A DNA stretch of 64,000 nucleotides from Firmicutes bacterium HGW-Firmicutes-9 (GTDB taxonomy: Bacteria; Bacillota; Clostridia; Christensenellales; CAG-138). Positions within the stretch are counted from its first letter, which is position 1, and every line of letters begins with the position of its first letter. Below are positions 1 through 64,000 of the stretch, one piece after another. The DNA lies in the NCBI GenBank assembly GCA_002841395.1, contig PGZM01000001.1:1-64000 (forward strand), read 5' to 3'. Made by a program: the position numbers and the translations under genes. The notes beneath the pieces were generated by a model, which saw nothing but the letters and a program-made list of their open reading frames with translations, made no database searches and was not told where the DNA came from.

Positions 1-2
1 AA

Positions 3-2684
3 GGACTATTGACGCTTGATCTCTCGAAGAAGACTAATCCTGATCTGATTTGTCGCTGGATGCCCTTGTTAGAAGGACGCAGGCTGACAATGCAGGATGG
101 AGTCTGCTACGTTGCAGGTGGACTTTCGGGTATGCACGTATTCGATGTAGCCAATACCGCAAATCCCAATGAGACGTATTGGTATGATACAGGTGGCGGG
201 TACGCAAACAAGGTAATTCTCGCGTACAGCAAAGCATATCTAAGTGCGCATCTTGCATCCAATGAGCCGCTCGTCATCTTTGATTCATCCAATCTGATTC
301 AACCGAAAAAGCTGGGATTCGTGCCGAATGACGAGGCAGTATTTAATACGGCGTTTCGTTCGATTTCGTATGCAGATGGGATGATCTATGTTCCAGGTGA
401 ATTTCACGATATGGCGGTAGATGTGCGTGATTCGGCGCATCCAGCTGTAGTGGGTAAAACTGGGATGGAGAATCCAGTCAACGGTGATTGCTCTGCGGGA
501 CTTTATATTTCAACTAGCAGTACGCAACTGCAATTAATTGACGTTACCGATCCGATGAACCTCCGATTGATCTCACAGTTGCAGAAAAACTCTAGTGGAG
601 AAGCAATCCGTTTTATCAATCCGACAACTGTGATTACCTCTGCAGATCCGGGCATCTGGATTGTGGACGTTTCTGATCCTCAAAATCCGAAGAGAATCGC
701 CGAACTTGCGATTCCTGGCGGAGTGATGGATATCTTTATCGATGGGACAACCGCGTATCTGTCGAACCTCGGCAACGGTATTCAGATCGTCGATCTTTCG
801 GATTTGAACCAGCCGGTGCTGAAGGATTCGTTTACGACGATCGGACTAGCATACGACTGTTTTGCAAAAGACGGGCTCATCTATGTTGCCGATAGCTTTG
901 CGGGTATGACCGTCTATCAAAAAGGAGATGCACAACCGAAGCCTGGTGATTCGGACGCGGCGAATAGTGCCTCAAACGTGCTGTCGGTCAAGACCGGAGA
1001 GGAACCCTACTCGTTGAACTTGATGACCTCCAATCAACCTACGCCTACCGAGGTGTTCAACTATATTGTCACCAGCGCAGCTGACAGCGGAGAAGGAACG
1101 CTGCGCTACGCACTGGAACGCCTTGATCTGAACACTACGATCACATTTGATCCCGCCGTCTTTCCCGTAGCCAAACCGGTTTCAATCGCGCTAGAATCGC
1201 CGTTACCCGAAATTTCGTGGGATCACCTGACGATCGACGCGAGCAATGCAGGGGTCATCCTTGATGGCAGCAAACTTGAGAACGGAAACGGACTGACCGT
1301 CTACTCCTTCTACAACAGAATTATGGGCTTGCAGATCGTGAATTTCCCACAGCACGGGATTGATCTGCAAGGCGGCAGCAACGTTGTGGGCGGCAGTAGA
1401 AATATTGGTAGTGGGGCGTTGGGACAGGGAAACTTGCTGAGTGGCAACGGTTTGTATGGCATTCGAGTTGGCGGCTTTGATCAGACTGTGCTTGGTAATT
1501 TTGTCGGCATCGATATCAGCGGAGAAAAAGCGATGCCGAATTATGACGGTATATTTGTAGGAGAAGCGCTGCGAGTCACTGTTGGAGGTACTGTACCCGG
1601 TGAAGGAAACGTCATCAGCGGTAATCAGTTCATCAATTTCGATAGCTGGGGTGACCAAACGCGAGTTATTGGCAACCTCATTGGCCTTAATGCTAAAGGA
1701 ACGAAAGCTGTTGTGGCAGAGACTAGCAACAATGTGGTTCTCGAAAGCAACGTAATGAACAATATCATTGGCGGTACGACACCCGGAGAACGTAATGTCA
1801 TCTCTGGTGCAGGCATCGGCGTTGTATTCAGCGACCCCAACAGCTATTGCTGCTCTGTGATTGGTAACTACATTGGCACCGATATCACGGGAACAAAATC
1901 AATTCCAAATCATGATGGTATTACGATGTGGACAAGCGGAAACCACCGCGTCGGCGGCACGCGGGCGGGAGAAGCGAATCTAATCAGCGGCAATCTCAAC
2001 GGCGTGCAGCTAAATGGTTATGGCGTGTCGGACAATATCGTACTTGGTAATATCATAGGGTATGACGCAAACGGGAAACCTTTGCCGAACGAAACTCCAG
2101 TTTCGGTAAACATGGGACAGAAACACGCGATCATCGGCGGATATACGCAGCAAGAGGGTAACCGCATTTACGGCGGGTCGATCTCAATGCGCATCACCAA
2201 CCGCGGCATACAATCTTGCTATATCGCGGGTAACGATATCGACAACCCAGACGGCCTAGCGATTTACTTTGAGGATGGCGCGAACAATAACTTTGTGCAG
2301 GGGAATACGTTCGGTAAATCGCGGGGCAATATCTTGCGCGTGGACTTTGGTGATGGGAATATGCTGCGCTCAAACGCATTTGCAGGACAAAAAGCACAGG
2401 ACATTATCCTGCTACTCGAGGGTGGAAATAGTGAGCTGGCAGCACCGACGATTACCTCGGCAACAGGGACAAATGTTTCAGGCACAACCTGTGCGTTTGG
2501 ACGAGTAGAAGTCTACCTGTTCGAAAAGACAGGAATTACATCCATCGGATTTGTTCTAGCCGATCAAAGTGGGGCATTTTCCTTTAAAGGAAATGCACCG
2601 TTGAGCGGAAAGCAGTTAGTTTTGCTTGTAACCGATGTGCTGAGCAATACATCGATGTTCTCACGACCCTACACCGTTTCATGA
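3..2684 (+). CDS. LVIVD-repeat plus parallel beta-helix secreted-type protein, 5' partial
   Basis: The reading frame is open to the left edge of the window, so the true start and any signal peptide are probably missing; the first possible start inside is a TTG at 9. About the first 300 residues hold repeats of the form 'IVDVSDPQNPKRIAE' and 'IQIVDLSDLNQPVL', the LVIVD beta-propeller type seen in bacterial surface proteins. From about residue 345 ('NYIVTSAADSGEGTLRYAL') it changes to a right-handed parallel beta-helix with many 'GNVISGN' and 'VIGNYIGTD' rungs, and it ends in a small Ig-like beta domain. The family suggests an extracellular adhesin or carbohydrate-binding role; that is inference. 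It lies just upstream of the phage terminase and may be prophage cargo or host sequence. No small terminase gene is visible between them. Confidence 0.7.
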   Translation, partial: GLLTLDLSKKTNPDLICRWMPLLEGRRLTMQDGVCYVAGGLSGMHVFDVANTANPNETYWYDTGGGYANKVILAYSKAYLSAHLASNEPLVIFDSSNLIQPKKLGFVPNDEAVFNTAFRSISYADGMIYVPGEFHDMAVDVRDSAHPAVVGKTGMENPVNGDCSAGLYISTSSTQLQLIDVTDPMNLRLISQLQKNSSGEAIRFINPTTVITSADPGIWIVDVSDPQNPKRIAELAIPGGVMDIFIDGTTAYLSNLGNGIQIVDLSDLNQPVLKDSFTTIGLAYDCFAKDGLIYVADSFAGMTVYQKGDAQPKPGDSDAANSASNVLSVKTGEEPYSLNLMTSNQPTPTEVFNYIVTSAADSGEGTLRYALERLDLNTTITFDPAVFPVAKPVSIALESPLPEISWDHLTIDASNAGVILDGSKLENGNGLTVYSFYNRIMGLQIVNFPQHGIDLQGGSNVVGGSRNIGSGALGQGNLLSGNGLYGIRVGGFDQTVLGNFVGIDISGEKAMPNYDGIFVGEALRVTVGGTVPGEGNVISGNQFINFDSWGDQTRVIGNLIGLNAKGTKAVVAETSNNVVLESNVMNNIIGGTTPGERNVISGAGIGVVFSDPNSYCCSVIGNYIGTDITGTKSIPNHDGITMWTSGNHRVGGTRAGEANLISGNLNGVQLNGYGVSDNIVLGNIIGYDANGKPLPNETPVSVNMGQKHAIIGGYTQQEGNRIYGGSISMRITNRGIQSCYIAGNDIDNPDGLAIYFEDGANNNFVQGNTFGKSRGNILRVDFGDGNMLRSNAFAGQKAQDIILLLEGGNSELAAPTITSATGTNVSGTTCAFGRVEVYLFEKTGITSIGFVLADQSGAFSFKGNAPLSGKQLVLLVTDVLSNTSMFSRPYTVS

Positions 2685-2810
2685 TGATCAGGATATGAAG
2701 TTCTGCAATCCCCATCTTCCAACGTGAGGCGCCGTCGCCGCCGCTGATCGACTTACGAACCCGGTGCAGCATATGCCCCGCATTTAATGAAAAACAAAAC
2801 AAAAAGGGCA

Positions 2811-2832
2811 CGGAGGCTCAAGTGGGCCTCCG
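2811..2832 (+). terminator. Hairpin before terminase gene
   Basis: CGGAGGC pairs with GCCTCCG over an 8-base loop, preceded by an A-rich run and followed by TTTCGATTTT. It can end transcription of the upstream beta-helix gene. It sits about 28 bases before the terminase start, as similar hairpins do before other phage genes here. Confidence 0.65.
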
Positions 2833-2859
2833 TTTCGATTTTACGAGGAGGAGGCGGTG

Positions 2860-4464
2860 ATGCTACGAAAACTGAAGAAGTATACACCGACTCCGTTTAA
2901 AGCGAAGGACTCGATATATGACAAACAGGCGGCGGACAACGCCGTTTCTTTTATTGAATGCCTTTCGCATACCAAAGGTACATGGTCGGGGAAACCTTTT
3001 CTGCTCATCGACTGGCAGGAGCAGATTATCCGTGACGTGTTTGGAACATTGAAACCGAGCGGATACCGCCAGTTCAATACTGCGTACATCGAAATTCCCA
3101 AAAAGAATGGTAAGTCTGAGCTTGCGGCGGCCGTCGCTCTGCTTTTAACCTGCGGCGATAATGAAGAGCGCGCCGAAGTGTACGGGTGCGCGGCGGATCG
3201 CCAGCAGGCGTCGATTGTGTTCGAGGTCGCTAAGGACATGGTGACTCTGTGTCCCGCGCTGGCGAAGCGCGTGAAGATCCTAGCTTCACAGAAGCGGCTC
3301 GTGTACCTACCGACAGGAAGCTACTATCAAGTGCTCAGCGCCGATGTCGCCAGTAAACACGGCTTCAATACGCATGGAGTCATCTTCGATGAGCTACACA
3401 CCCAGCCGAACCGCCGACTCTTTGATGTTATGACCAAAGGCAGCGGTGACGCGCGCATGCAACCGCTGTACTTTCTGATCACTACAGCCGGGGACAACAC
3501 AAACTCCATCTGCTGGGAAGTACATTCGAAGGCGAAGGACTTACTTGACGGCAGGAAGACAGACCCGACGTTTTATCCGGTCATCTACGGCACCGAGGAG
3601 AACGACTCCTGGACAGACCCGAAGGTATGGAAGAAAGCGAATCCGTCGCTCGGGATCACGGTGGGCATCGACAAGGTGAAAGCCGCGTGCGAAAGCGCAC
3701 AACAGAACCCCGCCGAAGAGAATGCGTTTCGCCAGCTTCGATTGAACCAGTGGGTGAAGCAGGCGATCCGCTGGATGCCAATGGACATATGGGATAAATG
3801 CGCGTTTCCGGTTGATCCCATATCGCTAGAAGGGCGTGTCTGCTACGGCGGTCTCGATCTTTCGTCCAGCACAGACATCACGGCGTTCGTTCTTGTTTTC
3901 CCACCACTGGATGAAACAGACAAATACGTTATTCTTCCATTTTTCTGGATTCCGGAGGAGAACATCGCCCTGCGTGTGCGACGCGATCATGTGAACTACG
4001 ACCTTTGGGAGAAACAAGGATTTTTACTGACGACCGAAGGAAACGTTGTGCATTACGGATTCATCGAGACGTTCATCGAGCAACTCGGCATGAAGTACAA
4101 CATCCGCGAGATCGCGTTTGACCGTTGGGGCGCGGTGCAGATGGTACAGAATCTTGAAGGCATGGGTTTCACGGTCGTTCCGTTTGGTCAGGGGTTCAAG
4201 GATATGTCGCCGCCGACGAAGGAGCTCATGAAGCTGACACTTGAACAGAGGATCGCGCACGGTGGGCAGCCGGTGCTTCGCTGGAATATAGACAACATCT
4301 ACATCCGTACCGACCCCGCTGGGAACATCAAACCGGACAAAGAAAAAAGCACCGAGAAAATCGACGGTGCTGTTGCGACGATCATGGCGCTGGATAGGGC
4401 GCTTCGCAACGGAAACGAAACGAACAGCTCCGTATACAATACAAGAGGGTTATTGGTTCTCTAA
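2860..4464 (+). CDS. terL: Phage terminase large subunit (HK97-like, Terminase_1 type)
   Basis: ATP-driven DNA-packaging motor that also cuts concatemeric phage DNA. The Walker A-like motif is 'PKKNGKSE' near residue 87, Walker B is 'GVIFDELH' near 172, and a C-terminal RNase-H-like nuclease domain has acidic residues in 'GGLDLSSSTDITAF' and near 'KIDGAVATIMALDRA'. The length (534 residues) is normal for the family. The ATG follows GAGGAGGAGGCG; a GTG one codon upstream is also possible. The usual small-subunit gene is not found upstream inside the window. Downstream, the expected portal gene is displaced by about 1.9 kb of non-phage genes. Confidence 0.95.
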   Translation: MLRKLKKYTPTPFKAKDSIYDKQAADNAVSFIECLSHTKGTWSGKPFLLIDWQEQIIRDVFGTLKPSGYRQFNTAYIEIPKKNGKSELAAAVALLLTCGDNEERAEVYGCAADRQQASIVFEVAKDMVTLCPALAKRVKILASQKRLVYLPTGSYYQVLSADVASKHGFNTHGVIFDELHTQPNRRLFDVMTKGSGDARMQPLYFLITTAGDNTNSICWEVHSKAKDLLDGRKTDPTFYPVIYGTEENDSWTDPKVWKKANPSLGITVGIDKVKAACESAQQNPAEENAFRQLRLNQWVKQAIRWMPMDIWDKCAFPVDPISLEGRVCYGGLDLSSSTDITAFVLVFPPLDETDKYVILPFFWIPEENIALRVRRDHVNYDLWEKQGFLLTTEGNVVHYGFIETFIEQLGMKYNIREIAFDRWGAVQMVQNLEGMGFTVVPFGQGFKDMSPPTKELMKLTLEQRIAHGGQPVLRWNIDNIYIRTDPAGNIKPDKEKSTEKIDGAVATIMALDRALRNGNETNSSVYNTRGLLVL

Positions 4465-4625
4465 TTAGATATTCATGTTTCATGTGGATGTGTTCTTGGG
4501 AATGAAGTTCTCATTTTGATTTTCTGTGATGATCAGAGCTTAGGCAAAAATGTGATATACTAAGAAAGACAGATGCCGAGATGGAATGAATCAAAAGAAC
4601 ACTATACCGTCAGGAGAGTGAAACG

Positions 4626-5813
4626 ATGAAGAAGTTGATAAAGAGTAATGTGTATTGGATCGGGAAGACGGATTGGGAGTTGGAATCTTTCCATGGGGCG
4701 GATTATACGATCAAACATGGTTCGAGCCAGAACGCCTACTTGATCACGGAAGAGAAGACTGTTCTGATCGATACTGTTTGGATGCCGCACGCGAATGAGT
4801 TCATTAAAAACGTGGAAAGTGAAATCGACCTTAATAAAATCGATTTTATCGTCATCAATCACGGAGAGGTCGATCATAGCGGAGCATTACCGGCGCTGAT
4901 GGAAAGAATTCCGAATTTGCCTATATACTGTACTGCGAGCGCGATTAAATCACTGACGGGACAGTATCATCACCCGGAATGGAATTTCAACATTGTAAAA
5001 ACCGGTGATTCCATTGATATCGGGAACGGCAAAGCACTGGTGTTTGTCGAAATGAAAATGCTGCACTGGCCGGACAGTATGGCAACCTATCTGACGGGTG
5101 ACAACATCCTGTTTTCTAACGACGCTTTTGGTCAGCATTTCGCGGTAGAGGAATTGTTTAACGACGAATCTGACACTTGCCTATTGTGGGCGGAAGCGCT
5201 AAAATACTACGCTAATATCCTAACACCGTTTTCAGTATTGGTGAAGCGGAAAGTCGAAGAGGTCTTAGCGTTGAATCTCGCAATTGATATCATTGCACCC
5301 AGCCATGGCGCGATCTGGCGGGAGAACCCACTAAGTATCGTGGAGAAATACTACGAATGGTCAAAGGATTACCAAGAGGATCAGATTACCATTGTATACG
5401 ACACCATGTGGGAAAGCACAATGCAACTAGCGCACAAAATTGGTCAGGAGATTTCGCGCGTATCACCCGCAACTAAAGTGAAGATCTTCAATGTGTCAAA
5501 AACCAACAAGAATGATATTATGACAGAAGTCTTTAAGTCAAAAGCAATCGCTGTTGGCAGTCCGACAGTCGGACAAAACATTCTGTCCTCGGTAGGCGGA
5601 TGGCTGGATTTTCTGAAAGAGCTGAAATTCAAGAATAAAAAAGCGGCTGTCTTCGGATGTTATGGGTGGAGCGGAGAATCCACAAAGGTACTGCGAGAAA
5701 GACTGACAGACGCTGGGTTTGAAGTGGTTATGCCAGAAATCAAATGCAACTGGGTGCCTGCGGAAGACGATTTTAGCAAAGCTGCAGAAGTTGCAAATGC
5801 TCTATGTGATTGA
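4626..5813 (+). CDS. Flavodiiron protein (FprA/NorV-type oxygen or NO reductase)
   Basis: A-type flavoprotein: an N-terminal metallo-beta-lactamase-like diiron domain (about 1-250) and a C-terminal flavodoxin domain (about 254-395). All diiron ligands can be read: H79, E81, D83 and H84 in 'NHGEVDHSG', H147, D166 in 'SNDAFGQH', and H227 in 'PSHGAIW'. The family reduces O2 to water or NO to N2O in the cytoplasm of anaerobes, fed by rubredoxin; there is no fused rubredoxin domain here. The start follows AGGAGAGTGAAACG. The gene lies between phage terminase and portal with its own terminator, so I read it as a lysogenic-conversion (moron) gene that may protect the lysogen from oxidative or nitrosative stress. 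The function is sure; the moron role is inferred. Confidence 0.93.
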   Translation: MKKLIKSNVYWIGKTDWELESFHGADYTIKHGSSQNAYLITEEKTVLIDTVWMPHANEFIKNVESEIDLNKIDFIVINHGEVDHSGALPALMERIPNLPIYCTASAIKSLTGQYHHPEWNFNIVKTGDSIDIGNGKALVFVEMKMLHWPDSMATYLTGDNILFSNDAFGQHFAVEELFNDESDTCLLWAEALKYYANILTPFSVLVKRKVEEVLALNLAIDIIAPSHGAIWRENPLSIVEKYYEWSKDYQEDQITIVYDTMWESTMQLAHKIGQEISRVSPATKVKIFNVSKTNKNDIMTEVFKSKAIAVGSPTVGQNILSSVGGWLDFLKELKFKNKKAAVFGCYGWSGESTKVLRERLTDAGFEVVMPEIKCNWVPAEDDFSKAAEVANALCD

Positions 5814-5850
5814 TTCAGAGGAAGTGATAAGAAACCTACCCAACACTATA

Positions 5851-5879
5851 AAAGACATCTACACTTCGTAGATGTCTTT
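5851..5879 (+). terminator. Rho-independent terminator of flavodiiron gene
   Basis: AAAGACATCTAC pairs perfectly with GTAGATGTCTTT over a 5-base loop, followed by TTTTTT. It ends the transcript about 40 bases after the flavodiiron stop codon. Confidence 0.9.
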
Positions 5880-5926
5880 TTTGTTTGGGATATGAACAAG
5901 GTGTTATTCAGAATGTAAAAAAGAAG

Positions 5927-5958
5927 AAAAGGCACATCCTTATATGGATGCGCCTTTT
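5927..5958 (-). terminator. Bidirectional terminator after zinc-ribbon gene
   Basis: AAAAGGCACATCC pairs with GGATGCGCCTTTT, with one mismatch and T/A runs on both sides. It lies immediately after the minus-strand zinc-ribbon stop codon and separates it from the converging flavodiiron gene. Confidence 0.85.
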
Positions 5959-5961
5959 GAT

Positions 5962-6264
5962 TTACCGGTTACTTCTGAAGCAATCGCTGCACATGACCGG
6001 ACGGTCGGTGCGGGGCTGGAACGGAACCTGGCAGGCTTTGCCGCATTCCGAGCAAACTGCGTCATACATCTGACGCGGCGCGTTATCGCGGTATCCGCCA
6101 TCGCGGGAACCGCCTCGGGAGTTGCCCTTACGAGCTACGCGGCAGGCTTTGCAGCGCTGCGGTTCATTCGTAAAGCCTTTTTCGGCGAAAAATTCTTGCT
6201 CGTTGGCAGTAAAGGTGAATTCTTGTCCGCAATCTTTGCAGGCGATGGTCTTGTCGTTGTACAT
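5962..6264 (-). CDS. Small zinc-ribbon domain protein
   Basis: A protein of about 100 residues with two CxxC pairs at the N end ('CKDCGQEF' ... 'CKACRVARKG') and a second set at the C end ('CSECGK' ... 'CSDCF'), joined by a Gly/Arg-rich linker. The pattern matches the 'probable zinc-ribbon' protein family common in Firmicutes, whose role is unknown; nucleic-acid binding is likely from the zinc ribbons and the basic linker. The ATG at 6264 is preceded by TTGAGGT. The gene faces against the phage operon and has its own promoter and terminator, so it is an autonomous cargo gene inside the prophage. Confidence 0.8.
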   Translation of the reverse strand: MYNDKTIACKDCGQEFTFTANEQEFFAEKGFTNEPQRCKACRVARKGNSRGGSRDGGYRDNAPRQMYDAVCSECGKACQVPFQPRTDRPVMCSDCFRSNR

Positions 6265-6317
6265 CAAATACCTCAATTAAAATATTGTATGGTGCGTAAA
6301 TACACCACACAAGTGCC

Positions 6318-6346
6318 ACTGTACTGCATTTTTCTACGGATGTCAA
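6318..6346 (-). promoter_or_regulatory. Sigma70-type promoter for zinc-ribbon gene
   Basis: On the minus strand TTGACA is followed by 17 bases and TACAGT. It points at the zinc-ribbon gene, whose start codon is about 55 bases further on. Confidence 0.7.
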
Positions 6347-6370
6347 TTAAATGTTCCATGGAGGAAACGT

Positions 6371-7630
6371 ATGAATCCACTTCGAGCAATCTTCCACTCG
6401 CGTGACAAGCCGAAAGACTCTCTCAATGGTAGCCGCTACAGTTTCTTCTTCGGCGGTACGTCCAGCGGCAAGCCGGTGAATGAAACGACCGCCATGCAGA
6501 TGACGGCGGTGTATTCTTGCGTGAGAATCTTGTCGGAGACCGTAGCAGGCTTGCCGCTGAACGTCTACCGGTACAATGACAGAGGTGGGAAAGAGAAAGC
6601 GTTTAAACATTCCCTTTACCGACTGCTGCACGATGAACCAAACCCCGAGATGACGAGCTTCGCGTTTCGGGAAACGCTCATGAGCCACCTGCTCTTGTGG
6701 GGCAACGCCTACGCGCAGATCATTCGAAACGCCAGAGGCGAGGTGATCGCACTCTACCCGCTCATGCCGAACAAAATGACAGTCGACCGTGATCAAACCG
6801 GTCGGCTTTTTTATTCGTACCAAAGGAGTGTAGAAGATCCCGCAACATTGGGCAAATCAATCTGGGTGACACTTTCTCCTTCGGACGTACTGCACATTCC
6901 CGGACTCGGGTTCGACGGCCTGATCGGTTACAGCCCGATCGCCATGGCGAAGAACGCCATCGGACTAGCAATTGCAACAGAGGAGTATGGCGCAAAGTTC
7001 TTCGCCAACGGCGCGGCACCGTCCGGCGTACTGGAACACCCCGGCACGATCAAAGATCCGCAGCGGGTCAAGGAAAGCTGGAACTCGGCATATCAGGGCA
7101 GCGCGAACGCACACAAAATCGCGGTGCTCGAAGAGGGTATGAAGTATACGCCCATCGGGATTGCGCCGGAACAGGCGCAGTTTCTGGAAACGCGCAAGTT
7201 CCAGATCAATGAGATCGCGCGCATCTTCCGCGTGCCACCGCATATGCTGGCGGACTTGGAGAAATCGTCGTTCAGTAACATCGAGCAGCAGTCGCTAGAG
7301 TTCGTCAAATACACGCTCGATCCCTGGGTTGTGCGCTGGGAACAGAGCATGTGTCGGGTACTGTTCAGCGAAAGCGAGAAGCCGACGTACTTCATTAAGT
7401 TCAATGTGGACGGGCTGTTACGTGGCGACTACGCCTCGCGAATGACTGGGTATGCCACCGCACGACAGAACGGCTGGATGAGCGCGAACGACATCCGCGA
7501 ACTCGAGAACCTCGATCGCATTTCACCTGATTTGGGCGGCGATCTGTACCTGATTAACGGGGCCATGACGAAGCTGGAGGACGCGGGACTATTCGCGGGG
7601 ACACAATACAAGAAGGAGGATTCCGCTTGA
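6371..7630 (+). CDS. Phage portal protein (HK97 family)
   Basis: Forms the dodecameric ring at one capsid vertex through which DNA is packaged and to which the head-tail connector binds. The sequence shows the family pattern: 'TAVYSCVRILSETVAGLPL' near the N end, 'LLLWGNAYAQIIRN' near residue 115, and 'FQINEIARIFRVPPHML' with 'SNIEQQSLEF' near 275-315. Length 419 is normal. The ATG follows GGAGGAAACGT. The stop codon overlaps the TTG start of the protease gene by four bases, so the two are translationally coupled. Confidence 0.95.
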   Translation: MNPLRAIFHSRDKPKDSLNGSRYSFFFGGTSSGKPVNETTAMQMTAVYSCVRILSETVAGLPLNVYRYNDRGGKEKAFKHSLYRLLHDEPNPEMTSFAFRETLMSHLLLWGNAYAQIIRNARGEVIALYPLMPNKMTVDRDQTGRLFYSYQRSVEDPATLGKSIWVTLSPSDVLHIPGLGFDGLIGYSPIAMAKNAIGLAIATEEYGAKFFANGAAPSGVLEHPGTIKDPQRVKESWNSAYQGSANAHKIAVLEEGMKYTPIGIAPEQAQFLETRKFQINEIARIFRVPPHMLADLEKSSFSNIEQQSLEFVKYTLDPWVVRWEQSMCRVLFSESEKPTYFIKFNVDGLLRGDYASRMTGYATARQNGWMSANDIRELENLDRISPDLGGDLYLINGAMTKLEDAGLFAGTQYKKEDSA

Positions 7631-8364
7631 ATAGAAGATTCTGGAACTGGGTGCGAAACGAGGACGGCACCCGAACATTGACATTGAACGGCACGATTGC
7701 CGAAGAGAGCTGGTTTGAAGACGACGTCACCCCAAGGATGTTCAGGGACGAACTGAACGCCGGAACGGGTGACGTTGTTATTTGGATCAATAGTCCGGGC
7801 GGCGACTGCGTGGCGGCGAGCCAGATTTACACCATGCTCATGGATTATAAAGGGCATATCACGGTCAAGATCGACGGCATTGCGGCGAGCGCTGCGTCGG
7901 TCATCGCTATGGCGGGTACAGAGGTGCTCATGGCCCCGACCAGTTTGCTCATGATCCACAATCCGTTGACGGTAGCCATCGGCGACAGCGAGGAAATGCT
8001 GAAAGCCATCGCCATGCTGGATGAGGTGAAGGAGAGCATCATCAACGCATACGAGCTGAAAACGGGTATGTCCCGCGCGAAGCTTGCACACCTCATGGAC
8101 GCGGAAACGTGGATGAATGCGAATAAAGCGATCGAGCTTGGTTTTGCGGACGGTGTGCTGGAGGACGAGAAGAAACAAGCGAAGCACGATGATGTTGTGT
8201 TCAGCTTCTCCCGTCGTACGGCGACCAATTCGCTGCTGAACAAGTTGCAGAGAAAACAGACTAGCAAACCAACCGATGCGAAGGAGACACTCGTTGCCCA
8301 AGCAACCGAATCGAGATACCCCGTGGAGCCGCTTTATCAGCGGCTCTCTTTGATTTCACACTAA
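7627..8364 (+). CDS. Phage prohead protease, ClpP-like
   Basis: Head maturation protease of the ClpP/crotonase fold. 'IWINSPGGDCVAASQIY' gives the oxyanion-hole region near residue 55, 'DGIAASAASVIAMAG' contains the catalytic serine near residue 93, and 'LMIHNPLT' the catalytic histidine near 115. It cleaves scaffold or capsid N-termini during capsid maturation. The TTG start overlaps the portal stop. The last 20 codons contain a strong hairpin, so the C terminus may be a loosely conserved tail. The capsid gene follows after 11 bases. Confidence 0.9.
   Translation: MNRRFWNWVRNEDGTRTLTLNGTIAEESWFEDDVTPRMFRDELNAGTGDVVIWINSPGGDCVAASQIYTMLMDYKGHITVKIDGIAASAASVIAMAGTEVLMAPTSLLMIHNPLTVAIGDSEEMLKAIAMLDEVKESIINAYELKTGMSRAKLAHLMDAETWMNANKAIELGFADGVLEDEKKQAKHDDVVFSFSRRTATNSLLNKLQRKQTSKPTDAKETLVAQATESRYPVEPLYQRLSLISH
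8326..8346 (+). terminator. Hairpin at end of protease gene
   Basis: GAGCCGCT pairs with AGCGGCTC over a 5-base loop, followed by a T-rich stretch, inside the last codons of the protease and 30 bases before the capsid start. It could be a weak terminator, an attenuator or an mRNA-stabilising 5' structure for the highly expressed capsid gene. Confidence 0.5.
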
Positions 8365-8375
8365 GGAGGAAATGA

Positions 8376-9575
8376 ATGAATACGATTCTACAGCTGCGCG
8401 AGAACCGCGCGAAGAAATGGGATGCCGCAAAGGCGTTTCTGGACGTCAAGCGCGGAACGGATGGACTGCTCTCCGCCGAGGACGCAAGCGCATATGAAAA
8501 GATGGAGGCCGAGGTCGTCGCGCTCGGTAGAGAGGTTGAACGTCTTGAACGCCAGGCGGCGTTGGACGCGGAGCTCAACAAGCCCACCGCCGACCCGCTG
8601 ACCAGCAAACCTGCGCAAACCAATACGGAGCAAAAGACTGGCCGCGCAACCGCCGAGTATAAGAAGGCGTTCTGGAACGCGATCCGCTCGAAGAATCCGC
8701 GACCGGAGATTCTCAACTCCCTGGTCGAAGGCACCGACAGCGAGGGCGGCTATCTTGTACCGGATGAGTTCGAAAAGACGCTGGTGCAGAAGCTGACGGA
8801 AGCGAATGTGCTGCGTCCGCTTTGCCACGTGATTCAGACCAGCTACGGAGATCGGAAGATTCCGGTGGTTGCGTCAAAAGGCTCCGCCGACTGGGTCGAT
8901 GAAGAGGGCACCTATCCCCTCTCGGACGATTCCTTCTCGCAGGTCGTCCTTGGCGCGTATAAGCTCGCGACCATGATCAAGGTGTCGGAGGAATTGCTAT
9001 CGGACAGCATCTTCGACATCGAAGGATATGTGTCGGAGCAGTTCGGCAAGCGCATCGGCGACAAGGAAGAGGACGCGTTCCTCAACGGTAATGGCGTAAG
9101 TAAGCCCATCGGTATCCTCAATGCCACCGGAGGCGCGGAAGTTGGCGTGACCACGGCGGGCGTTTCCGCGATCACGGGCGACGAGCTGATCGACCTCGTG
9201 TACTCGCTCCGCGCACCGTACCGCAAGGGTGCGGTTTTCGTGCTCAACGACACGACCGTGAAGCTGCTGCGCAAGCTGAAGGACGGCGACGGTCAGTATC
9301 TCTGGCGACCGGGCATCACGGAAAACGCGCCGGATACGATTCTCGGCCACCGCATCGTGACGAGTGAGTTCATGCCCTCCGTCGCGGCGGGGAATAAGTC
9401 CATCGCATTTGGTGATTTCTCCTATTACTGGATCGCCGACCGTCAGGGCCGCACGTTTAAGCGCCTAAACGAGCTGTACGCGACCACCGGCCAGGTAGGC
9501 TTCCTCGCGTCCCAGCGTCTCGACGGCAAGCTCATCCTGCCGGAAGCGATCAAGGTCCTGCAGCAGAAGGCGTAA
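8376..9575 (+). CDS. Phage major capsid protein (HK97 fold)
   Basis: About the first 120 residues are a charged, helical, scaffold-like delta domain ('VALGREVERLERQAALDAEL'), normally removed by the prohead protease. The HK97-fold shell domain follows ('SEGGYLVPDEFEKTLVQKL', 'FLNGNGVSKPIGILNA', 'ILGHRIVTSEFMP'). Length 399 fits the family. The start follows TAAGGAGGAAATGA, a strong ribosome site. It forms the icosahedral shell and is encoded directly after its protease. Confidence 0.96.
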   Translation: MNTILQLRENRAKKWDAAKAFLDVKRGTDGLLSAEDASAYEKMEAEVVALGREVERLERQAALDAELNKPTADPLTSKPAQTNTEQKTGRATAEYKKAFWNAIRSKNPRPEILNSLVEGTDSEGGYLVPDEFEKTLVQKLTEANVLRPLCHVIQTSYGDRKIPVVASKGSADWVDEEGTYPLSDDSFSQVVLGAYKLATMIKVSEELLSDSIFDIEGYVSEQFGKRIGDKEEDAFLNGNGVSKPIGILNATGGAEVGVTTAGVSAITGDELIDLVYSLRAPYRKGAVFVLNDTTVKLLRKLKDGDGQYLWRPGITENAPDTILGHRIVTSEFMPSVAAGNKSIAFGDFSYYWIADRQGRTFKRLNELYATTGQVGFLASQRLDGKLILPEAIKVLQQKA

Positions 9576-9587
9576 TGGAGGGTATAC

Positions 9588-9866
9588 ATGGAAATCGTGG
9601 ATACTCCTGTGGGCGACGTGACCCGCAACTGTAAGAACTACGCGACGGATGGCGGCGATCGACTGGTGATCGGTGGCACGCTGGAGATTCAGGAGGGAGC
9701 TTCGGTGACGGGGCTTCCCTCCGCTGCGGCGGACAGTTCCGGTGTCGTCCGTATCGCCGCCAACCAGGCTGCGAGCGTCGCGGCAGACATTGCCGCGCTG
9801 ACTGTAGATTTCAATACGCTGCTTGCTGCGCTGAAGGCGGCCGGGATCATGGCGGCGGACGCATAA
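9588..9866 (+). CDS. Phage head fibre/decoration protein
   Basis: A 92-residue protein with an N-terminal beta-rich region ('GDRLVIGGTLEIQEGASVTGLP') and a helical C end ('DFNTLLAALKAAGIMA'), the layout of the small head-fibre protein family encoded after HK97-type capsid genes. It is likely a surface decoration of the capsid. ATG after GGAGGGTATAC; 12 bases from the capsid stop. The call rests on pattern and position. Confidence 0.7.
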   Translation: MEIVDTPVGDVTRNCKNYATDGGDRLVIGGTLEIQEGASVTGLPSAAADSSGVVRIAANQAASVAADIAALTVDFNTLLAALKAAGIMAADA

Positions 9867-9870
9867 CGAT

Positions 9871-10188
9871 ATGAGTACGTTGCTGGAGAAGGTCAAAGCG
9901 AACCTGATCCTCGAGCATGACGCAGATGACGAACTGCTACATCGCTTGATCGACGCTGCTGTTTCTTACGCGGAAAGCTATCAGCACCTGACCGCCGGGA
10001 CTTACGAAGCGGCGGGTATGCCGCCAACGACCGAAGCTGCAGTCATCATGCTGGCCTCCCATTTTTATGAAAGCCGGGACGGCAGCACGGGCGGATTCTT
10101 CGCGGACAACGTACAGGCTGGTCAGCAGGTGTGGAACACGGTGAATACACTGCTCCGACTCGATCGGGATTGGAAGGTGGGTTCGTGA
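9871..10188 (+). CDS. Head-tail connector protein (gp6-like)
   Basis: A 105-residue all-helical protein with 'LLHRLIDAAVSYAESYQHL' and 'AAVIMLASHFYESRDG', the pattern of HK97 gp6-type adaptor proteins that form the ring below the portal. Position directly after the capsid and fibre genes fits. Its stop overlaps the GTG of the next gene (GTGA), showing translational coupling. Confidence 0.85.
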   Translation: MSTLLEKVKANLILEHDADDELLHRLIDAAVSYAESYQHLTAGTYEAAGMPPTTEAAVIMLASHFYESRDGSTGGFFADNVQAGQQVWNTVNTLLRLDRDWKVGS

Positions 10189-10520
10189 GCTTTGGCAAAA
10201 TGAACGTGCGCATCTCGATTGTTGAAGAAACAGTCGGTAAGGACGCGGAAGGATTTGCGACAAAAACGGATACGATCGTCGCGTCCGTACAGGCATACCG
10301 GGAAGGGCGGCATGGCTCCCAGAAATGGGTCAACCGCGCCGCATTCTCGGAGGCAACCGATCTCTTCCGCTTTCGGACGATTCCCGGGCTGACCTTGACC
10401 ACGGAGCAGGTAGTTCTGTGCGATGGTGAACGGTTCGAAATCACGTCCGTTGAGGATGTAAAGGGAAAAAAGATGTACCTCGAGGTGTTGGCAAAGAGAT
10501 TGGAGGCGTCGCATGGCTAA
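10185..10520 (+). CDS. Phage head-tail joining/stopper protein (SPP1 gp16-like)
   Basis: A 111-residue beta-rich protein ('RISIVEETVGKDAEGF', 'ASVQAYREGRHGSQKW', 'RFRTIPGLTLTTEQVVLCDG') resembling head-tail adaptor proteins of the gp16/gp7 type, which close the connector after packaging. The GTG start overlaps the previous stop by four bases; a longer upstream frame exists but would overlap the connector gene by 58 bases. Confidence 0.8.
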   Translation: MSFGKMNVRISIVEETVGKDAEGFATKTDTIVASVQAYREGRHGSQKWVNRAAFSEATDLFRFRTIPGLTLTTEQVVLCDGERFEITSVEDVKGKKMYLEVLAKRLEASHG

Positions 10521-10938
10521 GGTGTCGATACAGCTTCCAACGGCATTCATGGACCAGTTGACGAAGATTTCTGCGAAAACAGATGTTGCTATTCCGAAGG
10601 CGCTGGAGGCTGGCGGCAAGGTTGTATTCGAGAAAATGAAGAGTAACCTGAGCAGCGTAATCGGCAGGAATACGAAGTATCAATCCCGTTCGACCGGCAG
10701 ACTGCTCACGGCGCTTGGCGTATCGCCGGTCAAGGTGAACGACGAGGGTAACTTTGATGTCAAGGTAGGATTTTCCGAGAGCCGGAGCGTGAGCAACGCC
10801 ATGCTGGCAAACATTCTGGAATATGGAAAGCATGGTCAACCGCCGAAGCCGATTCTAAAGCCGACACGGGCTTCCAGCAGAAAACCCTGTATCGAGGCTA
10901 TGAAGAACGTGCTGAAGGGAGAGCTGGGAGTGAAGTGA
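10513..10938 (+). CDS. HK97 gp10-like tail-completion protein
   Basis: A 141-residue protein with 'VAIPKALEAGGKVVFEKMKSNL' near the N end and 'AMLANILEYGKHGQPPKPI' in the middle. These are marks of the HK97 gp10 / minor tail-completion family, which joins the tail tube to the neck. It overlaps the preceding gene by 8 bases and the next by 4. Confidence 0.85.
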   Translation: MAKVSIQLPTAFMDQLTKISAKTDVAIPKALEAGGKVVFEKMKSNLSSVIGRNTKYQSRSTGRLLTALGVSPVKVNDEGNFDVKVGFSESRSVSNAMLANILEYGKHGQPPKPILKPTRASSRKPCIEAMKNVLKGELGVK

Positions 10939-11273
10939 GCATGCTGGAAGAATTAAACACGATCGTGGAAAGCGTAGGGCTTCCGGTCGAGACGGGCGTC
11001 TTCTCCAGAACAGCGCCGGAAGAGTATGTCGTGATCACCCCGATCTCGGAGCATTTCACGTTGTACTGTGACGACTATCCCGGACTGAATGTCGAGGAAG
11101 CGCGGTTGTCGCTCTTTTCGAAGAGAAACTATACCAAAAAGAAAGACCAGCTTGTCCGAGCATTGCTCTCGGCGGGATTTATCGTGACTGATCGGCGATT
11201 CATAGGCCGTGAAGACGATACGGGATATTTTCACGTTGCGATTGACGTCGCAAAAGAAACGGAGGAAAACTGA
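10935..11273 (+). CDS. Tail terminator / tail-completion protein
   Basis: A 112-residue protein with an alpha-beta pattern ('EEYVVITPISEHFTLYCDD', 'RNYTKKKDQLVRALLSAGF', 'TGYFHVAIDVA') typical of the short tail-terminator protein (gp17 / lambda gpU-like) encoded just before the tail tube. The GTG start overlaps the upstream stop (GTGA); an ATG two codons later is an alternative. The assignment is by position and fold pattern. Confidence 0.75.
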   Translation: MSMLEELNTIVESVGLPVETGVFSRTAPEEYVVITPISEHFTLYCDDYPGLNVEEARLSLFSKRNYTKKKDQLVRALLSAGFIVTDRRFIGREDDTGYFHVAIDVAKETEEN

Positions 11274-11867
11274 ATGGCTACAGTGGGGTTGGACCGGCTG
11301 TATTATTCCAAGATAACGGAGGACTCAGCCGGGGATGAAACGTACGGCACGCCGCAGATGCTGGCAAAGGCGATGTCTGCGGATCTGGAGATCGAGTTGA
11401 ATGAAGCGACGCTGTTCGCCGACGATGCAGCCGCAGAGGTCGTAAAGGAGTTCAAGAGCGGTAAACTCTCGCTCGGAATCAACGACATCGGGGCTGCGGT
11501 CGCCGGCGATCTGGTTGGAGCGGTGATCGATGATAACGGCGTGGTGATCTCGCAGGGCGAAGGGATGCCATCGCCGGTGGCTGTTGGATTTCGAGCAAAG
11601 AAGAGCAACGGCAAGTACCGGTACTTCTGGCTCTATCGCGTGATTTTCGGCATTCCGGCAACGAATCTTGCCACGAAAGGCGACAGCATAAGCTTCAACA
11701 CGCCGACGGTCGAAGGAACGATCTTCCGACGCAATAAGATCGATGGACAGGGTAAGCATCCGTGGAAAGCCGAAGTCAATGAAGATGACGCGAGCGTATT
11801 ACCGGCAACGATCACCGGGTGGTATACGGCCGTATATGAACCCACGTTTGCCGCGACGGTGGAGTAA
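11274..11867 (+). CDS. Phage major tail (tube) protein, phi13-type
   Basis: A 197-residue tube protein: 'GLDRLYYSKIT' start, acidic 'EIELNEATLFADDAAAEVV' loop, 'GKLSLGINDIG' and 'FWLYRVIFGIPATNLATKGDSI'. This matches the major tail protein family of Gram-positive siphophages. It polymerises around the tape measure protein to make the non-contractile tail tube. The start codon directly follows the previous stop codon. Confidence 0.92.
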   Translation: MATVGLDRLYYSKITEDSAGDETYGTPQMLAKAMSADLEIELNEATLFADDAAAEVVKEFKSGKLSLGINDIGAAVAGDLVGAVIDDNGVVISQGEGMPSPVAVGFRAKKSNGKYRYFWLYRVIFGIPATNLATKGDSISFNTPTVEGTIFRRNKIDGQGKHPWKAEVNEDDASVLPATITGWYTAVYEPTFAATVE

Positions 11868-11878
11868 AGGAGAGGCAA

Positions 11879-12265
11879 ATGGAAAGTGAACGCGCAACAC
11901 CTATCTCGATTAGCGGCAAGACATATGAACTGGTACTGACCACTGGGGCTACGAAACAGATTGCAAAGCGCTACGGTGGACTGGCGAGCCTCGGTGATAA
12001 GCTCATGAAAGCGGAGAATTTCGAGAACGCTTTGGACGAACTGATCTGGCTGATTGCGCTGCTGGCGAACCAGAGCATCCTGATTCATAACTTCCAGCAT
12101 CCGGAGGATAAGCGAGAGCTGCTGACGGAAGAAGCGATTGAGCTTCTTACCACGCCGACGGATTTGTCGGATTACAAGGACGCGATTATGGATTCCATGC
12201 TGCGCGGGACCAAGCGATTTGTCGAGAGTGAACCGCAACCGGAAAAAAACGCGCCTGCCGGGTGA
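11879..12265 (+). CDS. Tail assembly chaperone, upstream frame
   Basis: A 128-residue helical protein ('YELVLTTGATKQIAKRYGG', 'FENALDELIWLIALLANQ') of the kind encoded between tail tube and tape measure. In phages of this type the product, alone or extended by a -1 ribosomal frameshift, binds the tape measure during tail assembly and is not in the virion. The gene ends 12 bases after a perfect slippery heptamer, and the next frame is open throughout, so two products are expected, the short one and the frameshifted extension. Confidence 0.88.
   Translation: MESERATPISISGKTYELVLTTGATKQIAKRYGGLASLGDKLMKAENFENALDELIWLIALLANQSILIHNFQHPEDKRELLTEEAIELLTTPTDLSDYKDAIMDSMLRGTKRFVESEPQPEKNAPAG
12244..12250 (+). 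other. Programmed -1 frameshift slip site (A AAA AAC)
   Basis: Read in the chaperone frame (GAA AAA AAC), the heptamer A AAA AAC is in exact 0-frame register for -1 slippage. After slippage the frame continues without a stop into the 12262-12453 frame. It is the classical lambda G/GT arrangement. I see no clear downstream pseudoknot. Confidence 0.85.
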
Positions 12266-12453
12266 GCGATGAAGAAACGTTTGCCCGGTTGCTCTTTTAC
12301 GGAGTGACTCTGCTGAGTCGGCCGGAGCGCGAAGTCTGGCTCATGCCGCTTGGCGCTCTTTTGGATCAGTGGGAGGTGTATCAGCAGTTTCATGGGCTGG
12401 CAAAAACGAAAGTGGAATACTCAATCGAGGATGTTATTCCTGTTGGAATATGA
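12262..12453 (+). CDS. Tail assembly chaperone, -1 frame extension
   Basis: This 63-codon frame is -1 relative to the upstream chaperone gene and holds 'FARLLFYGVTLLSRPERE' and 'LLDQWEVYQQFHG', typical of the T domain of gpG/gpGT pairs. It can be made as an extension after the A AAA AAC slip site, or from the GTG that overlaps the upstream stop. The normal next gene, the tape measure, starts almost 3 kb downstream because of an insertion. Confidence 0.8.
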   Translation: MSDEETFARLLFYGVTLLSRPEREVWLMPLGALLDQWEVYQQFHGLAKTKVEYSIEDVIPVGI

Positions 12454-12455
12454 AA

Positions 12456-12482
12456 ACTGGCAGAAGCCATGCTCCTGCCAGT
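12456..12482 (+). terminator. Hairpin after tail chaperone
   Basis: ACTGGCAG pairs with CTGCCAGT over an 11-base loop, just after the chaperone stop. There is no T-run, so it is a structure of unknown use, perhaps the left edge of the inserted block. Confidence 0.4.
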
Positions 12483-12525
12483 AGATGTCAACGATCAAAT
12501 GATATTGTAACGGTATTATGCGTTG

Positions 12526-13860
12526 CTATTGCTTTGGCAGCGCATAAAGTTCATCGATGCTCATGCCGAAACGTTCCTGTACCAACTGCTCGAAATAAGC
12601 AAGGGGTTTATCATAGAAATCCTCGCCTTGTGTACCGAAGGCATCGTTGAACATACGGGTTAACGTATCCGGATCGGGGTATTGTCCGGTATATTCCTTC
12701 GTGGCAGGAAAGTAGTCGAATGCGGCTCCTTCGGTATTACTGTCTATGGAAATATGATATTTATCCTCGCTCAGAAGATATGTGATCCGCAACCCGTAAC
12801 CGTTAACCTGATCCAAATATTCAATGTTCCAGTCTTCGTTAAAGCTGCCCCACTCCGGTCTGTGGATTGCAACATTCATATAGTGAGGATCGTGCTGCTC
12901 ATATACACCGCACGTTCCAGCAGAATCGAAACCAAACCCAAACTTTGTTAAGGAGAATTCGGATTCGACATACTGCCCCAGCGAGGTATTGAGATCATTG
13001 CTGGTTTGTAATACCAATATTGCGGCGCCACCCCTGCTGTCGAATATTAGGGTATTATTGATTAGGCCATAAGGAATAACAGCGGACGGAAGCCCGTGCC
13101 AATCGCGCAACTCGTCGGTAGTTATTTCAGCGATGCGCTGCTGTATCAAATCCGCATCGTCAACATAGTATTGCACGGCAACATTGGCCTCGTTTTTTTG
13201 AAGCACTACTTCGATGCTGCATTCAGTAAAGTCCGTCTCGATATTGAAGAAATCTTTGACGGAGGCCAGGGCGGACATATTGTAATTGTCGCGTACCAGG
13301 TCGGTGTATTTTTCCAGATCTGCATCGGGTACATAATATGTCAACTCTATGAGGCAGGCACCATTTTCGTGTTTATCGTCGTGTGGTTTCTGCTGCCTGA
13401 TTGTTACGATACTGCCGTCTTTTGCGGAAAACTCGCAAAACCCATTCTTGGAATATTCATCAAAGCGGTCGCCTTTCTCTTGCTCTGAAAGACCCGACAC
13501 GTCAGCCATATAGGCAACGGCCGCATACATATTGCCTTCTGCAGAGATGGACAGTAGGAAGGGGCTTTTTCCCTCCATTTTTTCAGAGCCTTTGCTGAAG
13601 GACGCCGAGAGTAAGATGAAGATATCTGGCAGCGGTACTTCGGCAAATGGATTGAATTCGCTGTCGAGTAGATCCATTGGCGCGTATGGTTCTGGCGCCG
13701 GTGCAGGCGTTGGCGCGGCTGTTTCAGAGGGAGTAGGCGCATTAGACGCTTCCTGCTGCTGTGGTGACGGAGCTTGAACCATGTCGACTTGCTGGTTCGA
13801 ACACCCGCTAAATGAGATGACGAGGGATACGAGTAATAGTATCGATACAATCCGTTTCAT
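12526..13860 (-). CDS. Predicted lipoprotein of unknown function
   Basis: A 444-residue protein with a lipoprotein signal peptide; the lipobox 'ISFSGC' places the lipidated cysteine at about residue 20. A Pro/Ala/Gln-rich linker follows (about 25-60), then a large acidic alpha-beta ectodomain with no family I recognise. It should be anchored on the outer face of the membrane. It lies antisense to the phage operon between tail chaperone and tape measure, so it is likely expressed from the prophage in the lysogen. Start: ATG at 13860 after AGGAGGAAATAGC. Confidence 0.75.
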   Translation of the reverse strand: MKRIVSILLLVSLVISFSGCSNQQVDMVQAPSPQQQEASNAPTPSETAAPTPAPAPEPYAPMDLLDSEFNPFAEVPLPDIFILLSASFSKGSEKMEGKSPFLLSISAEGNMYAAVAYMADVSGLSEQEKGDRFDEYSKNGFCEFSAKDGSIVTIRQQKPHDDKHENGACLIELTYYVPDADLEKYTDLVRDNYNMSALASVKDFFNIETDFTECSIEVVLQKNEANVAVQYYVDDADLIQQRIAEITTDELRDWHGLPSAVIPYGLINNTLIFDSRGGAAILVLQTSNDLNTSLGQYVESEFSLTKFGFGFDSAGTCGVYEQHDPHYMNVAIHRPEWGSFNEDWNIEYLDQVNGYGLRITYLLSEDKYHISIDSNTEGAAFDYFPATKEYTGQYPDPDTLTRMFNDAFGTQGEDFYDKPLAYFEQLVQERFGMSIDELYALPKQ

Positions 13861-14038
13861 GCTATTTCCTCCTAGAAAAATTGATCAGGGGAAGATGAAA
13901 TGATGTTCTTGCTTGTATTGTAACACACTGATAAAAGTTGTAAATATCACTTGTGAGAAATCCATTATGATTGCGGAAAAAGGCGATGCGGAAACAGCAT
14001 GTAAGTGTGATATAATGACGGAAAAAGGGGGTACACAT

Positions 14039-14812
14039 ATGAAAAAGACGATTCAAGCTTTGACTGCTGTAACCTTTATTCTCATGGTCGTTGTGAATGC
14101 ACTGGCTAACATATTGCCAATCAACGGTATTGGTACAGGCGCCGTGTCAGACTCGTACCCGAACCTGTTTGCGCCCGCGGGCATTACGTTCGCGATCTGG
14201 GGCGTCATCTATTTGTTGCTTGCCGCGTATACCGTTTTTCAACTTGGGCTTTTTAAGAAAAACAGGAACATGAGCGATGCGCTCATGAACAAAGTCGGCG
14301 TGATTTTCTCCATATCATCGATCGCGAATACGGTGTGGATTTTCTCTTGGCATTACCGGATCATCGCCCTTTCGATGGTGCTCATGCTGCTGATCCTCGT
14401 GTGCCTTGTCCTCATCGTCAGTGCGATTCGAAAAGAAACGCTGAGCACGAAAGAAAAAGTGTTCGTCAAGTTGCCCTTTAGCATATACTTTGGCTGGATC
14501 ACGGTTGCTACCATAGCGAACTTGACCACGCTTTTGGTAAGCGTGGGTTGGAATGGATTTGGATTGTCTCAAGTCGTTTGGGCGGCTGCTATCATTGCTG
14601 TCGGCGCAATCATCGGCATCATTACCATCTTACGCAATAAGGACTATCCCTACGGGCTTGTGATCTTGTGGGCATATGCCGGGATCGTAATCAAGCATGT
14701 TTCTGCAACGGGGTTTAACGGCATGTATCCTGCTGTTATGATTACCACAATTGCAGCAATGGTGCTGGTTGTCGTTGCCGAAGTGATCGCAATCACGAAA
14801 AAGGCATATTAA
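14039..14812 (+). CDS. TspO/MBR-like tryptophan-rich membrane protein
   Basis: A 257-residue integral membrane protein with about 7 hydrophobic segments. The pieces 'LFAPAGITFAIWGVIYLL', 'SSIANTVWIFSWHYRI', 'PFSIYFGWITVATIANLT' and 'ILWAYAGIVIK' match the tryptophan-rich sensory / TspO-MBR relatives that bind porphyrins or related ligands. It is longer than the classical 5-helix TspO. The ATG at 14039 follows a GGGGGT site; an extended -10 (TGATATAAT) lies about 25 bases upstream. It is part of the cargo block inside the phage tail operon. Confidence 0.75.
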   Translation: MKKTIQALTAVTFILMVVVNALANILPINGIGTGAVSDSYPNLFAPAGITFAIWGVIYLLLAAYTVFQLGLFKKNRNMSDALMNKVGVIFSISSIANTVWIFSWHYRIIALSMVLMLLILVCLVLIVSAIRKETLSTKEKVFVKLPFSIYFGWITVATIANLTTLLVSVGWNGFGLSQVVWAAAIIAVGAIIGIITILRNKDYPYGLVILWAYAGIVIKHVSATGFNGMYPAVMITTIAAMVLVVVAEVIAITKKAY

Positions 14813-14846
14813 ATTGGATTTTGAGCGATCGACATAAGGTATTCAT

Positions 14847-15290
14847 ATGATCTACACACCATCTACAAAGCGGGCCACGCTGCTTGCGTTGGATGCACAT
14901 CGTGGCCAATATGATAAAGGCGGGTTGCCATATATCATGCATCCGCTGCACGTCGCGGAATCCATGGAGACAGAGGATGAGTGCGTCGTCGCGCTGTTGC
15001 ATGATGTGTTGGAAGACACTGAAATTACAGTGTCCGATCTACAAGAATGGGGGACTGCTGAGCGGCAAATTGAAGCGCTGAGGCTACTGTGTCATGACGA
15101 ATCCGTGCCTTATTTGGAGTACATTCAGAAACTCATGTCAGATCCAATCGCAGTGAAAGTCAAGATTGCAGATCTGAGGCATAACTCCGATCTGACGCGA
15201 TTGACAACAATCACGGAGGAAGATCGTAAGCGTGTGGAATTATACAGGGAAGCATTACAGCTGCTTCAACAAGAAATAGTCAAGAAATAA
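14847..15290 (+). CDS. HD-domain phosphohydrolase, RelA/SpoT (MESH1)-like
   Basis: A 147-residue protein made only of an HD domain: 'ALDAHRGQYDKGGLPYIMHP' near residue 15, 'VALLHDVLEDTEIT' with the HD pair near 52, and 'VKIADLRHNSDLTRL' near 110. This is the pattern of the (p)ppGpp hydrolase half of RelA/SpoT and of stand-alone small alarmone hydrolases. The likely reaction is removal of the 3' diphosphate from ppGpp, or of phosphate from a similar nucleotide. It follows the TspO-like gene by 34 bases, so they may be co-transcribed, and it ends the cargo block. Confidence 0.8.
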   Translation: MIYTPSTKRATLLALDAHRGQYDKGGLPYIMHPLHVAESMETEDECVVALLHDVLEDTEITVSDLQEWGTAERQIEALRLLCHDESVPYLEYIQKLMSDPIAVKVKIADLRHNSDLTRLTTITEEDRKRVELYREALQLLQQEIVKK

Positions 15291-15311
15291 AGCAAGAAGT
15301 TATTTTCAAAG

Positions 15312-15331
15312 GAACGACCTACGGGCCGTTC
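15312..15331 (+). terminator. Terminator between cargo block and tape measure
   Basis: GAACG-A-CC pairs with GG-C-CGTTC (one mismatch, 4-base loop), followed by TTTTTTTGCGCTTTTTTT. It is a strong rho-independent terminator, 35 bases before the tape-measure start. Confidence 0.85.
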
Positions 15332-15366
15332 TTTTTTTGCGCTTTTTTTGAGGGGGAGGCGAGCAC

Positions 15367-17598
15367 ATGGCGAACGATTTTGGTCTGAAGATCGGAATCG
15401 ACGGCGAACGGGAGTTCAAGGCCGCACTGAAAGATATCAACCAGCAGTTCAAAGTGCTCGGCTCCGAGATGAAGCTGGTTGAGTCACAGTTCGACAAACA
15501 GGATCGCAGTGTCACAGCGCTCACTTCCCGAAATGAGGTGCTGACCAGGCAGATTGCGGAGCAGAAGGAGAAGATCGAACTACTGCGGCGCGCGCTGGAG
15601 AACGCCTCGGAATCGTTCGGTGAGAACGATCGCAGAACGCAGCAGTGGACGGTACAGCTCAACAACGCGCAGGCAGAGCTCAACAACATGGAGCGGGAGC
15701 TCAAGAGCAACGAAAAAGCCATCGACGGTGTCGGAGAAGAGTTCCAGGACGCAGGGAAACAGGCAGGTCGGTTTGGCGACGAAGTCAACGACGCTGCGGA
15801 CCGTTCGGAACGGGCGAAAGAGCGGTTTGAAAAGCTAGGTACGGTGCTGCGAACGGTAGGTGCCGCTATGGGTACCGTACTGGCTGCCGCCGGCGTTGCG
15901 GTGTTTCAGCTGGGGAAAGCGGTGGTCGAACAGTTTGGTGCGCTGGAGCAGAACCTCGGCGGCTCGGAGGCGGTATTCGGCGAATATGCCGCGTCGATTC
16001 AGAAGACCGGCGAGGACGCATATAAAAACCTCGGTGTTTCGCAGAGCGAGTACCTAGCCACCGCGAATAAGATGGGCGCGCTGTTTCAGGGCGTCAGTGT
16101 CGATCAGCAAACTAGTCTGGAACTGACCGAAAAGGCCATGCAGCGTGCCGCGGATATGGCGTCCGTCATGGGCATCGACACCTCCATGGCACTGGAAGCG
16201 GTAACCGGCGCTGCCAAGGGTAACTTCACCATGATGGACAACCTCGGTGTCGCCATGAGCGCAACGAGCATTCAGGCATATGCGCTGGCAAAAGGGTTGG
16301 ACTTTACCTGGAGCTCGGCTACACAGGCGCAAAAGGCCGAAGTTGCCATGCAGATGTTCTTTGAAAACACGGAGCAATATGCCGGTAACTTTGCACGCGA
16401 ATCGTCGCAGACGATCACCGGTTCGATCGGGATGCTGAAAGCGGCAGCACAGTCGTGGGTGGCGGGACTCGGTAACGCAAACGCGGATACGCTGGCGTTG
16501 ACGCGGAATATGACAGACTCGTTACGAACCGTTATGACAAACATCACGCCGATACTGGAGAATATCGTCAAAGCGCTGCCGGACGCATTGGATTCGATCC
16601 TATCCGAAGTATCGGGGATCCTGCCCACGCTGGTGAGCACGGCGGCGTCGCTATTTCGGCAGTTGCTTGGAACGGTACTGAACCTGTTGCCCGATTTGAT
16701 CCCGGTCGCGGTGGATGCCGTTATGACGATCATCTGGGCACTTGTCGATAATCTGCCGCTGCTGGTGGGTGCGGCGGTGCAGATGATCACCGCACTGGTC
16801 AGCGGAATCGGACAAGCGTTGCCGCAATTGATCCCCGCAATCGTACAAGCAGTCGTGCTAATCGTCTCCTCGCTTTTGGAGAATATCGACCAGGTCTTCG
16901 AAGCAGGCATGTCGATCCTGTTCGGGCTGATAGAAGGAATCATCAATGCATTGCCTGCGTTGATCGAAGCAATGCCGCAACTGATTGTGGCAATCGTCGA
17001 GTGCCTGATCGAAAACCTGCCGAAGATCCTTTCTGCCGGTGAGCGGATGATCGGGGCTTTGATTCAAGGGATCGTAGGCTCGATCCCGCAACTTTCTTCG
17101 AATATGCCGAGGGTTGTTTCCTCGATTGTGAATGGCATTTCCAAAGCGATCGCTTCGGTTGTAAACATCGGAAAAAACATTGTGCAGGGGCTTTGGCAGG
17201 GCATCCAGTCCATGGGTCAGTGGATTCAGGACAAGATCGGGAGCCTGTTCCGCAGCGTGATCAACGGCGCGAAGAGTGTGCTCGGCATCCACAGCCCCTC
17301 GACCGTATTCGCCGGGATCGGTGAGAACATGGGTCTCGGGTTAGGCGTTGGCTTTACCGACGCCATGCGATCCGTTGAAGAGGAGATGAAACGTGCGATC
17401 CCGACCAAATTCGACGGGCTGAATATCGACGTCGCCACTGTCTCGAAATCCCCATCTTCTTCCAATGAACGAGGCACATCGTCTCAGGCGGGGAACGTGG
17501 AAAACAAATACGAGATCGTGATCAACAACCCTAAGCCGGAACCGGCGTCGGGCAGCATCCGAACGACGTTGCTGAAGCATTCGTATGGCTTGGCGTAG
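15367..17598 (+). CDS. Phage tail tape measure protein
   Basis: A 743-residue protein. Residues 25-150 form a long coiled coil rich in Glu/Gln/Arg. A small hydrophobic segment lies near 165-180, followed by a TMP core ('YLATANKMGALFQGVSVDQQ', 'LEAVTGAAKGNFTMMDNLGV'). Residues 390-620 are repeated amphipathic helices of the 'LIPAIVQAVVLIVSSL' type, then 'SVLGIHSPSTVFAGIGENMG', the usual end motif of tape measures in Firmicutes siphophages. Its length sets tail length and suggests a short tail. Start ATG after GGGGGAGGCGAGCAC. Confidence 0.95.
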   Translation: MANDFGLKIGIDGEREFKAALKDINQQFKVLGSEMKLVESQFDKQDRSVTALTSRNEVLTRQIAEQKEKIELLRRALENASESFGENDRRTQQWTVQLNNAQAELNNMERELKSNEKAIDGVGEEFQDAGKQAGRFGDEVNDAADRSERAKERFEKLGTVLRTVGAAMGTVLAAAGVAVFQLGKAVVEQFGALEQNLGGSEAVFGEYAASIQKTGEDAYKNLGVSQSEYLATANKMGALFQGVSVDQQTSLELTEKAMQRAADMASVMGIDTSMALEAVTGAAKGNFTMMDNLGVAMSATSIQAYALAKGLDFTWSSATQAQKAEVAMQMFFENTEQYAGNFARESSQTITGSIGMLKAAAQSWVAGLGNANADTLALTRNMTDSLRTVMTNITPILENIVKALPDALDSILSEVSGILPTLVSTAASLFRQLLGTVLNLLPDLIPVAVDAVMTIIWALVDNLPLLVGAAVQMITALVSGIGQALPQLIPAIVQAVVLIVSSLLENIDQVFEAGMSILFGLIEGIINALPALIEAMPQLIVAIVECLIENLPKILSAGERMIGALIQGIVGSIPQLSSNMPRVVSSIVNGISKAIASVVNIGKNIVQGLWQGIQSMGQWIQDKIGSLFRSVINGAKSVLGIHSPSTVFAGIGENMGLGLGVGFTDAMRSVEEEMKRAIPTKFDGLNIDVATVSKSPSSSNERGTSSQAGNVENKYEIVINNPKPEPASGSIRTTLLKHSYGLA

Positions 17599-17613
17599 AG
17601 GAGGTGTTAAAGC

Positions 17614-18387
17614 TTGCCTGAGAATTGGACATTCAACGGTTTCCCGCTCAGTGCGCGAGGAAAGTGGGATGTGGAAGCCGTCATTGAGGGAGTGGGTATT
17701 CCCAAATTCCGTGGAAATGACCTGCGGGTACCCTTTCAGCACGGGAACCGATGGATCAAGAAACGCTTTGATAGCAGGAAGGTCGTTCTTTCCATGTGGA
17801 TCAAGGGTACGGATCGGGCCAACCTCGACGATAACATTGATGATTTTCTGACAGCGATCGGACAGCCGGGGCTGCATACCCTGAGCAGGACGTTGCGAAG
17901 CGGCGAAACCCGGCTGGCACAGGCTGAGCTTTGCGCGGAGATCCATTTCGTTCGAAAGAACCCGGGATACGCGAAATTTGCGTTGGAGTTGGAACTGCCC
18001 GATCCGTTCTTTTACGCGACGGGAAAGACTGCGAACGTCAGGACGGTTTCGACCTCTCCCTTGACATGGACACATGCAAATTCAGGCTCCGCGCCGGCGA
18101 CGAATCTTGTGATCACGCTGGAAGGTCCGCTGAGCAATCCGGTTCTGAGAAATCAGAACAACGGCGTCTGGATTCAGTACATTGGAACGATTCTAAGTGG
18201 CGAATCCGTTGTGCTGGATACGAAACACTTCACATGTTTGCAGGGTGATCAGAATATGATCTCGATCGTCAAACATGGTGGCGACGCTTACTGGATGATT
18301 CTGGACGCCGGAGACAACAGCATGGAGCTGGAAACGGAAACGACCGGCGGTGGCGTAACGATTCAATACTACCCCGCATATTTTTAG
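17614..18387 (+). CDS. Distal tail protein (Dit-like)
   Basis: A 257-residue protein beginning at TTG after GAGGTGTTAAAGC. It has 'FNGFPLSARGKWDVEAVIEG', 'FQHGNRWIKKRFDSRKVVL' and 'YAKFALELELPDPFFYATG', matching the siphovirus distal tail component that forms the ring between tail tube and tip proteins. It lies 15 bases after the tape measure, as expected, and a C-terminal jelly-roll-like half follows ('WIQYIGTILSGESVVLD'). Confidence 0.88.
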   Translation: MPENWTFNGFPLSARGKWDVEAVIEGVGIPKFRGNDLRVPFQHGNRWIKKRFDSRKVVLSMWIKGTDRANLDDNIDDFLTAIGQPGLHTLSRTLRSGETRLAQAELCAEIHFVRKNPGYAKFALELELPDPFFYATGKTANVRTVSTSPLTWTHANSGSAPATNLVITLEGPLSNPVLRNQNNGVWIQYIGTILSGESVVLDTKHFTCLQGDQNMISIVKHGGDAYWMILDAGDNSMELETETTGGGVTIQYYPAYF

Positions 18388-18399
18388 GAGGAACAGAAC

Positions 18400-19278
18400 A
18401 TGCCCTACCCAACCTTACCCGGACGGAGATTTGAATACGATGTGGGCGGCGGTTCGGTCTACTACGGGAACGATATCAACGGTATTACAACGGCTTTGAC
18501 GACCGAACAGATGGCGCAATTGAATGGAATTGGAAATACAAGCATCGTCATCTCCAAAGAAGCCTATGATACCGAAGCGGTGAGAACCGTTTGGGTGTTT
18601 CTGCCCGAGAAATTCGTCATTGCCGGGCTTGGCATGATACACAGAGTCTATACCACCGGCGGTGCCAGCGGCTCGATCGCTGTCGCGGGTAGTGCGGACA
18701 GCACCAATGGACTCGACGGTACCTGGATCAGCGCAACGCTGCCGAACGGCGCAATACCGGCAAAGATGATCGACGACGACGTATGGAGGGATAGCATTCA
18801 GCCCTGCACGTTTTCGGAAGCCATCAAGGTTCTGCGACTTCGCTATTATGCGCCATTTGATGGTGCAGATTATTCACGGATCTATATCTACGCGCTGCAC
18901 ATCTACGGCGTTAAAGCCTCAGGAGAAGTACCGGACGATATCCTGTTTCTAGACGATGATGCATCCGGCGATCCTGAATTTATCCGGGACCTCGATTTCG
19001 GCGACAGGCCGGAAGGCACGACGGTAACACATCGAATCAAACTTCGAAACAGCAGCACGACGAAGATCGCCAACAACCTGACGCTAACCCTGATCGACGT
19101 CGACTTGACGTTCAGCATGGACGAAGGTGCTACTTGGGTGACGGGGGCGACCATTACCTCGCTTGCGCCGCAGGGGACGAGTAACAGCATACTGATCAAG
19201 AACACGATCCCGCCTCCAACGCAGATGCTGGGTCCCCGCGCACCACGATTTGAGGTAACGATCGGAAGCTGGTCGTAA
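18400..19278 (+). CDS. Phage tail-tip/baseplate protein, unknown function
   Basis: A 292-residue beta-rich protein between Dit and the large tail protein. The first 180 residues look like a discoidin-like sandwich ('SGSIAVAGSADSTNGLDGTW', 'FSEAIKVLRLRYYAPFDGA'). The C end ('ILFLDDDASGDPEFIRDLDF') resembles an Ig-like fold. No family is recognised; position suggests a baseplate or receptor-binding accessory protein. RBS AGGAGGAACAGAAC. Confidence 0.7.
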   Translation: MPYPTLPGRRFEYDVGGGSVYYGNDINGITTALTTEQMAQLNGIGNTSIVISKEAYDTEAVRTVWVFLPEKFVIAGLGMIHRVYTTGGASGSIAVAGSADSTNGLDGTWISATLPNGAIPAKMIDDDVWRDSIQPCTFSEAIKVLRLRYYAPFDGADYSRIYIYALHIYGVKASGEVPDDILFLDDDASGDPEFIRDLDFGDRPEGTTVTHRIKLRNSSTTKIANNLTLTLIDVDLTFSMDEGATWVTGATITSLAPQGTSNSILIKNTIPPPTQMLGPRAPRFEVTIGSWS

Positions 19279-19287
19279 GGAGGGAAT

Positions 19288-22200
19288 ATGCCGGATAGAA
19301 TCCGACTGATCACACCGCAGAATGAATCGATCACCAGCAGCCTCGCCCTGACGGCAAAGTGGGCACGTACCTATGAAGAACTGACGAGAGCGGATTTCGA
19401 TGAAACCGGCATATTCACCCACGTCGTCACCCGCGAAACAGATGGATTTGCCTTGCAGCTGGATCGGGACCCCAACTCAACGCCGGAAGGATATACGCCC
19501 GGCGCAGACTGCGTTCCGCTCATGACAGCGGTGAGCACAGACGGCGTTACGGTAACTGACAGCGGGAACCTTGGAACCGGATATGAGGGCTGGCGCGTGT
19601 TCGACAACAACAGCAATACCCGCTGGGGTGTTGCTACGACTTCCGGCGTTCTTACGGTGGCTCTGTCAACAGCGAAGATCATAGCCGGTTATTCCATTCG
19701 TGCGAGAAACGATTCCTACCTGATCGACAGCCCGAAAGCATGGGCGTTCGAAGGCAGCAATAACGGAACCGACTGGATGGTTCTGGATGCACAGTCCGGC
19801 GTGACGTCATGGAGCATGAACGAGCGCAAGGAGTTTGCGATAGCAAGCCCCGCTTCGTATCTATACTATAGGGTTAACATCAGCTCGAACCAGAGCGGTA
19901 CGGACACGTCGATTTCCGAAGTGGAGCTGCTGGAAGGCGTACCTTACGGCTTTGATTACTACGGCAGCGGAAATCGTGTCGTCGGCCCCATCCCATTAAG
20001 CGGGACAGCATATGGAGACGAAATCCTAACATGGACGCTGGGCGACATGCCTGCTGGGACGAGCGTTACGATCGGATGTGCCCTGACGACGGATGAGACG
20101 CCGCCATCGTCGTATACCCCTGCAACCAACGGCGCGCAATGTCCGGTGATCGCGGCGAACGACGATATGACCGGCAAATATTTGTGGGTCAAGCAGGAAC
20201 TTGCCACCTCTGACATCGAGGTCACGCCGTCGCTGTGCTCCATGGAGATGCAGCTGGTATTGGACGCAACGGCCGATCTGACGATTGAGATCGATCGAAC
20301 CACGCTGTTCAGCGGTATGAACTACCGCTCGAATACGATGGAGGCGCTGCCGTGCGGTGAGATGACGACCTTCGAGCCATATGATGTGTACGACGGTTTC
20401 CTGTACTGGAGAGCGCGGGCTGTCAATGCGACTCTTGGGATCGACACGGGTTGGAGTACACCGAATACGTTCAATCTCATGGGCGGTCCGTTTCCGCTGC
20501 CGCGCTTTTTCACAATGTTGGAAAACAGGCAGTTCGGGAAACGGCGGGAGACGCGCGCGCTATCCGTCGTGGAGAATATGGGGTTCGGAAAGCCGCGTGA
20601 AAAGCGCGCACTCTACTTCCCGGAGAACTGGGCTTTTGGCTATCTAAGAGCGGGCAGAACGCTATACACCGAACGGAACGTGACCGACGATCCTCCGTTT
20701 CCGCGAATCGACTCGATCTCGATCACCAGAGGACAGGCGGGTTCGGTGCTGACGTTACAGGGCAGCGGATTTGGATATACGCATACGGCGGTGGATGTTG
20801 GAAACACCAACCGTTATCTGAGAAGCTACGGCGGGTATGTCTATAGCAATGACATACCATGCAACGTAATCGCATGGTCATGGACGGAGATCACCTTCCA
20901 GCTTCCGCTTGCTGCGGAAACAGGGCCGATTAAGGTTCTGCTGACAGAGCCGACGCTTCAAGAGAGCAACTCCATTGGCTTTGAAGTGTATGCCGGATTG
21001 CCTTCAGACGATGTGGGTATCGAATTTTTCCTCTGCGACAGGGCAAATCCGAACGTGCTAGTCAAGCAACTGGATGGCGCTTGGGGTAAAGCGTTTCAGA
21101 TGGTGCGCAACAACCCCGGCAGCGGACGATTCAAAATTAGCCGATACGATGCAGTCGGCGGAAATAGCACATATCTCGCTGACGACAATCTGATACTGGT
21201 GAAGCTCGACGGCAATCCGCTATTCAAGTGGATCATTGAATCGAGGAAACCGAATTATGTAGATTCCGGCGAACAGCAGGTCATAGACATAAGCGGACGA
21301 GGTGTACTCTCTATGCTCGGCTGGGCTGTGGTATATCCGGAGGACATGGGTACGCCAGTTCTAGACCGGCCGTTCTTCGGCACTGCAAGCAAAGTTCTTA
21401 GAACGCTGATTCTGGAAGCACAGGCACGAGGCGGCTTAGTTAACGTGATCGTCGACTGGGAGGACGATCGGGACAGCCTGGGGAACGTGTTCTCAGAGAA
21501 TATCAGCCTGTCCTTTCACGTTGGTACGCCACTGTTGGAGGTTGCGACGAAGTTCACCGAGGGACTTGGGTACTTCGATATCGAAATGACGCCCGAGCTC
21601 GTGCTCAAAATCTATAAGACCAAAGGCGAGGATCTGCACGAGACGGTGATCTACCGACCGGGTCAAGCGATCGTCAGTCATGAGAACCAAATCGACGCAA
21701 AAAGCGTGGTCAATGAAGTACTCGTCGAAGGCGGAGACAAGCTGTTGGCGGTTGCTGCACATTCAGCCAGTCAGGCGGCATATGGAAGACGCGAAGGATA
21801 TCTTTCGGCAAGCAACATCCAGGAGGGACTCAGCGAATACGGTCAGGCCTATCTGAATCGTGTTGCCTATCCGATATGGGGAATTCAGGGGACGGTAACG
21901 AAGTTTTCGGACGATCGGGGCAACCGGATGAAGCCCTTTGAGTCCTACCTGATCGGCGATTGGATTGGCTGGAATATTGCGCCGGAAGGTTATGACGACA
22001 CTGGCTTTGACGGTGTACTGCGAGTTTGCGGAATCACGGTCAGCGAAGACGACGATACCGGGGACTTGGCCTATACGCTGGAATTGCACGATACTATGCT
22101 GGAGCATGAGATTCAACTCAACCAGAAAGTGGAGCGAATGTCTCAGTATAGCGGGTCGGATGTACTGTCCGTTTCACCTTCCAGCAGCGGCGGTTATTCG

Positions 22201-23034
22201 GATTCGGAAGTGAACGCCATGCTGACCGCCAAAGCGAACGTTAATCACCAGCATACCGGCGTATATGCGGAGATAGACCACACGCACGGTTTCTTAGCTC
22301 TGTCGGATACACCGCACAGCTATCTGGGGCAGGGGACGAAAGTCGTCGCCGTCAAAGCGGATGGCAGCGGCCTTGAGTTCGTGACCGCCAGCAGCGGAGG
22401 CAGCGGCAGCGCAACGACCTATGAAAATCCGATTGATGAACCACCTGCAATAACGCATCCGATGGACGATGAGTTCACCGATACCGTCATGGACGGCAAG
22501 TGGTCCTGGATCAACCAGGGGACGTCTACTTGGACGGAGAACGGTAGATATGGTGCAATGGACATTTTGTCCGGAGGGGATCACACGAGGCTTTTAGTGC
22601 AGGAAGCGCCTGCCGGCGATTTCACCGCCTCCGCTAAATTAACGGTTCTTGGACCGAAGGCGAATTACTTTAACTTCGGTCTTTGCCTATACAACAGTGC
22701 GAACAGCAGAAGAATCGTATTCGGGAAGTGTAGCAGGAGTGGATATTCAGGGATACAGGCGATCAAACTTACCTCGAATACAGCGTTCTACAGCGACGCG
22801 TATTTGAATGGTGGCTGGGATTCGATCTTCATCTATGTGAGAATTCGAAAGGTCGGTACTTCCTATTCTCTGGATATGTCAGCCGACGGGGATTTCTGGT
22901 GGCAGGTATACACGGAAACCATATCCAACTTCCTGTCGGCGATCAGCCACGTTGGCGTAGGGTATCACCGAAACAACACGAGTGGCGTGACATATCAGGG
23001 CAGGTGCGAATGGTTCCGGGTGACGGAACCGTGA
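19288..23034 (+). CDS. Multidomain phage tail protein (Gp37-like, carbohydrate-binding modules)
   Basis: A 1248-residue tail-tip protein. Visible domains: an F5/8-type C (discoidin) module at about 98-216, Ig/fibronectin-like stretches at about 220-400, and an IPT/TIG-like domain at about 471-569 ('SVLTLQGSGFGYTHT'). A siphovirus ReqiPepy6 Gp37-like core follows at about 575-945 ('YDAVGGNSTYLADDNLILV', 'VVNEVLVEGGDKLLAVAA'). After a linker with histidine-rich 'HQHTGVYAEIDHTHGF', a concanavalin/laminin-G-like domain covers about 1055-1248 ('MDDEFTDTVMDGKWSW'). It likely combines the tail-tip plug with host-surface binding modules. The RBS is GGAGGGAAT. Confidence 0.85.
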   Translation: MPDRIRLITPQNESITSSLALTAKWARTYEELTRADFDETGIFTHVVTRETDGFALQLDRDPNSTPEGYTPGADCVPLMTAVSTDGVTVTDSGNLGTGYEGWRVFDNNSNTRWGVATTSGVLTVALSTAKIIAGYSIRARNDSYLIDSPKAWAFEGSNNGTDWMVLDAQSGVTSWSMNERKEFAIASPASYLYYRVNISSNQSGTDTSISEVELLEGVPYGFDYYGSGNRVVGPIPLSGTAYGDEILTWTLGDMPAGTSVTIGCALTTDETPPSSYTPATNGAQCPVIAANDDMTGKYLWVKQELATSDIEVTPSLCSMEMQLVLDATADLTIEIDRTTLFSGMNYRSNTMEALPCGEMTTFEPYDVYDGFLYWRARAVNATLGIDTGWSTPNTFNLMGGPFPLPRFFTMLENRQFGKRRETRALSVVENMGFGKPREKRALYFPENWAFGYLRAGRTLYTERNVTDDPPFPRIDSISITRGQAGSVLTLQGSGFGYTHTAVDVGNTNRYLRSYGGYVYSNDIPCNVIAWSWTEITFQLPLAAETGPIKVLLTEPTLQESNSIGFEVYAGLPSDDVGIEFFLCDRANPNVLVKQLDGAWGKAFQMVRNNPGSGRFKISRYDAVGGNSTYLADDNLILVKLDGNPLFKWIIESRKPNYVDSGEQQVIDISGRGVLSMLGWAVVYPEDMGTPVLDRPFFGTASKVLRTLILEAQARGGLVNVIVDWEDDRDSLGNVFSENISLSFHVGTPLLEVATKFTEGLGYFDIEMTPELVLKIYKTKGEDLHETVIYRPGQAIVSHENQIDAKSVVNEVLVEGGDKLLAVAAHSASQAAYGRREGYLSASNIQEGLSEYGQAYLNRVAYPIWGIQGTVTKFSDDRGNRMKPFESYLIGDWIGWNIAPEGYDDTGFDGVLRVCGITVSEDDDTGDLAYTLELHDTMLEHEIQLNQKVERMSQYSGSDVLSVSPSSSGGYSDSEVNAMLTAKANVNHQHTGVYAEIDHTHGFLALSDTPHSYLGQGTKVVAVKADGSGLEFVTASSGGSGSATTYENPIDEPPAITHPMDDEFTDTVMDGKWSWINQGTSTWTENGRYGAMDILSGGDHTRLLVQEAPAGDFTASAKLTVLGPKANYFNFGLCLYNSANSRRIVFGKCSRSGYSGIQAIKLTSNTAFYSDAYLNGGWDSIFIYVRIRKVGTSYSLDMSADGDFWWQVYTETISNFLSAISHVGVGYHRNNTSGVTYQGRCEWFRVTEP

Positions 23035-23073
23035 GGTCATTTTTTCAAAGAGAGTCGAATCGAGCAAATCGAT

Positions 23074-23097
23074 AGGGCGCCCCTCTCGGAGCGCCCT
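23074..23097 (+). terminator. Hairpin after large tail gene
   Basis: AGGGCGC pairs with GCGCCCT over a 10-base loop. It lies 40 bases after the tail gene stop, with no clear T-run. Confidence 0.5.
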
Positions 23098-23103
23098 TGC
23101 ATT

Positions 23104-23168
23104 GCATGATTCAATTCTGTGGGATGCCAGAAAGGTCGCATGAGGGAATTCTGGGAATTGAATCATGC
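23104..23168. other. Long bulged inverted repeat, possible structured RNA
   Basis: A perfect 14-base inverted repeat (GCATGATTCAATTC and GAATTGAATCATGC) encloses 37 bases. These contain a second 6-base stem (CCAGAA/TTCTGG) directly stacked on the right arm. It lies in a gene-free stretch between the tail protein and endolysin genes. No open reading frame explains it; it could be an RNA element or a protein-binding palindrome. Confidence 0.5.
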
Positions 23169-23199
23169 TAAGCCAATCATAACAAGAAAGATCCAGATA

Positions 23200-23231
23200 A
23201 AAGGCACTCATTCGGGGGAAAGAGTGCCTTT
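23200..23231 (+). terminator. Rho-independent terminator, bidirectional
   Basis: AAAGGCACTC pairs perfectly with GAGTGCCTTT over a 12-base loop, with A and T runs on the two sides. It probably ends the late structural transcript before the lysis genes. Confidence 0.8.
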
Positions 23232-23237
23232 CTTATT

Positions 23238-23303
23238 TGCATGGTATGAATCATTTTAGGGAATGGGACATACCCGGGTAGGTAGGTTGGTATATACCAT
23301 GCA
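23238..23303. other. Second inverted repeat upstream of endolysin
   Basis: TGCATGGTAT and ATACCATGCA, 10 bases each and perfect, enclose 46 bases that include CCCGGG. This follows the terminator and precedes the endolysin; it may be a regulatory RNA leader or operator. Function unknown. Confidence 0.4.
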
Positions 23304-23393
23304 AGCTTCTTTTCTACTTGTATTTTATCAGGTTTAAATAGAAAAAACCATGAAAAAATCATGAATTCTATTCGATCTGTAACGGAGGAAATT

Positions 23394-24146
23394 GTGGATT
23401 TTACGCGCGTTTTGAAGAGGGGCACGTCTGGTGAGGACGTGCTTTTTTGTAAGCAAAAGCTGCTGGTGCTTGGGTTCTATGGCGACCACATCACGACTGT
23501 AACCAAGAAGACATTTGGCGCGGACACACTGGAGGCTGTGAAGCGGTTTCAGCAACAATCCGGGCTAACCGTCGACGGGGTGATCGGGAAGGAAACGTGG
23601 GCGGCGTTGTTCGGCGACACTACGACGAAGGCGGAACCGATCACGAAAGTGACTGTAAGTGACAAGGCGAAGGCGGTCTGCGCACTTGCCCTGACGCGGA
23701 TAGGGGATCTATATGTTTGGGGCGCATCCGGCTTAACTGACCTGTCAGATTCGAAGATTCAGGCGAAGGACGACGAGTACGCGCGTGCGATTACGTTTCG
23801 GGACAAACAGTACAAATATGGATTTTCTGACCTAATTGCACATGACTGTTCCGGCTTTCTTTCGTGGCTCATGCGCGAGACCGGGATTTGGGATGATCGT
23901 AAGAATTGCGATGGGCTCTGGGCCTTGTGTATTGCTGTCGCGCGCAACGAGTTGATCGCGGGTGATTTCTTGTTTCGAAACAGCACGACGAATGCCAACG
24001 ATGAAACGCATGTCGGGCTTTATTTGGGGCGAGGTATGGTGATCCACGCGAAAGGTCGCGACGTCGGCGTTGTGGTGGAGGGAATCAATCAGGGCGGCAG
24101 CGGTTACTGGCATAAATGCGGTCGCTGCAAGCTGTTAAATCAATAG
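23394..24146 (+). CDS. Endolysin: peptidoglycan-binding domain plus NlpC/P60 peptidase
   Basis: The GTG at 23394 sits 6 bases after GGAGG; an ATG 33 bases upstream has no ribosome site. The N end has a PG_binding_1 domain ('LKRGTSGEDVLFCKQKLLVLGFYG' region and 'TLEAVKRFQQQSGLTVDGVI'). The C-terminal 150 residues form an NlpC/P60 cysteine peptidase with 'HDCSGFLSWL' (nucleophile Cys) and 'DETHVGLYLGRG' (His). It cuts peptidoglycan stem peptides for lysis at the end of the phage cycle. The holin genes follow. Confidence 0.92.
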   Translation: MDFTRVLKRGTSGEDVLFCKQKLLVLGFYGDHITTVTKKTFGADTLEAVKRFQQQSGLTVDGVIGKETWAALFGDTTTKAEPITKVTVSDKAKAVCALALTRIGDLYVWGASGLTDLSDSKIQAKDDEYARAITFRDKQYKYGFSDLIAHDCSGFLSWLMRETGIWDDRKNCDGLWALCIAVARNELIAGDFLFRNSTTNANDETHVGLYLGRGMVIHAKGRDVGVVVEGINQGGSGYWHKCGRCKLLNQ

Positions 24147-24162
24147 AAGTGGGGGAACGGAA

Positions 24163-24465
24163 TTGGATTATATCGGAGAGATTATCTCGGGCATATTTGC
24201 CTTGCTGGTCGTATTGCTGGAAGTGCGCATGACGCGCGAGCGAAAGCAAGCGGAAAAGCGAGCCGCCATTCGCGCGAAGGAATCCAAGCTCGCCATGAAG
24301 ATGCAGGATGCAAATCTATCGCTTTCTCTGGCGACGGCTATCGCTGTGGAACGCGGGGAGACGAACGGTGAGATGAAGACCGCACGCGAGAAAGCTGAAA
24401 CCGCGCAAGAGGAATATGACGATTTTGTCCATGAGCTTGCTTCGGAGCAGGCTACATCAATCTAG
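24163..24465 (+). CDS. Small membrane protein, possible holin partner
   Basis: A 100-residue product from a TTG start after GGGGGAACGGAA. It has one N-terminal transmembrane segment ('ISGIFALLVVLLEV') and then a long basic-then-acidic helix able to form a coiled coil ('MTRERKQAEKRAAIRAKESK'). The layout, one TM plus a coiled coil, between endolysin and holin suggests a lysis accessory or spanin/holin-like protein. I know no named family for it. Confidence 0.65.
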   Translation: MDYIGEIISGIFALLVVLLEVRMTRERKQAEKRAAIRAKESKLAMKMQDANLSLSLATAIAVERGETNGEMKTAREKAETAQEEYDDFVHELASEQATSI

Positions 24466-24476
24466 GAGGAACATAA

Positions 24477-24956
24477 ATGAAAAAGAAACTGATTTTGGTA
24501 CTGATCGCACTCGTACTACTCGCGTTACCCGCCGTCGCGTTGGCGGACACTGGTGGAACCGCCGAGGCCGCCGTTGCCGATATCCTGATCGAAAATGCCG
24601 TGAACATAATCGCGGCATTTTTTATTGCGCTGATCGGCGTGTTTGGCGCGTGGCTGACTGCGAAGCTCGGCAAGGCGACTCAACTCGACACTGTGAATCG
24701 CGCGCAGCAAGAACTGATCAAGCTCGCGCAGATCACAGTCGGCGAGCTGAAACAGACGGTTGTGGACGGCATGAAGGCCGCGCACAAGGATGGAAGGCTG
24801 ACCAAGGAAGAGATCACACAACTCGGTCAATTGCTCTTTGACAAGACTACTGCGAAGCTTTCTGCATCCGCGATGGATGTGCTGACAGCCGCTCAAGTTG
24901 ATGTCTCCGCGCTCATTACGGGCGCTGCGGAGCAACTGATCGCGGGAATGAAGTGA
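24477..24956 (+). CDS. Phage holin, LLH family
   Basis: A 159-residue protein with a hydrophobic N-terminal segment (signal-like 'LILVLIALVLLALPAVALA'), a second TM ('IIAAFFIALIGVFGAWL') and a long amphipathic helical tail ('GRLTKEEITQLGQLLFD'). This matches the LLH holin family, which makes membrane holes that free the endolysin. RBS AGGAGGAACATAA. Confidence 0.85.
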   Translation: MKKKLILVLIALVLLALPAVALADTGGTAEAAVADILIENAVNIIAAFFIALIGVFGAWLTAKLGKATQLDTVNRAQQELIKLAQITVGELKQTVVDGMKAAHKDGRLTKEEITQLGQLLFDKTTAKLSASAMDVLTAAQVDVSALITGAAEQLIAGMK

Positions 24957-24979
24957 ACGGCGATTGTGAAGCTGAGATG

Positions 24980-25001
24980 GGGGCGTCTTCCGGGACGCTC
25001 C
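24980..25001 (+). terminator. Terminator after holin gene
   Basis: GGGGCGTC pairs with GACGCTCC (one G-T pair) over a short loop, followed by TTTTCTTG. It separates the lysis genes from the lysogeny cassette. Confidence 0.65.
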
Positions 25002-25020
25002 TTTTCTTGTTGGAGGAGAT

Positions 25021-25446
25021 ATGACGCAACGGGAACGAGAAGAAATCCTGCAGCTACGAATCGACGGGATGAGTTATACGCAGATCGCTGATAAACTGCG
25101 TATTTCACGAAACACGGTGAAATCGATTTGTCAGAGAGTAGGGATACAACCTACCGAAGCTACGGAGGAGAATCACGATTCCGATCACTGCAAGCTATGT
25201 GGAACGGTACTTGCTCAGCATGCGACAGGCAAGCATAAAAGCTTTTGTTCTGATTTGTGCCGTAGAGCCTGGTGGAAACAGCATCAGGATCAGCGAAGTT
25301 TTAAATCCGGTGTTAAAGCGAAGTGCTCTAACTGCGGCCGAATTTTCTTAGACTACGAGAAGAACCGAAGAAAGTACTGCTGCCATGCCTGCTATATTCA
25401 TGCGCGGTTTGGGAAAAAGAAAACATATGACAACCGAGCAGTTTGA
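25021..25446 (+). CDS. Helix-turn-helix plus zinc-finger protein of recombinase cassette
   Basis: A 141-residue protein. Residues 1-42 are a resolvase/sigma-like HTH ('IDGMSYTQIADKLRISRNTV'). Then come two Cys-rich zinc modules ('CKLCGTVL...CSDLC' and 'CSNCGRIF...CCHACY'). Proteins with this layout are common directly upstream of large serine recombinases in Clostridia, and are likely DNA-binding accessory factors. RBS GGAGGAGAT. The next gene overlaps its 3' end by 20 bases. Confidence 0.8.
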   Translation: MTQREREEILQLRIDGMSYTQIADKLRISRNTVKSICQRVGIQPTEATEENHDSDHCKLCGTVLAQHATGKHKSFCSDLCRRAWWKQHQDQRSFKSGVKAKCSNCGRIFLDYEKNRRKYCCHACYIHARFGKKKTYDNRAV

Positions 25447-25621
25447 ACGGGAGATGCGTTATCGCGTTTCGATAGCAGCGGCAAATAGCATGCTGCGTAG
25501 GGGGCTGATTTCGAAGGCTGAGCACGATGTATTCAATGCAATTATGATTAAGAAACACCAACCGCCGATCGGAGGAATCTTGCTGAAAACATCTGTTGAT
25601 AGTCAGCCGGATCAGAGCTAA
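25427..25621 (+). CDS. Small SHOCT-domain protein
   Basis: A 64-residue protein with 'REMRYRVSIAAANSMLRRGLI' and 'AEHDVFNAIMIKKHQPPIGG', the short-C-terminal (SHOCT)-like helix pair often encoded beside serine recombinases in Clostridia. The start overlaps the upstream zinc-finger gene and its stop is 26 bases before the recombinase start, so all are one operon. Its role is unknown. Confidence 0.7.
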   Translation: MTTEQFEREMRYRVSIAAANSMLRRGLISKAEHDVFNAIMIKKHQPPIGGILLKTSVDSQPDQS

Positions 25622-25646
25622 TATGCCACATGATAGGAGCATAGGA

Positions 25647-26987
25647 ATGAATCGAGTGATCCATAAAGTACAACCAACGATTCGGGCAATTCCGCAACGA
25701 AAGCGTGTTGCTGCTTATGCTCGTGTGTCAAACGACAAGGAGTCTATGGTGGAATCCCTAGCGGCGCAGGTCAGTCACTACAGCGCGCACATCCAGCGGA
25801 ATCCACAATGGATCTACGTGGGTGTATATGCGGATGAAGGACTTACGGGGACGAAGGACGCGCGCCCAGAGTTTCAGCGGTTGATTGCCGATTGCTATGC
25901 GGGGAAGATCGACATGGTGATCACAAAATCTCTCAGCAGGTTTTCGAGAAACACGCTGGATACACTCAATATCCTGCGCGAACTGAAGCAAAGAGGCGTG
26001 GACGTATTCTTCGAACGGGAGAACATCCATAGTAATTCAGGGGATGGCGAGCTGATGCTCTCTATCCTCTCTTCTTTTGCGCAGGAAGAGAGCCGCTCCA
26101 TTTCTGAAAACTGCAAATGGCGGATACGGGAGAAGATGAAGCAAGGCGAACTGGTTGGGCTTCGCGATATGTACGGCTATGTGATTGACCGGAATATCGT
26201 ATCAATCGAACCCCAGCAGGCTCAGATCGTACTGCAGATCTTCGATTGGTATCTCAGCGGCGATTCCAGCGTCGTAATCGCGAAACGACTGAATGCGGCT
26301 GGGGAGCAAACGCTGAACCATGCCGCTTGGAGCGCGAAACATGTCCGCGAGATACTGACAAACGAGAAATACACAGGAAACGCGCTTTTGCAGAAGTCCT
26401 TCATAACCGATCATCTGAGTAAACGAAAGAAACGGAACCATGGGGAAGCACCGCAGTATTATGTGGAACAGTCCCATCCGGCGATTGTTGACATCGATAC
26501 ATTTCAAGCGGCACAGGAGATGCTTAAAATATCCAGCGAACGATATAAGCCCAGCAACCCAGTTAACGCGCGATATCCCTTCACCGGTAGGATTATCTGC
26601 GGTAATTGCGGAAAGAACTTCCAGCGGAAAACGACGAAGGAGCGCATAAGCTGGCAATGTGCGACCTATTTAGAGCACGGAAAGAGCGCATGCCCGGCAA
26701 AGCAGATACCGGAATCGGCGCTGCTGGATGCATCTGCGGAAGCACTTGGATTCGCATCGTTTGACGAGACTGATTTTCTCAAACGGGTTTTGCGAATTGA
26801 GGTATTGGGAGCCAACACGCTGCGATTTGTATTTACGGATGGAACCACTACCTTATCGGAATGGAAGGACCGTTCACGCTCGGAGAGCTGGACGGATGAA
26901 ATGAAACAAGCGGCCAAAGCAAGATCATTGGCAATCAGGGAGGCAATGTACAGTGGAAGCAGCACAGAAACGAGTAACGAAAATTGA
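25647..26987 (+). CDS. Large serine recombinase (first of tandem pair)
   Basis: A 446-residue site-specific recombinase. The resolvase catalytic domain has 'RVAAYARVSNDKES' (catalytic Ser) and 'VITKSLSRFSRNTLDTL'. The Recombinase domain is at about 180-290 ('IAKRLNAAGEQTL', 'ILTNEKYTGNALLQK') and the zinc beta ribbon at about 325-355 ('IICGNCGKNFQRK'). It lacks the long C-terminal coiled coil. The ATG at 25647 has GGAGC and TAGGA upstream; another ATG is at 25623. It probably integrates and excises the prophage together with the second recombinase. Confidence 0.92.
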   Translation: MNRVIHKVQPTIRAIPQRKRVAAYARVSNDKESMVESLAAQVSHYSAHIQRNPQWIYVGVYADEGLTGTKDARPEFQRLIADCYAGKIDMVITKSLSRFSRNTLDTLNILRELKQRGVDVFFERENIHSNSGDGELMLSILSSFAQEESRSISENCKWRIREKMKQGELVGLRDMYGYVIDRNIVSIEPQQAQIVLQIFDWYLSGDSSVVIAKRLNAAGEQTLNHAAWSAKHVREILTNEKYTGNALLQKSFITDHLSKRKKRNHGEAPQYYVEQSHPAIVDIDTFQAAQEMLKISSERYKPSNPVNARYPFTGRIICGNCGKNFQRKTTKERISWQCATYLEHGKSACPAKQIPESALLDASAEALGFASFDETDFLKRVLRIEVLGANTLRFVFTDGTTTLSEWKDRSRSESWTDEMKQAAKARSLAIREAMYSGSSTETSNEN

Positions 26988-28521
26988 ACGATCAGCAGTC
27001 GCGTTCGGTGAAAACCAGATTCGACCGCTTACGAAACGGCGCGTTGCAGCATATGCGCGGGTATCAACCGACAGCGATGAGCAATTCACGAGCTTCGAGG
27101 CGCAGGTTGATTATTATACCCGCCAGATTACCGCAAACCCGGACTGGACGATGGTCGAAGTCTATACGGACGAGGGTATCAGCGGGACGAACACGAAGAA
27201 ACGGGAAGGCTTCAACCGTATGATCGCGGATGCACTCGCTGGAAAGATCAATTTGATCATAACGAAAAGCATCTCCCGATTCGCCAGAAACACAGTTGAT
27301 ACACTGACAGCGGTTCGCCAGCTCAAGGAGAAGGGCGTAGAAGTGTACTTCGAAAAGGAGAACATCTATACCATGGACTCCAAAGGCGAGCTTCTGATTA
27401 CGATCATGAGCTCGTTGGCGCAAGAGGAGAGTCGGTCGATCAGCGAGAACGTCGCTTGGGGCAAGCGCGCAAAGTGTGAGGAGGGGAAAGTCTATCTTCC
27501 CTACAAGCAATTTCTTGGATATGAAAAAGGCCCTGACGGGCAGCCGCAAATTGTCGAAGAGCAGGCAGATACGGTTCGGTTGATTTACAAACTATTCCTA
27601 GATGGGCTTATGCCATCTGGTATCGCAAAGCGGCTGGAAGCTATGGGGATCTTTTCTCCTGCGGGGAAATCGCGCTGGCAACCGGGTACGGTTGAGAGCA
27701 TTCTCACGAATGAAAAGTACAAGGGAGACGCACTGCTGCAGAAAACATTCTGCGTAGACTTCCTGACCAAGAAGATGAAACGAAACGAAGGGGAGTTGCC
27801 GCAATACTATGTGGAACAGAGCCACCCCGCGATCATTACTACGGAGGTGTTTGACGAGGTACAACAGGAACTCAAACGCCGCCGTGAAGCTCGATACGTT
27901 GGCAGGAGCGGGTGCTTTTCCAGCAAGATTATCTGCGGGGAATGCGGCAGCTATTACGGCAGGAAGGTGTGGCATAGTAACGATAAATACCGCACCGTGA
28001 TCTGGCGATGTCAGCACAAATACAACAACGGCGAGCCATGCAAAACGTCGCACGTGACCGAAGATCAGATCAAGGCGGCGTTTGTGGCTGAGATGAATCG
28101 GGTGATTGCGAGTAAGGAACAGGTGCTGGCTGACATCGGGATGTTGATTGCGACGCTAACCGACACTCGTGAGATGGAAGAAAAGGAATCCGCTGCGCGG
28201 AAGGAACTGGAAGCAGTGTCCGCGTCGATGCGCAAGCTAGTTGATGCCTACGCGCATGCGATGATCGAGCAGAGAGAGTATGATGACCGATATGCGGGGC
28301 TTCTGGCTCAAAGCCAGGTGCTTGAGGAGCAAATTGTACGGATCGGAGAGCAATGCGAGCAACGACGAGCAAGAAAGCACGAGCTGGATGCATTTTATAA
28401 AGTGCTCAAGTCGACAGGGCCAATATTAGAATTCGATGAGGAGCTGTGGAATGTGGCTGTGGAGTCGGTATTAGTGCATGAAGACGGCAAATTGCAGATT
28501 AAGCAACGCATAAGAATTTGA
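26953..28521 (+). CDS. Large serine recombinase (second of tandem pair)
   Basis: A 522-residue recombinase starting at a GTG that overlaps the first recombinase by 35 bases. Catalytic domain 'RVAAYARVSTDSDE' and 'IITKSISRFARNTVDTLTAV'; Recombinase domain with 'AKRLEAMGIFSPAGKS' and 'ILTNEKYKGDALLQK'. A zinc ribbon ('KIICGECGSYYGRKV') is followed by a C-terminal coiled coil (about 400-480), absent from the first protein, that in other large serine integrases controls direction. Both proteins keep the catalytic residues and may act together or as integrase and excision partner. Confidence 0.93.
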   Translation: MEAAQKRVTKIERSAVAFGENQIRPLTKRRVAAYARVSTDSDEQFTSFEAQVDYYTRQITANPDWTMVEVYTDEGISGTNTKKREGFNRMIADALAGKINLIITKSISRFARNTVDTLTAVRQLKEKGVEVYFEKENIYTMDSKGELLITIMSSLAQEESRSISENVAWGKRAKCEEGKVYLPYKQFLGYEKGPDGQPQIVEEQADTVRLIYKLFLDGLMPSGIAKRLEAMGIFSPAGKSRWQPGTVESILTNEKYKGDALLQKTFCVDFLTKKMKRNEGELPQYYVEQSHPAIITTEVFDEVQQELKRRREARYVGRSGCFSSKIICGECGSYYGRKVWHSNDKYRTVIWRCQHKYNNGEPCKTSHVTEDQIKAAFVAEMNRVIASKEQVLADIGMLIATLTDTREMEEKESAARKELEAVSASMRKLVDAYAHAMIEQREYDDRYAGLLAQSQVLEEQIVRIGEQCEQRRARKHELDAFYKVLKSTGPILEFDEELWNVAVESVLVHEDGKLQIKQRIRI

Positions 28522-28573
28522 AGTACCCGGAGACTGGATTATAAGCATTTTGTGATAATAATTGGCTTAAAGC

Positions 28574-29884
28574 TTATGAATCTGATCCATCGCTAGCAGG
28601 AACATCTTTGCTCAACGCAGCGAATCTTGCTTCCATTGTTGGATTACCACTTGTCAACCTTCTTATTGATACATCTTGAGCCTTTTCATTAGCGAGTCGA
28701 AGATTTCGATCTGTTCCTAATAATGCTTCTCTAGTCTTCTGTAGGTGGTCTATTGACTTATCAATTTCTTCAATAGCCGATTGGAATCGCTTTGAGGCAA
28801 GGTCGTAATTCTTACCGAAAGCAGTCTTAAATCTATCAAGCTCAGCTTCAAAATTGGAGATATCAATGTTTTGTGCCTTAACAAGCGCTAATTCTGATCT
28901 GTACTTTAGCGAATTCAGAGCTGCGTTGCGCAACAATGTTATCATTGGGATAAAGAACTGAGGTCGGAGAACATACATTTTCGGATAACGATAAGAAACA
29001 TCGACAATACCACCGTTATATAGTTCGCTATTTGGCTCAAGTAAAGAGACGAGGATGGCATACTCACACGCCTTTTCGTTGCGATCCTTATCTAGTTCCT
29101 TGAAGAAGTCTTCATTCTTTTTCTTTGTAGCAGTCTCATCGCTCTCATTCTTCATTTCAAACATTATTGAAATGAACTCGGTGCCTGAATTATCTGCTTC
29201 GCGGAATATATAATCCCCTTTGCTTCCAGTCTTTGCATCGGTGTCTTTCTCAAAGTAAGCCATGGGAAAAGCCGCAGAGCGGATCCGTGCAAATTCTGTT
29301 TCACAATGTTGCTCAAGCGTTTCGCCAACCATTTTTGTCGACAATTTTAGTTTCATGTCTTTCAGACGCTCAATCGCATCATCACGATCTTTTATTTGAA
29401 TTTCGTATTTCTCTTTCAACGATGATTCTAATAGTTTCTGCTCAGTTTCTTTCATTTCAAGATCGCGTTTTAGATCATCTCGTTCTTTCTCGACAGCTCC
29501 GAGAGCATCTCTAAGCGCTAATTTCTTTGAAATATCAGCGGCTTTTAATTCTTCCTTTAAATGAGTTATTTCTACATCTTTCTTCGATACTTCGTCGATT
29601 AGTTTCCCAGCAGCAGTAGCTTTTATGAGCTCTGCATTAGTACTTATTTCGGATTTTAGGCGTCCTATTTCGGCATCCCTTTTTGCTACTTCTTTCTCCA
29701 TTTGACTCGAAAGTTTAGCTTCTGCGAGTTCAATAGCGGTTTTCTTATCTTGATCAAAAAGTGCTGAGCGTTCCTTGACCGCCTTTTCAAAAGCTTCATC
29801 TCGAACCTGATTAAGTATACTGGCATAATCAGCTTCGTCAATATTGAATATTTTTCCGCAATTGGGGCACTTTATATCTGACAT
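28574..29884 (-). CDS. DUF2130 protein, predicted nuclease-like
   Basis: A 436-residue protein. It starts with a zinc-binding '[12 protein letters not shown]', followed by a long coiled coil (about 30-200). The conserved DUF2130 domain then follows, with '[13 protein letters not shown]' and '[13 protein letters not shown]'; the spaced D...ExK is the pattern of a PD-(D/E)xK nuclease fold. Members often lie near restriction-modification genes. Here it is the last gene of a minus-strand defence block and converges on the recombinase operon. Base composition is clearly more AT-rich than the phage genes. The function is inferred. Confidence 0.8.
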
Positions 29885-30013
29885 GTTGCACCTCCGTTAT
29901 CTTCAAGCAAAGTCTGCTTCAGAAATCATTAGTTGTTTTTCTTAATAATGCTGCTCCTAAAACCATACGCCTGTAATGCCATGGAACAATATCAGATCTT
30001 CAGGATCATCAAA

Positions 30014-31543
30014 CTAGATATGCTTTAAGCTTATGAAAGTGCGCATGTCGTTAATTGATTGTTCAAGTTGTTGGGGAGTGTAATGCACGTTTCGATGATT
30101 CTCGGGATGATGAATCTGATGACGTATATATTCACTAAGTGTCTTTTGTTCAGGTGTACAAGTACCATTTTGCTCTCTAATATACGTCATCAGAGGTTTT
30201 CCGTTTTTGTATTCAGCTAACCAGCCTTGCTCTTCGATATGACCATAAAGTTCATTGTGATATTCTTCGCTGATTTCAGAAAATGCTGCAAAATTAATCT
30301 CGTTCAATGATGGATATGGCAATTCGTTAGGTTGAACAGCAATTACGTTCTTTTCATCGTTAATTATTGATATTAACCTAAGGTTGTCAAAATCTAATTC
30401 CTTTACTACGACTGGACTATGAGTTGTAATAAGAATTTGTGTATTCTGCAATTCCGAAAGTGTTTTGAATGCTCGAACTAATAATCTTTGGTTAGCAACG
30501 TGCTGAGATGTTTCTGGTTCTTCAATCGCGTATATTATACTTGCGTTCTCTCTTTCCAGCAGTTTACGTTCTGCTTCTGCTCTAAAGAAATTGAATAAAA
30601 TCATTCTCTTAACACCACTGCCACGCTTATTTATTGGAATATTCTCGTCACCAGCTATAGATACATTTTTAAACACATCCGCCCATTTTAAACTTGCTGA
30701 TGGTGGGAATGAAGGGGTAAGAGTATTTGCTAGTTCGGGGTTCAACTCTCGTATTTTATCGAGCGTTCTTAAGGATACTTCGCGCAACTTTGCGTCGACA
30801 CTTTGAGCTACTCTTTCTAGCAATTCTGAAATATCATTCTCATTTAGAATGCTTTTTACAGCTTCCTTAAGAGGATCTTGAACTTCACTGTCACCATCGC
30901 AGTTTTTTCGATCGGCCTGGAATAGGGAGTATATTGGAAGATATGTTTGAAGCTTTTCCCAGATTGATTTTGCATCATTTTTCGATACATCGATATCGGT
31001 GATATTTAGTTGCAACTCTGCTCTGTGATGATTTCGAATAGCTTCCCTCATCACAGCGTTCCTTGTTCGATCATTGCATTCAATTTCTTGATCATCCAAT
31101 ATTCGTTTTAACTCAGTATCCTTTTTACTCAACAAATCTGAACAATGTTGATTCACGGGATGATTCGCGCGAATGAAGATTTTTGTATTTCCTGCATTCG
31201 GGTATCTCTTAACAATTTCAAGCTGACCAATTCCGTTTAGTAAGTACTCCGCTTGAAGCGTAGTTTCATTTGTGGCGTCAATTACTACTCTATCAGGAAG
31301 ATCTTCGAAACAGATAGAAATTGATATTTCATTATCTCCTTCGGCAGCTGCAACAATATTTATGTCCGGCTTGTCAATTTTCACAACCCCTTTGCTGTCA
31401 TTAAAAAACACATCAAGAGCTTCAAGGATCGTTGACTTCCCAATGTCATTTTTACCAACGAATGCAGTTAGCTTTCCGAATTCGATTGACACATCCCCAT
31501 GGTAACTTCTGAAGTTATGCAGAACCATCGACTTCATTAACAT
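30014..31543 (-). CDS. AAA-family ATPase, OLD/RecF-like, defence-associated
   Basis: A 509-residue ATPase: 'VLHNFRSYHGDVSIEFGKLT' and Walker A 'FVGKNDIGKSTILEAL' at the N end, a variable helical insert, then ABC-like signature region 'INKRGSGVKRMILFNFF', Walker B 'IIYAIEEPETSQH' and 'ITTHSPVVVKEL'. The C-terminal 40 residues hold R-x4-H ('YIRHQIHHPENHRN'), which resembles the HEPN nuclease motif; no Toprim domain is seen. ATP start after AAGGAGAAACAGC. It lies between res and the DUF2130 gene, with gaps of about 75 and 130 bases. It is likely an accessory antiphage factor; the partner and target are unknown. Confidence 0.8.
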   Translation of the reverse strand: MLMKSMVLHNFRSYHGDVSIEFGKLTAFVGKNDIGKSTILEALDVFFNDSKGVVKIDKPDINIVAAAEGDNEISISICFEDLPDRVVIDATNETTLQAEYLLNGIGQLEIVKRYPNAGNTKIFIRANHPVNQHCSDLLSKKDTELKRILDDQEIECNDRTRNAVMREAIRNHHRAELQLNITDIDVSKNDAKSIWEKLQTYLPIYSLFQADRKNCDGDSEVQDPLKEAVKSILNENDISELLERVAQSVDAKLREVSLRTLDKIRELNPELANTLTPSFPPSASLKWADVFKNVSIAGDENIPINKRGSGVKRMILFNFFRAEAERKLLERENASIIYAIEEPETSQHVANQRLLVRAFKTLSELQNTQILITTHSPVVVKELDFDNLRLISIINDEKNVIAVQPNELPYPSLNEINFAAFSEISEEYHNELYGHIEEQGWLAEYKNGKPLMTYIREQNGTCTPEQKTLSEYIRHQIHHPENHRNVHYTPQQLEQSINDMRTFISLKHI

Positions 31544-31618
31544 GCTGTTTCTCCTTAAAATCTAAGATGCGAAAAAGCTGAGTAATTGCAAAGGTTTGTG
31601 CCAAAATAGTCTAGTTGA

Positions 31619-34207
31619 TTATAACGCCTTAACTATTTCAATAAACTTCTCCACCTGAAATGCTCCGTCGACAGCCAAATCTTTATTTTTAAAGACCATA
31701 TAATAGCGATAATTTGTGCCAGCTTTATGTTCCCAGGCTCTGCCGAGAGCGACTTTTTGCCGCGACTCGGAATTCTCCAGATGATCGCCCTTTGGCTCAA
31801 CCAAGATGATCGTTCCACGTTTCGTCAGCACGATAAAGTCCGGGTACATATTGATGAACCCATTGATATAGAATCCGTTACGGGAAATATTCCGGTGCCA
31901 CCATTTGACATTATCCAATGCAGCTAATCTGCGCGCGACTTCATATTCGAAATCATTCATATCCTCTTCTTCGGAATAGAGCGATTTCGGTAAAATCCCA
32001 GTATGCCTCACGGGTGTGATTGCGGCCTTTAGCGCATACGATGGACGGCAAAGGATTTTTCCTTGTTCGATCCAAAGATTGAACGTATCTTCGCTATGTT
32101 TAAGGATAAGCGATTGTACTTTTTGCTCAAAACGCTTCACATAGGGATATGGAGATTGTTCAAGATCGCTGAGTTGGTCCGCAGAGAACCCATCGACGAC
32201 GAGTTTGATATAATCCTTGAGCTCCTTATCATTGATCGCGTCGTTTTTCGAGAGCTGCTTGTAAATGATACTCATACCATGCTGCAAACGGCTTTCCGGT
32301 GGGAGAGAATTAAACCACTCTTTGATATAAACACTATCTCGATTAGAGAGATCAAACACACGCGGTTTTGCATCCGCAGTTTCGGTGATATCAACCTTAG
32401 CAATTTCAGCATCCAGGGTCACGAAATCAATTTTTGTATCTTTTCCACGCAGTGAAAAGCCCTTTGTTAAACGGTTTTCATCCAGCAGAGCATACTCGAT
32501 TTCAGAAAACAGGCTCGCAGGAGCATCAACAAAAAACTGAGGAATTCGTAAGCCTCTCGCTTCTTCTTCAAACTGCGGTTCCATACGAAATACATTCATT
32601 TTGCCAGATACCTCCATCGGTCCGAACTGGAAGTCCTCATCCATATGTGTGATCGCTTCTTCATATTGACCTGCCTGCTCAAGCGCGGGCGCAAATAGAC
32701 TCTCTGCCTGCTTCACTGTTTCCGGCTGATTTTCCAGATATGCGCGGATGCGAGCCGTGTCGATTTCCGGAAGGTCATCTTCCTGCTCTGGCTCCTTTAG
32801 CTGCAATTGCTCCGACGCAGGTGCTTCTATGATCGTTTCCGTCAAGTCCTCGGCGTGATAGTCTCGGCTACTGAATCCCGCACGGTTCAACGCGGCGATA
32901 ACATGCGTGAGTGTATCGCGAAAATCATTTGAAGAAGTCAAAACATAGGAGATATTGAGCATGTCGGTTTCATTCTTTGCCGTATAGGGCAAGCGGAGAA
33001 TACGCCCCAGTATCTGCTCAACATCTACCGCGGAAGAACGATTTGCAATCGTCGCCAATACGTAAGCGAATGGGCAGTCCCAGCCTTCCTTCAATGCGTT
33101 GACTGTGATGATATAGCGGATAGGGCAAGTTTCCGAAAGAAGATCCACATTTTTGAGTTCGTTGATCTCGGCTGTTTTGATGGCGATCCAATCCTCCGGT
33201 ATTCCCATCTCTACCAGCGCATGGCGCAGTTTGGTGAAGGTCGTATTTTCGTCCTTGCCGCGTGGTTGTGCCTGCAGCAACACAATCGGCCGAATATATC
33301 GGCCTGTTGTTGCCTGGTCAATCTTTGCTTTCGCTTCAAGATTGTTGCGGATGGTGATTGCATCGAGAAACACATCCGAATGCGTTTTTCGGTTATAAAC
33401 AATGACTGGCAATTTAACCATGTTTTCGCGTTTAAGTTGCAAGGCATCTACATAGGAAATCACATTGCTATTCGATTTCGGCGTTGCAGTCAGATCTAAA
33501 ATGAAACTCGGATTGAAGTTTTTCAACATTTCCAAACTAAGATCGGATGTAGCATGATGGCTTTCGTCCACGATCACGATAGGTTCTAACGAACGGATGG
33601 CTTGAATCAGCGCGGTATCATCTGCATCTTCCAGTTTGTGCTCCGGTTTGGCATAGCGCGCAAACGGCGCGAGATTTCCGTTCTCCTGATAAGCTTTGCG
33701 CCCTTCCTTTTTGCTAATTCGGAAAGAATCATAGCTCAGCACGAAGATAGACAACCGTTCCCGAACCGTTGTCGGGCTGAAGTCTTGTCCGTTTAGTAGC
33801 TGCTGTTTTCCATACACTTCCACGCGATTGCCAAAATCTGAATTGATGCGTTGACGATAGGGGTGATCCGCATTAGTCAGCGCCTTATAAGTTTGCTCCA
33901 GAATGGAATCCGACGGAACAAGCCAAACGACAGCCTTCGCTTTCGTATACGGCAGCGCATCAAAAATCGGCTTAATGGAGTTGCATGCGATGAAGGTCTT
34001 GCCGCCTCCGGTCGGAACTTTGAAGCATACATCGGGCACACCCGGAATCTCCGTTCGATACGGCGAGAGCCCAGAAAGTCCGATCGGTACATTCTTTTCG
34101 TTCCAGAAGGCTTCGTATGCCTTGGGGATATTCTGCTTCTCCGAAAGGAGCGCAAGGAATCGCGTCAAATCGGCGATGACATCCTTTTGAAAGCGCTTGA
34201 GTTCCAT
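31619..34207 (-). CDS. res: Type III restriction endonuclease subunit (Res)
   Basis: An 862-residue SF2 helicase-nuclease. Motif I is 'KVPTGGGKTFIACN' near residue 65 and motif II 'PIVIVDESHHATSD' near 215; 'ILDLTATPKSNS' is motif III and 'ILGRILRLPYTAKNETD' motif VI. The C-terminal PD-(D/E)xK nuclease shows 'NMYPDFIVLTKRGTIIL' and 'VEPKGDHLENSES'. Such subunits work only with Mod, translocate or slide from an unmethylated site and cut 25-27 bases away. It is a little shorter than EcoP15I Res but all motifs are present. The mod gene is 11 bases upstream. Confidence 0.95.
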   Translation of the reverse strand: MELKRFQKDVIADLTRFLALLSEKQNIPKAYEAFWNEKNVPIGLSGLSPYRTEIPGVPDVCFKVPTGGGKTFIACNSIKPIFDALPYTKAKAVVWLVPSDSILEQTYKALTNADHPYRQRINSDFGNRVEVYGKQQLLNGQDFSPTTVRERLSIFVLSYDSFRISKKEGRKAYQENGNLAPFARYAKPEHKLEDADDTALIQAIRSLEPIVIVDESHHATSDLSLEMLKNFNPSFILDLTATPKSNSNVISYVDALQLKRENMVKLPVIVYNRKTHSDVFLDAITIRNNLEAKAKIDQATTGRYIRPIVLLQAQPRGKDENTTFTKLRHALVEMGIPEDWIAIKTAEINELKNVDLLSETCPIRYIITVNALKEGWDCPFAYVLATIANRSSAVDVEQILGRILRLPYTAKNETDMLNISYVLTSSNDFRDTLTHVIAALNRAGFSSRDYHAEDLTETIIEAPASEQLQLKEPEQEDDLPEIDTARIRAYLENQPETVKQAESLFAPALEQAGQYEEAITHMDEDFQFGPMEVSGKMNVFRMEPQFEEEARGLRIPQFFVDAPASLFSEIEYALLDENRLTKGFSLRGKDTKIDFVTLDAEIAKVDITETADAKPRVFDLSNRDSVYIKEWFNSLPPESRLQHGMSIIYKQLSKNDAINDKELKDYIKLVVDGFSADQLSDLEQSPYPYVKRFEQKVQSLILKHSEDTFNLWIEQGKILCRPSYALKAAITPVRHTGILPKSLYSEEEDMNDFEYEVARRLAALDNVKWWHRNISRNGFYINGFINMYPDFIVLTKRGTIILVEPKGDHLENSESRQKVALGRAWEHKAGTNYRYYMVFKNKDLAVDGAFQVEKFIEIVKAL

Positions 34208-34218
34208 GATCGATCTCC

Positions 34219-35976
34219 TTACAGCCGTGAAATATCGCGCGGAATCTTTTTGAAGACAATGTTGTATTTTCGCAAGTCGTCGGCGCTCAGCGCCAGTCGG
34301 TCCGCATAGATCAAGTAGCCGTCCGCGCGAGTGCGGATGGTCGCGAGGAACGAATCATCCAGTGTGGTCACGGTTTCCGGTTCATAGTAAAAATAGTACG
34401 CCGTCTGGTTATGCGTTCCGAGGAAGTAATCGTTTTCTTCCGGTGATTTCTCACCGATAGTCTTCTTCGTTTCCATAAAGTACACATACGCGCGAATCCG
34501 ATCCACGCCAACGGATTCGTTGAGGTTTCCGTCTGCAAGGAGCAGAACGTCGCCTAGCTCATAGAAGGAGAAATCGCCACCTGTACCTTCCACCGCGCTG
34601 TTACCCTCGCCATAGCCACGGATAACGCGTTTAACCCGCTCTGCAGTGATCGTTTCAGCATAATCCTCTGTTTCGACAAGGATGAATTTACGATTGCCGC
34701 CATCCTGTTTGTTCAGGTTCAGTACGGCGTGGGCGGTAGTGCCGGAGCCAGCAAAGGAGTCAAGAACTATTGAGTCGGCATTGGTAGCTAGATGTAAAAT
34801 ACGGTTAATTAATCTTGTTGGTTTTGGCGTTTCCAATGGGGCTATTCCGTTAAAAATGCTCTTCAGCTCTTTCTTGGCTTCATCAGTATGTCCAACATCT
34901 GCATACATCCATAGATTTGTTGATGTCTTGCCTGTTTCTGTTTTCTTGTGGTTCTTAAAACGGATCCCGCCTTTTCCATTTCCAGTGAAATAGTAAGCCG
35001 GCCAGTTGCCATGTTCATATCTTTGTTGAGCTTTTACTTGAGATTCACTTAAAGGAATCTTCAGCATGATCGCGCAAACACCAGCACGGACAGAAGTCTC
35101 ATCTAAGTTGCAAAGCGATGCTCGCTTTTGCTCATCATGAATGTCCCGAAGTTCATATTCTGCCCATTCGTTCATAACGGATAAGACTTGAGATTGCTCA
35201 TCCTTCCAATGTCTTCCCGCAGATGGGTAGATAAGCTTTCCTGTGATCGGATGTTGAATGGCGTATACCATTCCTTGATGATCAGCGGCTCCTGCAGCAG
35301 AAACATCCCCTGACTGCCAATCGACTGGATCGTTATCTGGACTACTGTGTCTTGCCTCCATTGCCTCGGTGCGTTCTAACTTTTGAGGCATCCATGTTGC
35401 TGTTTTCGAGTAGACCAGGACACTATCTGTTTCATACGGTATGCCTTTGGCGTCATTTCTTGGAGAATATGTTTTTTGCCAAATTATATTCGCTATAAAA
35501 CTCGATGACCCAAATATTTCATCGCAAATTAACTTCAAATTGTAAAGCTCATTATCATCAATGCTAATAAATATTGCCCCATCTTCCGTCAAAAACCATT
35601 TTAGTAATTGTAACCGAGGATACATCATGCACAGCCACTTATCATGGCGCGACAAATCCTCGCCCTCTCGACCAACCACATCCCCAAGCCACTTCTTCAT
35701 CTTCGGATCGTTGACGTTGTCGTTGTAAACCCATTTTTCATTTCCCGTATTGTACGGCGGATCAATATAGATGCACTTAATCTTACCTTCATACTGCGGC
35801 AACAACGCCTTCAGCGCAACAAGGTTATCCCCATGGATAATCATGTTCTCGCTTCCGTTGTCCGATTCCGTTTGCCCCTCGGCGCTATAACTATACTGAC
35901 GCTCCAGAACACGGTATGCAACGTCCTGATGATGGTTGATGACTTTTTCTTTTCCGATCCATTCAAGGGTGGGCAT
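34219..35976 (-). CDS. mod: Type III DNA-methyltransferase/specificity subunit (Mod)
   Basis: A 585-residue adenine N6-methyltransferase of the beta group. Motif IV 'IYIDPPYNTGNEKW' (DPPY) lies near residue 71 and motif I 'VLDSFAGSGTTAHAVL' near 410; the variable target-recognition region is between them. It methylates one strand of an asymmetric site and gives specificity to Res. RBS GGAGGATTTCTAC. It is the first gene of the minus-strand block mod-res-ATPase-DUF2130. No phase-variable repeat tract is seen in the gene. Confidence 0.95.
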   Translation of the reverse strand: MPTLEWIGKEKVINHHQDVAYRVLERQYSYSAEGQTESDNGSENMIIHGDNLVALKALLPQYEGKIKCIYIDPPYNTGNEKWVYNDNVNDPKMKKWLGDVVGREGEDLSRHDKWLCMMYPRLQLLKWFLTEDGAIFISIDDNELYNLKLICDEIFGSSSFIANIIWQKTYSPRNDAKGIPYETDSVLVYSKTATWMPQKLERTEAMEARHSSPDNDPVDWQSGDVSAAGAADHQGMVYAIQHPITGKLIYPSAGRHWKDEQSQVLSVMNEWAEYELRDIHDEQKRASLCNLDETSVRAGVCAIMLKIPLSESQVKAQQRYEHGNWPAYYFTGNGKGGIRFKNHKKTETGKTSTNLWMYADVGHTDEAKKELKSIFNGIAPLETPKPTRLINRILHLATNADSIVLDSFAGSGTTAHAVLNLNKQDGGNRKFILVETEDYAETITAERVKRVIRGYGEGNSAVEGTGGDFSFYELGDVLLLADGNLNESVGVDRIRAYVYFMETKKTIGEKSPEENDYFLGTHNQTAYYFYYEPETVTTLDDSFLATIRTRADGYLIYADRLALSADDLRKYNIVFKKIPRDISRL

Positions 35977-36111
35977 GTAGAAATCCTCCGAACCTGAGAA
36001 GTGACAATCGATGATTACAACTCAGTAAAGTATACCAATTTTTGCGCCCAAAGTATAGGAAAGAACATCATACAATTTTCAGCATTTTCGTTGAGTCTCA
36101 AGCGAGTCACG

Positions 36112-36310
36112 ATACTCTTGCGCGTTTCAATATACTCCCGCGCGTAACTCCTAGGTGGGTGCAAAATCGACACTCACCATCAAAATAAAAATAGCTTTAT
36201 CCAAATACAGCAGCACAACGGAAACGTGTGAACTCAAAAAAGCCCTAACTTAGGGCTTTTTTCGTAAAAAAAGTACCCACGAAACGTATCATTTCGTGAG
36301 TACTTAGCTG
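36112..36310. repeat. Left ~200-bp imperfect direct repeat (element boundary)
   Basis: This block is repeated at 40386-40585, offset 4274-4275 bases. It begins with two TATACTC-N-CGCGCG-type units and CTCCTAGGTGGGTGCA, and has a weakly conserved middle. The conserved right part holds a terminator hairpin (AAGCCCTAA/TTAGGGCTT, with A and T runs) and a second inverted repeat (AGTACCCACGAAA/TTTCGTGAGTACT). It ends in TTAGCTG, exactly where the other copy meets tRNA-Cys. The surrounding stretch 35977-36522 holds no gene; 36311-36522 shows nothing else clear. Confidence 0.8.
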
Positions 36311-36522
36311 ACCAGGTTAGGCTATTCTGGGCGGGATCAAAGATCTCGTTTTGCGCCGTAAATATAGGATTTTCTTGTCACAAAGCATAGGCTAAGTATT
36401 TCGGTCTAAAACATTAAGTAGGCTAAACGAAAAACAATCAGCTTTGTAATGATGAAAGAGAAGGGAATTCACCGATCTATTAATCACATGAGCATAATCT
36501 CAGGATTAGCTTGCCAGTTTAA

Positions 36523-36837
36523 TCATGGTAATTTTCTTGCTTTAATTTGGACACCCATCAATCTAGCTCCGGTTTTTGATTCCATTGATACAAGGGCGGG
36601 CTCAGCTATTAAGACCTGATTCTCCTTCAGCACTGAAGTTTCATCATTTTTTCTGATCAACACTTCACCTTTGACAACATAAAACATGACATAAGTGTCC
36701 ATTTGACATTCGGGGATTTTTCCACCAGCCTCTAGTACAATTACGCGCGCTTTGAAGAAATCATTCTGGTAAAAGACATTCACCTGTCTGTTTTCGTATC
36801 CTTGTGCTACTAAATCCATTAAATCGAATGTTTCCAT
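36523..36837 (-). CDS. Small cupin-domain protein
   Basis: A 104-residue single cupin: 'ARVIVLEAGGKIPECQMDT' and 'MFYVVKGEVLIRKNDET' give cupin motifs 1 and 2. The metal-binding histidines of motif 1 are replaced (G-x-K-I-P-E-C), so it may bind metal differently or act as a sensor. RBS GAGGGAAGAATA. It lies 134 bases after the 4Fe-4S membrane protein on the same strand and is likely part of the same redox-regulated cargo. Confidence 0.8.
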   Translation of the reverse strand: METFDLMDLVAQGYENRQVNVFYQNDFFKARVIVLEAGGKIPECQMDTYVMFYVVKGEVLIRKNDETSVLKENQVLIAEPALVSMESKTGARLMGVQIKARKLP

Positions 36838-36971
36838 TATTCTTCCCTCTTTTCAATCTACTATTCAGTTCATTTATGCAATTCATTATAGCTTCCTCAT
36901 TGCATTATTCGGGTCTTGACCGTTTTTCTCCCAAATGAAATCACATGAAAGGGAAAATACAGAGTCGCAAT

Positions 36972-37595
36972 CTATTTTCTATAGCGAATCGCACGAGTTG
37001 GACAAACTTGCTGGCAGTTCGTGCATTGATGGCATAGCGCAGTAGTTATAAACGCTTTTTTATCCTCATGATTTACGACAATTGCACTAGAGGGGCACAC
37101 TTTCTCGCATTTCTTGCATCCAATGCAAGCCTGCGTCTCGACTTTCTCGGATATCTTGGCAAATCGGCCAAATACCTTCTGCAACGCGCCGAATGGGCAG
37201 ATAAGATTATGGAACACTTCTGGCTTATATCTAAGAGTAACGAGAACGGATACGACCACCCAGAAAGGAAGGACCGGCAAGTCGCGATGCAGCACTTTTT
37301 TTGATACCATCATAACTACAATGCTGACAACGAGTGAGATCCACGTGAAGTATCCGCTTTTCAGCCACTTAGGCGCGTTTTCGGTTTGAAATTTCAGTTT
37401 TTTTGACAGCCACTCCACAGGTATCATCAGAGTATTCATTGGGCAAGCATATCCACAATAAACTCTGCCGAAAACGAGTGCGGCAATCAGGCTAACTCCA
37501 AATAAAGCCAGCCAAATGACAACCTTTCCGTTTGCAAGAAGGAACAAGAACAAAGCGAGAAATAGAACACGTACACTTGTAATAAGACATTTCAT
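36972..37595 (-). CDS. Membrane 4Fe-4S ferredoxin-type protein (NapH/YccM-like)
   Basis: A 207-residue protein with four hydrophobic segments. Cysteine motifs are 'FGRVYCGYACPMNTLM' and 'NLICPFGALQ' in the membrane part. Two [4Fe-4S] ferredoxin sites at the C end are 'CIGCKKCEKVCP' and 'CHQCTNCQQVCP'. The NapH/NosR/YccM group moves electrons between the quinone or membrane pool and a partner reductase. The ATG at 37595 follows AGGAGG (10 bases). A -10 TATAAT at 37631-37626 and a palindrome centred at -41.5 suggest activation by the divergently encoded Crp/Fnr protein. Confidence 0.85.
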   Translation of the reverse strand: MKCLITSVRVLFLALFLFLLANGKVVIWLALFGVSLIAALVFGRVYCGYACPMNTLMIPVEWLSKKLKFQTENAPKWLKSGYFTWISLVVSIVVMMVSKKVLHRDLPVLPFWVVVSVLVTLRYKPEVFHNLICPFGALQKVFGRFAKISEKVETQACIGCKKCEKVCPSSAIVVNHEDKKAFITTALCHQCTNCQQVCPTRAIRYRK

Positions 37596-37648
37596 GATAG
37601 CAAAACCTCCTATTGATCTCATTTCATTATAGGGATAGAATAAAAAAT

Positions 37649-37672
37649 ATAGTGTTACCGATGTAACACTAT
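37649..37672. promoter_or_regulatory. Crp/Fnr-type operator between divergent genes
   Basis: Perfect palindrome ATAGTGTTAC-CGAT-GTAACACTAT. Its centre is 41.5 bases before the start site predicted from the TATAAT of the minus-strand 4Fe-4S gene, the class II activator position. On the other side it lies only 11 bases before the regulator's own start codon, where binding could repress or limit its expression. Confidence 0.75.
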
Positions 37673-37683
37673 TGGAGGTTACT

Positions 37684-38361
37684 ATGAAAAACAGTCTGGA
37701 GCTATTAAAGCAGATTGACCTGGTAAAATCCTTCGACGCGAATCAACTCGAGTCATTATTGCAGGCAAAGGGCAACAAAGTGAATTCGTACGAAAAAAAT
37801 AACATCGTCCACTTTGTTGGTGATATTTGCGAGAATCTTGAAATTATCCTATCAGGTGAAGTGGTAGTCGAGCGCATAGATGAGTCCGGCAAACTCATGA
37901 CAATTGCGGAATTCTTTGATGGCGATATCCTCGGCGGCAATTTGCTATTCTCAAAAAACCCATATTATCCAATGACTGTAACCGCAAAGAAAGCAACCAT
38001 CATACTAGAGATAAGCAAGAAACAGCTTTTTGAACTATTTGCTAGCAGCCTTGATTTTTTGAAAAGTTATCTTGAGTATATCTCTGATCATTCGGTCATT
38101 CTTGGGGATAGAATCAAGCATTATGTGAACCGAACAATACGCGAATGCATCATTAGTTACTTGAATTATGAAAGCAAGAAGCAGGAATCGAGTACGATAA
38201 AATTAGAAATCACGAAAAAAGCACTTGCTGAGAGGATTGGCGTGCAACGAACATCTCTCTCAAGAGAATTAACGAAAATGAGAGATGAAGGCCTGATAGA
38301 TTTCGATTCTGAAAGTATCAAAGTATTATACACATCTGATGATCCCAAGATGATGACATAA
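37684..38361 (+). CDS. Crp/Fnr-family transcriptional regulator
   Basis: A 225-residue regulator. The N-terminal cyclic-nucleotide-type beta-barrel has 'GDICENLEIILSGEVVVERI' and 'GDILGGNLLFSKNPYYPMTV', then the dimer helix, and a C-terminal winged HTH 'KKALAERIGVQRTSLSRELTKM'. It lacks an N-terminal Fe-S cysteine cluster, so the signal is not read by a classical FNR cluster; heme or another ligand is possible. The ATG at 37684 follows GGAGG by 5 bases. It likely controls the divergent 4Fe-4S/cupin genes through the adjacent palindrome. Confidence 0.88.
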   Translation: MKNSLELLKQIDLVKSFDANQLESLLQAKGNKVNSYEKNNIVHFVGDICENLEIILSGEVVVERIDESGKLMTIAEFFDGDILGGNLLFSKNPYYPMTVTAKKATIILEISKKQLFELFASSLDFLKSYLEYISDHSVILGDRIKHYVNRTIRECIISYLNYESKKQESSTIKLEITKKALAERIGVQRTSLSRELTKMRDEGLIDFDSESIKVLYTSDDPKMMT

Positions 38362-38531
38362 ATGCTTCTAGTTGTTATTGAAAATAGCATTCGCCGCGCT
38401 ACCGAGAGAGCGCGAGTTGGAGACTCTAATCAACCAGTATTTAGAGATCATTCAAGAGATTCTAGAAGTCTTATTATTCGAATCCTTATGTGAATTAGCG
38501 CTGAATCTTGATTTTGATTTAGGAGAAAAGC

Positions 38532-38804
38532 ATGAACCCCAGGACGTTTGAATTTGAAGCAGTGATTCGCAAAGTGGAAGATATTGATGGTGCATATATA
38601 GAAATTCCATTTGACGTGAAAATGGAATTCGGGAAAGGTAGGGTGCCAGTAACGGCCACCTTTGATGGAGAGCGTTATGAAGGCAGTCTTGTAAGAATGA
38701 AAACTCCATGTCATGTCATTGGAATTAAAAAAGAAATTCGAGCAAAAATCGGTAAGCAGCCCGGAGATGCTGTAAAAGTATCTATTGTAGAAAGAGCGAG
38801 GTGA
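38532..38804 (+). CDS. DUF1905 protein
   Basis: A 90-residue beta-barrel-like protein: '[20 protein letters not shown]' and '[18 protein letters not shown]' fit the DUF1905 family, usually found fused or next to DUF1801/YdeI-like proteins, function unknown. RBS AGGAGAAAAGC. The next gene starts 7 bases after its stop, so they form one unit. Confidence 0.8.
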
Positions 38805-38811
38805 AATCAAA

Positions 38812-39222
38812 ATGTGGAAATGCCCAAAGTGCGGACGAGAGTTTGAAAACGAAAACCAGCAACACTACTGCGGAGAATCTCCCAAAACGGTTGAATCATA
38901 TATTGCGGAGTACCCTCTTAGCATTCAGGAATATCTAAATCAGTTACGAAAAACCTTACTGGACACACTGCCGAACGCTCAGGAGCGTATCTCATGGAGC
39001 ATGCCAACTTATTGGGACAAGCATAATATATTTCATTTTGCTGCATTCAAAAATCATATTGGCATTTATCCTGGGTCAGAGGCTATAGAACACTTTTCAG
39101 ATCGTCTTGTGGATTACAAAACAAGCAAAGGCGCTATTCAATTACCATATAACAAGCCGCTTCCGCTTGATCTCCTTGCTGAGATAGCGAAATGGTGTTA
39201 TCTTACGGGGGACCACCATTGA
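38812..39222 (+). CDS. DUF1801 (YdhG-like) protein with N-terminal zinc finger
   Basis: A 136-residue protein. The first 25 residues carry 'WKCPKCGREFENENQQHYC', a C2HC-type zinc motif. The rest fits DUF1801: 'ISWSMPTYWDKHNIFHFAAF' and 'HIGIYPGSEAIEHFSDRL', a small alpha-beta fold related to frataxin-like proteins. Function unknown. It is paired with DUF1905 upstream and lies in the 4.27-kb element. Confidence 0.8.
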   Translation: MWKCPKCGREFENENQQHYCGESPKTVESYIAEYPLSIQEYLNQLRKTLLDTLPNAQERISWSMPTYWDKHNIFHFAAFKNHIGIYPGSEAIEHFSDRLVDYKTSKGAIQLPYNKPLPLDLLAEIAKWCYLTGDHH

Positions 39223-39247
39223 TCGGTTTGAGTGTTGAGGATTGAAG

Positions 39248-40231
39248 ATGCTTATGACAAACGAAAGAAAAGTTACCATTATTCCACCAAAACCCAAATA
39301 TCATTACCGGGTTGGTATTTATTGTAGAGTGAGCAGCCGAAGCCAAGAACAACTGACTAGTTTGGCTACACAAGCTTCTTACCTTACAAGGTTAGTTGCA
39401 GCAAAACCGGGATGGATACTGTCTGATATTTATCTCGATATTAAATCCGGCTCAGAAGAGGCTGACCGTAACGAGTTCCAGCGGCTGCTCACAGATTGCC
39501 GAGCGGGGAAGATTGACGTTGTGCTTACAAAAAGTATCAGTCGATTCGGAAGAAACACGGTCGAAACTTTAGCAACAATAAATGAGATGAGGGCAAAGAG
39601 AGTCGAGATTGTATTTGAGCTGGAAGAGATAAGCACGAATGACTCAGCAAGTCAACTTTACATCTCAATTCTTGAAGGTGTAGCTCAGGAAGAGAATTTA
39701 AATAGAAGCGAAAATATCCGCCTTGGTATTAAGCATAAAGTTGAGAATGGAACTGCGCGCATTTTCTTGAAAAGATGTTACGGTTACTTAAATGATGATA
39801 GCGGAGATTTGCGTATTAACGATATGGAGGCAGACGTTGTTCGAAGTATTTTTGATATGTATTTAGCAGGAAAGAGTATTATCGGTATCAAACGGGAACT
39901 TGAAAGAAGCAACATATTGTCACCGACGGGTAATAGCATATGGTGTAAACGAAGTATAGAAAACATATTGGCTAATGAGAAATATTCAGGGGATGTTTTA
40001 GTATTCAAGACATATTGTGAAGGCTTTCCTGAATCAAAGAGAAAAACAAATACAGACGGGAAACATGAGCAGTATATATCAATATCTAATAATCCAATGA
40101 TTATATCAATAGAAACATTTAAAGCAGCAAACGAAGAGAGAAATCGGCGAAGCAATGTATTTAAAACCGAAACGGGAAACAACAGAAAATCTACCCGGTA
40201 TAGCTCGAAGAAAGTAGAAATCAAACAATAA
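39248..40231 (+). CDS. Short serine recombinase of the 4.27-kb element
   Basis: A 327-residue protein with a resolvase catalytic domain ('VGIYCRVSSRSQEQLTSLA', 'VLTKSISRFGRNTVETLATI') and Recombinase domain ('GIKRELERSNILSPTGNSIW', 'ILANEKYSGDVLVFK'). It stops before the zinc ribbon and coiled coil that large serine integrases have, so it is either C-terminally truncated or a naturally short form. The ATG at 39248 follows GAGGATTGA. It lies beside the right direct repeat and is the natural candidate for moving this element. Confidence 0.9.
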   Translation: MLMTNERKVTIIPPKPKYHYRVGIYCRVSSRSQEQLTSLATQASYLTRLVAAKPGWILSDIYLDIKSGSEEADRNEFQRLLTDCRAGKIDVVLTKSISRFGRNTVETLATINEMRAKRVEIVFELEEISTNDSASQLYISILEGVAQEENLNRSENIRLGIKHKVENGTARIFLKRCYGYLNDDSGDLRINDMEADVVRSIFDMYLAGKSIIGIKRELERSNILSPTGNSIWCKRSIENILANEKYSGDVLVFKTYCEGFPESKRKTNTDGKHEQYISISNNPMIISIETFKAANEERNRRSNVFKTETGNNRKSTRYSSKKVEIKQ

Positions 40232-40385
40232 TAGCCTATTCTAAAATGCAACCATCACACATGGAGCAGGATAGGCAAAAACCGTATCAGAGATACCGCA
40301 AAAAACGGTAATATTTGAATATTCGGCTTTGAAGTACGATTTACTTGAATAATAAGGCATTTTTATGGATATCAGTCTCATTTCT

Positions 40386-40583
40386 ATACTCTTGCGCGTT
40401 TCTGCTATACTCTCGCGCGTAACTCCTAGGTGGGTGCAGAATTGGTACAAAACATCAAAACTAACCAAGTTTTCAATATTTTCAGCAAGCGAACAGAAGA
40501 CCGCGAACTCAAAAAAGCCCTAAGTTGGGGCTTTTTGCATAAAAAAAGTACCCACGAATTGTATCATTTCGTGAGTACTTAGC

Positions 40584-40585
<2 letters not shown>
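40386..40585. repeat. Right ~200-bp imperfect direct repeat at tRNA-Cys 3' end
   Basis: Second copy of 36112-36310. Its last bases are the encoded CCA end of the minus-strand tRNA-Cys. Read on the minus strand, the two hairpins with following T-runs (AGTACTCACGAA/TTCGTGGGTACT and AAAGCCCCAACTT/TTAGGGCTTTTTT) are the natural terminator of the tRNA array. This suggests that the left copy arose by insertion of an element at this place. Confidence 0.8.
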
Positions 40586-40657
<72 letters not shown>

Positions 40658-40695
40658 ATCGCTATGCGGTTGTACAATGGACTCTTAAAACAAAT

Positions 40696-40741
40696 CCATT
40701 CATGAAACGGCGATGATTGGTTGGTGCCGTCTCATGAATGG
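40696..40741 (-). terminator. Terminator between tRNA-Gly and tRNA-Cys
   Basis: CCATTCATGA-A-ACGGC pairs with GCCGT-C-TCATGAATGG; on the minus strand it is followed by ATTTGTTTT. It begins with the CCA of tRNA-Gly, so part of the array transcript may stop or be processed here. Confidence 0.65.
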
Positions 40742-40814
40742 AGCGGGAAACGGGGCTCGAACCCGCCACCTCAGCCTTGGCAAGGCTGCGCTCTACCGAA
40801 TGAGCTACTCCCGC
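40739..40814 (-). tRNA. tRNA-Gly (anticodon GCC)
   Basis: A 76-base cloverleaf: acceptor GCGGGAG, anticodon stem CAGCC/GGCTG around TTGCCAA, T arm GGTTCGAGCC and encoded CCA. The 3' end overlaps the start of a terminator hairpin. Confidence 0.95.
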
Positions 40815-40822
40815 AAGGAGTC

Positions 40823-40898
40823 TGGTGCCTCAGAGTGGACTTGAACCACCGACACAGGGATTTTCAGTCCCTTGCTCTACCAACTGAGCTACCGAGGC
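40823..40898 (-). tRNA. tRNA-Phe (anticodon GAA)
   Basis: A 76-base cloverleaf: acceptor GCCTCGG with one G-T pair, anticodon stem AGGGA/TCCCT around CTGAAAA, T arm with GTTCAAGT, discriminator A and encoded CCA. Confidence 0.95.
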
Positions 40899-40906
40899 AT
40901 AAAAAA

Positions 40907-40980
40907 TGGCGACCCGGAGGGGGCTCGAACCCCTGACCTCCAGCGTGACAGGCTGGCGTACTAACCAACTGTACTACCGA
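40907..40980 (-). pseudogene. tRNA-Asp (GTC), 5' acceptor strand missing
   Basis: The D arm, anticodon arm CCAGC/GCTGG around CTGTCAC, T arm, 3' acceptor strand CCGGGTC, discriminator and CCA are intact. The 5' strand keeps only the last four bases (TCGG); the first three acceptor bases are replaced by the body of the upstream tRNA-Val. As written, no 7-bp acceptor stem can form. It is either a real deletion or an assembly error. Confidence 0.8.
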
Positions 40981-41047
40981 CAACAGGGCTCGAACCTGTG
41001 ACCCCTTGCTTGTAAGGCAAGTGCTCTCCCAGCTGAGCTATGCTCCC
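40981..41047 (-). pseudogene. tRNA-Val (TAC), 3' acceptor strand missing
   Basis: 5' acceptor GGGAGCA, D arm, anticodon arm CTTGC/GCAAG around CTTACAA and T arm ACAGG/CCTGT are intact. After the T arm only TG of the expected TGCTCCC is present before the sequence passes into tRNA-Asp. It lacks most of the 3' acceptor strand, discriminator and CCA. It is the first gene after the array promoter. Confidence 0.8.
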
Positions 41048-41071
41048 CCGCACATCACAAATGCAAAAATA

Positions 41072-41100
41072 AGTATAGCGGAGAAAGGGTGCCCTGTCAA
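41072..41100 (-). promoter_or_regulatory. Promoter of the tRNA array
   Basis: On the minus strand TTGACA, 17 bases, TATACT: a near-consensus sigma70/sigmaA promoter pointing into tRNA-Val. The -10 ends about 25 bases before the tRNA 5' end. Confidence 0.9.
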
Positions 41101-41229
41101 CGGAAAACTGCTACTTTGCAAATAGAAAAATCATGAAAACTTGACGTTTTGGTTTCACCGTCAACACGGGTGGAAGCAACGCCGTTTTACTGAATTTTTT
41201 CGTGTTCCGGCTTTTTTCAAGGGTTTTGA

Positions 41230-41258
41230 TTGCATGTGCCGGAATGATGATATATAAT
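41230..41258 (+). promoter_or_regulatory. Promoter of transporter-kinase fusion gene
   Basis: TTGCAT, 17 bases, TATAAT. The start codon is about 55 bases downstream of the -10 box. I see no known riboswitch in the leader. Confidence 0.8.
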
Positions 41259-41312
41259 ATGGAAACTCAATCAACTGTCTGAGAAACAGGCGAAGGAACG
41301 GAGGCAACACAG

Positions 41313-42653
41313 ATGGAACTCGCATCCAAGCGTAAAACCAACACGAGAGACCTCGTGCGCGCCGGCATCCTATCCGCGCTCATCATCGTGATGACCGTTG
41401 TGCCTTATACAGGATATATCAGCTATGGTCTCGTTGAGATCACAACCTTACATATTGTAGTCGCCGTCGGAGCCGTCATGCTCGGCTGGAGATACGGCGC
41501 GGTGCTCGGCTTCGTCTGGGGCGTGACGTGTATGCTGCGCGCGCTGACCAACCCGCTCTGGGCGCCGTTTGTCAACCCGATGATTTGTCTCGTCCCGCGT
41601 ATTATCGTCGGCATCGTCGGCGGACTCACCGCGCAGGGACTTCGCAAGCTCCGTATGCGCTCCGGCCTCGTTGCGGCAATCTCTGCCGCGGCTGCGACGC
41701 TGACCAACACCGTGCTCGTGCTCTCCGCGCTGAAGCTCTTCTCCGTGGTGCTCACGGGGCTTCCGCTGCTCGGCACCATCTACGCCACGCTCATCGGTGT
41801 CAACGGCTCCATCGAGCTTGTGGCGGCGATTCTGCTCGTGCCCGTCATCGTCGCTGCCGTCAGCCCGAGAGAACTCGTGCTGGGCATCGATATCGGTGCG
41901 TCCACGACAAAGTTTGCGCTGGTCAAAAACGGCAAGTGCATCAAGGAATATAGAAAGCCCGACGAACAGAGCTTTGAAGACGCGCTGGATAGCTTCGGTT
42001 ATGCGGGCGTGAAGCGCATTGCGGTCACCGGCGTTGGCTCTTCGTTCATCACAGGCAATCTCAAGGGTATCCCAACCGTGCATAAGGACGAGTTCACGTC
42101 CGTTTCGCGCGGGGCAACGAAGCTCTCCAAGAAGCTCAACACGCTCGTCGTCAGCATCGGAACGGGTACGTCGTTTACGCGCATCACACCGATCCGCGCG
42201 TGGCACGTCGGCGGCACCGGCCTCGGCGGCGGCATGCTCATGGGCCTCAGCAGCCGTCTTTGCGGCACGGGCGATATGGAAGAACTCCAGACGCTTGCGG
42301 CTAAGGGAGACCTCCATGCCATCGATCTGCAGCTCAAGGACGTGTTTGAAGGCACGCTTTCGCACCTCACGCCCGACGCTACCGTCGCCAACATGAGCAA
42401 GCTCAGCGACGCGTCCATGCGCGAAGATGTCGCGGCGGGACTTTGCAACATGATCTTCCAGTCCATCGGCGTGATGGCGGTGTTTGCCGCAAAGCGGCAC
42501 ATGACCCGAACTATTATCATGGTCGGTACGATCACGGACTGGCCGATCGCGCAGCGCAGCCTGGATGAAGTGGCAGCGCTTCACAACGTCAAGTTCATCG
42601 TGCCTGACCATGCCGCGTTCGCGACCGCCATTGGCGCGGCGCTTTCCGAGTAA
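41313..42653 (+). CDS. Fused ECF transporter S component and type II pantothenate kinase
   Basis: A 446-residue protein. Residues 1-185 are an ECF-type substrate-binding membrane subunit (six hydrophobic segments; 'TVVPYTGYISYGLVEITTLH', 'VRAGILSALIIVMTVV'). Residues 188-446 are an acetate/hexokinase-fold kinase of the type II pantothenate kinase group ('VLGIDIGASTTKFALVKNG', 'VVSIGTGTSFTRI', 'GGTGLGGGMLMGLS'). The kinase phosphorylates pantothenate in the first step of coenzyme A synthesis. The fusion implies uptake coupled to trapping by phosphorylation. It needs shared EcfA/EcfT subunits encoded elsewhere. RBS GGAGG. No stop or frameshift breaks the junction. The vitamin is inferred from the kinase half. 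Confidence 0.9.
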   Translation: MELASKRKTNTRDLVRAGILSALIIVMTVVPYTGYISYGLVEITTLHIVVAVGAVMLGWRYGAVLGFVWGVTCMLRALTNPLWAPFVNPMICLVPRIIVGIVGGLTAQGLRKLRMRSGLVAAISAAAATLTNTVLVLSALKLFSVVLTGLPLLGTIYATLIGVNGSIELVAAILLVPVIVAAVSPRELVLGIDIGASTTKFALVKNGKCIKEYRKPDEQSFEDALDSFGYAGVKRIAVTGVGSSFITGNLKGIPTVHKDEFTSVSRGATKLSKKLNTLVVSIGTGTSFTRITPIRAWHVGGTGLGGGMLMGLSSRLCGTGDMEELQTLAAKGDLHAIDLQLKDVFEGTLSHLTPDATVANMSKLSDASMREDVAAGLCNMIFQSIGVMAVFAAKRHMTRTIIMVGTITDWPIAQRSLDEVAALHNVKFIVPDHAAFATAIGAALSE

Positions 42654-42678
42654 ACCGTAAGATTACGCTACAAAAAAG

Positions 42679-42698
42679 AGAGCGCTTACGGGCGCTCT
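42679..42698 (+). terminator. Terminator after fusion gene
   Basis: AGAGCGC pairs with GCGCTCT over a 6-base loop, followed by TTTTTGG, 25 bases after the stop codon. Confidence 0.85.
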
Positions 42699-42782
42699 TT
42701 TTGGTGTAAAAACGAAACAGGTATCAACATGCCGGAAAAGTCCGGAAGACTTTATCCGGTGGAGACACATATAGGAGGAATT

Positions 42783-44072
42783 GTGAAACACTTTAACGTA
42801 GCCCTGTTGGGCTTTGGCACGGTTGGCAGCGGCGTTTACCGTATCGTCAACGAAAACGGCGCGCAGATCGCGCACCGGGAGGACATCGAACTCTCCGTCA
42901 GCCGCATTCTCGTGCGGGATTTTGAGTATGAACCGAATCTGGACATGGCGCCGCGCGCGCTCTTCACCACGTCGTTTGACGAGATCATTTCCGATCCCGC
43001 GGTCGACATCGTGGTTGAGTGCATGGGCGGCATTGAGCCCGCAAAGACGTTTATCATCCGCGCGCTGGAAGCAGGGAAGACCGTCGTTACCTCCAACAAA
43101 GAGGTGATGAGCAAGAATTGGCCCGTGTTTGAGAAGGCCGCGAAGGCCACAGGTGCAGGACTGTATCTTGAGGCGACCGTCGGCGGCGGCATCCCGATCA
43201 TCCGCACGATTCTCGACTCCATGCAAGCCAACAACATCACCCGCGTGATGGGCATCATCAACGGCACCACGAACTACATCCTCACGCAGATGACCGAGAA
43301 CGGCCAGAGCTTTGAAGATGCGCTGGCGGACGCGCAGGCGCTTGGCTATGCTGAGGCGAACCCCACAGCGGACGTAGAGGGCTATGACGCGATGTACAAG
43401 CTCTCGATCCTCTCGTCGATGTCCTTTCACGCGCATATGCCCATCGAGGTGATCTACCGCGAGGGGATTACGAAGCTGACCAAGGCGGACTTTGAGACGG
43501 CTGCGCTGCTGGATTACCGCATCAAGCTGCTCGCTATCGGCAAGAAGGAAGGTAACAAGATCGAGGTGCGCGTGCATCCGACGATGATCCCCAAGACGCA
43601 TCCGCTCGCGAGTGTGCGCGGCGTGTTTAACGCGATATTCCTCACGGGTCACGCGGTGGACGACGTGATGCTCTATGGCCGCGGCGCGGGTTGTATGCCG
43701 ACCGCCAGCGCGGTGGTGAGCGACATCGTCTACGCCTGCCACCACGAGAAACAGCATAAATACATGACCTTCGTCAATGAAGATAACATGTCGAGCGATA
43801 TCGAGCTCGTCAAGGACTTCCATTGTATCTACTGCATTCGTCTGCATGTTGCGGATAAACCCGGCACGATGGCGGCGATCGCCGCGGCGTTTGCCGAGCA
43901 GGGCGTGTCGCTCAAGAGCGTCATCCAGCTTGGCGAGAACGACGGCGTGTCCTCGCGCATCACGTTCCTGACGCATGCTGCAAGCGAGTTTGGCGTAAAC
44001 GAAGCGCTCAAGAAGATTGAGTCGCTCTCGTGCGTCAACGCGGTGGAGAGCGTCATCCGCGTAGAGGAGTAA
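42783..44072 (+). CDS. hom: Homoserine dehydrogenase with ACT domain
   Basis: A 429-residue enzyme reducing aspartate semialdehyde to homoserine with NAD(P)H, in the branch to threonine and methionine. N-terminal Rossmann 'VALLGFGTVGSGVYRIV'; catalytic region 'GGGIPIIRTILDSMQANNIT' and 'GIINGTTNYILTQM'; 'EANPTADVEGYDAMYKLSIL' holds substrate- and catalysis-related acidic and Lys residues. A C-terminal ACT domain (about 350-429, 'IYCIRLHVADKPGTMAAIA') gives feedback control by threonine. The GTG at 42783 follows AGGAGGAATT. No thrB or thrC lies next to it. Confidence 0.96.
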   Translation: MKHFNVALLGFGTVGSGVYRIVNENGAQIAHREDIELSVSRILVRDFEYEPNLDMAPRALFTTSFDEIISDPAVDIVVECMGGIEPAKTFIIRALEAGKTVVTSNKEVMSKNWPVFEKAAKATGAGLYLEATVGGGIPIIRTILDSMQANNITRVMGIINGTTNYILTQMTENGQSFEDALADAQALGYAEANPTADVEGYDAMYKLSILSSMSFHAHMPIEVIYREGITKLTKADFETAALLDYRIKLLAIGKKEGNKIEVRVHPTMIPKTHPLASVRGVFNAIFLTGHAVDDVMLYGRGAGCMPTASAVVSDIVYACHHEKQHKYMTFVNEDNMSSDIELVKDFHCIYCIRLHVADKPGTMAAIAAAFAEQGVSLKSVIQLGENDGVSSRITFLTHAASEFGVNEALKKIESLSCVNAVESVIRVEE

Positions 44073-44097
44073 GATTCGGTCAAACCGAAATTAACAC

Positions 44098-44126
44098 TTG
44101 CAATGAACGGCTGGCTTCGCTATAAT
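44098..44126 (+). promoter_or_regulatory. Promoter of tRNA-Thr
   Basis: TTGCAA, 17 bases, TATAAT, ending 13 bases before the mature tRNA 5' end. Confidence 0.85.
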
Positions 44127-44138
44127 GTTCGTTGCAGC

Positions 44139-44214
44139 GCTGATGTAGCTCAGTCGGTAGAGCACCTCATTGGTAATGAGGAGGTAGGCAGTTCGAATCT
44201 GCTCATCAGCTCCA
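44139..44214 (+). tRNA. tRNA-Thr (anticodon GGT)
   Basis: A 76-base cloverleaf: acceptor GCTGATG/CATCAGC, anticodon stem CCTCA/TGAGG around TTGGTAA, T arm with GTTCGAAT, encoded CCA. Its 3' 32 bases are repeated exactly about 244 bases downstream. Confidence 0.95.
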
Positions 44215-44223
44215 AACAGAAAA

Positions 44224-44247
44224 ATGGTATTCCAATAGGAGTACCAT
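44224..44247 (+). terminator. Terminator of tRNA-Thr
   Basis: ATGGTA-T-TCC pairs with GGA-G-TACCAT over 4 bases, followed by TTTTTTTG, 10 bases after the CCA. Confidence 0.85.
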
Positions 44248-44302
44248 TTTTTTGTTTCCAGCTTAAGGCAAATTGCAACGGCTTATCCCGCGAAAGACGA
44301 AT

Positions 44303-44458
44303 ATTGGTAATGAGGTGAGCGACGGTGCCGCAGGCAGAAATCGATCCGGTGGATCGATTTCAGGCGCGAACGGGCAGACATTTATGGCTGCCCTGAGTTC
44401 CTCTGTTTGTCGCCGAAGGCGACATCGGTAGGCAGTTCGAATCTGCTCATCAGCTCCA
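44303..44458 (+). pseudogene. Interrupted tRNA-Thr copy with 111-bp palindromic insert
   Basis: Bases 44303-44315 repeat the anticodon arm of tRNA-Thr (ATTGGTAATGAGG) and 44427-44458 repeat its 3' 32 bases including CCA. Between them 44316-44426 (111 bp) replaces a single A of the variable loop and can fold into three hairpins: AAATCGATCC/GGATCGATTT, GGGCAG/CTGCCC and GTCGCC/GGCGAC. The 5' half of the tRNA is not recognisable. It is a broken duplicate with an inserted palindromic element, followed by its own terminator. Confidence 0.75.
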
Positions 44459-44470
44459 GAACAGAGAAAA

Positions 44471-44492
44471 CAGCATCCCAAACGGGGTGCTG
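44471..44492 (+). terminator. Terminator after broken tRNA-Thr copy
   Basis: CAGCA-T-CCC pairs with GGG-G-TGCTG over 4 bases, followed by TTTTGTTATTTT. It has the same layout after the CCA as the intact tRNA-Thr terminator but a different sequence. Confidence 0.8.
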
Positions 44493-44654
44493 TTTTGTTA
44501 TTTTCCGTGTTATGAAAATAGCATCGATGAAGCTCAATGAATAACTGTAAATAACAGTTGATAATTCAAATGCAACAAATCAACAAACGCTTTTATAACG
44601 TAGATTATTAGAGATATTGCAACAATAATTCGATCGATAATACAAAATATGACA

Positions 44655-44682
44655 TTGACATTATATAAATTAGCAGTATTAT
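44655..44682 (+). promoter_or_regulatory. Promoter of SLATT-like gene pair
   Basis: TTGACA, 16 bases, TATTAT in a very AT-rich stretch, about 33 bases before the start codon. Confidence 0.65.
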
Positions 44683-44714
44683 GGGGGCATAAAATGGAAA
44701 GGATGGTCTAGACT

Positions 44715-45218
44715 ATGGAGCAAAGAGACGCATACTGGAATCAAGTATATGAGTTTCATAGTTTCATCTACTATTATGAATCAATACGGAGGAGAAGCTT
44801 GTTTTGGAATCAGTTTTTTAAAATATCACTCGCGGTTCTAACAGCTGGGAGCGTGGCAAGTTGGCAGATATGGGAAAAACTTGCAACGCTTTGGACGATT
44901 ATCGCTTGTGTGTCTCAAGTTGCGATAATTGTTTATGAGTTCTTACCCTTTAAATCGCGGCTTAGAGACATAAAGACGTTAGACACACTACTTTGGAGCA
45001 TAGCTCTTGGCGCAGATAATCACTTATTCGACGTTGAACGTGGAGATTTGAGTGATGGACAAATCAATGATTTAATCACGGAGTACAGAAAACTCTGGAA
45101 GATGGCTGAGGATAAATTTTTCAAGGATGATTGTGTACCTGATAATGAGAAGCTGAAGGAAGATGCTAAAGAGAAAGCAAGAATCTATATGCAAAGGTTC
45201 GTAAAGGAGGATCATTAA
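44715..45218 (+). CDS. Two-TM SLATT-like membrane protein, possible defence effector
   Basis: A 167-residue protein: an N-terminal amphipathic helix with 'FYYYESIRRRSLFWNQFFK'-like basic-aromatic region (about 15-37), two transmembrane helices (about 38-58 and 63-82), then a cytoplasmic helical domain with many charged residues to the C end. The 2TM-plus-helix layout resembles SLATT proteins, membrane effectors linked with nucleotide-signal defence systems. No cyclase or SLOG gene is next to it. It is AT-rich compared with the neighbours. Stop and next start are adjacent, so it forms a two-gene operon. The family call is tentative. Confidence 0.6.
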   Translation: MEQRDAYWNQVYEFHSFIYYYESIRRRSLFWNQFFKISLAVLTAGSVASWQIWEKLATLWTIIACVSQVAIIVYEFLPFKSRLRDIKTLDTLLWSIALGADNHLFDVERGDLSDGQINDLITEYRKLWKMAEDKFFKDDCVPDNEKLKEDAKEKARIYMQRFVKEDH

Positions 45219-45431
45219 ATGCTTATCACGGATGATTCTGATCGCAAAAGTATAAGCTCAATTTTGGTGGAACAATCCAGCTATACTCGCGCTCCACTGA
45301 TGAGCGCTTTTGCTGACATGCCGACGTTGACAAGAAAACCGGCAAGGGTTACAAAGGAAAAGCCGTTATGGGATCAAATTCAGGACGAACTCAAAATGCT
45401 AAAGGAGTTAATTGATAAAGTACCAAGTTAG
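45219..45431 (+). CDS. Small partner protein of SLATT-like gene
   Basis: A 70-residue protein starting directly after the upstream stop; RBS AAGGAGGATCATTAA lies in the end of the upstream gene. It has a polar N half ('DDSDRKSISSILVEQSSYT') and a charged helical C end ('DQIQDELKMLKELIDKVPS'). No family is recognised. The tight coupling suggests a complex partner, antidote or regulator. Confidence 0.6.
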   Translation: MLITDDSDRKSISSILVEQSSYTRAPLMSAFADMPTLTRKPARVTKEKPLWDQIQDELKMLKELIDKVPS

Positions 45432-45441
45432 GCGAACGACA

Positions 45442-45470
45442 ACCCCCGACCGCATCCCGCGACCGGGGGT
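45442..45470 (+). terminator. Terminator of SLATT-like operon
   Basis: ACCCCCG pairs with CGGGGGT around a GC-rich inner part, followed by TTTTCA. Confidence 0.8.
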
Positions 45471-45499
45471 TTTTCATACCTTGGTAAATAATAGAACGG

Positions 45500-45557
45500 A
45501 AAGCATGCTTGACATTTTCCGAACTTGTGCTATTATGATGGAAAGCGCGCTTTCCAT
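45500..45557 (+). promoter_or_regulatory. Promoter with two palindromic operators for XRE gene
   Basis: The -35 TTGACA (45509-45514) and -10 TATTAT (45531-45536) are 16 bases apart. A palindrome AAGCATGCTT overlaps the -35 and a perfect 20-base palindrome ATGGAAAGCG/CGCTTTCCAT (45538-45557) covers the start point. Both share GGAAAGC half-sites. This fits autorepression by the XRE protein encoded just downstream. Confidence 0.75.
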
Positions 45558-45585
45558 TACAAGAAATCCTACCCACGGAGGGATT

Positions 45586-45789
45586 ATGAAGAACAGACTG
45601 GAAGAATTACGAAAACAGCGGGGCATCCGGCAGGAAGAGCTGGCGGCGGCTCTCGAAGTCTCCCGCCAGACCATCGGCTCTCTGGAGAACGGGAGATACA
45701 ACCCATCGATCCTATTGGCGTTCAAAATCGCGCGCTACTTTGGCGTGTCGATTGAAGAGATATTTATTTACGAGGAGGAATCCATATGA
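45586..45789 (+). CDS. XRE-family HTH regulator
   Basis: A 67-residue single-domain repressor: 'LEELRKQRGIRQEELAAALE' and 'VSRQTIGSLENGRYNPSIL', with 'ARYFGVSIEEIFIYEEE'. This is the short YozG/SinR-like type usually paired with a membrane protein. The ATG at 45586 follows GGAGGGATT; a longer upstream frame lacks a ribosome site. The stop overlaps the start of the next gene (ATGA). Confidence 0.92.
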   Translation: MKNRLEELRKQRGIRQEELAAALEVSRQTIGSLENGRYNPSILLAFKIARYFGVSIEEIFIYEEESI

Positions 45790-46217
45790 AGAAACAAGGC
45801 TTGCAAACCGTATTGGGCATTCTTGGTCTCGCGCTGCTCGCAGCGGGGCTGTATCTTGCGAAAACCACCGATGCCGCGGCTGGCATCATGCGCGCGCTGC
45901 CATATGTAATGATCGGCGTTGGCTGCGGCTTGTTTGGGCAGGGTATGGGCGGCGTCATCGAGCGCAGCATGCTCAAGAAGCACCCCGAAATCGCCAAACA
46001 GAAGGAGATCGAGGTCAAGGACGAGCGCAATCAGGAGATCAGCAACCGCGCGAAGGCGAAGGCGTACGACGTGATGGTGTTTGTGTTCGGCGCGCTGATG
46101 CTCTCATTTGCGCTGATGAACATCGATCTTGTCGCAGTGCTGCTGCTGGTTTTTGCGTATCTATTCGTGATTGGCAGCGGCCTCTATTATCGTGTCAAGC
46201 TGGATAAAGAGCTGTAA
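45786..46217 (+). CDS. Membrane protein paired with XRE regulator (DUF2178-like)
   Basis: A 143-residue protein with four hydrophobic helices in two pairs (about 6-25, 33-53, 96-113, 117-135) and a polar middle loop 'KDERNQEISNRAKAKAYDVM', as in the DUF2178 family. Overlap with the regulator stop shows co-translation; its level is probably set by that regulator. Function unknown. Confidence 0.8.
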   Translation: MKKQGLQTVLGILGLALLAAGLYLAKTTDAAAGIMRALPYVMIGVGCGLFGQGMGGVIERSMLKKHPEIAKQKEIEVKDERNQEISNRAKAKAYDVMVFVFGALMLSFALMNIDLVAVLLLVFAYLFVIGSGLYYRVKLDKEL

Positions 46218-46282
46218 CGAACAGCTTGCCGACGAACGGCGGCGGACATTCAAAGCAACAACGCTTGTGCAGTGAAACACAA

Positions 46283-46314
46283 AACCCCCGAACGCAGTTT
46301 GCGATCGGGGGTTT
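46283..46314 (+). terminator. Terminator after XRE/membrane protein operon
   Basis: AACCCCCGAACGCA... pairs with ...TGCGATCGGGGGTT, ending in TTTTGC. It has the same outer stem as the terminator at 45442-45470. The following 46316-46360 is CT-rich simple sequence. Confidence 0.8.
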
Positions 46315-46360
46315 TGCTCTCTCTATGGTCTCTATTTTTTCTCTCTCTGGGTCTCTCTCT

Positions 46361-47332
46361 TTATTCCTGATGATCGGTGGGAATAACATCCTGTTCTTCG
46401 ACAATTGTTGCAGCCGGATCAACAGCAGACCTCTTTTTCTTGCCGACGAGCCTTACAATGCCATACGTCGCCGCGCCGAACAGTGCAATGATGCTCACAT
46501 ACTGCGCAATCAGCAGCGCAGCGCTTGCGGCACTACCCTCGCTACCGCCCTCTCTCGCGCCCTCTGCGCCGTCAGGCATGGCGAACGGCCGCGTGTCGCC
46601 CTGCTCGCCGGGGAAGGCGCTGTCGCCGCTCTGAGGCGGGAGCATGGCGTTGTCACCCGAAAGCTGCGGCAACTCCGACAGATCGCGCGGCAGTTCACCG
46701 AAAGAACCGTCGAGCATCACATCCCCGTCGGGTTGAAAAGATCCATGCGTAAACTGTGCGGTGCGCACCGGAGCCGCAAGATAGCTGACAAACTGAGTGG
46801 TCGCGAGGCTGTAGCCGCCGAACGCGATCATTGCCGCGAGCACCACGCCAACTGCAATCTTCGCGATTCTGTTTGCGCCGCGACGGAACATCTTGCCGAA
46901 GATGTAGTCCGCGTGCAAGCCGAGGTGGACTCCCATCAAAAGAACGGCAAGCGCCGCAGAGAAGTAGTGCAGCATCTGTGCGTTGCCCGCGACGCGAACG
47001 GTGAACAGCGTCTTGTTGATCAGCACGCCCGTGATACCGACGGCGAGAAATGCGATCAGCAGCAGTACATCGACGATATACCGCGCGCGTACCATCGCGG
47101 GCGTCGTCTTCGAAAAAAGCTTGCGCGTGGTTGCGGCAATCCAGCGCCCGTTGACAAGGTGGTGAATGACGAACAGCCCGATGAGCGCGAGACCGCCGAT
47201 CTCGTGAAACTGGAAACTGATGACCTGCTTTCTGTACATCAGCACCAGCAGCACGAGCATCACCGCGTCCAGCGCGAGCTTGAGCGCGCGTGTGCCGCTT
47301 GCGCTGGGCCGCTTGTGTTCTGTTTGCTCCAT
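46361..47332 (-). CDS. DUF4405-like heme/membrane protein
   Basis: A 323-residue membrane protein. The ATG at 47332 is chosen because AGGGGGC lies 8 bases upstream. It has about six helices with histidines inside ('FHEIGGLALIGLFVIHHLVN', 'LHYFSAALAVLLMGVHLGLH'), typical of DUF4405 and b-type cytochrome-like proteins. A 90-residue extracytoplasmic acidic loop ('PRDLSELPQLSGDNAMLPP') and a last TM ('LLIAQYVSIIALFGAATYGI') follow. Probably a heme-binding electron-transfer or sensor membrane protein; the substrate is unknown. Confidence 0.75.
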   Translation of the reverse strand: MEQTEHKRPSASGTRALKLALDAVMLVLLVLMYRKQVISFQFHEIGGLALIGLFVIHHLVNGRWIAATTRKLFSKTTPAMVRARYIVDVLLLIAFLAVGITGVLINKTLFTVRVAGNAQMLHYFSAALAVLLMGVHLGLHADYIFGKMFRRGANRIAKIAVGVVLAAMIAFGGYSLATTQFVSYLAAPVRTAQFTHGSFQPDGDVMLDGSFGELPRDLSELPQLSGDNAMLPPQSGDSAFPGEQGDTRPFAMPDGAEGAREGGSEGSAASAALLIAQYVSIIALFGAATYGIVRLVGKKKRSAVDPAATIVEEQDVIPTDHQE

Positions 47333-47434
47333 AGGATATTGCCCCCTGTATTGTTGTTGCGGGTAGCATATCGGATAAATGTGGCAGACGCCCCGGAACA
47401 AAAGCGGCAACTTTTTGGCAAATTAAAGCAAAAA

Positions 47435-47462
47435 ATAGCCGCCTCTCGAAGAAGACGGCTAT
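47435..47462 (-). terminator. Terminator of SDR/acyltransferase operon
   Basis: On the minus strand ATAGCCG pairs with CGGCTAT, followed by TTTTTTGC. It lies directly after the SDR stop codon. Confidence 0.85.
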
Positions 47463-47477
47463 CTGTGATTGAATCCG

Positions 47478-48266
47478 TTATTTATAGATCAATCCGACCA
47501 GCGCGTTGGTCCAGCTGGCGGGCAGTAGTTTCGCCAATAGCACAAACACCTGATATTGGAGACCTACGGTGTAATATGCCTGCGGGTTCTTCGCGTTTGC
47601 GGCGCGGAGTACCGCTTTTGCTACCATCTCCGGCGGCATGCCGTTCTGCTCGTCGTGCTCCATGACGGCAACTGCGTGATCGATTGCCTCGCCATAAATC
47701 TCGGCGCCCGCACAGCTCTTCTTGCGTGCTGCGGTAAATCCCGTTTTCACGTCGCCCGGCAGAATTGCACAGGCCTTGACGCCAAAGGGTTTCACCTCGT
47801 TGCGGAGCGCGAGGGTGAGGGAGTTGGTTGCGGACTTCGTCGCGCTGTAGAACGCCTGAAACGGAATCGCGATCGGCGCTGCGACCGAACTGATGTTGAC
47901 GATGTGTCCGCTCTTCTGTGCGCGCATCGCGGGAAGCACTGCCTGAATGCAGTGCAGCGAGCCGAAGAAGTTGACGTTCAGCTGGGCATACGCGTCCTTG
48001 GGGTCGGTGTATTCCACCGCGCCCGAGATGCCGAAGCCCGCGTTGTTGACCAGCAGATCAATCTGACCCTCGGCTTTCATTACCGTGGCAATTGCGGCTT
48101 TTACCTGCTCCGGTTCTGTGACGTCCGCCGTGATGTGGCGGATGCCGTCCGTGTCCGCGCCATTCCGGCTGAGTTCATAGACGGTGAACCCGTTCTTCGC
48201 GAGCAGTTCCGCGGTCGCGTTGCCGATGCCGCTGCTGCCGCCGGTGAGCACGCAAACCCGTTTCAT
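47478..48266 (-). CDS. Short-chain dehydrogenase, candidate 3-ketosphinganine reductase
   Basis: A 262-residue SDR: 'VCVLTGGSSGIGNATAELLA' (nucleotide motif TGxxxGIG), 'LLVNNAGFG' near 80, catalytic Ser in 'VNISSVAAPIAIPFQ' and YxxxK in 'AFYSATKSATNS'. The C end is hydrophobic ('QVFVLLAKLLPASWTNALVG'), suggesting membrane contact and a lipid substrate. The ATG at 48266 overlaps the stop of the acyltransferase gene by four bases, so the two are coupled. Reduction of the 3-keto product of the upstream enzyme is the natural inference. Confidence 0.85.
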   Translation of the reverse strand: MKRVCVLTGGSSGIGNATAELLAKNGFTVYELSRNGADTDGIRHITADVTEPEQVKAAIATVMKAEGQIDLLVNNAGFGISGAVEYTDPKDAYAQLNVNFFGSLHCIQAVLPAMRAQKSGHIVNISSVAAPIAIPFQAFYSATKSATNSLTLALRNEVKPFGVKACAILPGDVKTGFTAARKKSCAGAEIYGEAIDHAVAVMEHDEQNGMPPEMVAKAVLRAANAKNPQAYYTVGLQYQVFVLLAKLLPASWTNALVGLIYK

Positions 48267-49444
48267 TTTGCTTCCTCCGTGAGAACCGTTGCCATGATAT
48301 CCATCGCTTCGTCGAGCAGCGGCTCCTTGAGCGTCGCCATATAGCTCGTGCGCAGCAGGCACTCCGTTGCGGGCGTGGCGGGCGGCAACACGGGGTTGAC
48401 GTAGACGCCGGCGTCGTAGAGCATTTTTGCGATGGTCAACGTGCGGATGGTTTCATAGGTGTAGATCGGGATGATCGGTACATCCGCGGTGTATTTGTGC
48501 GGGATGCCGCGCTCGGTGAGGCCAGCGCGCACATAGCGGCAGATCTCCTGCAGGCGGCTAACACGCTCCGGTTCACGCTCCAGCACGCGGAGCGCTGCCA
48601 AAGCGCTTGCGCAGCTTGCGGGCGTCATGGACGCGGAGAAGATGAATGGACGCGACGTATGGCGCACATATTCCGCTACTTCGAGGCTGGAGGCCATATA
48701 GCCGCCGAGGCTCGCGAGGGACTTGCTGAACGTGCCCATGTAGATATCCACCTCGTCCTCGAGGCCAAAGTGGCTCGCGGTTCCGCGGCCGCCGACGCCG
48801 ATGACGCCGAGGCCGTGCGCATCGTCAACCATGACGCGCGCGCCGAACTCTTTTGCAAGCTTGACGATCTCGGGAAGATTCGCGATGTCGCCGCCCATGC
48901 TGAACACGCCGTCGGTGACGATGAGCTTGCCCGCCGAGTCGGGAATCTGCTCCAGCGTGTGCCGCAGGTGATCCATATCCGCGTGGCGGAAGCGAACCAT
49001 CGTGCCAAAGGAAAGGCGGCAGCCGTCGTAGATGCTCGCGTGGTTTTCCTTGTCGCAGATGACGTAATCGCCCTTGCCGACGATCGCGCTGATGATGCCA
49101 AGGTTGCTCTGGAAACCCGTGGAGAACGTCACGACCGCTTCTTTGTTGAGGAAGCGCGCGAGTTCTTCTTCCACTTCCAGATGCATCCGCAGCGTGCCGT
49201 TGAGAAAACGGGAGCCGGAGCAGCCGGAGCCGTAGCGTTCGATGGCCTTGATGCCGGCTTCCACGACTTCCGGATGCGTGGTGAGTCCCAGATAGTTGTT
49301 GGAGCCGAGCATGATGCGGCGCTTGCCTTCCATCATGACCTCGATGTCCTGGCGCGACTCCAGCGCGTGGAAATACGGGTAGATGCCCGCCTCGCGGGTT
49401 TCTTTGACCGCTGTCAGGCGGCCGCACTTTTCAAATAAATCCAT
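48263..49444 (-). CDS. Alpha-oxoamine synthase, serine palmitoyltransferase-like
   Basis: A 393-residue PLP enzyme of the KBL/BioF/SPT family. PLP lysine is in 'MGTFSKSLASLGGYMAS', and 'VMVDDAHGLGVIG' and 'SGCSGSRFLNGTLRMHLE' are visible. The start 'AGIYPYFHALES', the phrase 'YVICDKENHASIYDGCRLSF' and the end 'VYVNPVLPPATPATECLLR' are closer in my memory to Bacteroides serine palmitoyltransferase than to KBL. The enzyme joins an amino acid and an acyl-CoA/ACP with loss of CO2. ATG at 49444 after GGGGGTAACA. No threonine dehydrogenase gene is adjacent, which argues against KBL; a BioF role is possible but no bio genes are near. Confidence 0.85.
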   Translation of the reverse strand: MDLFEKCGRLTAVKETREAGIYPYFHALESRQDIEVMMEGKRRIMLGSNNYLGLTTHPEVVEAGIKAIERYGSGCSGSRFLNGTLRMHLEVEEELARFLNKEAVVTFSTGFQSNLGIISAIVGKGDYVICDKENHASIYDGCRLSFGTMVRFRHADMDHLRHTLEQIPDSAGKLIVTDGVFSMGGDIANLPEIVKLAKEFGARVMVDDAHGLGVIGVGGRGTASHFGLEDEVDIYMGTFSKSLASLGGYMASSLEVAEYVRHTSRPFIFSASMTPASCASALAALRVLEREPERVSRLQEICRYVRAGLTERGIPHKYTADVPIIPIYTYETIRTLTIAKMLYDAGVYVNPVLPPATPATECLLRTSYMATLKEPLLDEAMDIMATVLTEEAK

Positions 49445-49539
49445 TGTTACCCCCAAATATCGGTTGATGTTGACCCGGCCGTGCTTGTCCCCCTCGGCAG
49501 ACGGCGAGGTGAATGAGAATCATGAGAAATCTTGTTGTT

Positions 49540-49992
49540 TTATGATTGTGTAGCGAGATGGCGATTTAGTTTTCGAAAGAGGCTCGCCAAAAGCTGCACC
49601 TCCTGCTCATTAAAGCTGCTGACCGCGGAGCTGACCGCGCTCGTCATATCCGGCAGCTGACGCCCGTAATAGTCGAGAAACTTCTTGGTGACGTGCAGGT
49701 GCGCTTCTCTGTGGTCGTCGTCGTTGCTGACGCGCTCGAGATACCCTTTTGTGACGAGTGAGTTGACCTTGTAGGAGGCGTTCGGCTGAGAAATGCCGAT
49801 AAACTCCGCAAACTCACCGATGGTCGGGCGATCCAGCAGATAGATCACCTCCGCAGAAAATGCCTCCGTCGCACTCAAACTGCCCGCTTTCTCGCGGAGC
49901 TGTCCGAAGAGATTGCGATAATGCGAAAGCCGCAGGTTTTTATACAATTCGGATACTGCTTCTGCAATGCCGGAATGAGCCACGTCCACCAC
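49540..49992 (-). CDS. MarR-family regulator
   Basis: A 150-residue winged-helix protein: 'TIGEFAEFIGISQPNASYKV' (recognition helix), 'LVTKGYLERVSNDDDHREAH' (wing with DxR-like 'DDDHRE'), flanked by dimer helices. It is transcribed in the same direction as, and upstream of, the acyltransferase/SDR genes, with a gap of about 95 bases, so it may regulate that lipid operon. Confidence 0.9.
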   Translation of the reverse strand: MVDVAHSGIAEAVSELYKNLRLSHYRNLFGQLREKAGSLSATEAFSAEVIYLLDRPTIGEFAEFIGISQPNASYKVNSLVTKGYLERVSNDDDHREAHLHVTKKFLDYYGRQLPDMTSAVSSAVSSFNEQEVQLLASLFRKLNRHLATQS

Positions 49993-50037
49993 TTCCCGTT
50001 CGTGAAGATTGAGCTGGAAGATAAGCGCGAGAAAAAA

Positions 50038-50089
50038 CGCCTACCCGCCAAAATACATAAATATTTTTATGTATTCTAGCAGGTAGACG
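50038..50089 (-). terminator. Long terminator between cyclophilin and MarR genes
   Basis: On the minus strand CGTCTACCTGC pairs with GCGGGTAGGCG (two G-T pairs) and an inner ATACATAAA/TTTATGTAT stem, followed by TTTTTT. The inner AT-rich palindrome could also serve as a MarR operator. Confidence 0.75.
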
Positions 50090-50166
50090 CGTGAATGTCA
50101 ATATGTTTTGAACAACGAGTACAGATTTTACGTCGTTTTGGCCGGATTTTGCCGAAAATCCGCGGT

Positions 50167-50718
50167 TTACTCCGAGATTGTCTCCGGTTCGCCGATTTCC
50201 TCGCCGAAGGTCTCCACACGGATGGTTTTCACTTTCTGCTCCACGATGGGCTTGCTCTGCACACCTGTGACGCAGGTTGCAATCGCGTCCACGGCATCCA
50301 TGCCTTCAATCACCATGCCGAATGCTGCGTAGTCCTTGTCGAGATACTTTGCGTCCGCATGGAGGATGAAAAACTGGCTGCCTGCGGTGTCGTAGGCTGC
50401 CGGCGGGTTATAGGGGTTACCCTGCCGCGCCATGCTGACCACGCCGCGTTCGTGGGAGAGGTGGTTCGGGTGCTTGTTGTTGGAAAACTCGCCCTTGATG
50501 CGGTACCCGGGGCCACCGGTTCCGGTGCCGGTCGGGTCTCCGCCCTGGATGACAAAGTTCTTCACCACGCGGTGAAAGATGGTTCCGTCATAAAAGCCTT
50601 TGTTGGCGAGCGCGATGAAATTCTTCACCGTATTGGGTGCGATATCGTAATACAGCTCCATTTTGATGATGCTGCCGGTCTGCATTTCGATGGTAGCAAC
50701 GGGTACTTTCGTAATCAC
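50167..50718 (-). CDS. Cyclophilin-type peptidyl-prolyl isomerase
   Basis: A 183-residue cytoplasmic PPIase: 'ALANKGFYDGTIFHRVVKNF' (catalytic Arg), 'FVIQGGDPTGTGTGGPGY', 'GVVSMARQG' and 'AGSQFFILHADAKYLD'. These include the Gln, Phe and His-type active-site positions of bacterial cyclophilins. No signal peptide. GTG start 7 bases after GGAGGA. It speeds proline isomerisation in folding. Confidence 0.95.
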   Translation of the reverse strand: MITKVPVATIEMQTGSIIKMELYYDIAPNTVKNFIALANKGFYDGTIFHRVVKNFVIQGGDPTGTGTGGPGYRIKGEFSNNKHPNHLSHERGVVSMARQGNPYNPPAAYDTAGSQFFILHADAKYLDKDYAAFGMVIEGMDAVDAIATCVTGVQSKPIVEQKVKTIRVETFGEEIGEPETISE

Positions 50719-51009
50719 TGGGTGTCCTCCGGTAATTTTTCAAAATATCGGCGAATTTTGCCGCAAGCGGCGCGTGTTTCCAATCGCCGACGTTCCTCAT
50801 TTTCCTGCATTTGCCATGAAAAGTCAATGAACGATTTCTTATTTTTATATGAACGTTTCTGCGCAAAGCGTATCCTACGCACAGCGCCGATGAACCGGCC
50901 TGTCCCGGCGCGCGCCTGTTGGGTATTGCCGTGAGAGTGTGATACAATGATGCAGCAGTCACTGTGCAGATAAAAAAGAGCGATCAGACTTTACGGAAGG
51001 GGCAAGGAT

Positions 51010-52011
51010 ATGAGCTATACCGCGAATGAGAGCCGTTATGGCGAGATGATCTACCGCAACAGCGGAAAAAGCGGGCTGAAGCTGCCGCTGCTTTCGCTGG
51101 GTCTTTGGCACAATTTCGGCACGAACGACGACTATCAGAACATGAAAAACATGTGCTTTGCGGCCTTTGACCGGGGCGTGACGCACTTTGATCTCGCGAA
51201 TAACTACGGGCCCGTCCCCGGCAGCGCGGAGACGAACTTCGGACGCATCCTGCGGGAGGAGTTTTCCGCCTATCGCGACGAGATGATCATCAGCACTAAG
51301 GCGGGTTACACGATGTGGCCGGGACCATATGGCGACTGGGGCAGCCGGAAATACATACTTGCGAGTCTCGATCAGAGCCTCAAGCGCATGGGACTGCCGT
51401 ATGTGGATATCTTCTACCACCATCGTATGGACAAAAACACGCCGCTGGAAGAGAGCATGATGGCGCTCGACACGGCGGTGAAGAGCGGACGCGCGCTCTA
51501 CGCGGGGTTGTCAAACTACGACAGCGCGACGGCGCGGCAGGCAGCCGCGATCCTGAAGGAGCTCCGCTGCCCGTTTGTGATCAATCAGGTGCGGTATTCT
51601 CTCTTTGACCGCCATATCGAGGCGGACAAGCTGGAACAAACGGCGGAGGACGCCGGATTCGGCATCATCTGCTTCAGCCCGCTCGCGCAGGGGCTTTTGA
51701 CCGACCGCTATCTCGGTGGAATCCCCGAAGACAGCCGCATTGGAAAAGGCGGGCCGTTCCTGAAGCGCGAACAGCTCACGGAGGAAAAGCTCGGCCAGAT
51801 CCACGCGCTCAACGAGGTCGCCCGTTCGCGCGGGCAGAGCCTCTCCGAACTTGCGCTGAGCTGGGTGCTCAGAAGCCCGCAGATCACCAGCGTGCTGATC
51901 GGCGCTTCTTCGCCGGAGCAGATCGTACAAAACCTTGGCATTCTCCACGCGCCCGCGTTCACCGCGGAGGAACTCGCAGCGATCGACGCGATCACAGGCA
52001 TAAAGGCGTAA
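51010..52011 (+). CDS. Aldo-keto reductase (YghZ/MgrA-like)
   Basis: A 333-residue TIM-barrel NADPH reductase. Catalytic tetrad Asp and Tyr are in 'THFDLANNYGPVPGSAE', Lys in 'MIISTKAGYTMWPG' and His in 'DIFYHHRMDKNTPLEE'. NADPH site 'VLIGASSPEQIVQNL'. Close to the L-glyceraldehyde-3-phosphate reductase group that removes reactive aldehydes. RBS AAGGGGCAAGGAT. The 290-base gap to the divergent cyclophilin gene has a weak TACAAT -10 near 50944 and no other feature. Confidence 0.93.
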   Translation: MSYTANESRYGEMIYRNSGKSGLKLPLLSLGLWHNFGTNDDYQNMKNMCFAAFDRGVTHFDLANNYGPVPGSAETNFGRILREEFSAYRDEMIISTKAGYTMWPGPYGDWGSRKYILASLDQSLKRMGLPYVDIFYHHRMDKNTPLEESMMALDTAVKSGRALYAGLSNYDSATARQAAAILKELRCPFVINQVRYSLFDRHIEADKLEQTAEDAGFGIICFSPLAQGLLTDRYLGGIPEDSRIGKGGPFLKREQLTEEKLGQIHALNEVARSRGQSLSELALSWVLRSPQITSVLIGASSPEQIVQNLGILHAPAFTAEELAAIDAITGIKA

Positions 52012-52046
52012 ATCCGAATATCACTACAAATCCGGAGGGATCAAAC

Positions 52047-52508
52047 TTGTTTCACATCGTACTCGTTGAACCGGAGATTCCGCAAAACACGGGCAACATC
52101 GCGCGAACCTGCGCTGTGACGGGGGCAAAGCTCCATCTCGTGCGTCCGCTGGGCTTCTCGGTGGACGACAAGCAGCTCAAGCGCGCAGGACTCGACTATT
52201 GGCACGAGCTGGACATCACCTATCACGACAGATTTGAGGAGCTGGAGGCGGCTTATCCCGACGCGCGGTTTTTCCTGCTCTCGACGCACGCGACGAGGAA
52301 TTATGCAGAGGTCGCGTATCGCGACGGGGACTTTCTCGTCTTTGGCAAGGAGACCGCGGGGCTTGGGCAGTCGCTATTGACCCGCAGGAGCGAGGACGCC
52401 GTGCGCATCCCCATGCGGGAAGGACTCCGCTCGCTGAACCTGAGCAACAGCGTGGCGCTCGTCGTCTACGAGGCGCTGCGGCAAACCGGCTTTCCGCAGA
52501 TGCGATAG
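52047..52508 (+). CDS. trmL: tRNA (cytidine34/uridine34-2'-O)-methyltransferase TrmL
   Basis: A 153-residue SPOUT-family methyltransferase with the knot motifs 'EPEIPQNTGNIARTCAVTGA', 'LVFGKETAGLGQSLL' and 'IPMREGLRSLNLSNSVALVV'. It methylates the 2'-OH of the wobble base of tRNA-Leu. TTG start after GGAGGGATCAAAC, 35 bases after the reductase gene, so co-transcription is likely. Confidence 0.95.
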   Translation: MFHIVLVEPEIPQNTGNIARTCAVTGAKLHLVRPLGFSVDDKQLKRAGLDYWHELDITYHDRFEELEAAYPDARFFLLSTHATRNYAEVAYRDGDFLVFGKETAGLGQSLLTRRSEDAVRIPMREGLRSLNLSNSVALVVYEALRQTGFPQMR

Positions 52509-52590
52509 GTTGTAAATGCCTCATTGCACGATCCGGAAGCGATTCGCACTTGAATCAACCGAAAAACGCGCAAAAACAGGAAAATAAGGC

Positions 52591-52619
52591 TTGCAACAAG
52601 TCAGGTCGCGTGGTAATAT
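52591..52619 (+). promoter_or_regulatory. Promoter of rpmB
   Basis: TTGCAA, 17 bases, TAATAT, ending 39 bases before the rpmB start. Confidence 0.8.
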
Positions 52620-52658
52620 AGTTCTGTTCGATTTTTATCAAGGAGGTGGACTACTCGC

Positions 52659-52850
52659 ATGGGTAAGTACTGTGAAGTCTGCAACAAGGGTGTCATGTCC
52701 GGCAATCTGGTCAGCCATTCCAACCGCAAGACCAAACGCGGCTGGGCGCCGAACATCCAGGGCGTGCACGTCGTCGTTGACGGTAGAGCGACCAAGATGA
52801 ACGTTTGCACGCGGTGCCTCCGTTCCGGCAAGGTTAGCCGCGGCAACTAA
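52659..52850 (+). CDS. rpmB: Ribosomal protein bL28
   Basis: A 63-residue basic protein with 'CEVCNKGVMSGNLVSHSNRK' and 'CTRCLRSGKVSRG'. The two CxxC pairs show the zinc-binding form of bL28. It starts at ATG after AAGGAGGTGGACTACTCGC. Monocistronic with its own promoter and terminator. Confidence 0.97.
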   Translation: MGKYCEVCNKGVMSGNLVSHSNRKTKRGWAPNIQGVHVVVDGRATKMNVCTRCLRSGKVSRGN

Positions 52851-52871
52851 GCCATTTTACCAAGAGAAATC

Positions 52872-52906
52872 ACCTCTTTTATTCGGCATATCCGAATGAG
52901 AGAGGT
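52872..52906 (+). terminator. Terminator of rpmB
   Basis: ACCTCT pairs with AGAGGT around an inner ATTCGG/CCGAAT stem, followed by a long T-run. Confidence 0.9.
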
Positions 52907-53033
52907 TTTTCTTTTTTTTTGTAAAAAAGCAAAAGCGAATGCTTGTAGTTATAGTGTTGATCATCTAGCAAAAAACGGAACACTTTTTTCAAGCGTTCCC
53001 AAATATCATAATTTGATAAGTATGAATGACTAA

Positions 53034-53396
53034 TTATAAAACTTCGTTTAATTCTGATAGTTTCTCTTTCGGCAGCCAACCAAAGTCAGACGTGTTCAGA
53101 ATACAGCACCATAACCAACCATTGAGTTCAATCTCTCCTTCGACAATGTTGCCTTCACTTACCTCCAACTCGTTAGCTGAGTAATCTTTTAATACTGTTC
53201 CATAATCATTCTCAACCTGAATCATCTGTTGAGGAGTCCAACCTTCTGAAGTACTGTCTAAACGATAGCAGTATATCCAATCATTCCATCCATCCTCTAC
53301 GTCAGATGTTCTACCTAATTTTACTTTTTCTCCCTTTTTTACTGTTATAGGCTTACTGTTATTGGGTTTATGCTCTTCAACAACTTGATACTGCAT
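53034..53396 (-). CDS. Tandem SH3-like domain protein
   Basis: A 120-residue cytoplasmic protein with two SH3-type beta-barrels: about 5-62 ('PITVKKGEKVKLGRTSD', 'YCYRLDSTSEGWTPQQMIQ') and 68-118 ('ELEVSEGNIVEGEIEL', 'NTSDFGWLPKEKLSEL'). No signal peptide, so the role is probably protein binding rather than cell-wall binding. RBS GGAGATGTCGGCAA is weak. AT-rich compared with neighbours. Confidence 0.75.
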   Translation of the reverse strand: MQYQVVEEHKPNNSKPITVKKGEKVKLGRTSDVEDGWNDWIYCYRLDSTSEGWTPQQMIQVENDYGTVLKDYSANELEVSEGNIVEGEIELNGWLWCCILNTSDFGWLPKEKLSELNEVL

Positions 53397-53561
53397 TTGC
53401 CGACATCTCCATTAAAAATTTGTTTCGCATGATCAGCTTCACAATCGAATTTTCGATTGGCATTTATTTATTATAAACATAGATTTGAAAGAATTAAAAC
53501 AATTCGTATAAATGAACAAGCAGTCAATCTCAATGATATTCTTTCATAGAGACAAATTAAA

Positions 53562-53602
53562 AAGCTGCCTTCCGGATCGCGGTGGATCACGAAGGGCAGC
53601 TT
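53562..53602 (-). terminator. Terminator of PadR/DUF2812 operon
   Basis: On the minus strand AAGCTGCCCTTC pairs with GGAAGGCAGCTT (near perfect), followed by TTTAATTT. Confidence 0.85.
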
Positions 53603-53620
53603 ACTTATTTGTTTGTTTTG

Positions 53621-54184
53621 TTATTCGTGAATCGCTTTTTCCTGACGTAGCTTCTTGATCTTGCGGCGAAGCGGCAAGTCGAGCGCGAGGAAGAGGATAG
53701 CGAGCGAGAGCGTGGCAGCGCCGATGATGAGGTTCCCGTAGGAGAAGTTCCCGAAGGGTTCATGCATCAATAGGTTCGTGATTCCGAGCGTCAGGTTCGG
53801 AATCGCTGCCGCGAACTCGATGATCATAAACACGGTCCAGAAATAGTTGATCCGCTGATAATGCCGGATCTTCGAGTCGATGTCAGTATAGATATCAAAC
53901 ACACCATCAGACGCGGGTTTTCGCAGATAAACCCAACGCATATAGGTGGCAACGACCTCTACGCCGTTCTCCTCTAAAAAGCGCAGATAGGCGATGCTTT
54001 CCGCGTGCGTCGGCAGGTTCTCCAGCAGTTCGATGCGATAGATATACTGCTGATCCGGCGTGTCGGTAAACACGTAGCGGCACCAGGAATAGTCCGTAAA
54101 CGCCATCCCCCGCGCGGACATATCGTTGAGCCACTGCTCCTCTTTCTCAAAATCCCAAAATGCTTTACGCACAATGTGTTTCAT
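53621..54184 (-). CDS. DUF2812 membrane protein
   Basis: A 187-residue protein. The N half is the DUF2812 soluble domain ('AFWDFEKEEQWLNDMSARGM', 'RYVFTDTPDQQYIYRIELL') and the C half has two TM segments ('INYFWTVFMIIEFAAAIPNL', 'LIIGAATLSLAILFLALDL'). It is almost always encoded next to a PadR regulator in Firmicutes, as here: the start is one base after the PadR stop. The ribosome site GGGGGATTTAAG lies inside the end of padR. Function unknown. Confidence 0.88.
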   Translation of the reverse strand: MKHIVRKAFWDFEKEEQWLNDMSARGMAFTDYSWCRYVFTDTPDQQYIYRIELLENLPTHAESIAYLRFLEENGVEVVATYMRWVYLRKPASDGVFDIYTDIDSKIRHYQRINYFWTVFMIIEFAAAIPNLTLGITNLLMHEPFGNFSYGNLIIGAATLSLAILFLALDLPLRRKIKKLRQEKAIHE

Positions 54185-54185
54185 C

Positions 54186-54509
54186 TTAAATCCCCCTGAC
54201 AATCTTCCCGCCTGTTTCGATCAGATCCTGCAGACGTTTGATCTCTGACTCCACCACGGATTTGCCCAGCGTTGTGATGGTATACTCTTTTTTGCGCGAG
54301 CCCTGCTCGCCCGCCACAGGCTGAATCCACTTCTTCTCCAACAGGGTATTGATCGCACCATACAGCGTCCCCGCGCCGAGGTCGACCCGGCCGCTGCTGA
54401 GATCGCGCACGGTCTGCATGATGCGGTACCCGTGCATAGGCGTGTAGAGGGCAAGCAATATGTAAAATACCGCCTCCGTCAGCGCCCCTCTTTCGTTACT
54501 TTCCGGCAT
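54186..54509 (-). CDS. PadR-family regulator
   Basis: A 107-residue winged-helix repressor: 'EAVFYILLALYTPMHGYRIM' and 'LGAGTLYGAINTLLEKKWIQ', ending in a dimer helix ('VVESEIKRLQDLIETGGKIV'). It likely represses its own operon with the DUF2812 gene; suitable palindromes overlap its promoter. Confidence 0.92.
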   Translation of the reverse strand: MPESNERGALTEAVFYILLALYTPMHGYRIMQTVRDLSSGRVDLGAGTLYGAINTLLEKKWIQPVAGEQGSRKKEYTITTLGKSVVESEIKRLQDLIETGGKIVRGI

Positions 54510-54546
54510 TATTCTTCACTCCAAACACTAAATTTGTTACGTTATA

Positions 54547-54599
54547 CGATATATCGGAAACCGTAATAGAATTGTATCGCTTGCCGATATAGTTGTCAA
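54547..54599 (-). promoter_or_regulatory. PadR operon promoter with palindromic operators
   Basis: Minus-strand TTGACA, 17 bases, TACAAT. TATCG-GCAAG-CGATA (54575-54589) lies between the boxes, and CGATATATCG (54547-54556) lies downstream of the start point. Both contain CGATA half-sites, fitting autoregulation. Confidence 0.75.
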
Positions 54600-54650
54600 C
54601 TACTATTTTCACGATTTTGCCGTTTTATTTTGGATGCGAAACCAAAAAAA

Positions 54651-54670
54651 CCGGAGCATTTCTGCTTCGG
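54651..54670 (-). terminator. Terminator of small lipoprotein gene
   Basis: On the minus strand CCGAAGCA pairs with TGCTCCGG over 4 bases (one G-T pair), followed by TTTTTTTGG. Confidence 0.85.
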
Positions 54671-54699
54671 CATTTTTGGTATTGAGAAATATTCTAGCG

Positions 54700-55296
54700 T
54701 TATTCCGTGTACGGCAGCAACGCAACAACCTGCATAATCGGCGGCAAGCTCTCCAATACAATGCCGGTGGTCACCGCGCTGACCTTTGCGCCCTCGACAA
54801 GGTCTGCTTCCGTCAGGCCTTCGAGCGCGAACATATGCACTGTGAGGGTGATGGTGTTGCTCAGATCATCCTTCTTCTCTTCACCCAGCGGCAGCAGAGA
54901 GATGCTGTAGCCGTCCTTGCCCGGTGTGACGTTCAGAATCGTGCCGTTTTGAATCACGCCTTCGCTGTAGGGTGCGATGACGCTGATGCTGCTCGCGGTG
55001 CCCTGTGCGGGGAGCGAGCGGGTCAGCTTTCCGTCATAGTGGACTTCGACGAACGCGCCAACGATCAGCGCGTCACCAAGCTCTTTTGCGATCTTGTCGC
55101 TCAAATGAAACAGTATACTCGCCTGTCCATGGTTATGCCCCGGCAACTGCTCCACAAGAATGCTGCCGTCTTCGGCGATGGAGCTGATTTCTCCACGATA
55201 GATAACGTCCGTTTTACTTACTACCATGGCGCATCCGACGAGCAGCAAAACCCCGGCTAATAGAAACGCGGTCAGCGTAAACATCTTTTTCATCAT
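54700..55296 (-). CDS. Predicted lipoprotein with OB-like repeats
   Basis: A 198-residue protein with signal peptide and lipobox 'LLLVGC' (Cys at about 22). The mature part has a beta-rich pattern ('VIYRGEISSIAEDGSILVEQ', 'GAFVEVHYDGKLTRSLPAQG') seen in small secreted Firmicutes proteins of unknown function. It is anchored outside the membrane. RBS AGGAGGAAATC. Divergent from the glycosyltransferase gene. Confidence 0.75.
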   Translation of the reverse strand: MMKKMFTLTAFLLAGVLLLVGCAMVVSKTDVIYRGEISSIAEDGSILVEQLPGHNHGQASILFHLSDKIAKELGDALIVGAFVEVHYDGKLTRSLPAQGTASSISVIAPYSEGVIQNGTILNVTPGKDGYSISLLPLGEEKKDDLSNTITLTVHMFALEGLTEADLVEGAKVSAVTTGIVLESLPPIMQVVALLPYTE

Positions 55297-55353
55297 GATT
55301 TCCTCCTGAATTTATGCGTTTTCATCTATAACACTCCGTAAACCCGGCGATGG

Positions 55354-55382
55354 TTGCGTCAAATTATGAAACTGGATATAAT
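55354..55382 (+). promoter_or_regulatory. Promoter of GT-C glycosyltransferase operon
   Basis: TTGCGT, 17 bases, TATAAT, 58 bases before the ATG. Confidence 0.8.
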
Positions 55383-55440
55383 AATATGTTGTATTGGCCT
55401 TAAAAGGCAAAAAATAAGCATATTTTCGGGAGGGCGAACG

Positions 55441-56949
55441 ATGGAACGCACGCGCAGAGCCGCGGACTGGAAAACGGTATTTCCCATTTGCTTCTTGACG
55501 GCAGCTGTGTTTCTGTTTCTTTGCACAAAGAGCTCGCCGCTGTATCCGCTCAACGAGTGGGTGGACGCAAACATCTACTTCACCATCGGCAAGGGCATGA
55601 TGCACGGTTATGTGCCGTATCTCAACCTTTACGATCAAAAAGGGCCGATCGCGTTCCTGCTCTTCGGGATTGCTTCGTTGATCTCGGGCACATCGTTCTT
55701 TGGCGTCTATGTGATCGAGACCATCGCGTTCTCGTTCTTCCTCTTTGCCGCATATCGCATCGCCGCGCTCTACACCGAGAAGTTTGCGTTGATCGTACTG
55801 CCGGTGATTTCGGCATTTATCCTCGGCAGCCTGAGCTTTTCGCACGGTGGCAGCCTTGAGGAACTGATGATGCCGCTGTTCGCGTGGTCGCTCTACGACA
55901 CGCTGCGCTACTTTAAGGAATCGTACCCGAACCCCGTTCCGCTCGGCATGATTGCGCGCAATGCGCTGTTTGCGGGCGTGATGCTGTTCGGAAAATTCAC
56001 CTTTCTGGCATTCTATGTCGTCTGGATGGGTGTGATCGCGATTTCGCAGCTGATGGCGAAGCATGTCAAGCGCGCGTTTTCCGCGAGCGGGCTGTTTCTG
56101 CTCGTCATGTTCTCCGTCGGCATTCCGCTCGTGGTATATTTTGCGCTCAACGGTGCGCTGAAAGATTTCCTCTACTATTACTTCTACGCGAACATCTTCA
56201 ACTATTCGTGGACGGACAAATCGTCGCTTTTGACCACGGCATTTGTCATCATCAAGAGCGTCGGCGCGTTCTCCTATCGCAACCCGCAGATCGCGCTGTT
56301 GATCGCGCTGGGTCTCGGCTGGTTCCTCGTGCAAAAGCGGGATCAGGTGCGCATCATCGAGAAGATCAACGTTCTGCTTATGGCGGGGCTGCTTGCGTGC
56401 GCGATCTATATCGGCGGACAGGGCTACCGCTATTACGGGCTGGTGCTCACGCCGTTTATGGCGCTGGGGATGGTTCCCATCGTGCGCCTGCTGGAACGTC
56501 GGGAATATCTTGTTGCGGACAAGCCCTGGTTTAAGCGTACGATGTTCCTCGGCATCTCGATCGTTATGGTCGGGTTTGCGCTGTTGATTTCGGATAACCG
56601 CTACATGCTATCTATCCCGCGGGAAGAGACGCCACAGGCTCGTTTTGCGAGCATCATGCAGGAGAAGAAGACTGAGGACGAGGTCACACTGTTCTGTTAC
56701 AACATGCCGGACGCAGGTTTCTATCTTGCGGTAAACGAGATTCCGCCGTATCGCTTCTTTGCGCGTGTCAATGTGGACCTGCCTGAGCTAAAGGAATCAC
56801 AGAGCCGCTATCTAGAGGAGAAGAGCGCGGAGTTTGTCGTCACCCGCAATTTGGAACTAACACAGGATGGTTACCAACTCATAGAGACCCAGGAATTTTG
56901 GAGCGAAGAACAAAATGATACATTCAGACTCTATCAGCGCGTCGACTGA
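55441..56949 (+). CDS. GT-C type membrane glycosyltransferase
   Basis: A 502-residue protein with about eleven membrane helices. The first extracytoplasmic loop 'NEWVDANIYFTIGKGMMHG' contains the acidic pair expected of GT39/GT83-like transferases that use polyprenyl-phosphate sugars. It ends with a soluble domain ('DEVTLFCYNMPDAGFYLAV'). The family usually modifies teichoic acid, lipid-linked sugars or glycoproteins outside the cell. ATG after GGGAGGGCGAACG. It overlaps the LRR lipoprotein gene by 35 bases, so the two are one operon. Confidence 0.85.
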   Translation: MERTRRAADWKTVFPICFLTAAVFLFLCTKSSPLYPLNEWVDANIYFTIGKGMMHGYVPYLNLYDQKGPIAFLLFGIASLISGTSFFGVYVIETIAFSFFLFAAYRIAALYTEKFALIVLPVISAFILGSLSFSHGGSLEELMMPLFAWSLYDTLRYFKESYPNPVPLGMIARNALFAGVMLFGKFTFLAFYVVWMGVIAISQLMAKHVKRAFSASGLFLLVMFSVGIPLVVYFALNGALKDFLYYYFYANIFNYSWTDKSSLLTTAFVIIKSVGAFSYRNPQIALLIALGLGWFLVQKRDQVRIIEKINVLLMAGLLACAIYIGGQGYRYYGLVLTPFMALGMVPIVRLLERREYLVADKPWFKRTMFLGISIVMVGFALLISDNRYMLSIPREETPQARFASIMQEKKTEDEVTLFCYNMPDAGFYLAVNEIPPYRFFARVNVDLPELKESQSRYLEEKSAEFVVTRNLELTQDGYQLIETQEFWSEEQNDTFRLYQRVD

Positions 56950-58699
56950 ACGCGCGACCTCCGGCAAGCGGCTGCTGCGTACCCTTGCGGTGCTCATCGC
57001 GCTTACCCTTGCGCTGACGCTTGCGGGCTGCGATCTGTTGAAGGATCGTTCCGCTACGGAGTTGACCATCGAGGACGCGACACAGATCGACGTTGAGGAC
57101 CTCGTGAAGTATGAGGAACTGCAATTGCTCGATCTGCGCAAGGCGGATATCTCGATCGATCAATATCAATCCGTTCAGAGCGCGCTGCCGAACTGCACGA
57201 TTCTCTGGAGTGTGCCGATTGCGAACCAGCGCTTTGACAATCAGGTAACACAGCTGACGCTGCCTGTTGAAACAGATGCGACCTCGCTGGACTTACTGCG
57301 CTATTTTCCGAACTTGAATACGGTGGATGCGCGCGGTTGCACCATCTACGATGCGCTCGTGAGCAAGAGCCTGGAGCGCAAGGATATCTCCTTTGTCTGG
57401 CAGGTAGAAATCGCGGGCGTACCGCTCACCAACACCGATACGATGCTGGATCTCTCCGGCAAGCCCATAGAAGCGGAAACGCTCATGCAAAACCTCTATT
57501 ATCTGCCCGCGTTGACCGCCGTCGACATCACAAACACCGGCATCGGGGCAGAGGAGGGCGCGGCGCTTGAAGCGCGCTATCCCTACATCGCGTTCTCGCG
57601 TACGATCGATGTGTTTGGCGTATCGGTGAGCACGGACGCGACAGAGCTCGATTTAACACAGGCAACGATCACCGACGAAGCGCAGCTCGGCGACGCGCTT
57701 GCATCTCTCAAGAAGCTCACAAGCTGCGATCTGACAGGACAGACCATCTCGTTTGAGACCATGGACGCGCTGAAAGAACGCTATCCGCTGATTACGTTCT
57801 CTTTCTCGTTTGACCTCTTTGGTCAGCGGCTGACGCCGGAGACCACGGAACTCAACCTGCAGGGGCAGACCTTTACGAGCGCAGAGGAAGTAGCGGCAGG
57901 GCTTTCGCATCTGCCCGCCTTGACACTATGTGATCTGAGCGGTTCGGGACTTACCAACGAGCAAATGGTACAGCTGCAGGGGCAGTTTCCCGCGTTGAAG
58001 TTTGTTTGGCTGGTGCAGGTCGGCGCTTGGCAGGTGCGAACGGATATCGTCGCGTTTACCACGCAAAATCGCAAGCTGTTCCCGAACGATGCCGCGGTTT
58101 TCACCAAAGAAGGCAACACGAAGCTCACCGACGAGGACGTTGCGGGGCTGCAGTATTGCACGGATCTGGTGTATCTCGATCTTTCCAATAATAAGCTCAC
58201 GGATATCTCGTTCGTGAAAAATATGCTCAAACTGCGCCTGCTCAGCATCGGCAACAATGATGTCAAGGATATCTCCGCACTCTCGTCGCTGACCGAGCTG
58301 GAGTTTTTGGAGATATTCACAAACCCGATCGCTGACTATGCGCCGCTGACGGGACTGACGAAGCTGACGCACCTGAACTGCACGCGTACGGCACTCGCGG
58401 ATATCACGCCGCTGGCGGGCATGAAGCAGCTCAAGATGCTCTGGATGATGAACAACAAGCTGGTTGTCAAAGAAGACCTTGCGAAGCTGATAGAAGCCCT
58501 GCCGGACTGCACGATCTATACGCGCGGAACGAACCCGTTGTCTGCGGACTGGCGCACGGCTGCCATCTACCACGAGTTTGAGATCGCGTCCGGCCTGATC
58601 CCGCCCGATCCTTCGCCCACGCCGGAACCCTCCATCACGCCGGATCCTTCCGCGACGCCGTCGCCTTCCGACGAGCCGACGGATGAACCATTGGGATAA
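56915..58699 (+). CDS. Leucine-rich-repeat lipoprotein
   Basis: A 594-residue protein with a lipoprotein signal; lipobox 'LTLAGC' puts the Cys at about 40. A chain of LRR-like units follows: imperfect repeats at about 60-390 ('TSLDLLRYFPNLNTVDARGC', 'TELDLTQATITDEAQLGDAL') and clear LRRs at about 420-540 ('VYLDLSNNKLTDISFVKNM', 'LRLLSIGNNDVKDISALSSL'). The C tail is Pro/Ser/Thr-rich. It is displayed on the membrane outside and probably binds proteins or glycans. It overlaps the glycosyltransferase gene. Confidence 0.88.
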   Translation: MIHSDSISASTERATSGKRLLRTLAVLIALTLALTLAGCDLLKDRSATELTIEDATQIDVEDLVKYEELQLLDLRKADISIDQYQSVQSALPNCTILWSVPIANQRFDNQVTQLTLPVETDATSLDLLRYFPNLNTVDARGCTIYDALVSKSLERKDISFVWQVEIAGVPLTNTDTMLDLSGKPIEAETLMQNLYYLPALTAVDITNTGIGAEEGAALEARYPYIAFSRTIDVFGVSVSTDATELDLTQATITDEAQLGDALASLKKLTSCDLTGQTISFETMDALKERYPLITFSFSFDLFGQRLTPETTELNLQGQTFTSAEEVAAGLSHLPALTLCDLSGSGLTNEQMVQLQGQFPALKFVWLVQVGAWQVRTDIVAFTTQNRKLFPNDAAVFTKEGNTKLTDEDVAGLQYCTDLVYLDLSNNKLTDISFVKNMLKLRLLSIGNNDVKDISALSSLTELEFLEIFTNPIADYAPLTGLTKLTHLNCTRTALADITPLAGMKQLKMLWMMNNKLVVKEDLAKLIEALPDCTIYTRGTNPLSADWRTAAIYHEFEIASGLIPPDPSPTPEPSITPDPSATPSPSDEPTDEPLG

Positions 58700-58766
58700 T
58701 TAGGGATGAGCTTTGGTAGTTCAACCGTAACCCGATACGTCATTTGACAATCTAGAACGCAAAAAA

Positions 58767-58790
58767 AAGAGACGCATTGCTGTGTCTCTT
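58767..58790. terminator. Bidirectional terminator between convergent genes
   Basis: AAGAGAC pairs with GTCTCTT over 10 bases, with A-run and T-run at the sides. It serves the LRR gene (+) and the repeat surface protein (-). Confidence 0.85.
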
Positions 58791-58806
58791 TTTGTTGGTT
58801 AGGTTG

Positions 58807-61800
58807 TTATGCTTTCTTGCTCTTACCCGTGAGGGCGAGGGTCACAACCGCCGCCTGCACCAGCGTGATGCCGGCGAAGAGGTAGGACCAGCGATCCGTA
58901 AACACCATGGTGCCGGAGAGTACCTGCGTCATGATGAATGCTACGATCACGCCCGCGGCGGGCAGTAAGGTCGAGAGGCTGAATGCCGTGTTCTTCTTGG
59001 TGCCCTTATTCTCGCGCTTCTTCTGGAAGATCGAGAGAATCGTTCCGATGCTGATCACGGTAAGCGCGGTCAGAATCAGGTTGAGCAGCGACCAGGTCGG
59101 CCCGGCGAGAGGCGTTCTCTCATTGGTGATGATCTCCTGCAGTGCGGGCAGTCTCGTCAACGAGCCGTAGATGACAACGTCTGCATCCGGCATGTTGACC
59201 GGGATTGCGGTTGTCCAGCCGTCAAACGTGAACTCGTCCTGCTGCGGATTGACCGGAACCGGTACGACCGTGCCATAGGCCACGTTGGTGTAAACCCTGT
59301 ACGGCGTCACACCGTCCAGACCCGCCTCAGTACCGCCGTTGACGAAGTACGTCACCGTGTGTACGTGCGGCTCAGACCACGTTGCCGTGAAGGTTTCGTC
59401 CCCTACTGATCCGGCGGGAATGTTGTCCGTCGGCGTCCAACCGAGGAAGTCATAGCCTTCCCGTGTCGGATCGTCGAGAGTGATCAGTCCGCTTTCAACG
59501 GTGTACGTTGCGGGGTTGCCCACCGCGTTTATGCCGCCGTTCATCACGTAGGTGATGTCATAGACGATCGGAGCGGACCAGTTCGCCGTGAAGGTCAGCG
59601 CGCCCGTCGTTCCCGTCGGGATGACGCCAGCAGGCGTCCAGCCGAGGAAGACGTATCCGGCCTGTGCCGGGGCTGCCAGGGTGATCGTCGGGCTCTCAAT
59701 CGTGTAGGTTGCCGGGTTTGCCGCCGGGTTCGCGCCGCCGTTCATCACGTATGTGATCGGGTAGACGATCGGCGTCCAGGTCGCGGTGAAGGTTAGATCA
59801 CCGTGAGAACCGAGCTCAATCGTTGCGTCCGCGGGATCCCAGCCAGCGAAGGTGTAGCCCAGCTGTGTCGGTGCTGCGAGGGTGAAGGTCGGGGTTTCGA
59901 CCGTATACGTCGCGGGGTTGGCTGCATCATTCGTGCCGCCGTTCAGGACGTAGGTGATGTTGTAGGCAATCGGCGTCCAGCTTGCGGTGAAGCTCAGATC
60001 GCCGGTCGAACCCTGCTCGATGGTCGTATCAGCGGGCGCCCAACCTGCGAAGGTGTAGAAGTCCCGTGTCGGATCGGCCAGCGAGAACGTCGGGGTTTCG
60101 ATCGTGTACGTTGCGGGGTTGCCCGCGTCGTTTACGCCGCCTGCCAGATCATAGCTGATGTTGTAGGTGATCGGCGTCCAGCTTGCGGTGAACTCCTTAT
60201 CTCCCGTCGAACCGGCAGGAATACTGCTGGTCGGCGACCAACCAGCGAAGGTGTAGCCTGTGCGGGTCGGATCAGCCAGATTGATCGTGCTGCTCTCAAC
60301 GTTGTAGATGCTCGGGTTGGCCGGGCTGTTTGTACCGCCGTTGAGATTGTAGGTAATCGAGTAGTTGGTCGGTGCTTTCCAGATCGCCCAGACGTACCGA
60401 TCGCCGACGGAACCCTGCGGGATCGTGTCCAGCGGGAACCAGAACCAGAAGTCATAACCTGCACGCGTCGGATTCGCCAGATTGATGGTCGGCGTTTCGA
60501 TTGTGTACGTTGCGGGGTTCGCCGCATCGTTGGTTCCGCCATTGAGGTAGTAGTGGATCGTGTAAGCGCTCGGCGTCCAGGTTGCGGTAAATGCCTTGTC
60601 GCCTGTCGAGCCGGTCGGGATGGTGTCCGTCGGCGTCCAACCAGCGAAGTCATAACCGATTCTGATCGGATCACGCAGCGTAATCGTTGCGCTGTTGACC
60701 GTGTATCTCGACGGGTTCAGGAAGTTGTTGATGCCGCCGTTCATCGTGTAGGTGATGTTGTAGCGAATCGCGGTGGACCACCTTGCCGTAAACGTCTTGT
60801 CGCCCGTGGAGCCGGTCGCAATCGTATCGGTCGGGCTCCAGCCAAGGAAGTTATAACCAAGGCGTGTTGGAGCTGCGAGTGTGATCGTCGCGCTGGTGAC
60901 GTTATATGTCGCCGGGTTGGACGGATCGTTCGTGCCGCCGCCCAGGACGTAGGTGATGTTGTACGCAATCGGGTCAGACCACGTTGCCGTAAACGTCTTG
61001 TCTCCGGTAGAGCCGGCCGGAATGTTATCCGTCGGCGTCCAGCCGAGGAAGTTATATCCTGTCTTGGTCGGGTTTGCAAGGGTGATCAAGCCGCTCTCTA
61101 CCGTATAGGTGGAGGGGTTCGAGCCGTTGTTCACGCCGCCGTTGAGCTCGTACGTGATGTTGTAAACGTTCGCATCCGACCATGTTGCGGTGAACTCTTT
61201 ATCTCCGGTGGAGCCGGCCGGAATATTATCCGTCGGCGTCCAGCCGTTGAATGTGTATCCGGCTTTGGTCGGGTTGGCGAGCGTGATCAGTGCACTTTCA
61301 ACGGTGTATGTCGTCGGGTTGGAACCGTTGTTCACGCCGCCGCCCAGGACGTAGCTGATATTGTACTCGATCGCGTCAGACCACATCGCGGTAAACGACT
61401 TGTCTCCGGTCGAGCCGGTCGGAATGTTATCCGTCGGCGTCCAACCGAGGAAGTTATATCCCGCTTTGGTCGGATTGGCGAGTGTGATGTCCGCGCTCTC
61501 GATTGTATAGGTCGCGGGGTTGGCTGCATCGTTCACGCCGCCGTTGAGCTCGTAGCTGATGTTATATTCGATGGGGTCAGACCACGTGGCTTCAAAGCTC
61601 TTGTCTCCGGTGGAGCCGCTGGCGATGAATCCCGTCGGCGTCCAGCCCAAGAACGTGTAGCCGTCCCTGGTCGGATCTGCCAGCGTGATGTCCCCACTCT
61701 CGACTGTATAGGTCGCGGGGTTAGATGCATCGTTCACGCCGCCGTTGAGCTCGTAAGTAATGTCGTAAACAATCGCTTCGGACCAGGAGGCCTCAAAGCT

Positions 61801-63357
61801 CTTGTCTCCGGTGGAGCCGCTGGCGATGAATCCCGTCGGGGTCCAGCCTTCAAACGTGTAACCGTCCCTGGACGGATCGCCGAGCGTGATGTCCGCGCTC
61901 TCGATGGTGTAGCTCGCGGGGTTGGAGGCGTTGTTGACGCCGCCGTTGAGCTCGTAAGAGATGTTGTACTCGATGGCGTCAGACCAGACTGCTTCAAAGT
62001 GTTTGTCCCCCGTGGAACCACTTGCGATGAAGCCTGTCGGGCTCCAACCTTCGAACGTATAGCCGTCTCTGGTCGGGTTGGCCAGCGTGATGTCAGCACT
62101 CGAGATCGTATAGCTCGTGGGGTTAGAGGCATCATTGACGCCGCCGTTGAGCTCGTAGGTGATGTTGTACTCGATCGGTGCCGACCAGGAAGCCGTGAAG
62201 GTCTTGTCACCGGTTGAGTTGTTCAAGATCTTATCGGAAGGCGACCAGTTCAGGAAATTGTATCCTGCGCGGGTCGGATCCTGTAGGGTGATCGTGGGAT
62301 CATTATAGGTATAGGTCGACGGGTTACTCGGGTGATTGACACCGCCGTTGAGCTCGTAGGAGATGTTGTAACTCGTCAGTTCCCAACTCGCGGTAAAGCT
62401 AAGATTTCCGGTCGTACCCTTTTCGATGGTCACATCGGAGGGAGTCCATCCGGTGAATGTATAACCCAATTTGGTCGGGTTCTGCAGCGTAAACGTCGGC
62501 GTTACCTTTGTATAGGTAGTGGGGTTCGCCGGGTTGTTTGTACCACCGATTAAGTAGTAGGTGATGTAGTACGTACGAGAATACACGAATGTGATCACGT
62601 TGCTGCCGAAATCAAGGGTAATCGACTGAGGGCTGTTCGAGATCAGCGTGTAACCTGAAATCGAAATGGCAGAAGCAGTGACTGTTTGTCCAACGTGCCC
62701 GTCGTCTTCGTAGGGGTCGTGCAGTTGTGCACCTGCGTCATCTACATAACGCACGGTGTAATCGACGTCGATACTATCCTTTAAATGGATGTAAACGTTG
62801 TAGACCGTCGGATCGGAAGAGGACAAGAGCTGTACAGTTCCGTTGCCGGTCATCTGGCTGTTTGTGATAAATGAAGATTTTCCGGCGAGTGCAAATCCCG
62901 TGTCTGTCTGCAAGAGATTGACAAGGGCTCTGTTGGTCACAGCCGAGTAGGCTGTAATCTTTTCGCTGGTCAGCGGGGACATCACATAATGCTGTAAGAG
63001 ATTGGAAGTGTTATTTCCAATATAGATCCAGATATGTAGTTCTACCGCTTTATAAACTGCGGTAACGGTCAAGTTGCTCGTCACGGCTGAGAAATCAGTG
63101 TCCCATCCGTCTGCAACGTAGCCATTCCGCTCGGGGTGTGCGGGTGCGGTGGCTGCCTGACCTTCCTCCACTGAAACAGTGGAAATAAACGTTCCATCAA
63201 AATCCTGGAACGTGACATCATAATATGTAGGAGACAGTACGGTGTCTCCACCTTCTCCTTCACCAACAGCGGCCAGCGCCTGTGTGGGGAACAGAGAGAA
63301 AACGAGCATAAAGCTAAGCACAACGCTAATAGCTTTTGTAAGACGTGACCCTTTCAT
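58807..63357 (-). CDS. Large surface protein with 16 Listeria-Bacteroides-type repeats
   Basis: A 1516-residue protein with a signal peptide (1-30, cut after 'QALA'). It has an N-terminal beta repeat (45-103), a MucBP-like domain (about 195-262) and 16 tandem repeats of 65-67 residues from about 263 to 1325. Each repeat has the frame 'YNITYELNGGVN...NP.TYT...ITL..PT..GY.F.GW.P...GSTGDK.FTA.W', the InlB/Flg_new type. After a degenerate repeat, three hydrophobic C-terminal helices (about 1405-1515) anchor it; no LPxTG motif is present. It is probably a long stalk for adhesion. ATG after AAGGAGGATAAAACC. The middle repeats (3-5) are most alike, indicating recent duplication. Confidence 0.9.
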   Translation of the reverse strand: MKGSRLTKAISVVLSFMLVFSLFPTQALAAVGEGEGGDTVLSPTYYDVTFQDFDGTFISTVSVEEGQAATAPAHPERNGYVADGWDTDFSAVTSNLTVTAVYKAVELHIWIYIGNNTSNLLQHYVMSPLTSEKITAYSAVTNRALVNLLQTDTGFALAGKSSFITNSQMTGNGTVQLLSSSDPTVYNVYIHLKDSIDVDYTVRYVDDAGAQLHDPYEDDGHVGQTVTASAISISGYTLISNSPQSITLDFGSNVITFVYSRTYYITYYLIGGTNNPANPTTYTKVTPTFTLQNPTKLGYTFTGWTPSDVTIEKGTTGNLSFTASWELTSYNISYELNGGVNHPSNPSTYTYNDPTITLQDPTRAGYNFLNWSPSDKILNNSTGDKTFTASWSAPIEYNITYELNGGVNDASNPTSYTISSADITLANPTRDGYTFEGWSPTGFIASGSTGDKHFEAVWSDAIEYNISYELNGGVNNASNPASYTIESADITLGDPSRDGYTFEGWTPTGFIASGSTGDKSFEASWSEAIVYDITYELNGGVNDASNPATYTVESGDITLADPTRDGYTFLGWTPTGFIASGSTGDKSFEATWSDPIEYNISYELNGGVNDAANPATYTIESADITLANPTKAGYNFLGWTPTDNIPTGSTGDKSFTAMWSDAIEYNISYVLGGGVNNGSNPTTYTVESALITLANPTKAGYTFNGWTPTDNIPAGSTGDKEFTATWSDANVYNITYELNGGVNNGSNPSTYTVESGLITLANPTKTGYNFLGWTPTDNIPAGSTGDKTFTATWSDPIAYNITYVLGGGTNDPSNPATYNVTSATITLAAPTRLGYNFLGWSPTDTIATGSTGDKTFTARWSTAIRYNITYTMNGGINNFLNPSRYTVNSATITLRDPIRIGYDFAGWTPTDTIPTGSTGDKAFTATWTPSAYTIHYYLNGGTNDAANPATYTIETPTINLANPTRAGYDFWFWFPLDTIPQGSVGDRYVWAIWKAPTNYSITYNLNGGTNSPANPSIYNVESSTINLADPTRTGYTFAGWSPTSSIPAGSTGDKEFTASWTPITYNISYDLAGGVNDAGNPATYTIETPTFSLADPTRDFYTFAGWAPADTTIEQGSTGDLSFTASWTPIAYNITYVLNGGTNDAANPATYTVETPTFTLAAPTQLGYTFAGWDPADATIELGSHGDLTFTATWTPIVYPITYVMNGGANPAANPATYTIESPTITLAAPAQAGYVFLGWTPAGVIPTGTTGALTFTANWSAPIVYDITYVMNGGINAVGNPATYTVESGLITLDDPTREGYDFLGWTPTDNIPAGSVGDETFTATWSEPHVHTVTYFVNGGTEAGLDGVTPYRVYTNVAYGTVVPVPVNPQQDEFTFDGWTTAIPVNMPDADVVIYGSLTRLPALQEIITNERTPLAGPTWSLLNLILTALTVISIGTILSIFQKKRENKGTKKNTAFSLSTLLPAAGVIVAFIMTQVLSGTMVFTDRWSYLFAGITLVQAAVVTLALTGKSKKA
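59382..62571 (-). repeat. Array of sixteen ~200-bp coding repeats
   Basis: In-frame tandem repeats of about 195-201 bp inside the surface-protein gene. They lack stop codons in other frames, which creates long antisense open frames. Such arrays change copy number by recombination and are hard to assemble, so the true repeat number may differ. Confidence 0.88.
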
Positions 63358-64000
63358 GGTTTTATCCTCCTTGTAATAACAAGAGCACTTATGAGAACTC
63401 TGTATGCTACTATAATATGAACAAATAGTTACATCGCCGTTGCTTTCTTAAAAAAAGTAACAGTATTTTTGGGTTTTTTTTCAAAAAGCGGGGCTGTATT
63501 TCTAGTTTTCTTAATATTTCCGTAGTTTTGTCGCATTTAAGTTGCCACTTCGCGAAAAACTCAGTAATCAATGGCTTTCTTGTAACTTAGTCACCATGTG
63601 TAGCCTTACAAATCTGCTATTTAAGAATACTGCTAAAATGAGTAATTATACGATGAGTACACGAGTTGCGATTCTTATGGCATTTCTTAAAAGAAGCAGA
63701 TCATTACGGAGCTCGATTTCATACAGTAAATCGCACAATAGAGTGCTGTTTGCGTAACGATTATGTAACAAAGACCCATTAGTGCTGGATCGAGGATGTG
63801 CTGCTTTGAAGGTAAACGCGATATGAAATGAAAAACACCACGCGTGGTATGGATTTTGCGATACAAATTTGAGGATGCCGATGAGAAGAGGACGCGAATT
63901 CTCAAAATAGTCATCCGTCAGTCGATTGTTCGGTCAAGTACCCCACATGGTAATACATGAGTTTGCTTTTGATACAGAAGCATGATGTACATGTTTCGCA
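63358..64000. other. Gene-free AT-rich stretch at right edge
   Basis: No open frame with a ribosome site or recognisable product is found. It contains the leader of the surface-protein gene (63358-63450, with a possible TATTAT -10 on the minus strand near 63416) and a 12-base palindrome ACCACGCGTGGT at 63837-63848. Nothing else can be supported. Confidence 0.5.

Follow-up and report, generated by a model that had tools for sequence, protein, structure and literature searches.

A PanT-like ECF S component fused to a type II pantothenate kinase-like domain, a candidate pantetheine importer in clostridial genomes without detected CoaBC

The window, by which we mean the whole 64,000-nucleotide stretch of Firmicutes bacterium HGW-Firmicutes-9 DNA that was analyzed, contains a single open frame of 446 codons plus a stop, running from ATG to TAA, that encodes a PanT-like ECF S component followed by a type II pantothenate kinase (PanK)-like kinase (Table 1). 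Upstream, a gene for a large serine recombinase with Resolvase and Recombinase domains precedes a cluster of five tRNA genes, perhaps an integration spot. Downstream is a gene for a homoserine dehydrogenase with an ACT domain, which follows the fusion across the genus. Beyond it, a tRNA gene precedes a gene for a 167-amino-acid protein that apparently has two membrane helices and lacks a Pfam match.

Table 1. Coordinates of the fusion gene, its parts, and its neighbors in the window
Feature	Position	Strand	Basis or remark
Large serine recombinase	39242..40231	+	
Five tRNA genes	40587..41042	-	just after the recombinase
GGAGG, likely ribosome-binding site	41300..41304	+	8 nt before ATG; sequence
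Fusion gene, PanT-like ECF S component plus type II PanK-like kinase	41313..42653	+	frame, profiles, relatives, model
S-component half, amino acids 1 to 186, six membrane helices, PanT family	41313..41870	+	profiles, model, aligned residues
Kinase half, amino acids 187 to 446, type II pantothenate kinase fold	41871..42650	+	profiles, model, aligned residues
Homoserine dehydrogenase	42729..44072	+	
tRNA gene	44139..44211		
167-amino-acid protein	44715..45218	+	

An earlier note on this DNA had described an uninterrupted frame in which an S component is followed by a type II PanK, and this description was confirmed by the frame itself, by Pfam and NCBIfam profiles, and by relatives. Five further genomes of the host genus carry the fusion at full length and stop free, with 81 to 92% identity; that of a sixth congener is interrupted by a contig end. 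Against congeners, dN/dS was about 0.07 to 0.13 in both halves by simple Nei-Gojobori counts, and both halves are under purifying selection. A frameshift separating the halves, which the note had named beforehand as grounds for rejecting its reading, was not seen in these congeners, and the recurring full-length frame together with the low dN/dS rules out a frameshift or assembly artifact. The fusion is thus confirmed as real, neither chance nor sequencing error. The structure prediction that the note had suggested was also run (mean pLDDT, 91.5; pTM, 0.83; input alignment, 64 rows), and its two halves resemble solved PanT and Staphylococcus aureus PanK. In the predicted model, a linker is absent: membrane helix 6 ends at residue 183, and the first kinase strand begins at residue 188. 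There are five lysines and arginines at the N terminus, four in the fourth loop (residues 105 to 120), and none in residues 143 to 158, a distribution expected of an N-in, C-in S component that would place the kinase half in the cytoplasm. The best 50 Foldseek matches were kinases only; the S half was matched in the VIA list.

The amino-terminal half matched Pfam ECF_trnsprt (PF12822) at amino acids 12 to 180 with 51.5 bits (cut-off, 30.7). A ten-sequence S-half profile scored Lactobacillus brevis PanT (4rfs) at 138 bits (E value, 2e-39) and 6zg3 at 117 bits, and the next S component in the same comparison, ThiT, reached only 26 bits. Residues 8 to 187 of the model superimposed on 4rfs with a Z score of 25.7 (2.2 A over 180 residues), and the S half gave a Z score of 23.8 against Lactobacillus delbrueckii PanT (6zg3). 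The PanT assignment stems from the S half itself and is independent of the kinase half. Helix 1 contains a small-xxx-small motif, G18/A22, which we take to be the EcfT contact. Mutants of L. brevis PanT indicate that W64, R95, and N131 matter for pantothenate binding (PMC7755397), and these residues align with W69, R96, and N132 of the fusion. Among 23 fusion S halves, R96 is kept in 22 and N132 in 20, whereas W and F share position 69 (10 and 13 sequences, respectively). The fusion therefore has the sequence family, the six-helix fold, and the W/R/N binding residues in common with known PanT, a group II ECF S component, and we liken it to PanT in the use of a shared ECF module as well. However, known PanT stands alone, as a protein of about 200 amino acids, whereas here its C terminus runs directly into a kinase, and the cargo of the fusion, unlike that of known PanT, is probably pantetheine, as argued below.

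The earlier note had proposed that a single protein both imports and phosphorylates the vitamin. The joining of S component and kinase stands, but a separate EcfA/EcfA'/EcfT module encoded elsewhere would still be needed. Genes for EcfA, EcfA', and EcfT are found together in the host genome (G000 C5, L221, 12232-9617, - strand), adjoined by a putative truA-like gene, named from a reading of its sequence. In a search of the host genome with the fusion as the query, the fusion was the only PanT-like S component found. It is also the only type II PanK of that genome, in which a type III PanK was searched for and not found.

The carboxy-terminal half matched Pfam Fumble (PF03630) at amino acids 275 to 444 with 76.2 bits (cut-off, 28.5) and the NCBIfam type II PanK model PRK13317 at amino acids 189 to 445 with 195.1 bits (E value, 1.5e-57). 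Since the latter score is under the 234-bit equivalog cut-off, we call this half type II PanK-like. Residues 188 to 446 of the model superimposed on S. aureus PanK (4m7y) with a Z score of 28.6 (2.6 A over 254 residues). E260 corresponds to the S. aureus catalytic base Glu70 and is invariant in the fusions and their relatives, and both glycine-rich motifs reported in the note were borne out (GTGTS at 283 to 287 and GGTGLGGG at 300 to 307). The fold, family, and key residues are observed, and from them we infer that the half would be active as a kinase. The note had also allowed for a BadF-type enzyme with lost catalytic residues. The CoA_E_activ/BadF activase profile gave 40.5 bits, far under its cut-off of 125.4, and this score together with the retained catalytic Glu rules out both an activase and a dead enzyme. 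H298 aligns with S. aureus Arg113, presumably an active-site Arg, and is nearly invariant among the relatives aligned; it was considered as a marker of CoaBC loss and dropped, as G368, which has CoaBC, also has His here. The ASKHA fold, the catalytic Glu, and the glycine motifs are common to this half and the type II PanK CoaW (S. aureus 2ews/4nb4; human PANK1-3). The fusion kinase differs from CoaW in being tethered to the membrane, in having His for Arg113, in its score below the equivalog cut-off, and in occurring in a host in which CoaBC was not found.

Fusions were found in other genera at 42 to 44% identity. Within the host family, an HMM check placed fusions in genera g1, g2, g6, g13, and g15. 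Type II kinase frames of at least 450 amino acids, or ended by a contig end, occur in 27 of 103 family genomes. A scan of named genomes added fusions of 40 to 53% identity in metagenome-assembled genomes of uncultured Clostridia, some with titles that point to rumen-type samples. Beyond the host family, 396 genomes from the order and 398 from the phylum yielded no fusion; split pairs or lone kinases were found there instead. Type III PanK was considered as a fusion partner and rejected; in the loci examined, type III kinases were separate neighbors only.

Outside the fusion clade, the two genes often form a pair in which the S-component gene leads and about 0 to 22 nt separate it from the kinase gene. 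These split panT-panK(II) pairs (L012, L014, L015, L129-L134, L140, L154, and L159) have the families and order of the fusion and differ in being unfused, likely the precursor state; in L012, L131, L133, L134, L140, and L154, a lone in-frame stop lies between the genes. In G013 (L014), the split pair is followed by the homoserine dehydrogenase gene that also follows the fusion in the window. This common neighbor and the split pairs elsewhere indicate that the fusion probably arose from an adjacent S-component and kinase gene pair.

The two halves appear to have had different histories. In quick trees with long branches, the kinase halves of all fusions formed one clade (SH-aLRT, 98), whereas a single clade of all fusion S halves was rejected (p-AU, 0.02). 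Genus g2 includes sister kinases whose S halves are unrelated (L069 and L079 versus L010, L011, and L117-L128), and one clade was again rejected there (p-AU, 0.0003). One kinase clade with S halves that do not form a clade suggests that the membrane half has been swapped under a constant kinase lineage.

We then consider the coenzyme A (CoA) pathway, searched in draft genomes for CoaBC/CoaB, PanC, CoaD, type II PanK, and type III PanK/CoaX. CoaBC was not found in any of the eight fusion genomes tested, including G012 (98% complete) and G008 (97%); the CoaBC model detected its target in 14 of 14 control genomes. PanC was absent from 15/15 genomes tested, and CoaD was found in 20/20. Among the 103 family genomes, 45 have CoaB and 46 have type II PanK, a count that excludes two weak matches, and just one, G368, has both, an avoidance with a Fisher p of 4e-16, uncorrected for ancestry. 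CoaB and CoaX co-occur in 43 of the 103. Each of genera g2, g5, g10, g13, and g25 contains both states, CoaBC and type II PanK. These mixed states imply that the swap happened repeatedly and argue against pure inheritance.

In genomes with CoaBC, panT lies directly upstream of coaX, on the same strand in 25 of 26 measured loci, and the two genes mostly overlap or stand apart by no more than 30 nt (about -10 to +28). Where both are on one contig, coaBC is no more than 5 kb from panT-coaX in 20 of 24 genomes. In G019, G016, G031, and G445, the distance is about 2 to 3.5 kb, giving a compact pantothenate-to-phosphopantetheine cluster. G009 and G256 likewise have a type III CoaX beside PanT, with CoaBC present. 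These operons resemble the fusion in that the PanT gene directly precedes the PanK gene; unlike the fusion, they consist of separate genes, encode a type III kinase, and keep CoaBC, and so represent a pantothenate route.

Pantothenate was the cargo named in the earlier note, by extension from the kinase half. That is probably wrong, given fusion genomes that tested negative for CoaBC and PanC: without CoaBC, which carries out the two activities that follow the kinase step, phosphopantothenate cannot reach CoA by the known route, which makes pantothenate a dead end, and pantetheine fits better. Pantetheine is a breakdown product of CoA. Type III CoaX does not use it, some other PanKs do, and gut bacteria without CoaBC are predicted to be auxotrophic for pantetheine, with an importer that is largely unknown (PMC11487621, PMC6593275, PMC12570885). 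The published pantetheine shunt, or Apn variant, combines PanK and CoaD without CoaBC or pantothenate synthesis, as in the fusion genomes, and its importer is unknown (PMC6593275); the fusion is a candidate for that importer. A known B5 transporter was present in just 12% of surveyed CoaBC-less bacteria (PMC6593275). The route of uptake is described as poorly understood in a review from 2025 (PMC12570885).

The simplest reading of the gene content is that type II PanK and PanT make up a pantetheine import-and-phosphorylation system, which in one clade has become fused. On balance, we favor the view that the fusion is a membrane-tethered device that imports and traps pantetheine and so bypasses the lost CoaBC. 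We infer its substrate, transport, kinase activity, and benefit of tethering as follows. The PanT-like half would capture the substrate outside the cell, possibly as pantethine or a mixed disulfide, and dock on the shared EcfA-EcfA'-EcfT module, which would spend ATP to release the substrate inside. The kinase half, positioned in the cytoplasm directly beneath the S component, would phosphorylate pantetheine to 4'-phosphopantetheine, which could not leave and would pass straight to CoaD and CoaE, bypassing the CoaBC step lost in these bacteria. Tethering might speed trapping or give channeling.

Several observations run against pantetheine. A residue comparison found none that cleanly splits PanK II-linked from CoaX-linked S components, and the kinase half scores under the NCBI equivalog cut-off. 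In S. aureus, the model organism for type II PanK, CoaBC is present and pantothenate is used (PMC7770189). Other observations favor a fusion that imports and phosphorylates pantothenate, with an unrecognized enzyme replacing CoaBC: the S half belongs to the PanT family and retains R96 and N132, whose L. brevis counterparts matter for binding of pantothenate, the closest match of the kinase half is a bona fide pantothenate kinase, and G368 combines type II PanK with CoaBC. However, CoaBC is missing from all fusion genomes tested, type II PanK supplants CoaX as CoaBC goes, repeatedly within genera, and an additional unknown enzyme pair would be required. We therefore regard pantothenate import as a serious but unlikely alternative to the pantetheine device.

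A broader salvage role is improbable. Here the S half would take several pantoyl compounds (pantothenate, pantetheine, and pantothenamide-like conjugates) and the kinase would phosphorylate all of them, with only the pantetheine branch leading to CoA. The lack of a residue separating the two S groups fits such breadth, as does the finding that genus g5 S components beside type II PanK (L015) and CoaX (L099) are sister sequences; moreover, solved structures of type II PanK include complexes with pantothenamides (4nb4 and 4m7x). Against it, L. delbrueckii ECF-PanT was assayed with pantothenate and folate only (PMC7755397). A single S-component residue marking pantetheine versus pantothenate was looked for, and none was found.

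That the S half serves the kinase as a sensor of ligand or as an anchor in the membrane, instead of being a working importer, is highly improbable: S-component folds do occur in 5TMR histidine kinases, where they act as receptors (PMC11109136), and G012 pairs a degraded S half with a retained kinase half, but the host encodes EcfT and both ATPases, the fusion is its only PanT-like S component found, and binding residues are kept with low dN/dS.

Both component families are known, and the pantetheine shunt had been proposed previously. In open-access papers, we found no description of an ECF S component covalently joined to a kinase, nor any that names a candidate importer for the shunt. The PanT-PanK fusion protein of CoaBC-less genomes is a concrete, testable importer candidate, and within that literature it would be the earliest case on record of an ECF S component that has a metabolic enzyme built in. 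The larger claim stands at about an even chance: that this is the first importer of the ECF type for pantetheine, covalently linked to a kinase for that compound so that uptake is coupled to phosphorylation and life without CoaBC is allowed, with S halves apparently exchanged under one kinase lineage. The fusion is also a natural system in which to ask whether product trapping by a kinase tethered to an importer drives uptake, and its carriers include some uncultured gut-type and anaerobic clostridia.

The fusion of G012 (L009 / L120) has the exchanges A22F, R96S, and N132F in its S half, by which EcfT-contact and pantothenate-binding residues are lost, and this half scores 26 bits against the Pfam cut-off of 30.7. 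The same genome, one of those in which CoaBC was not found, also has a type III PanK.
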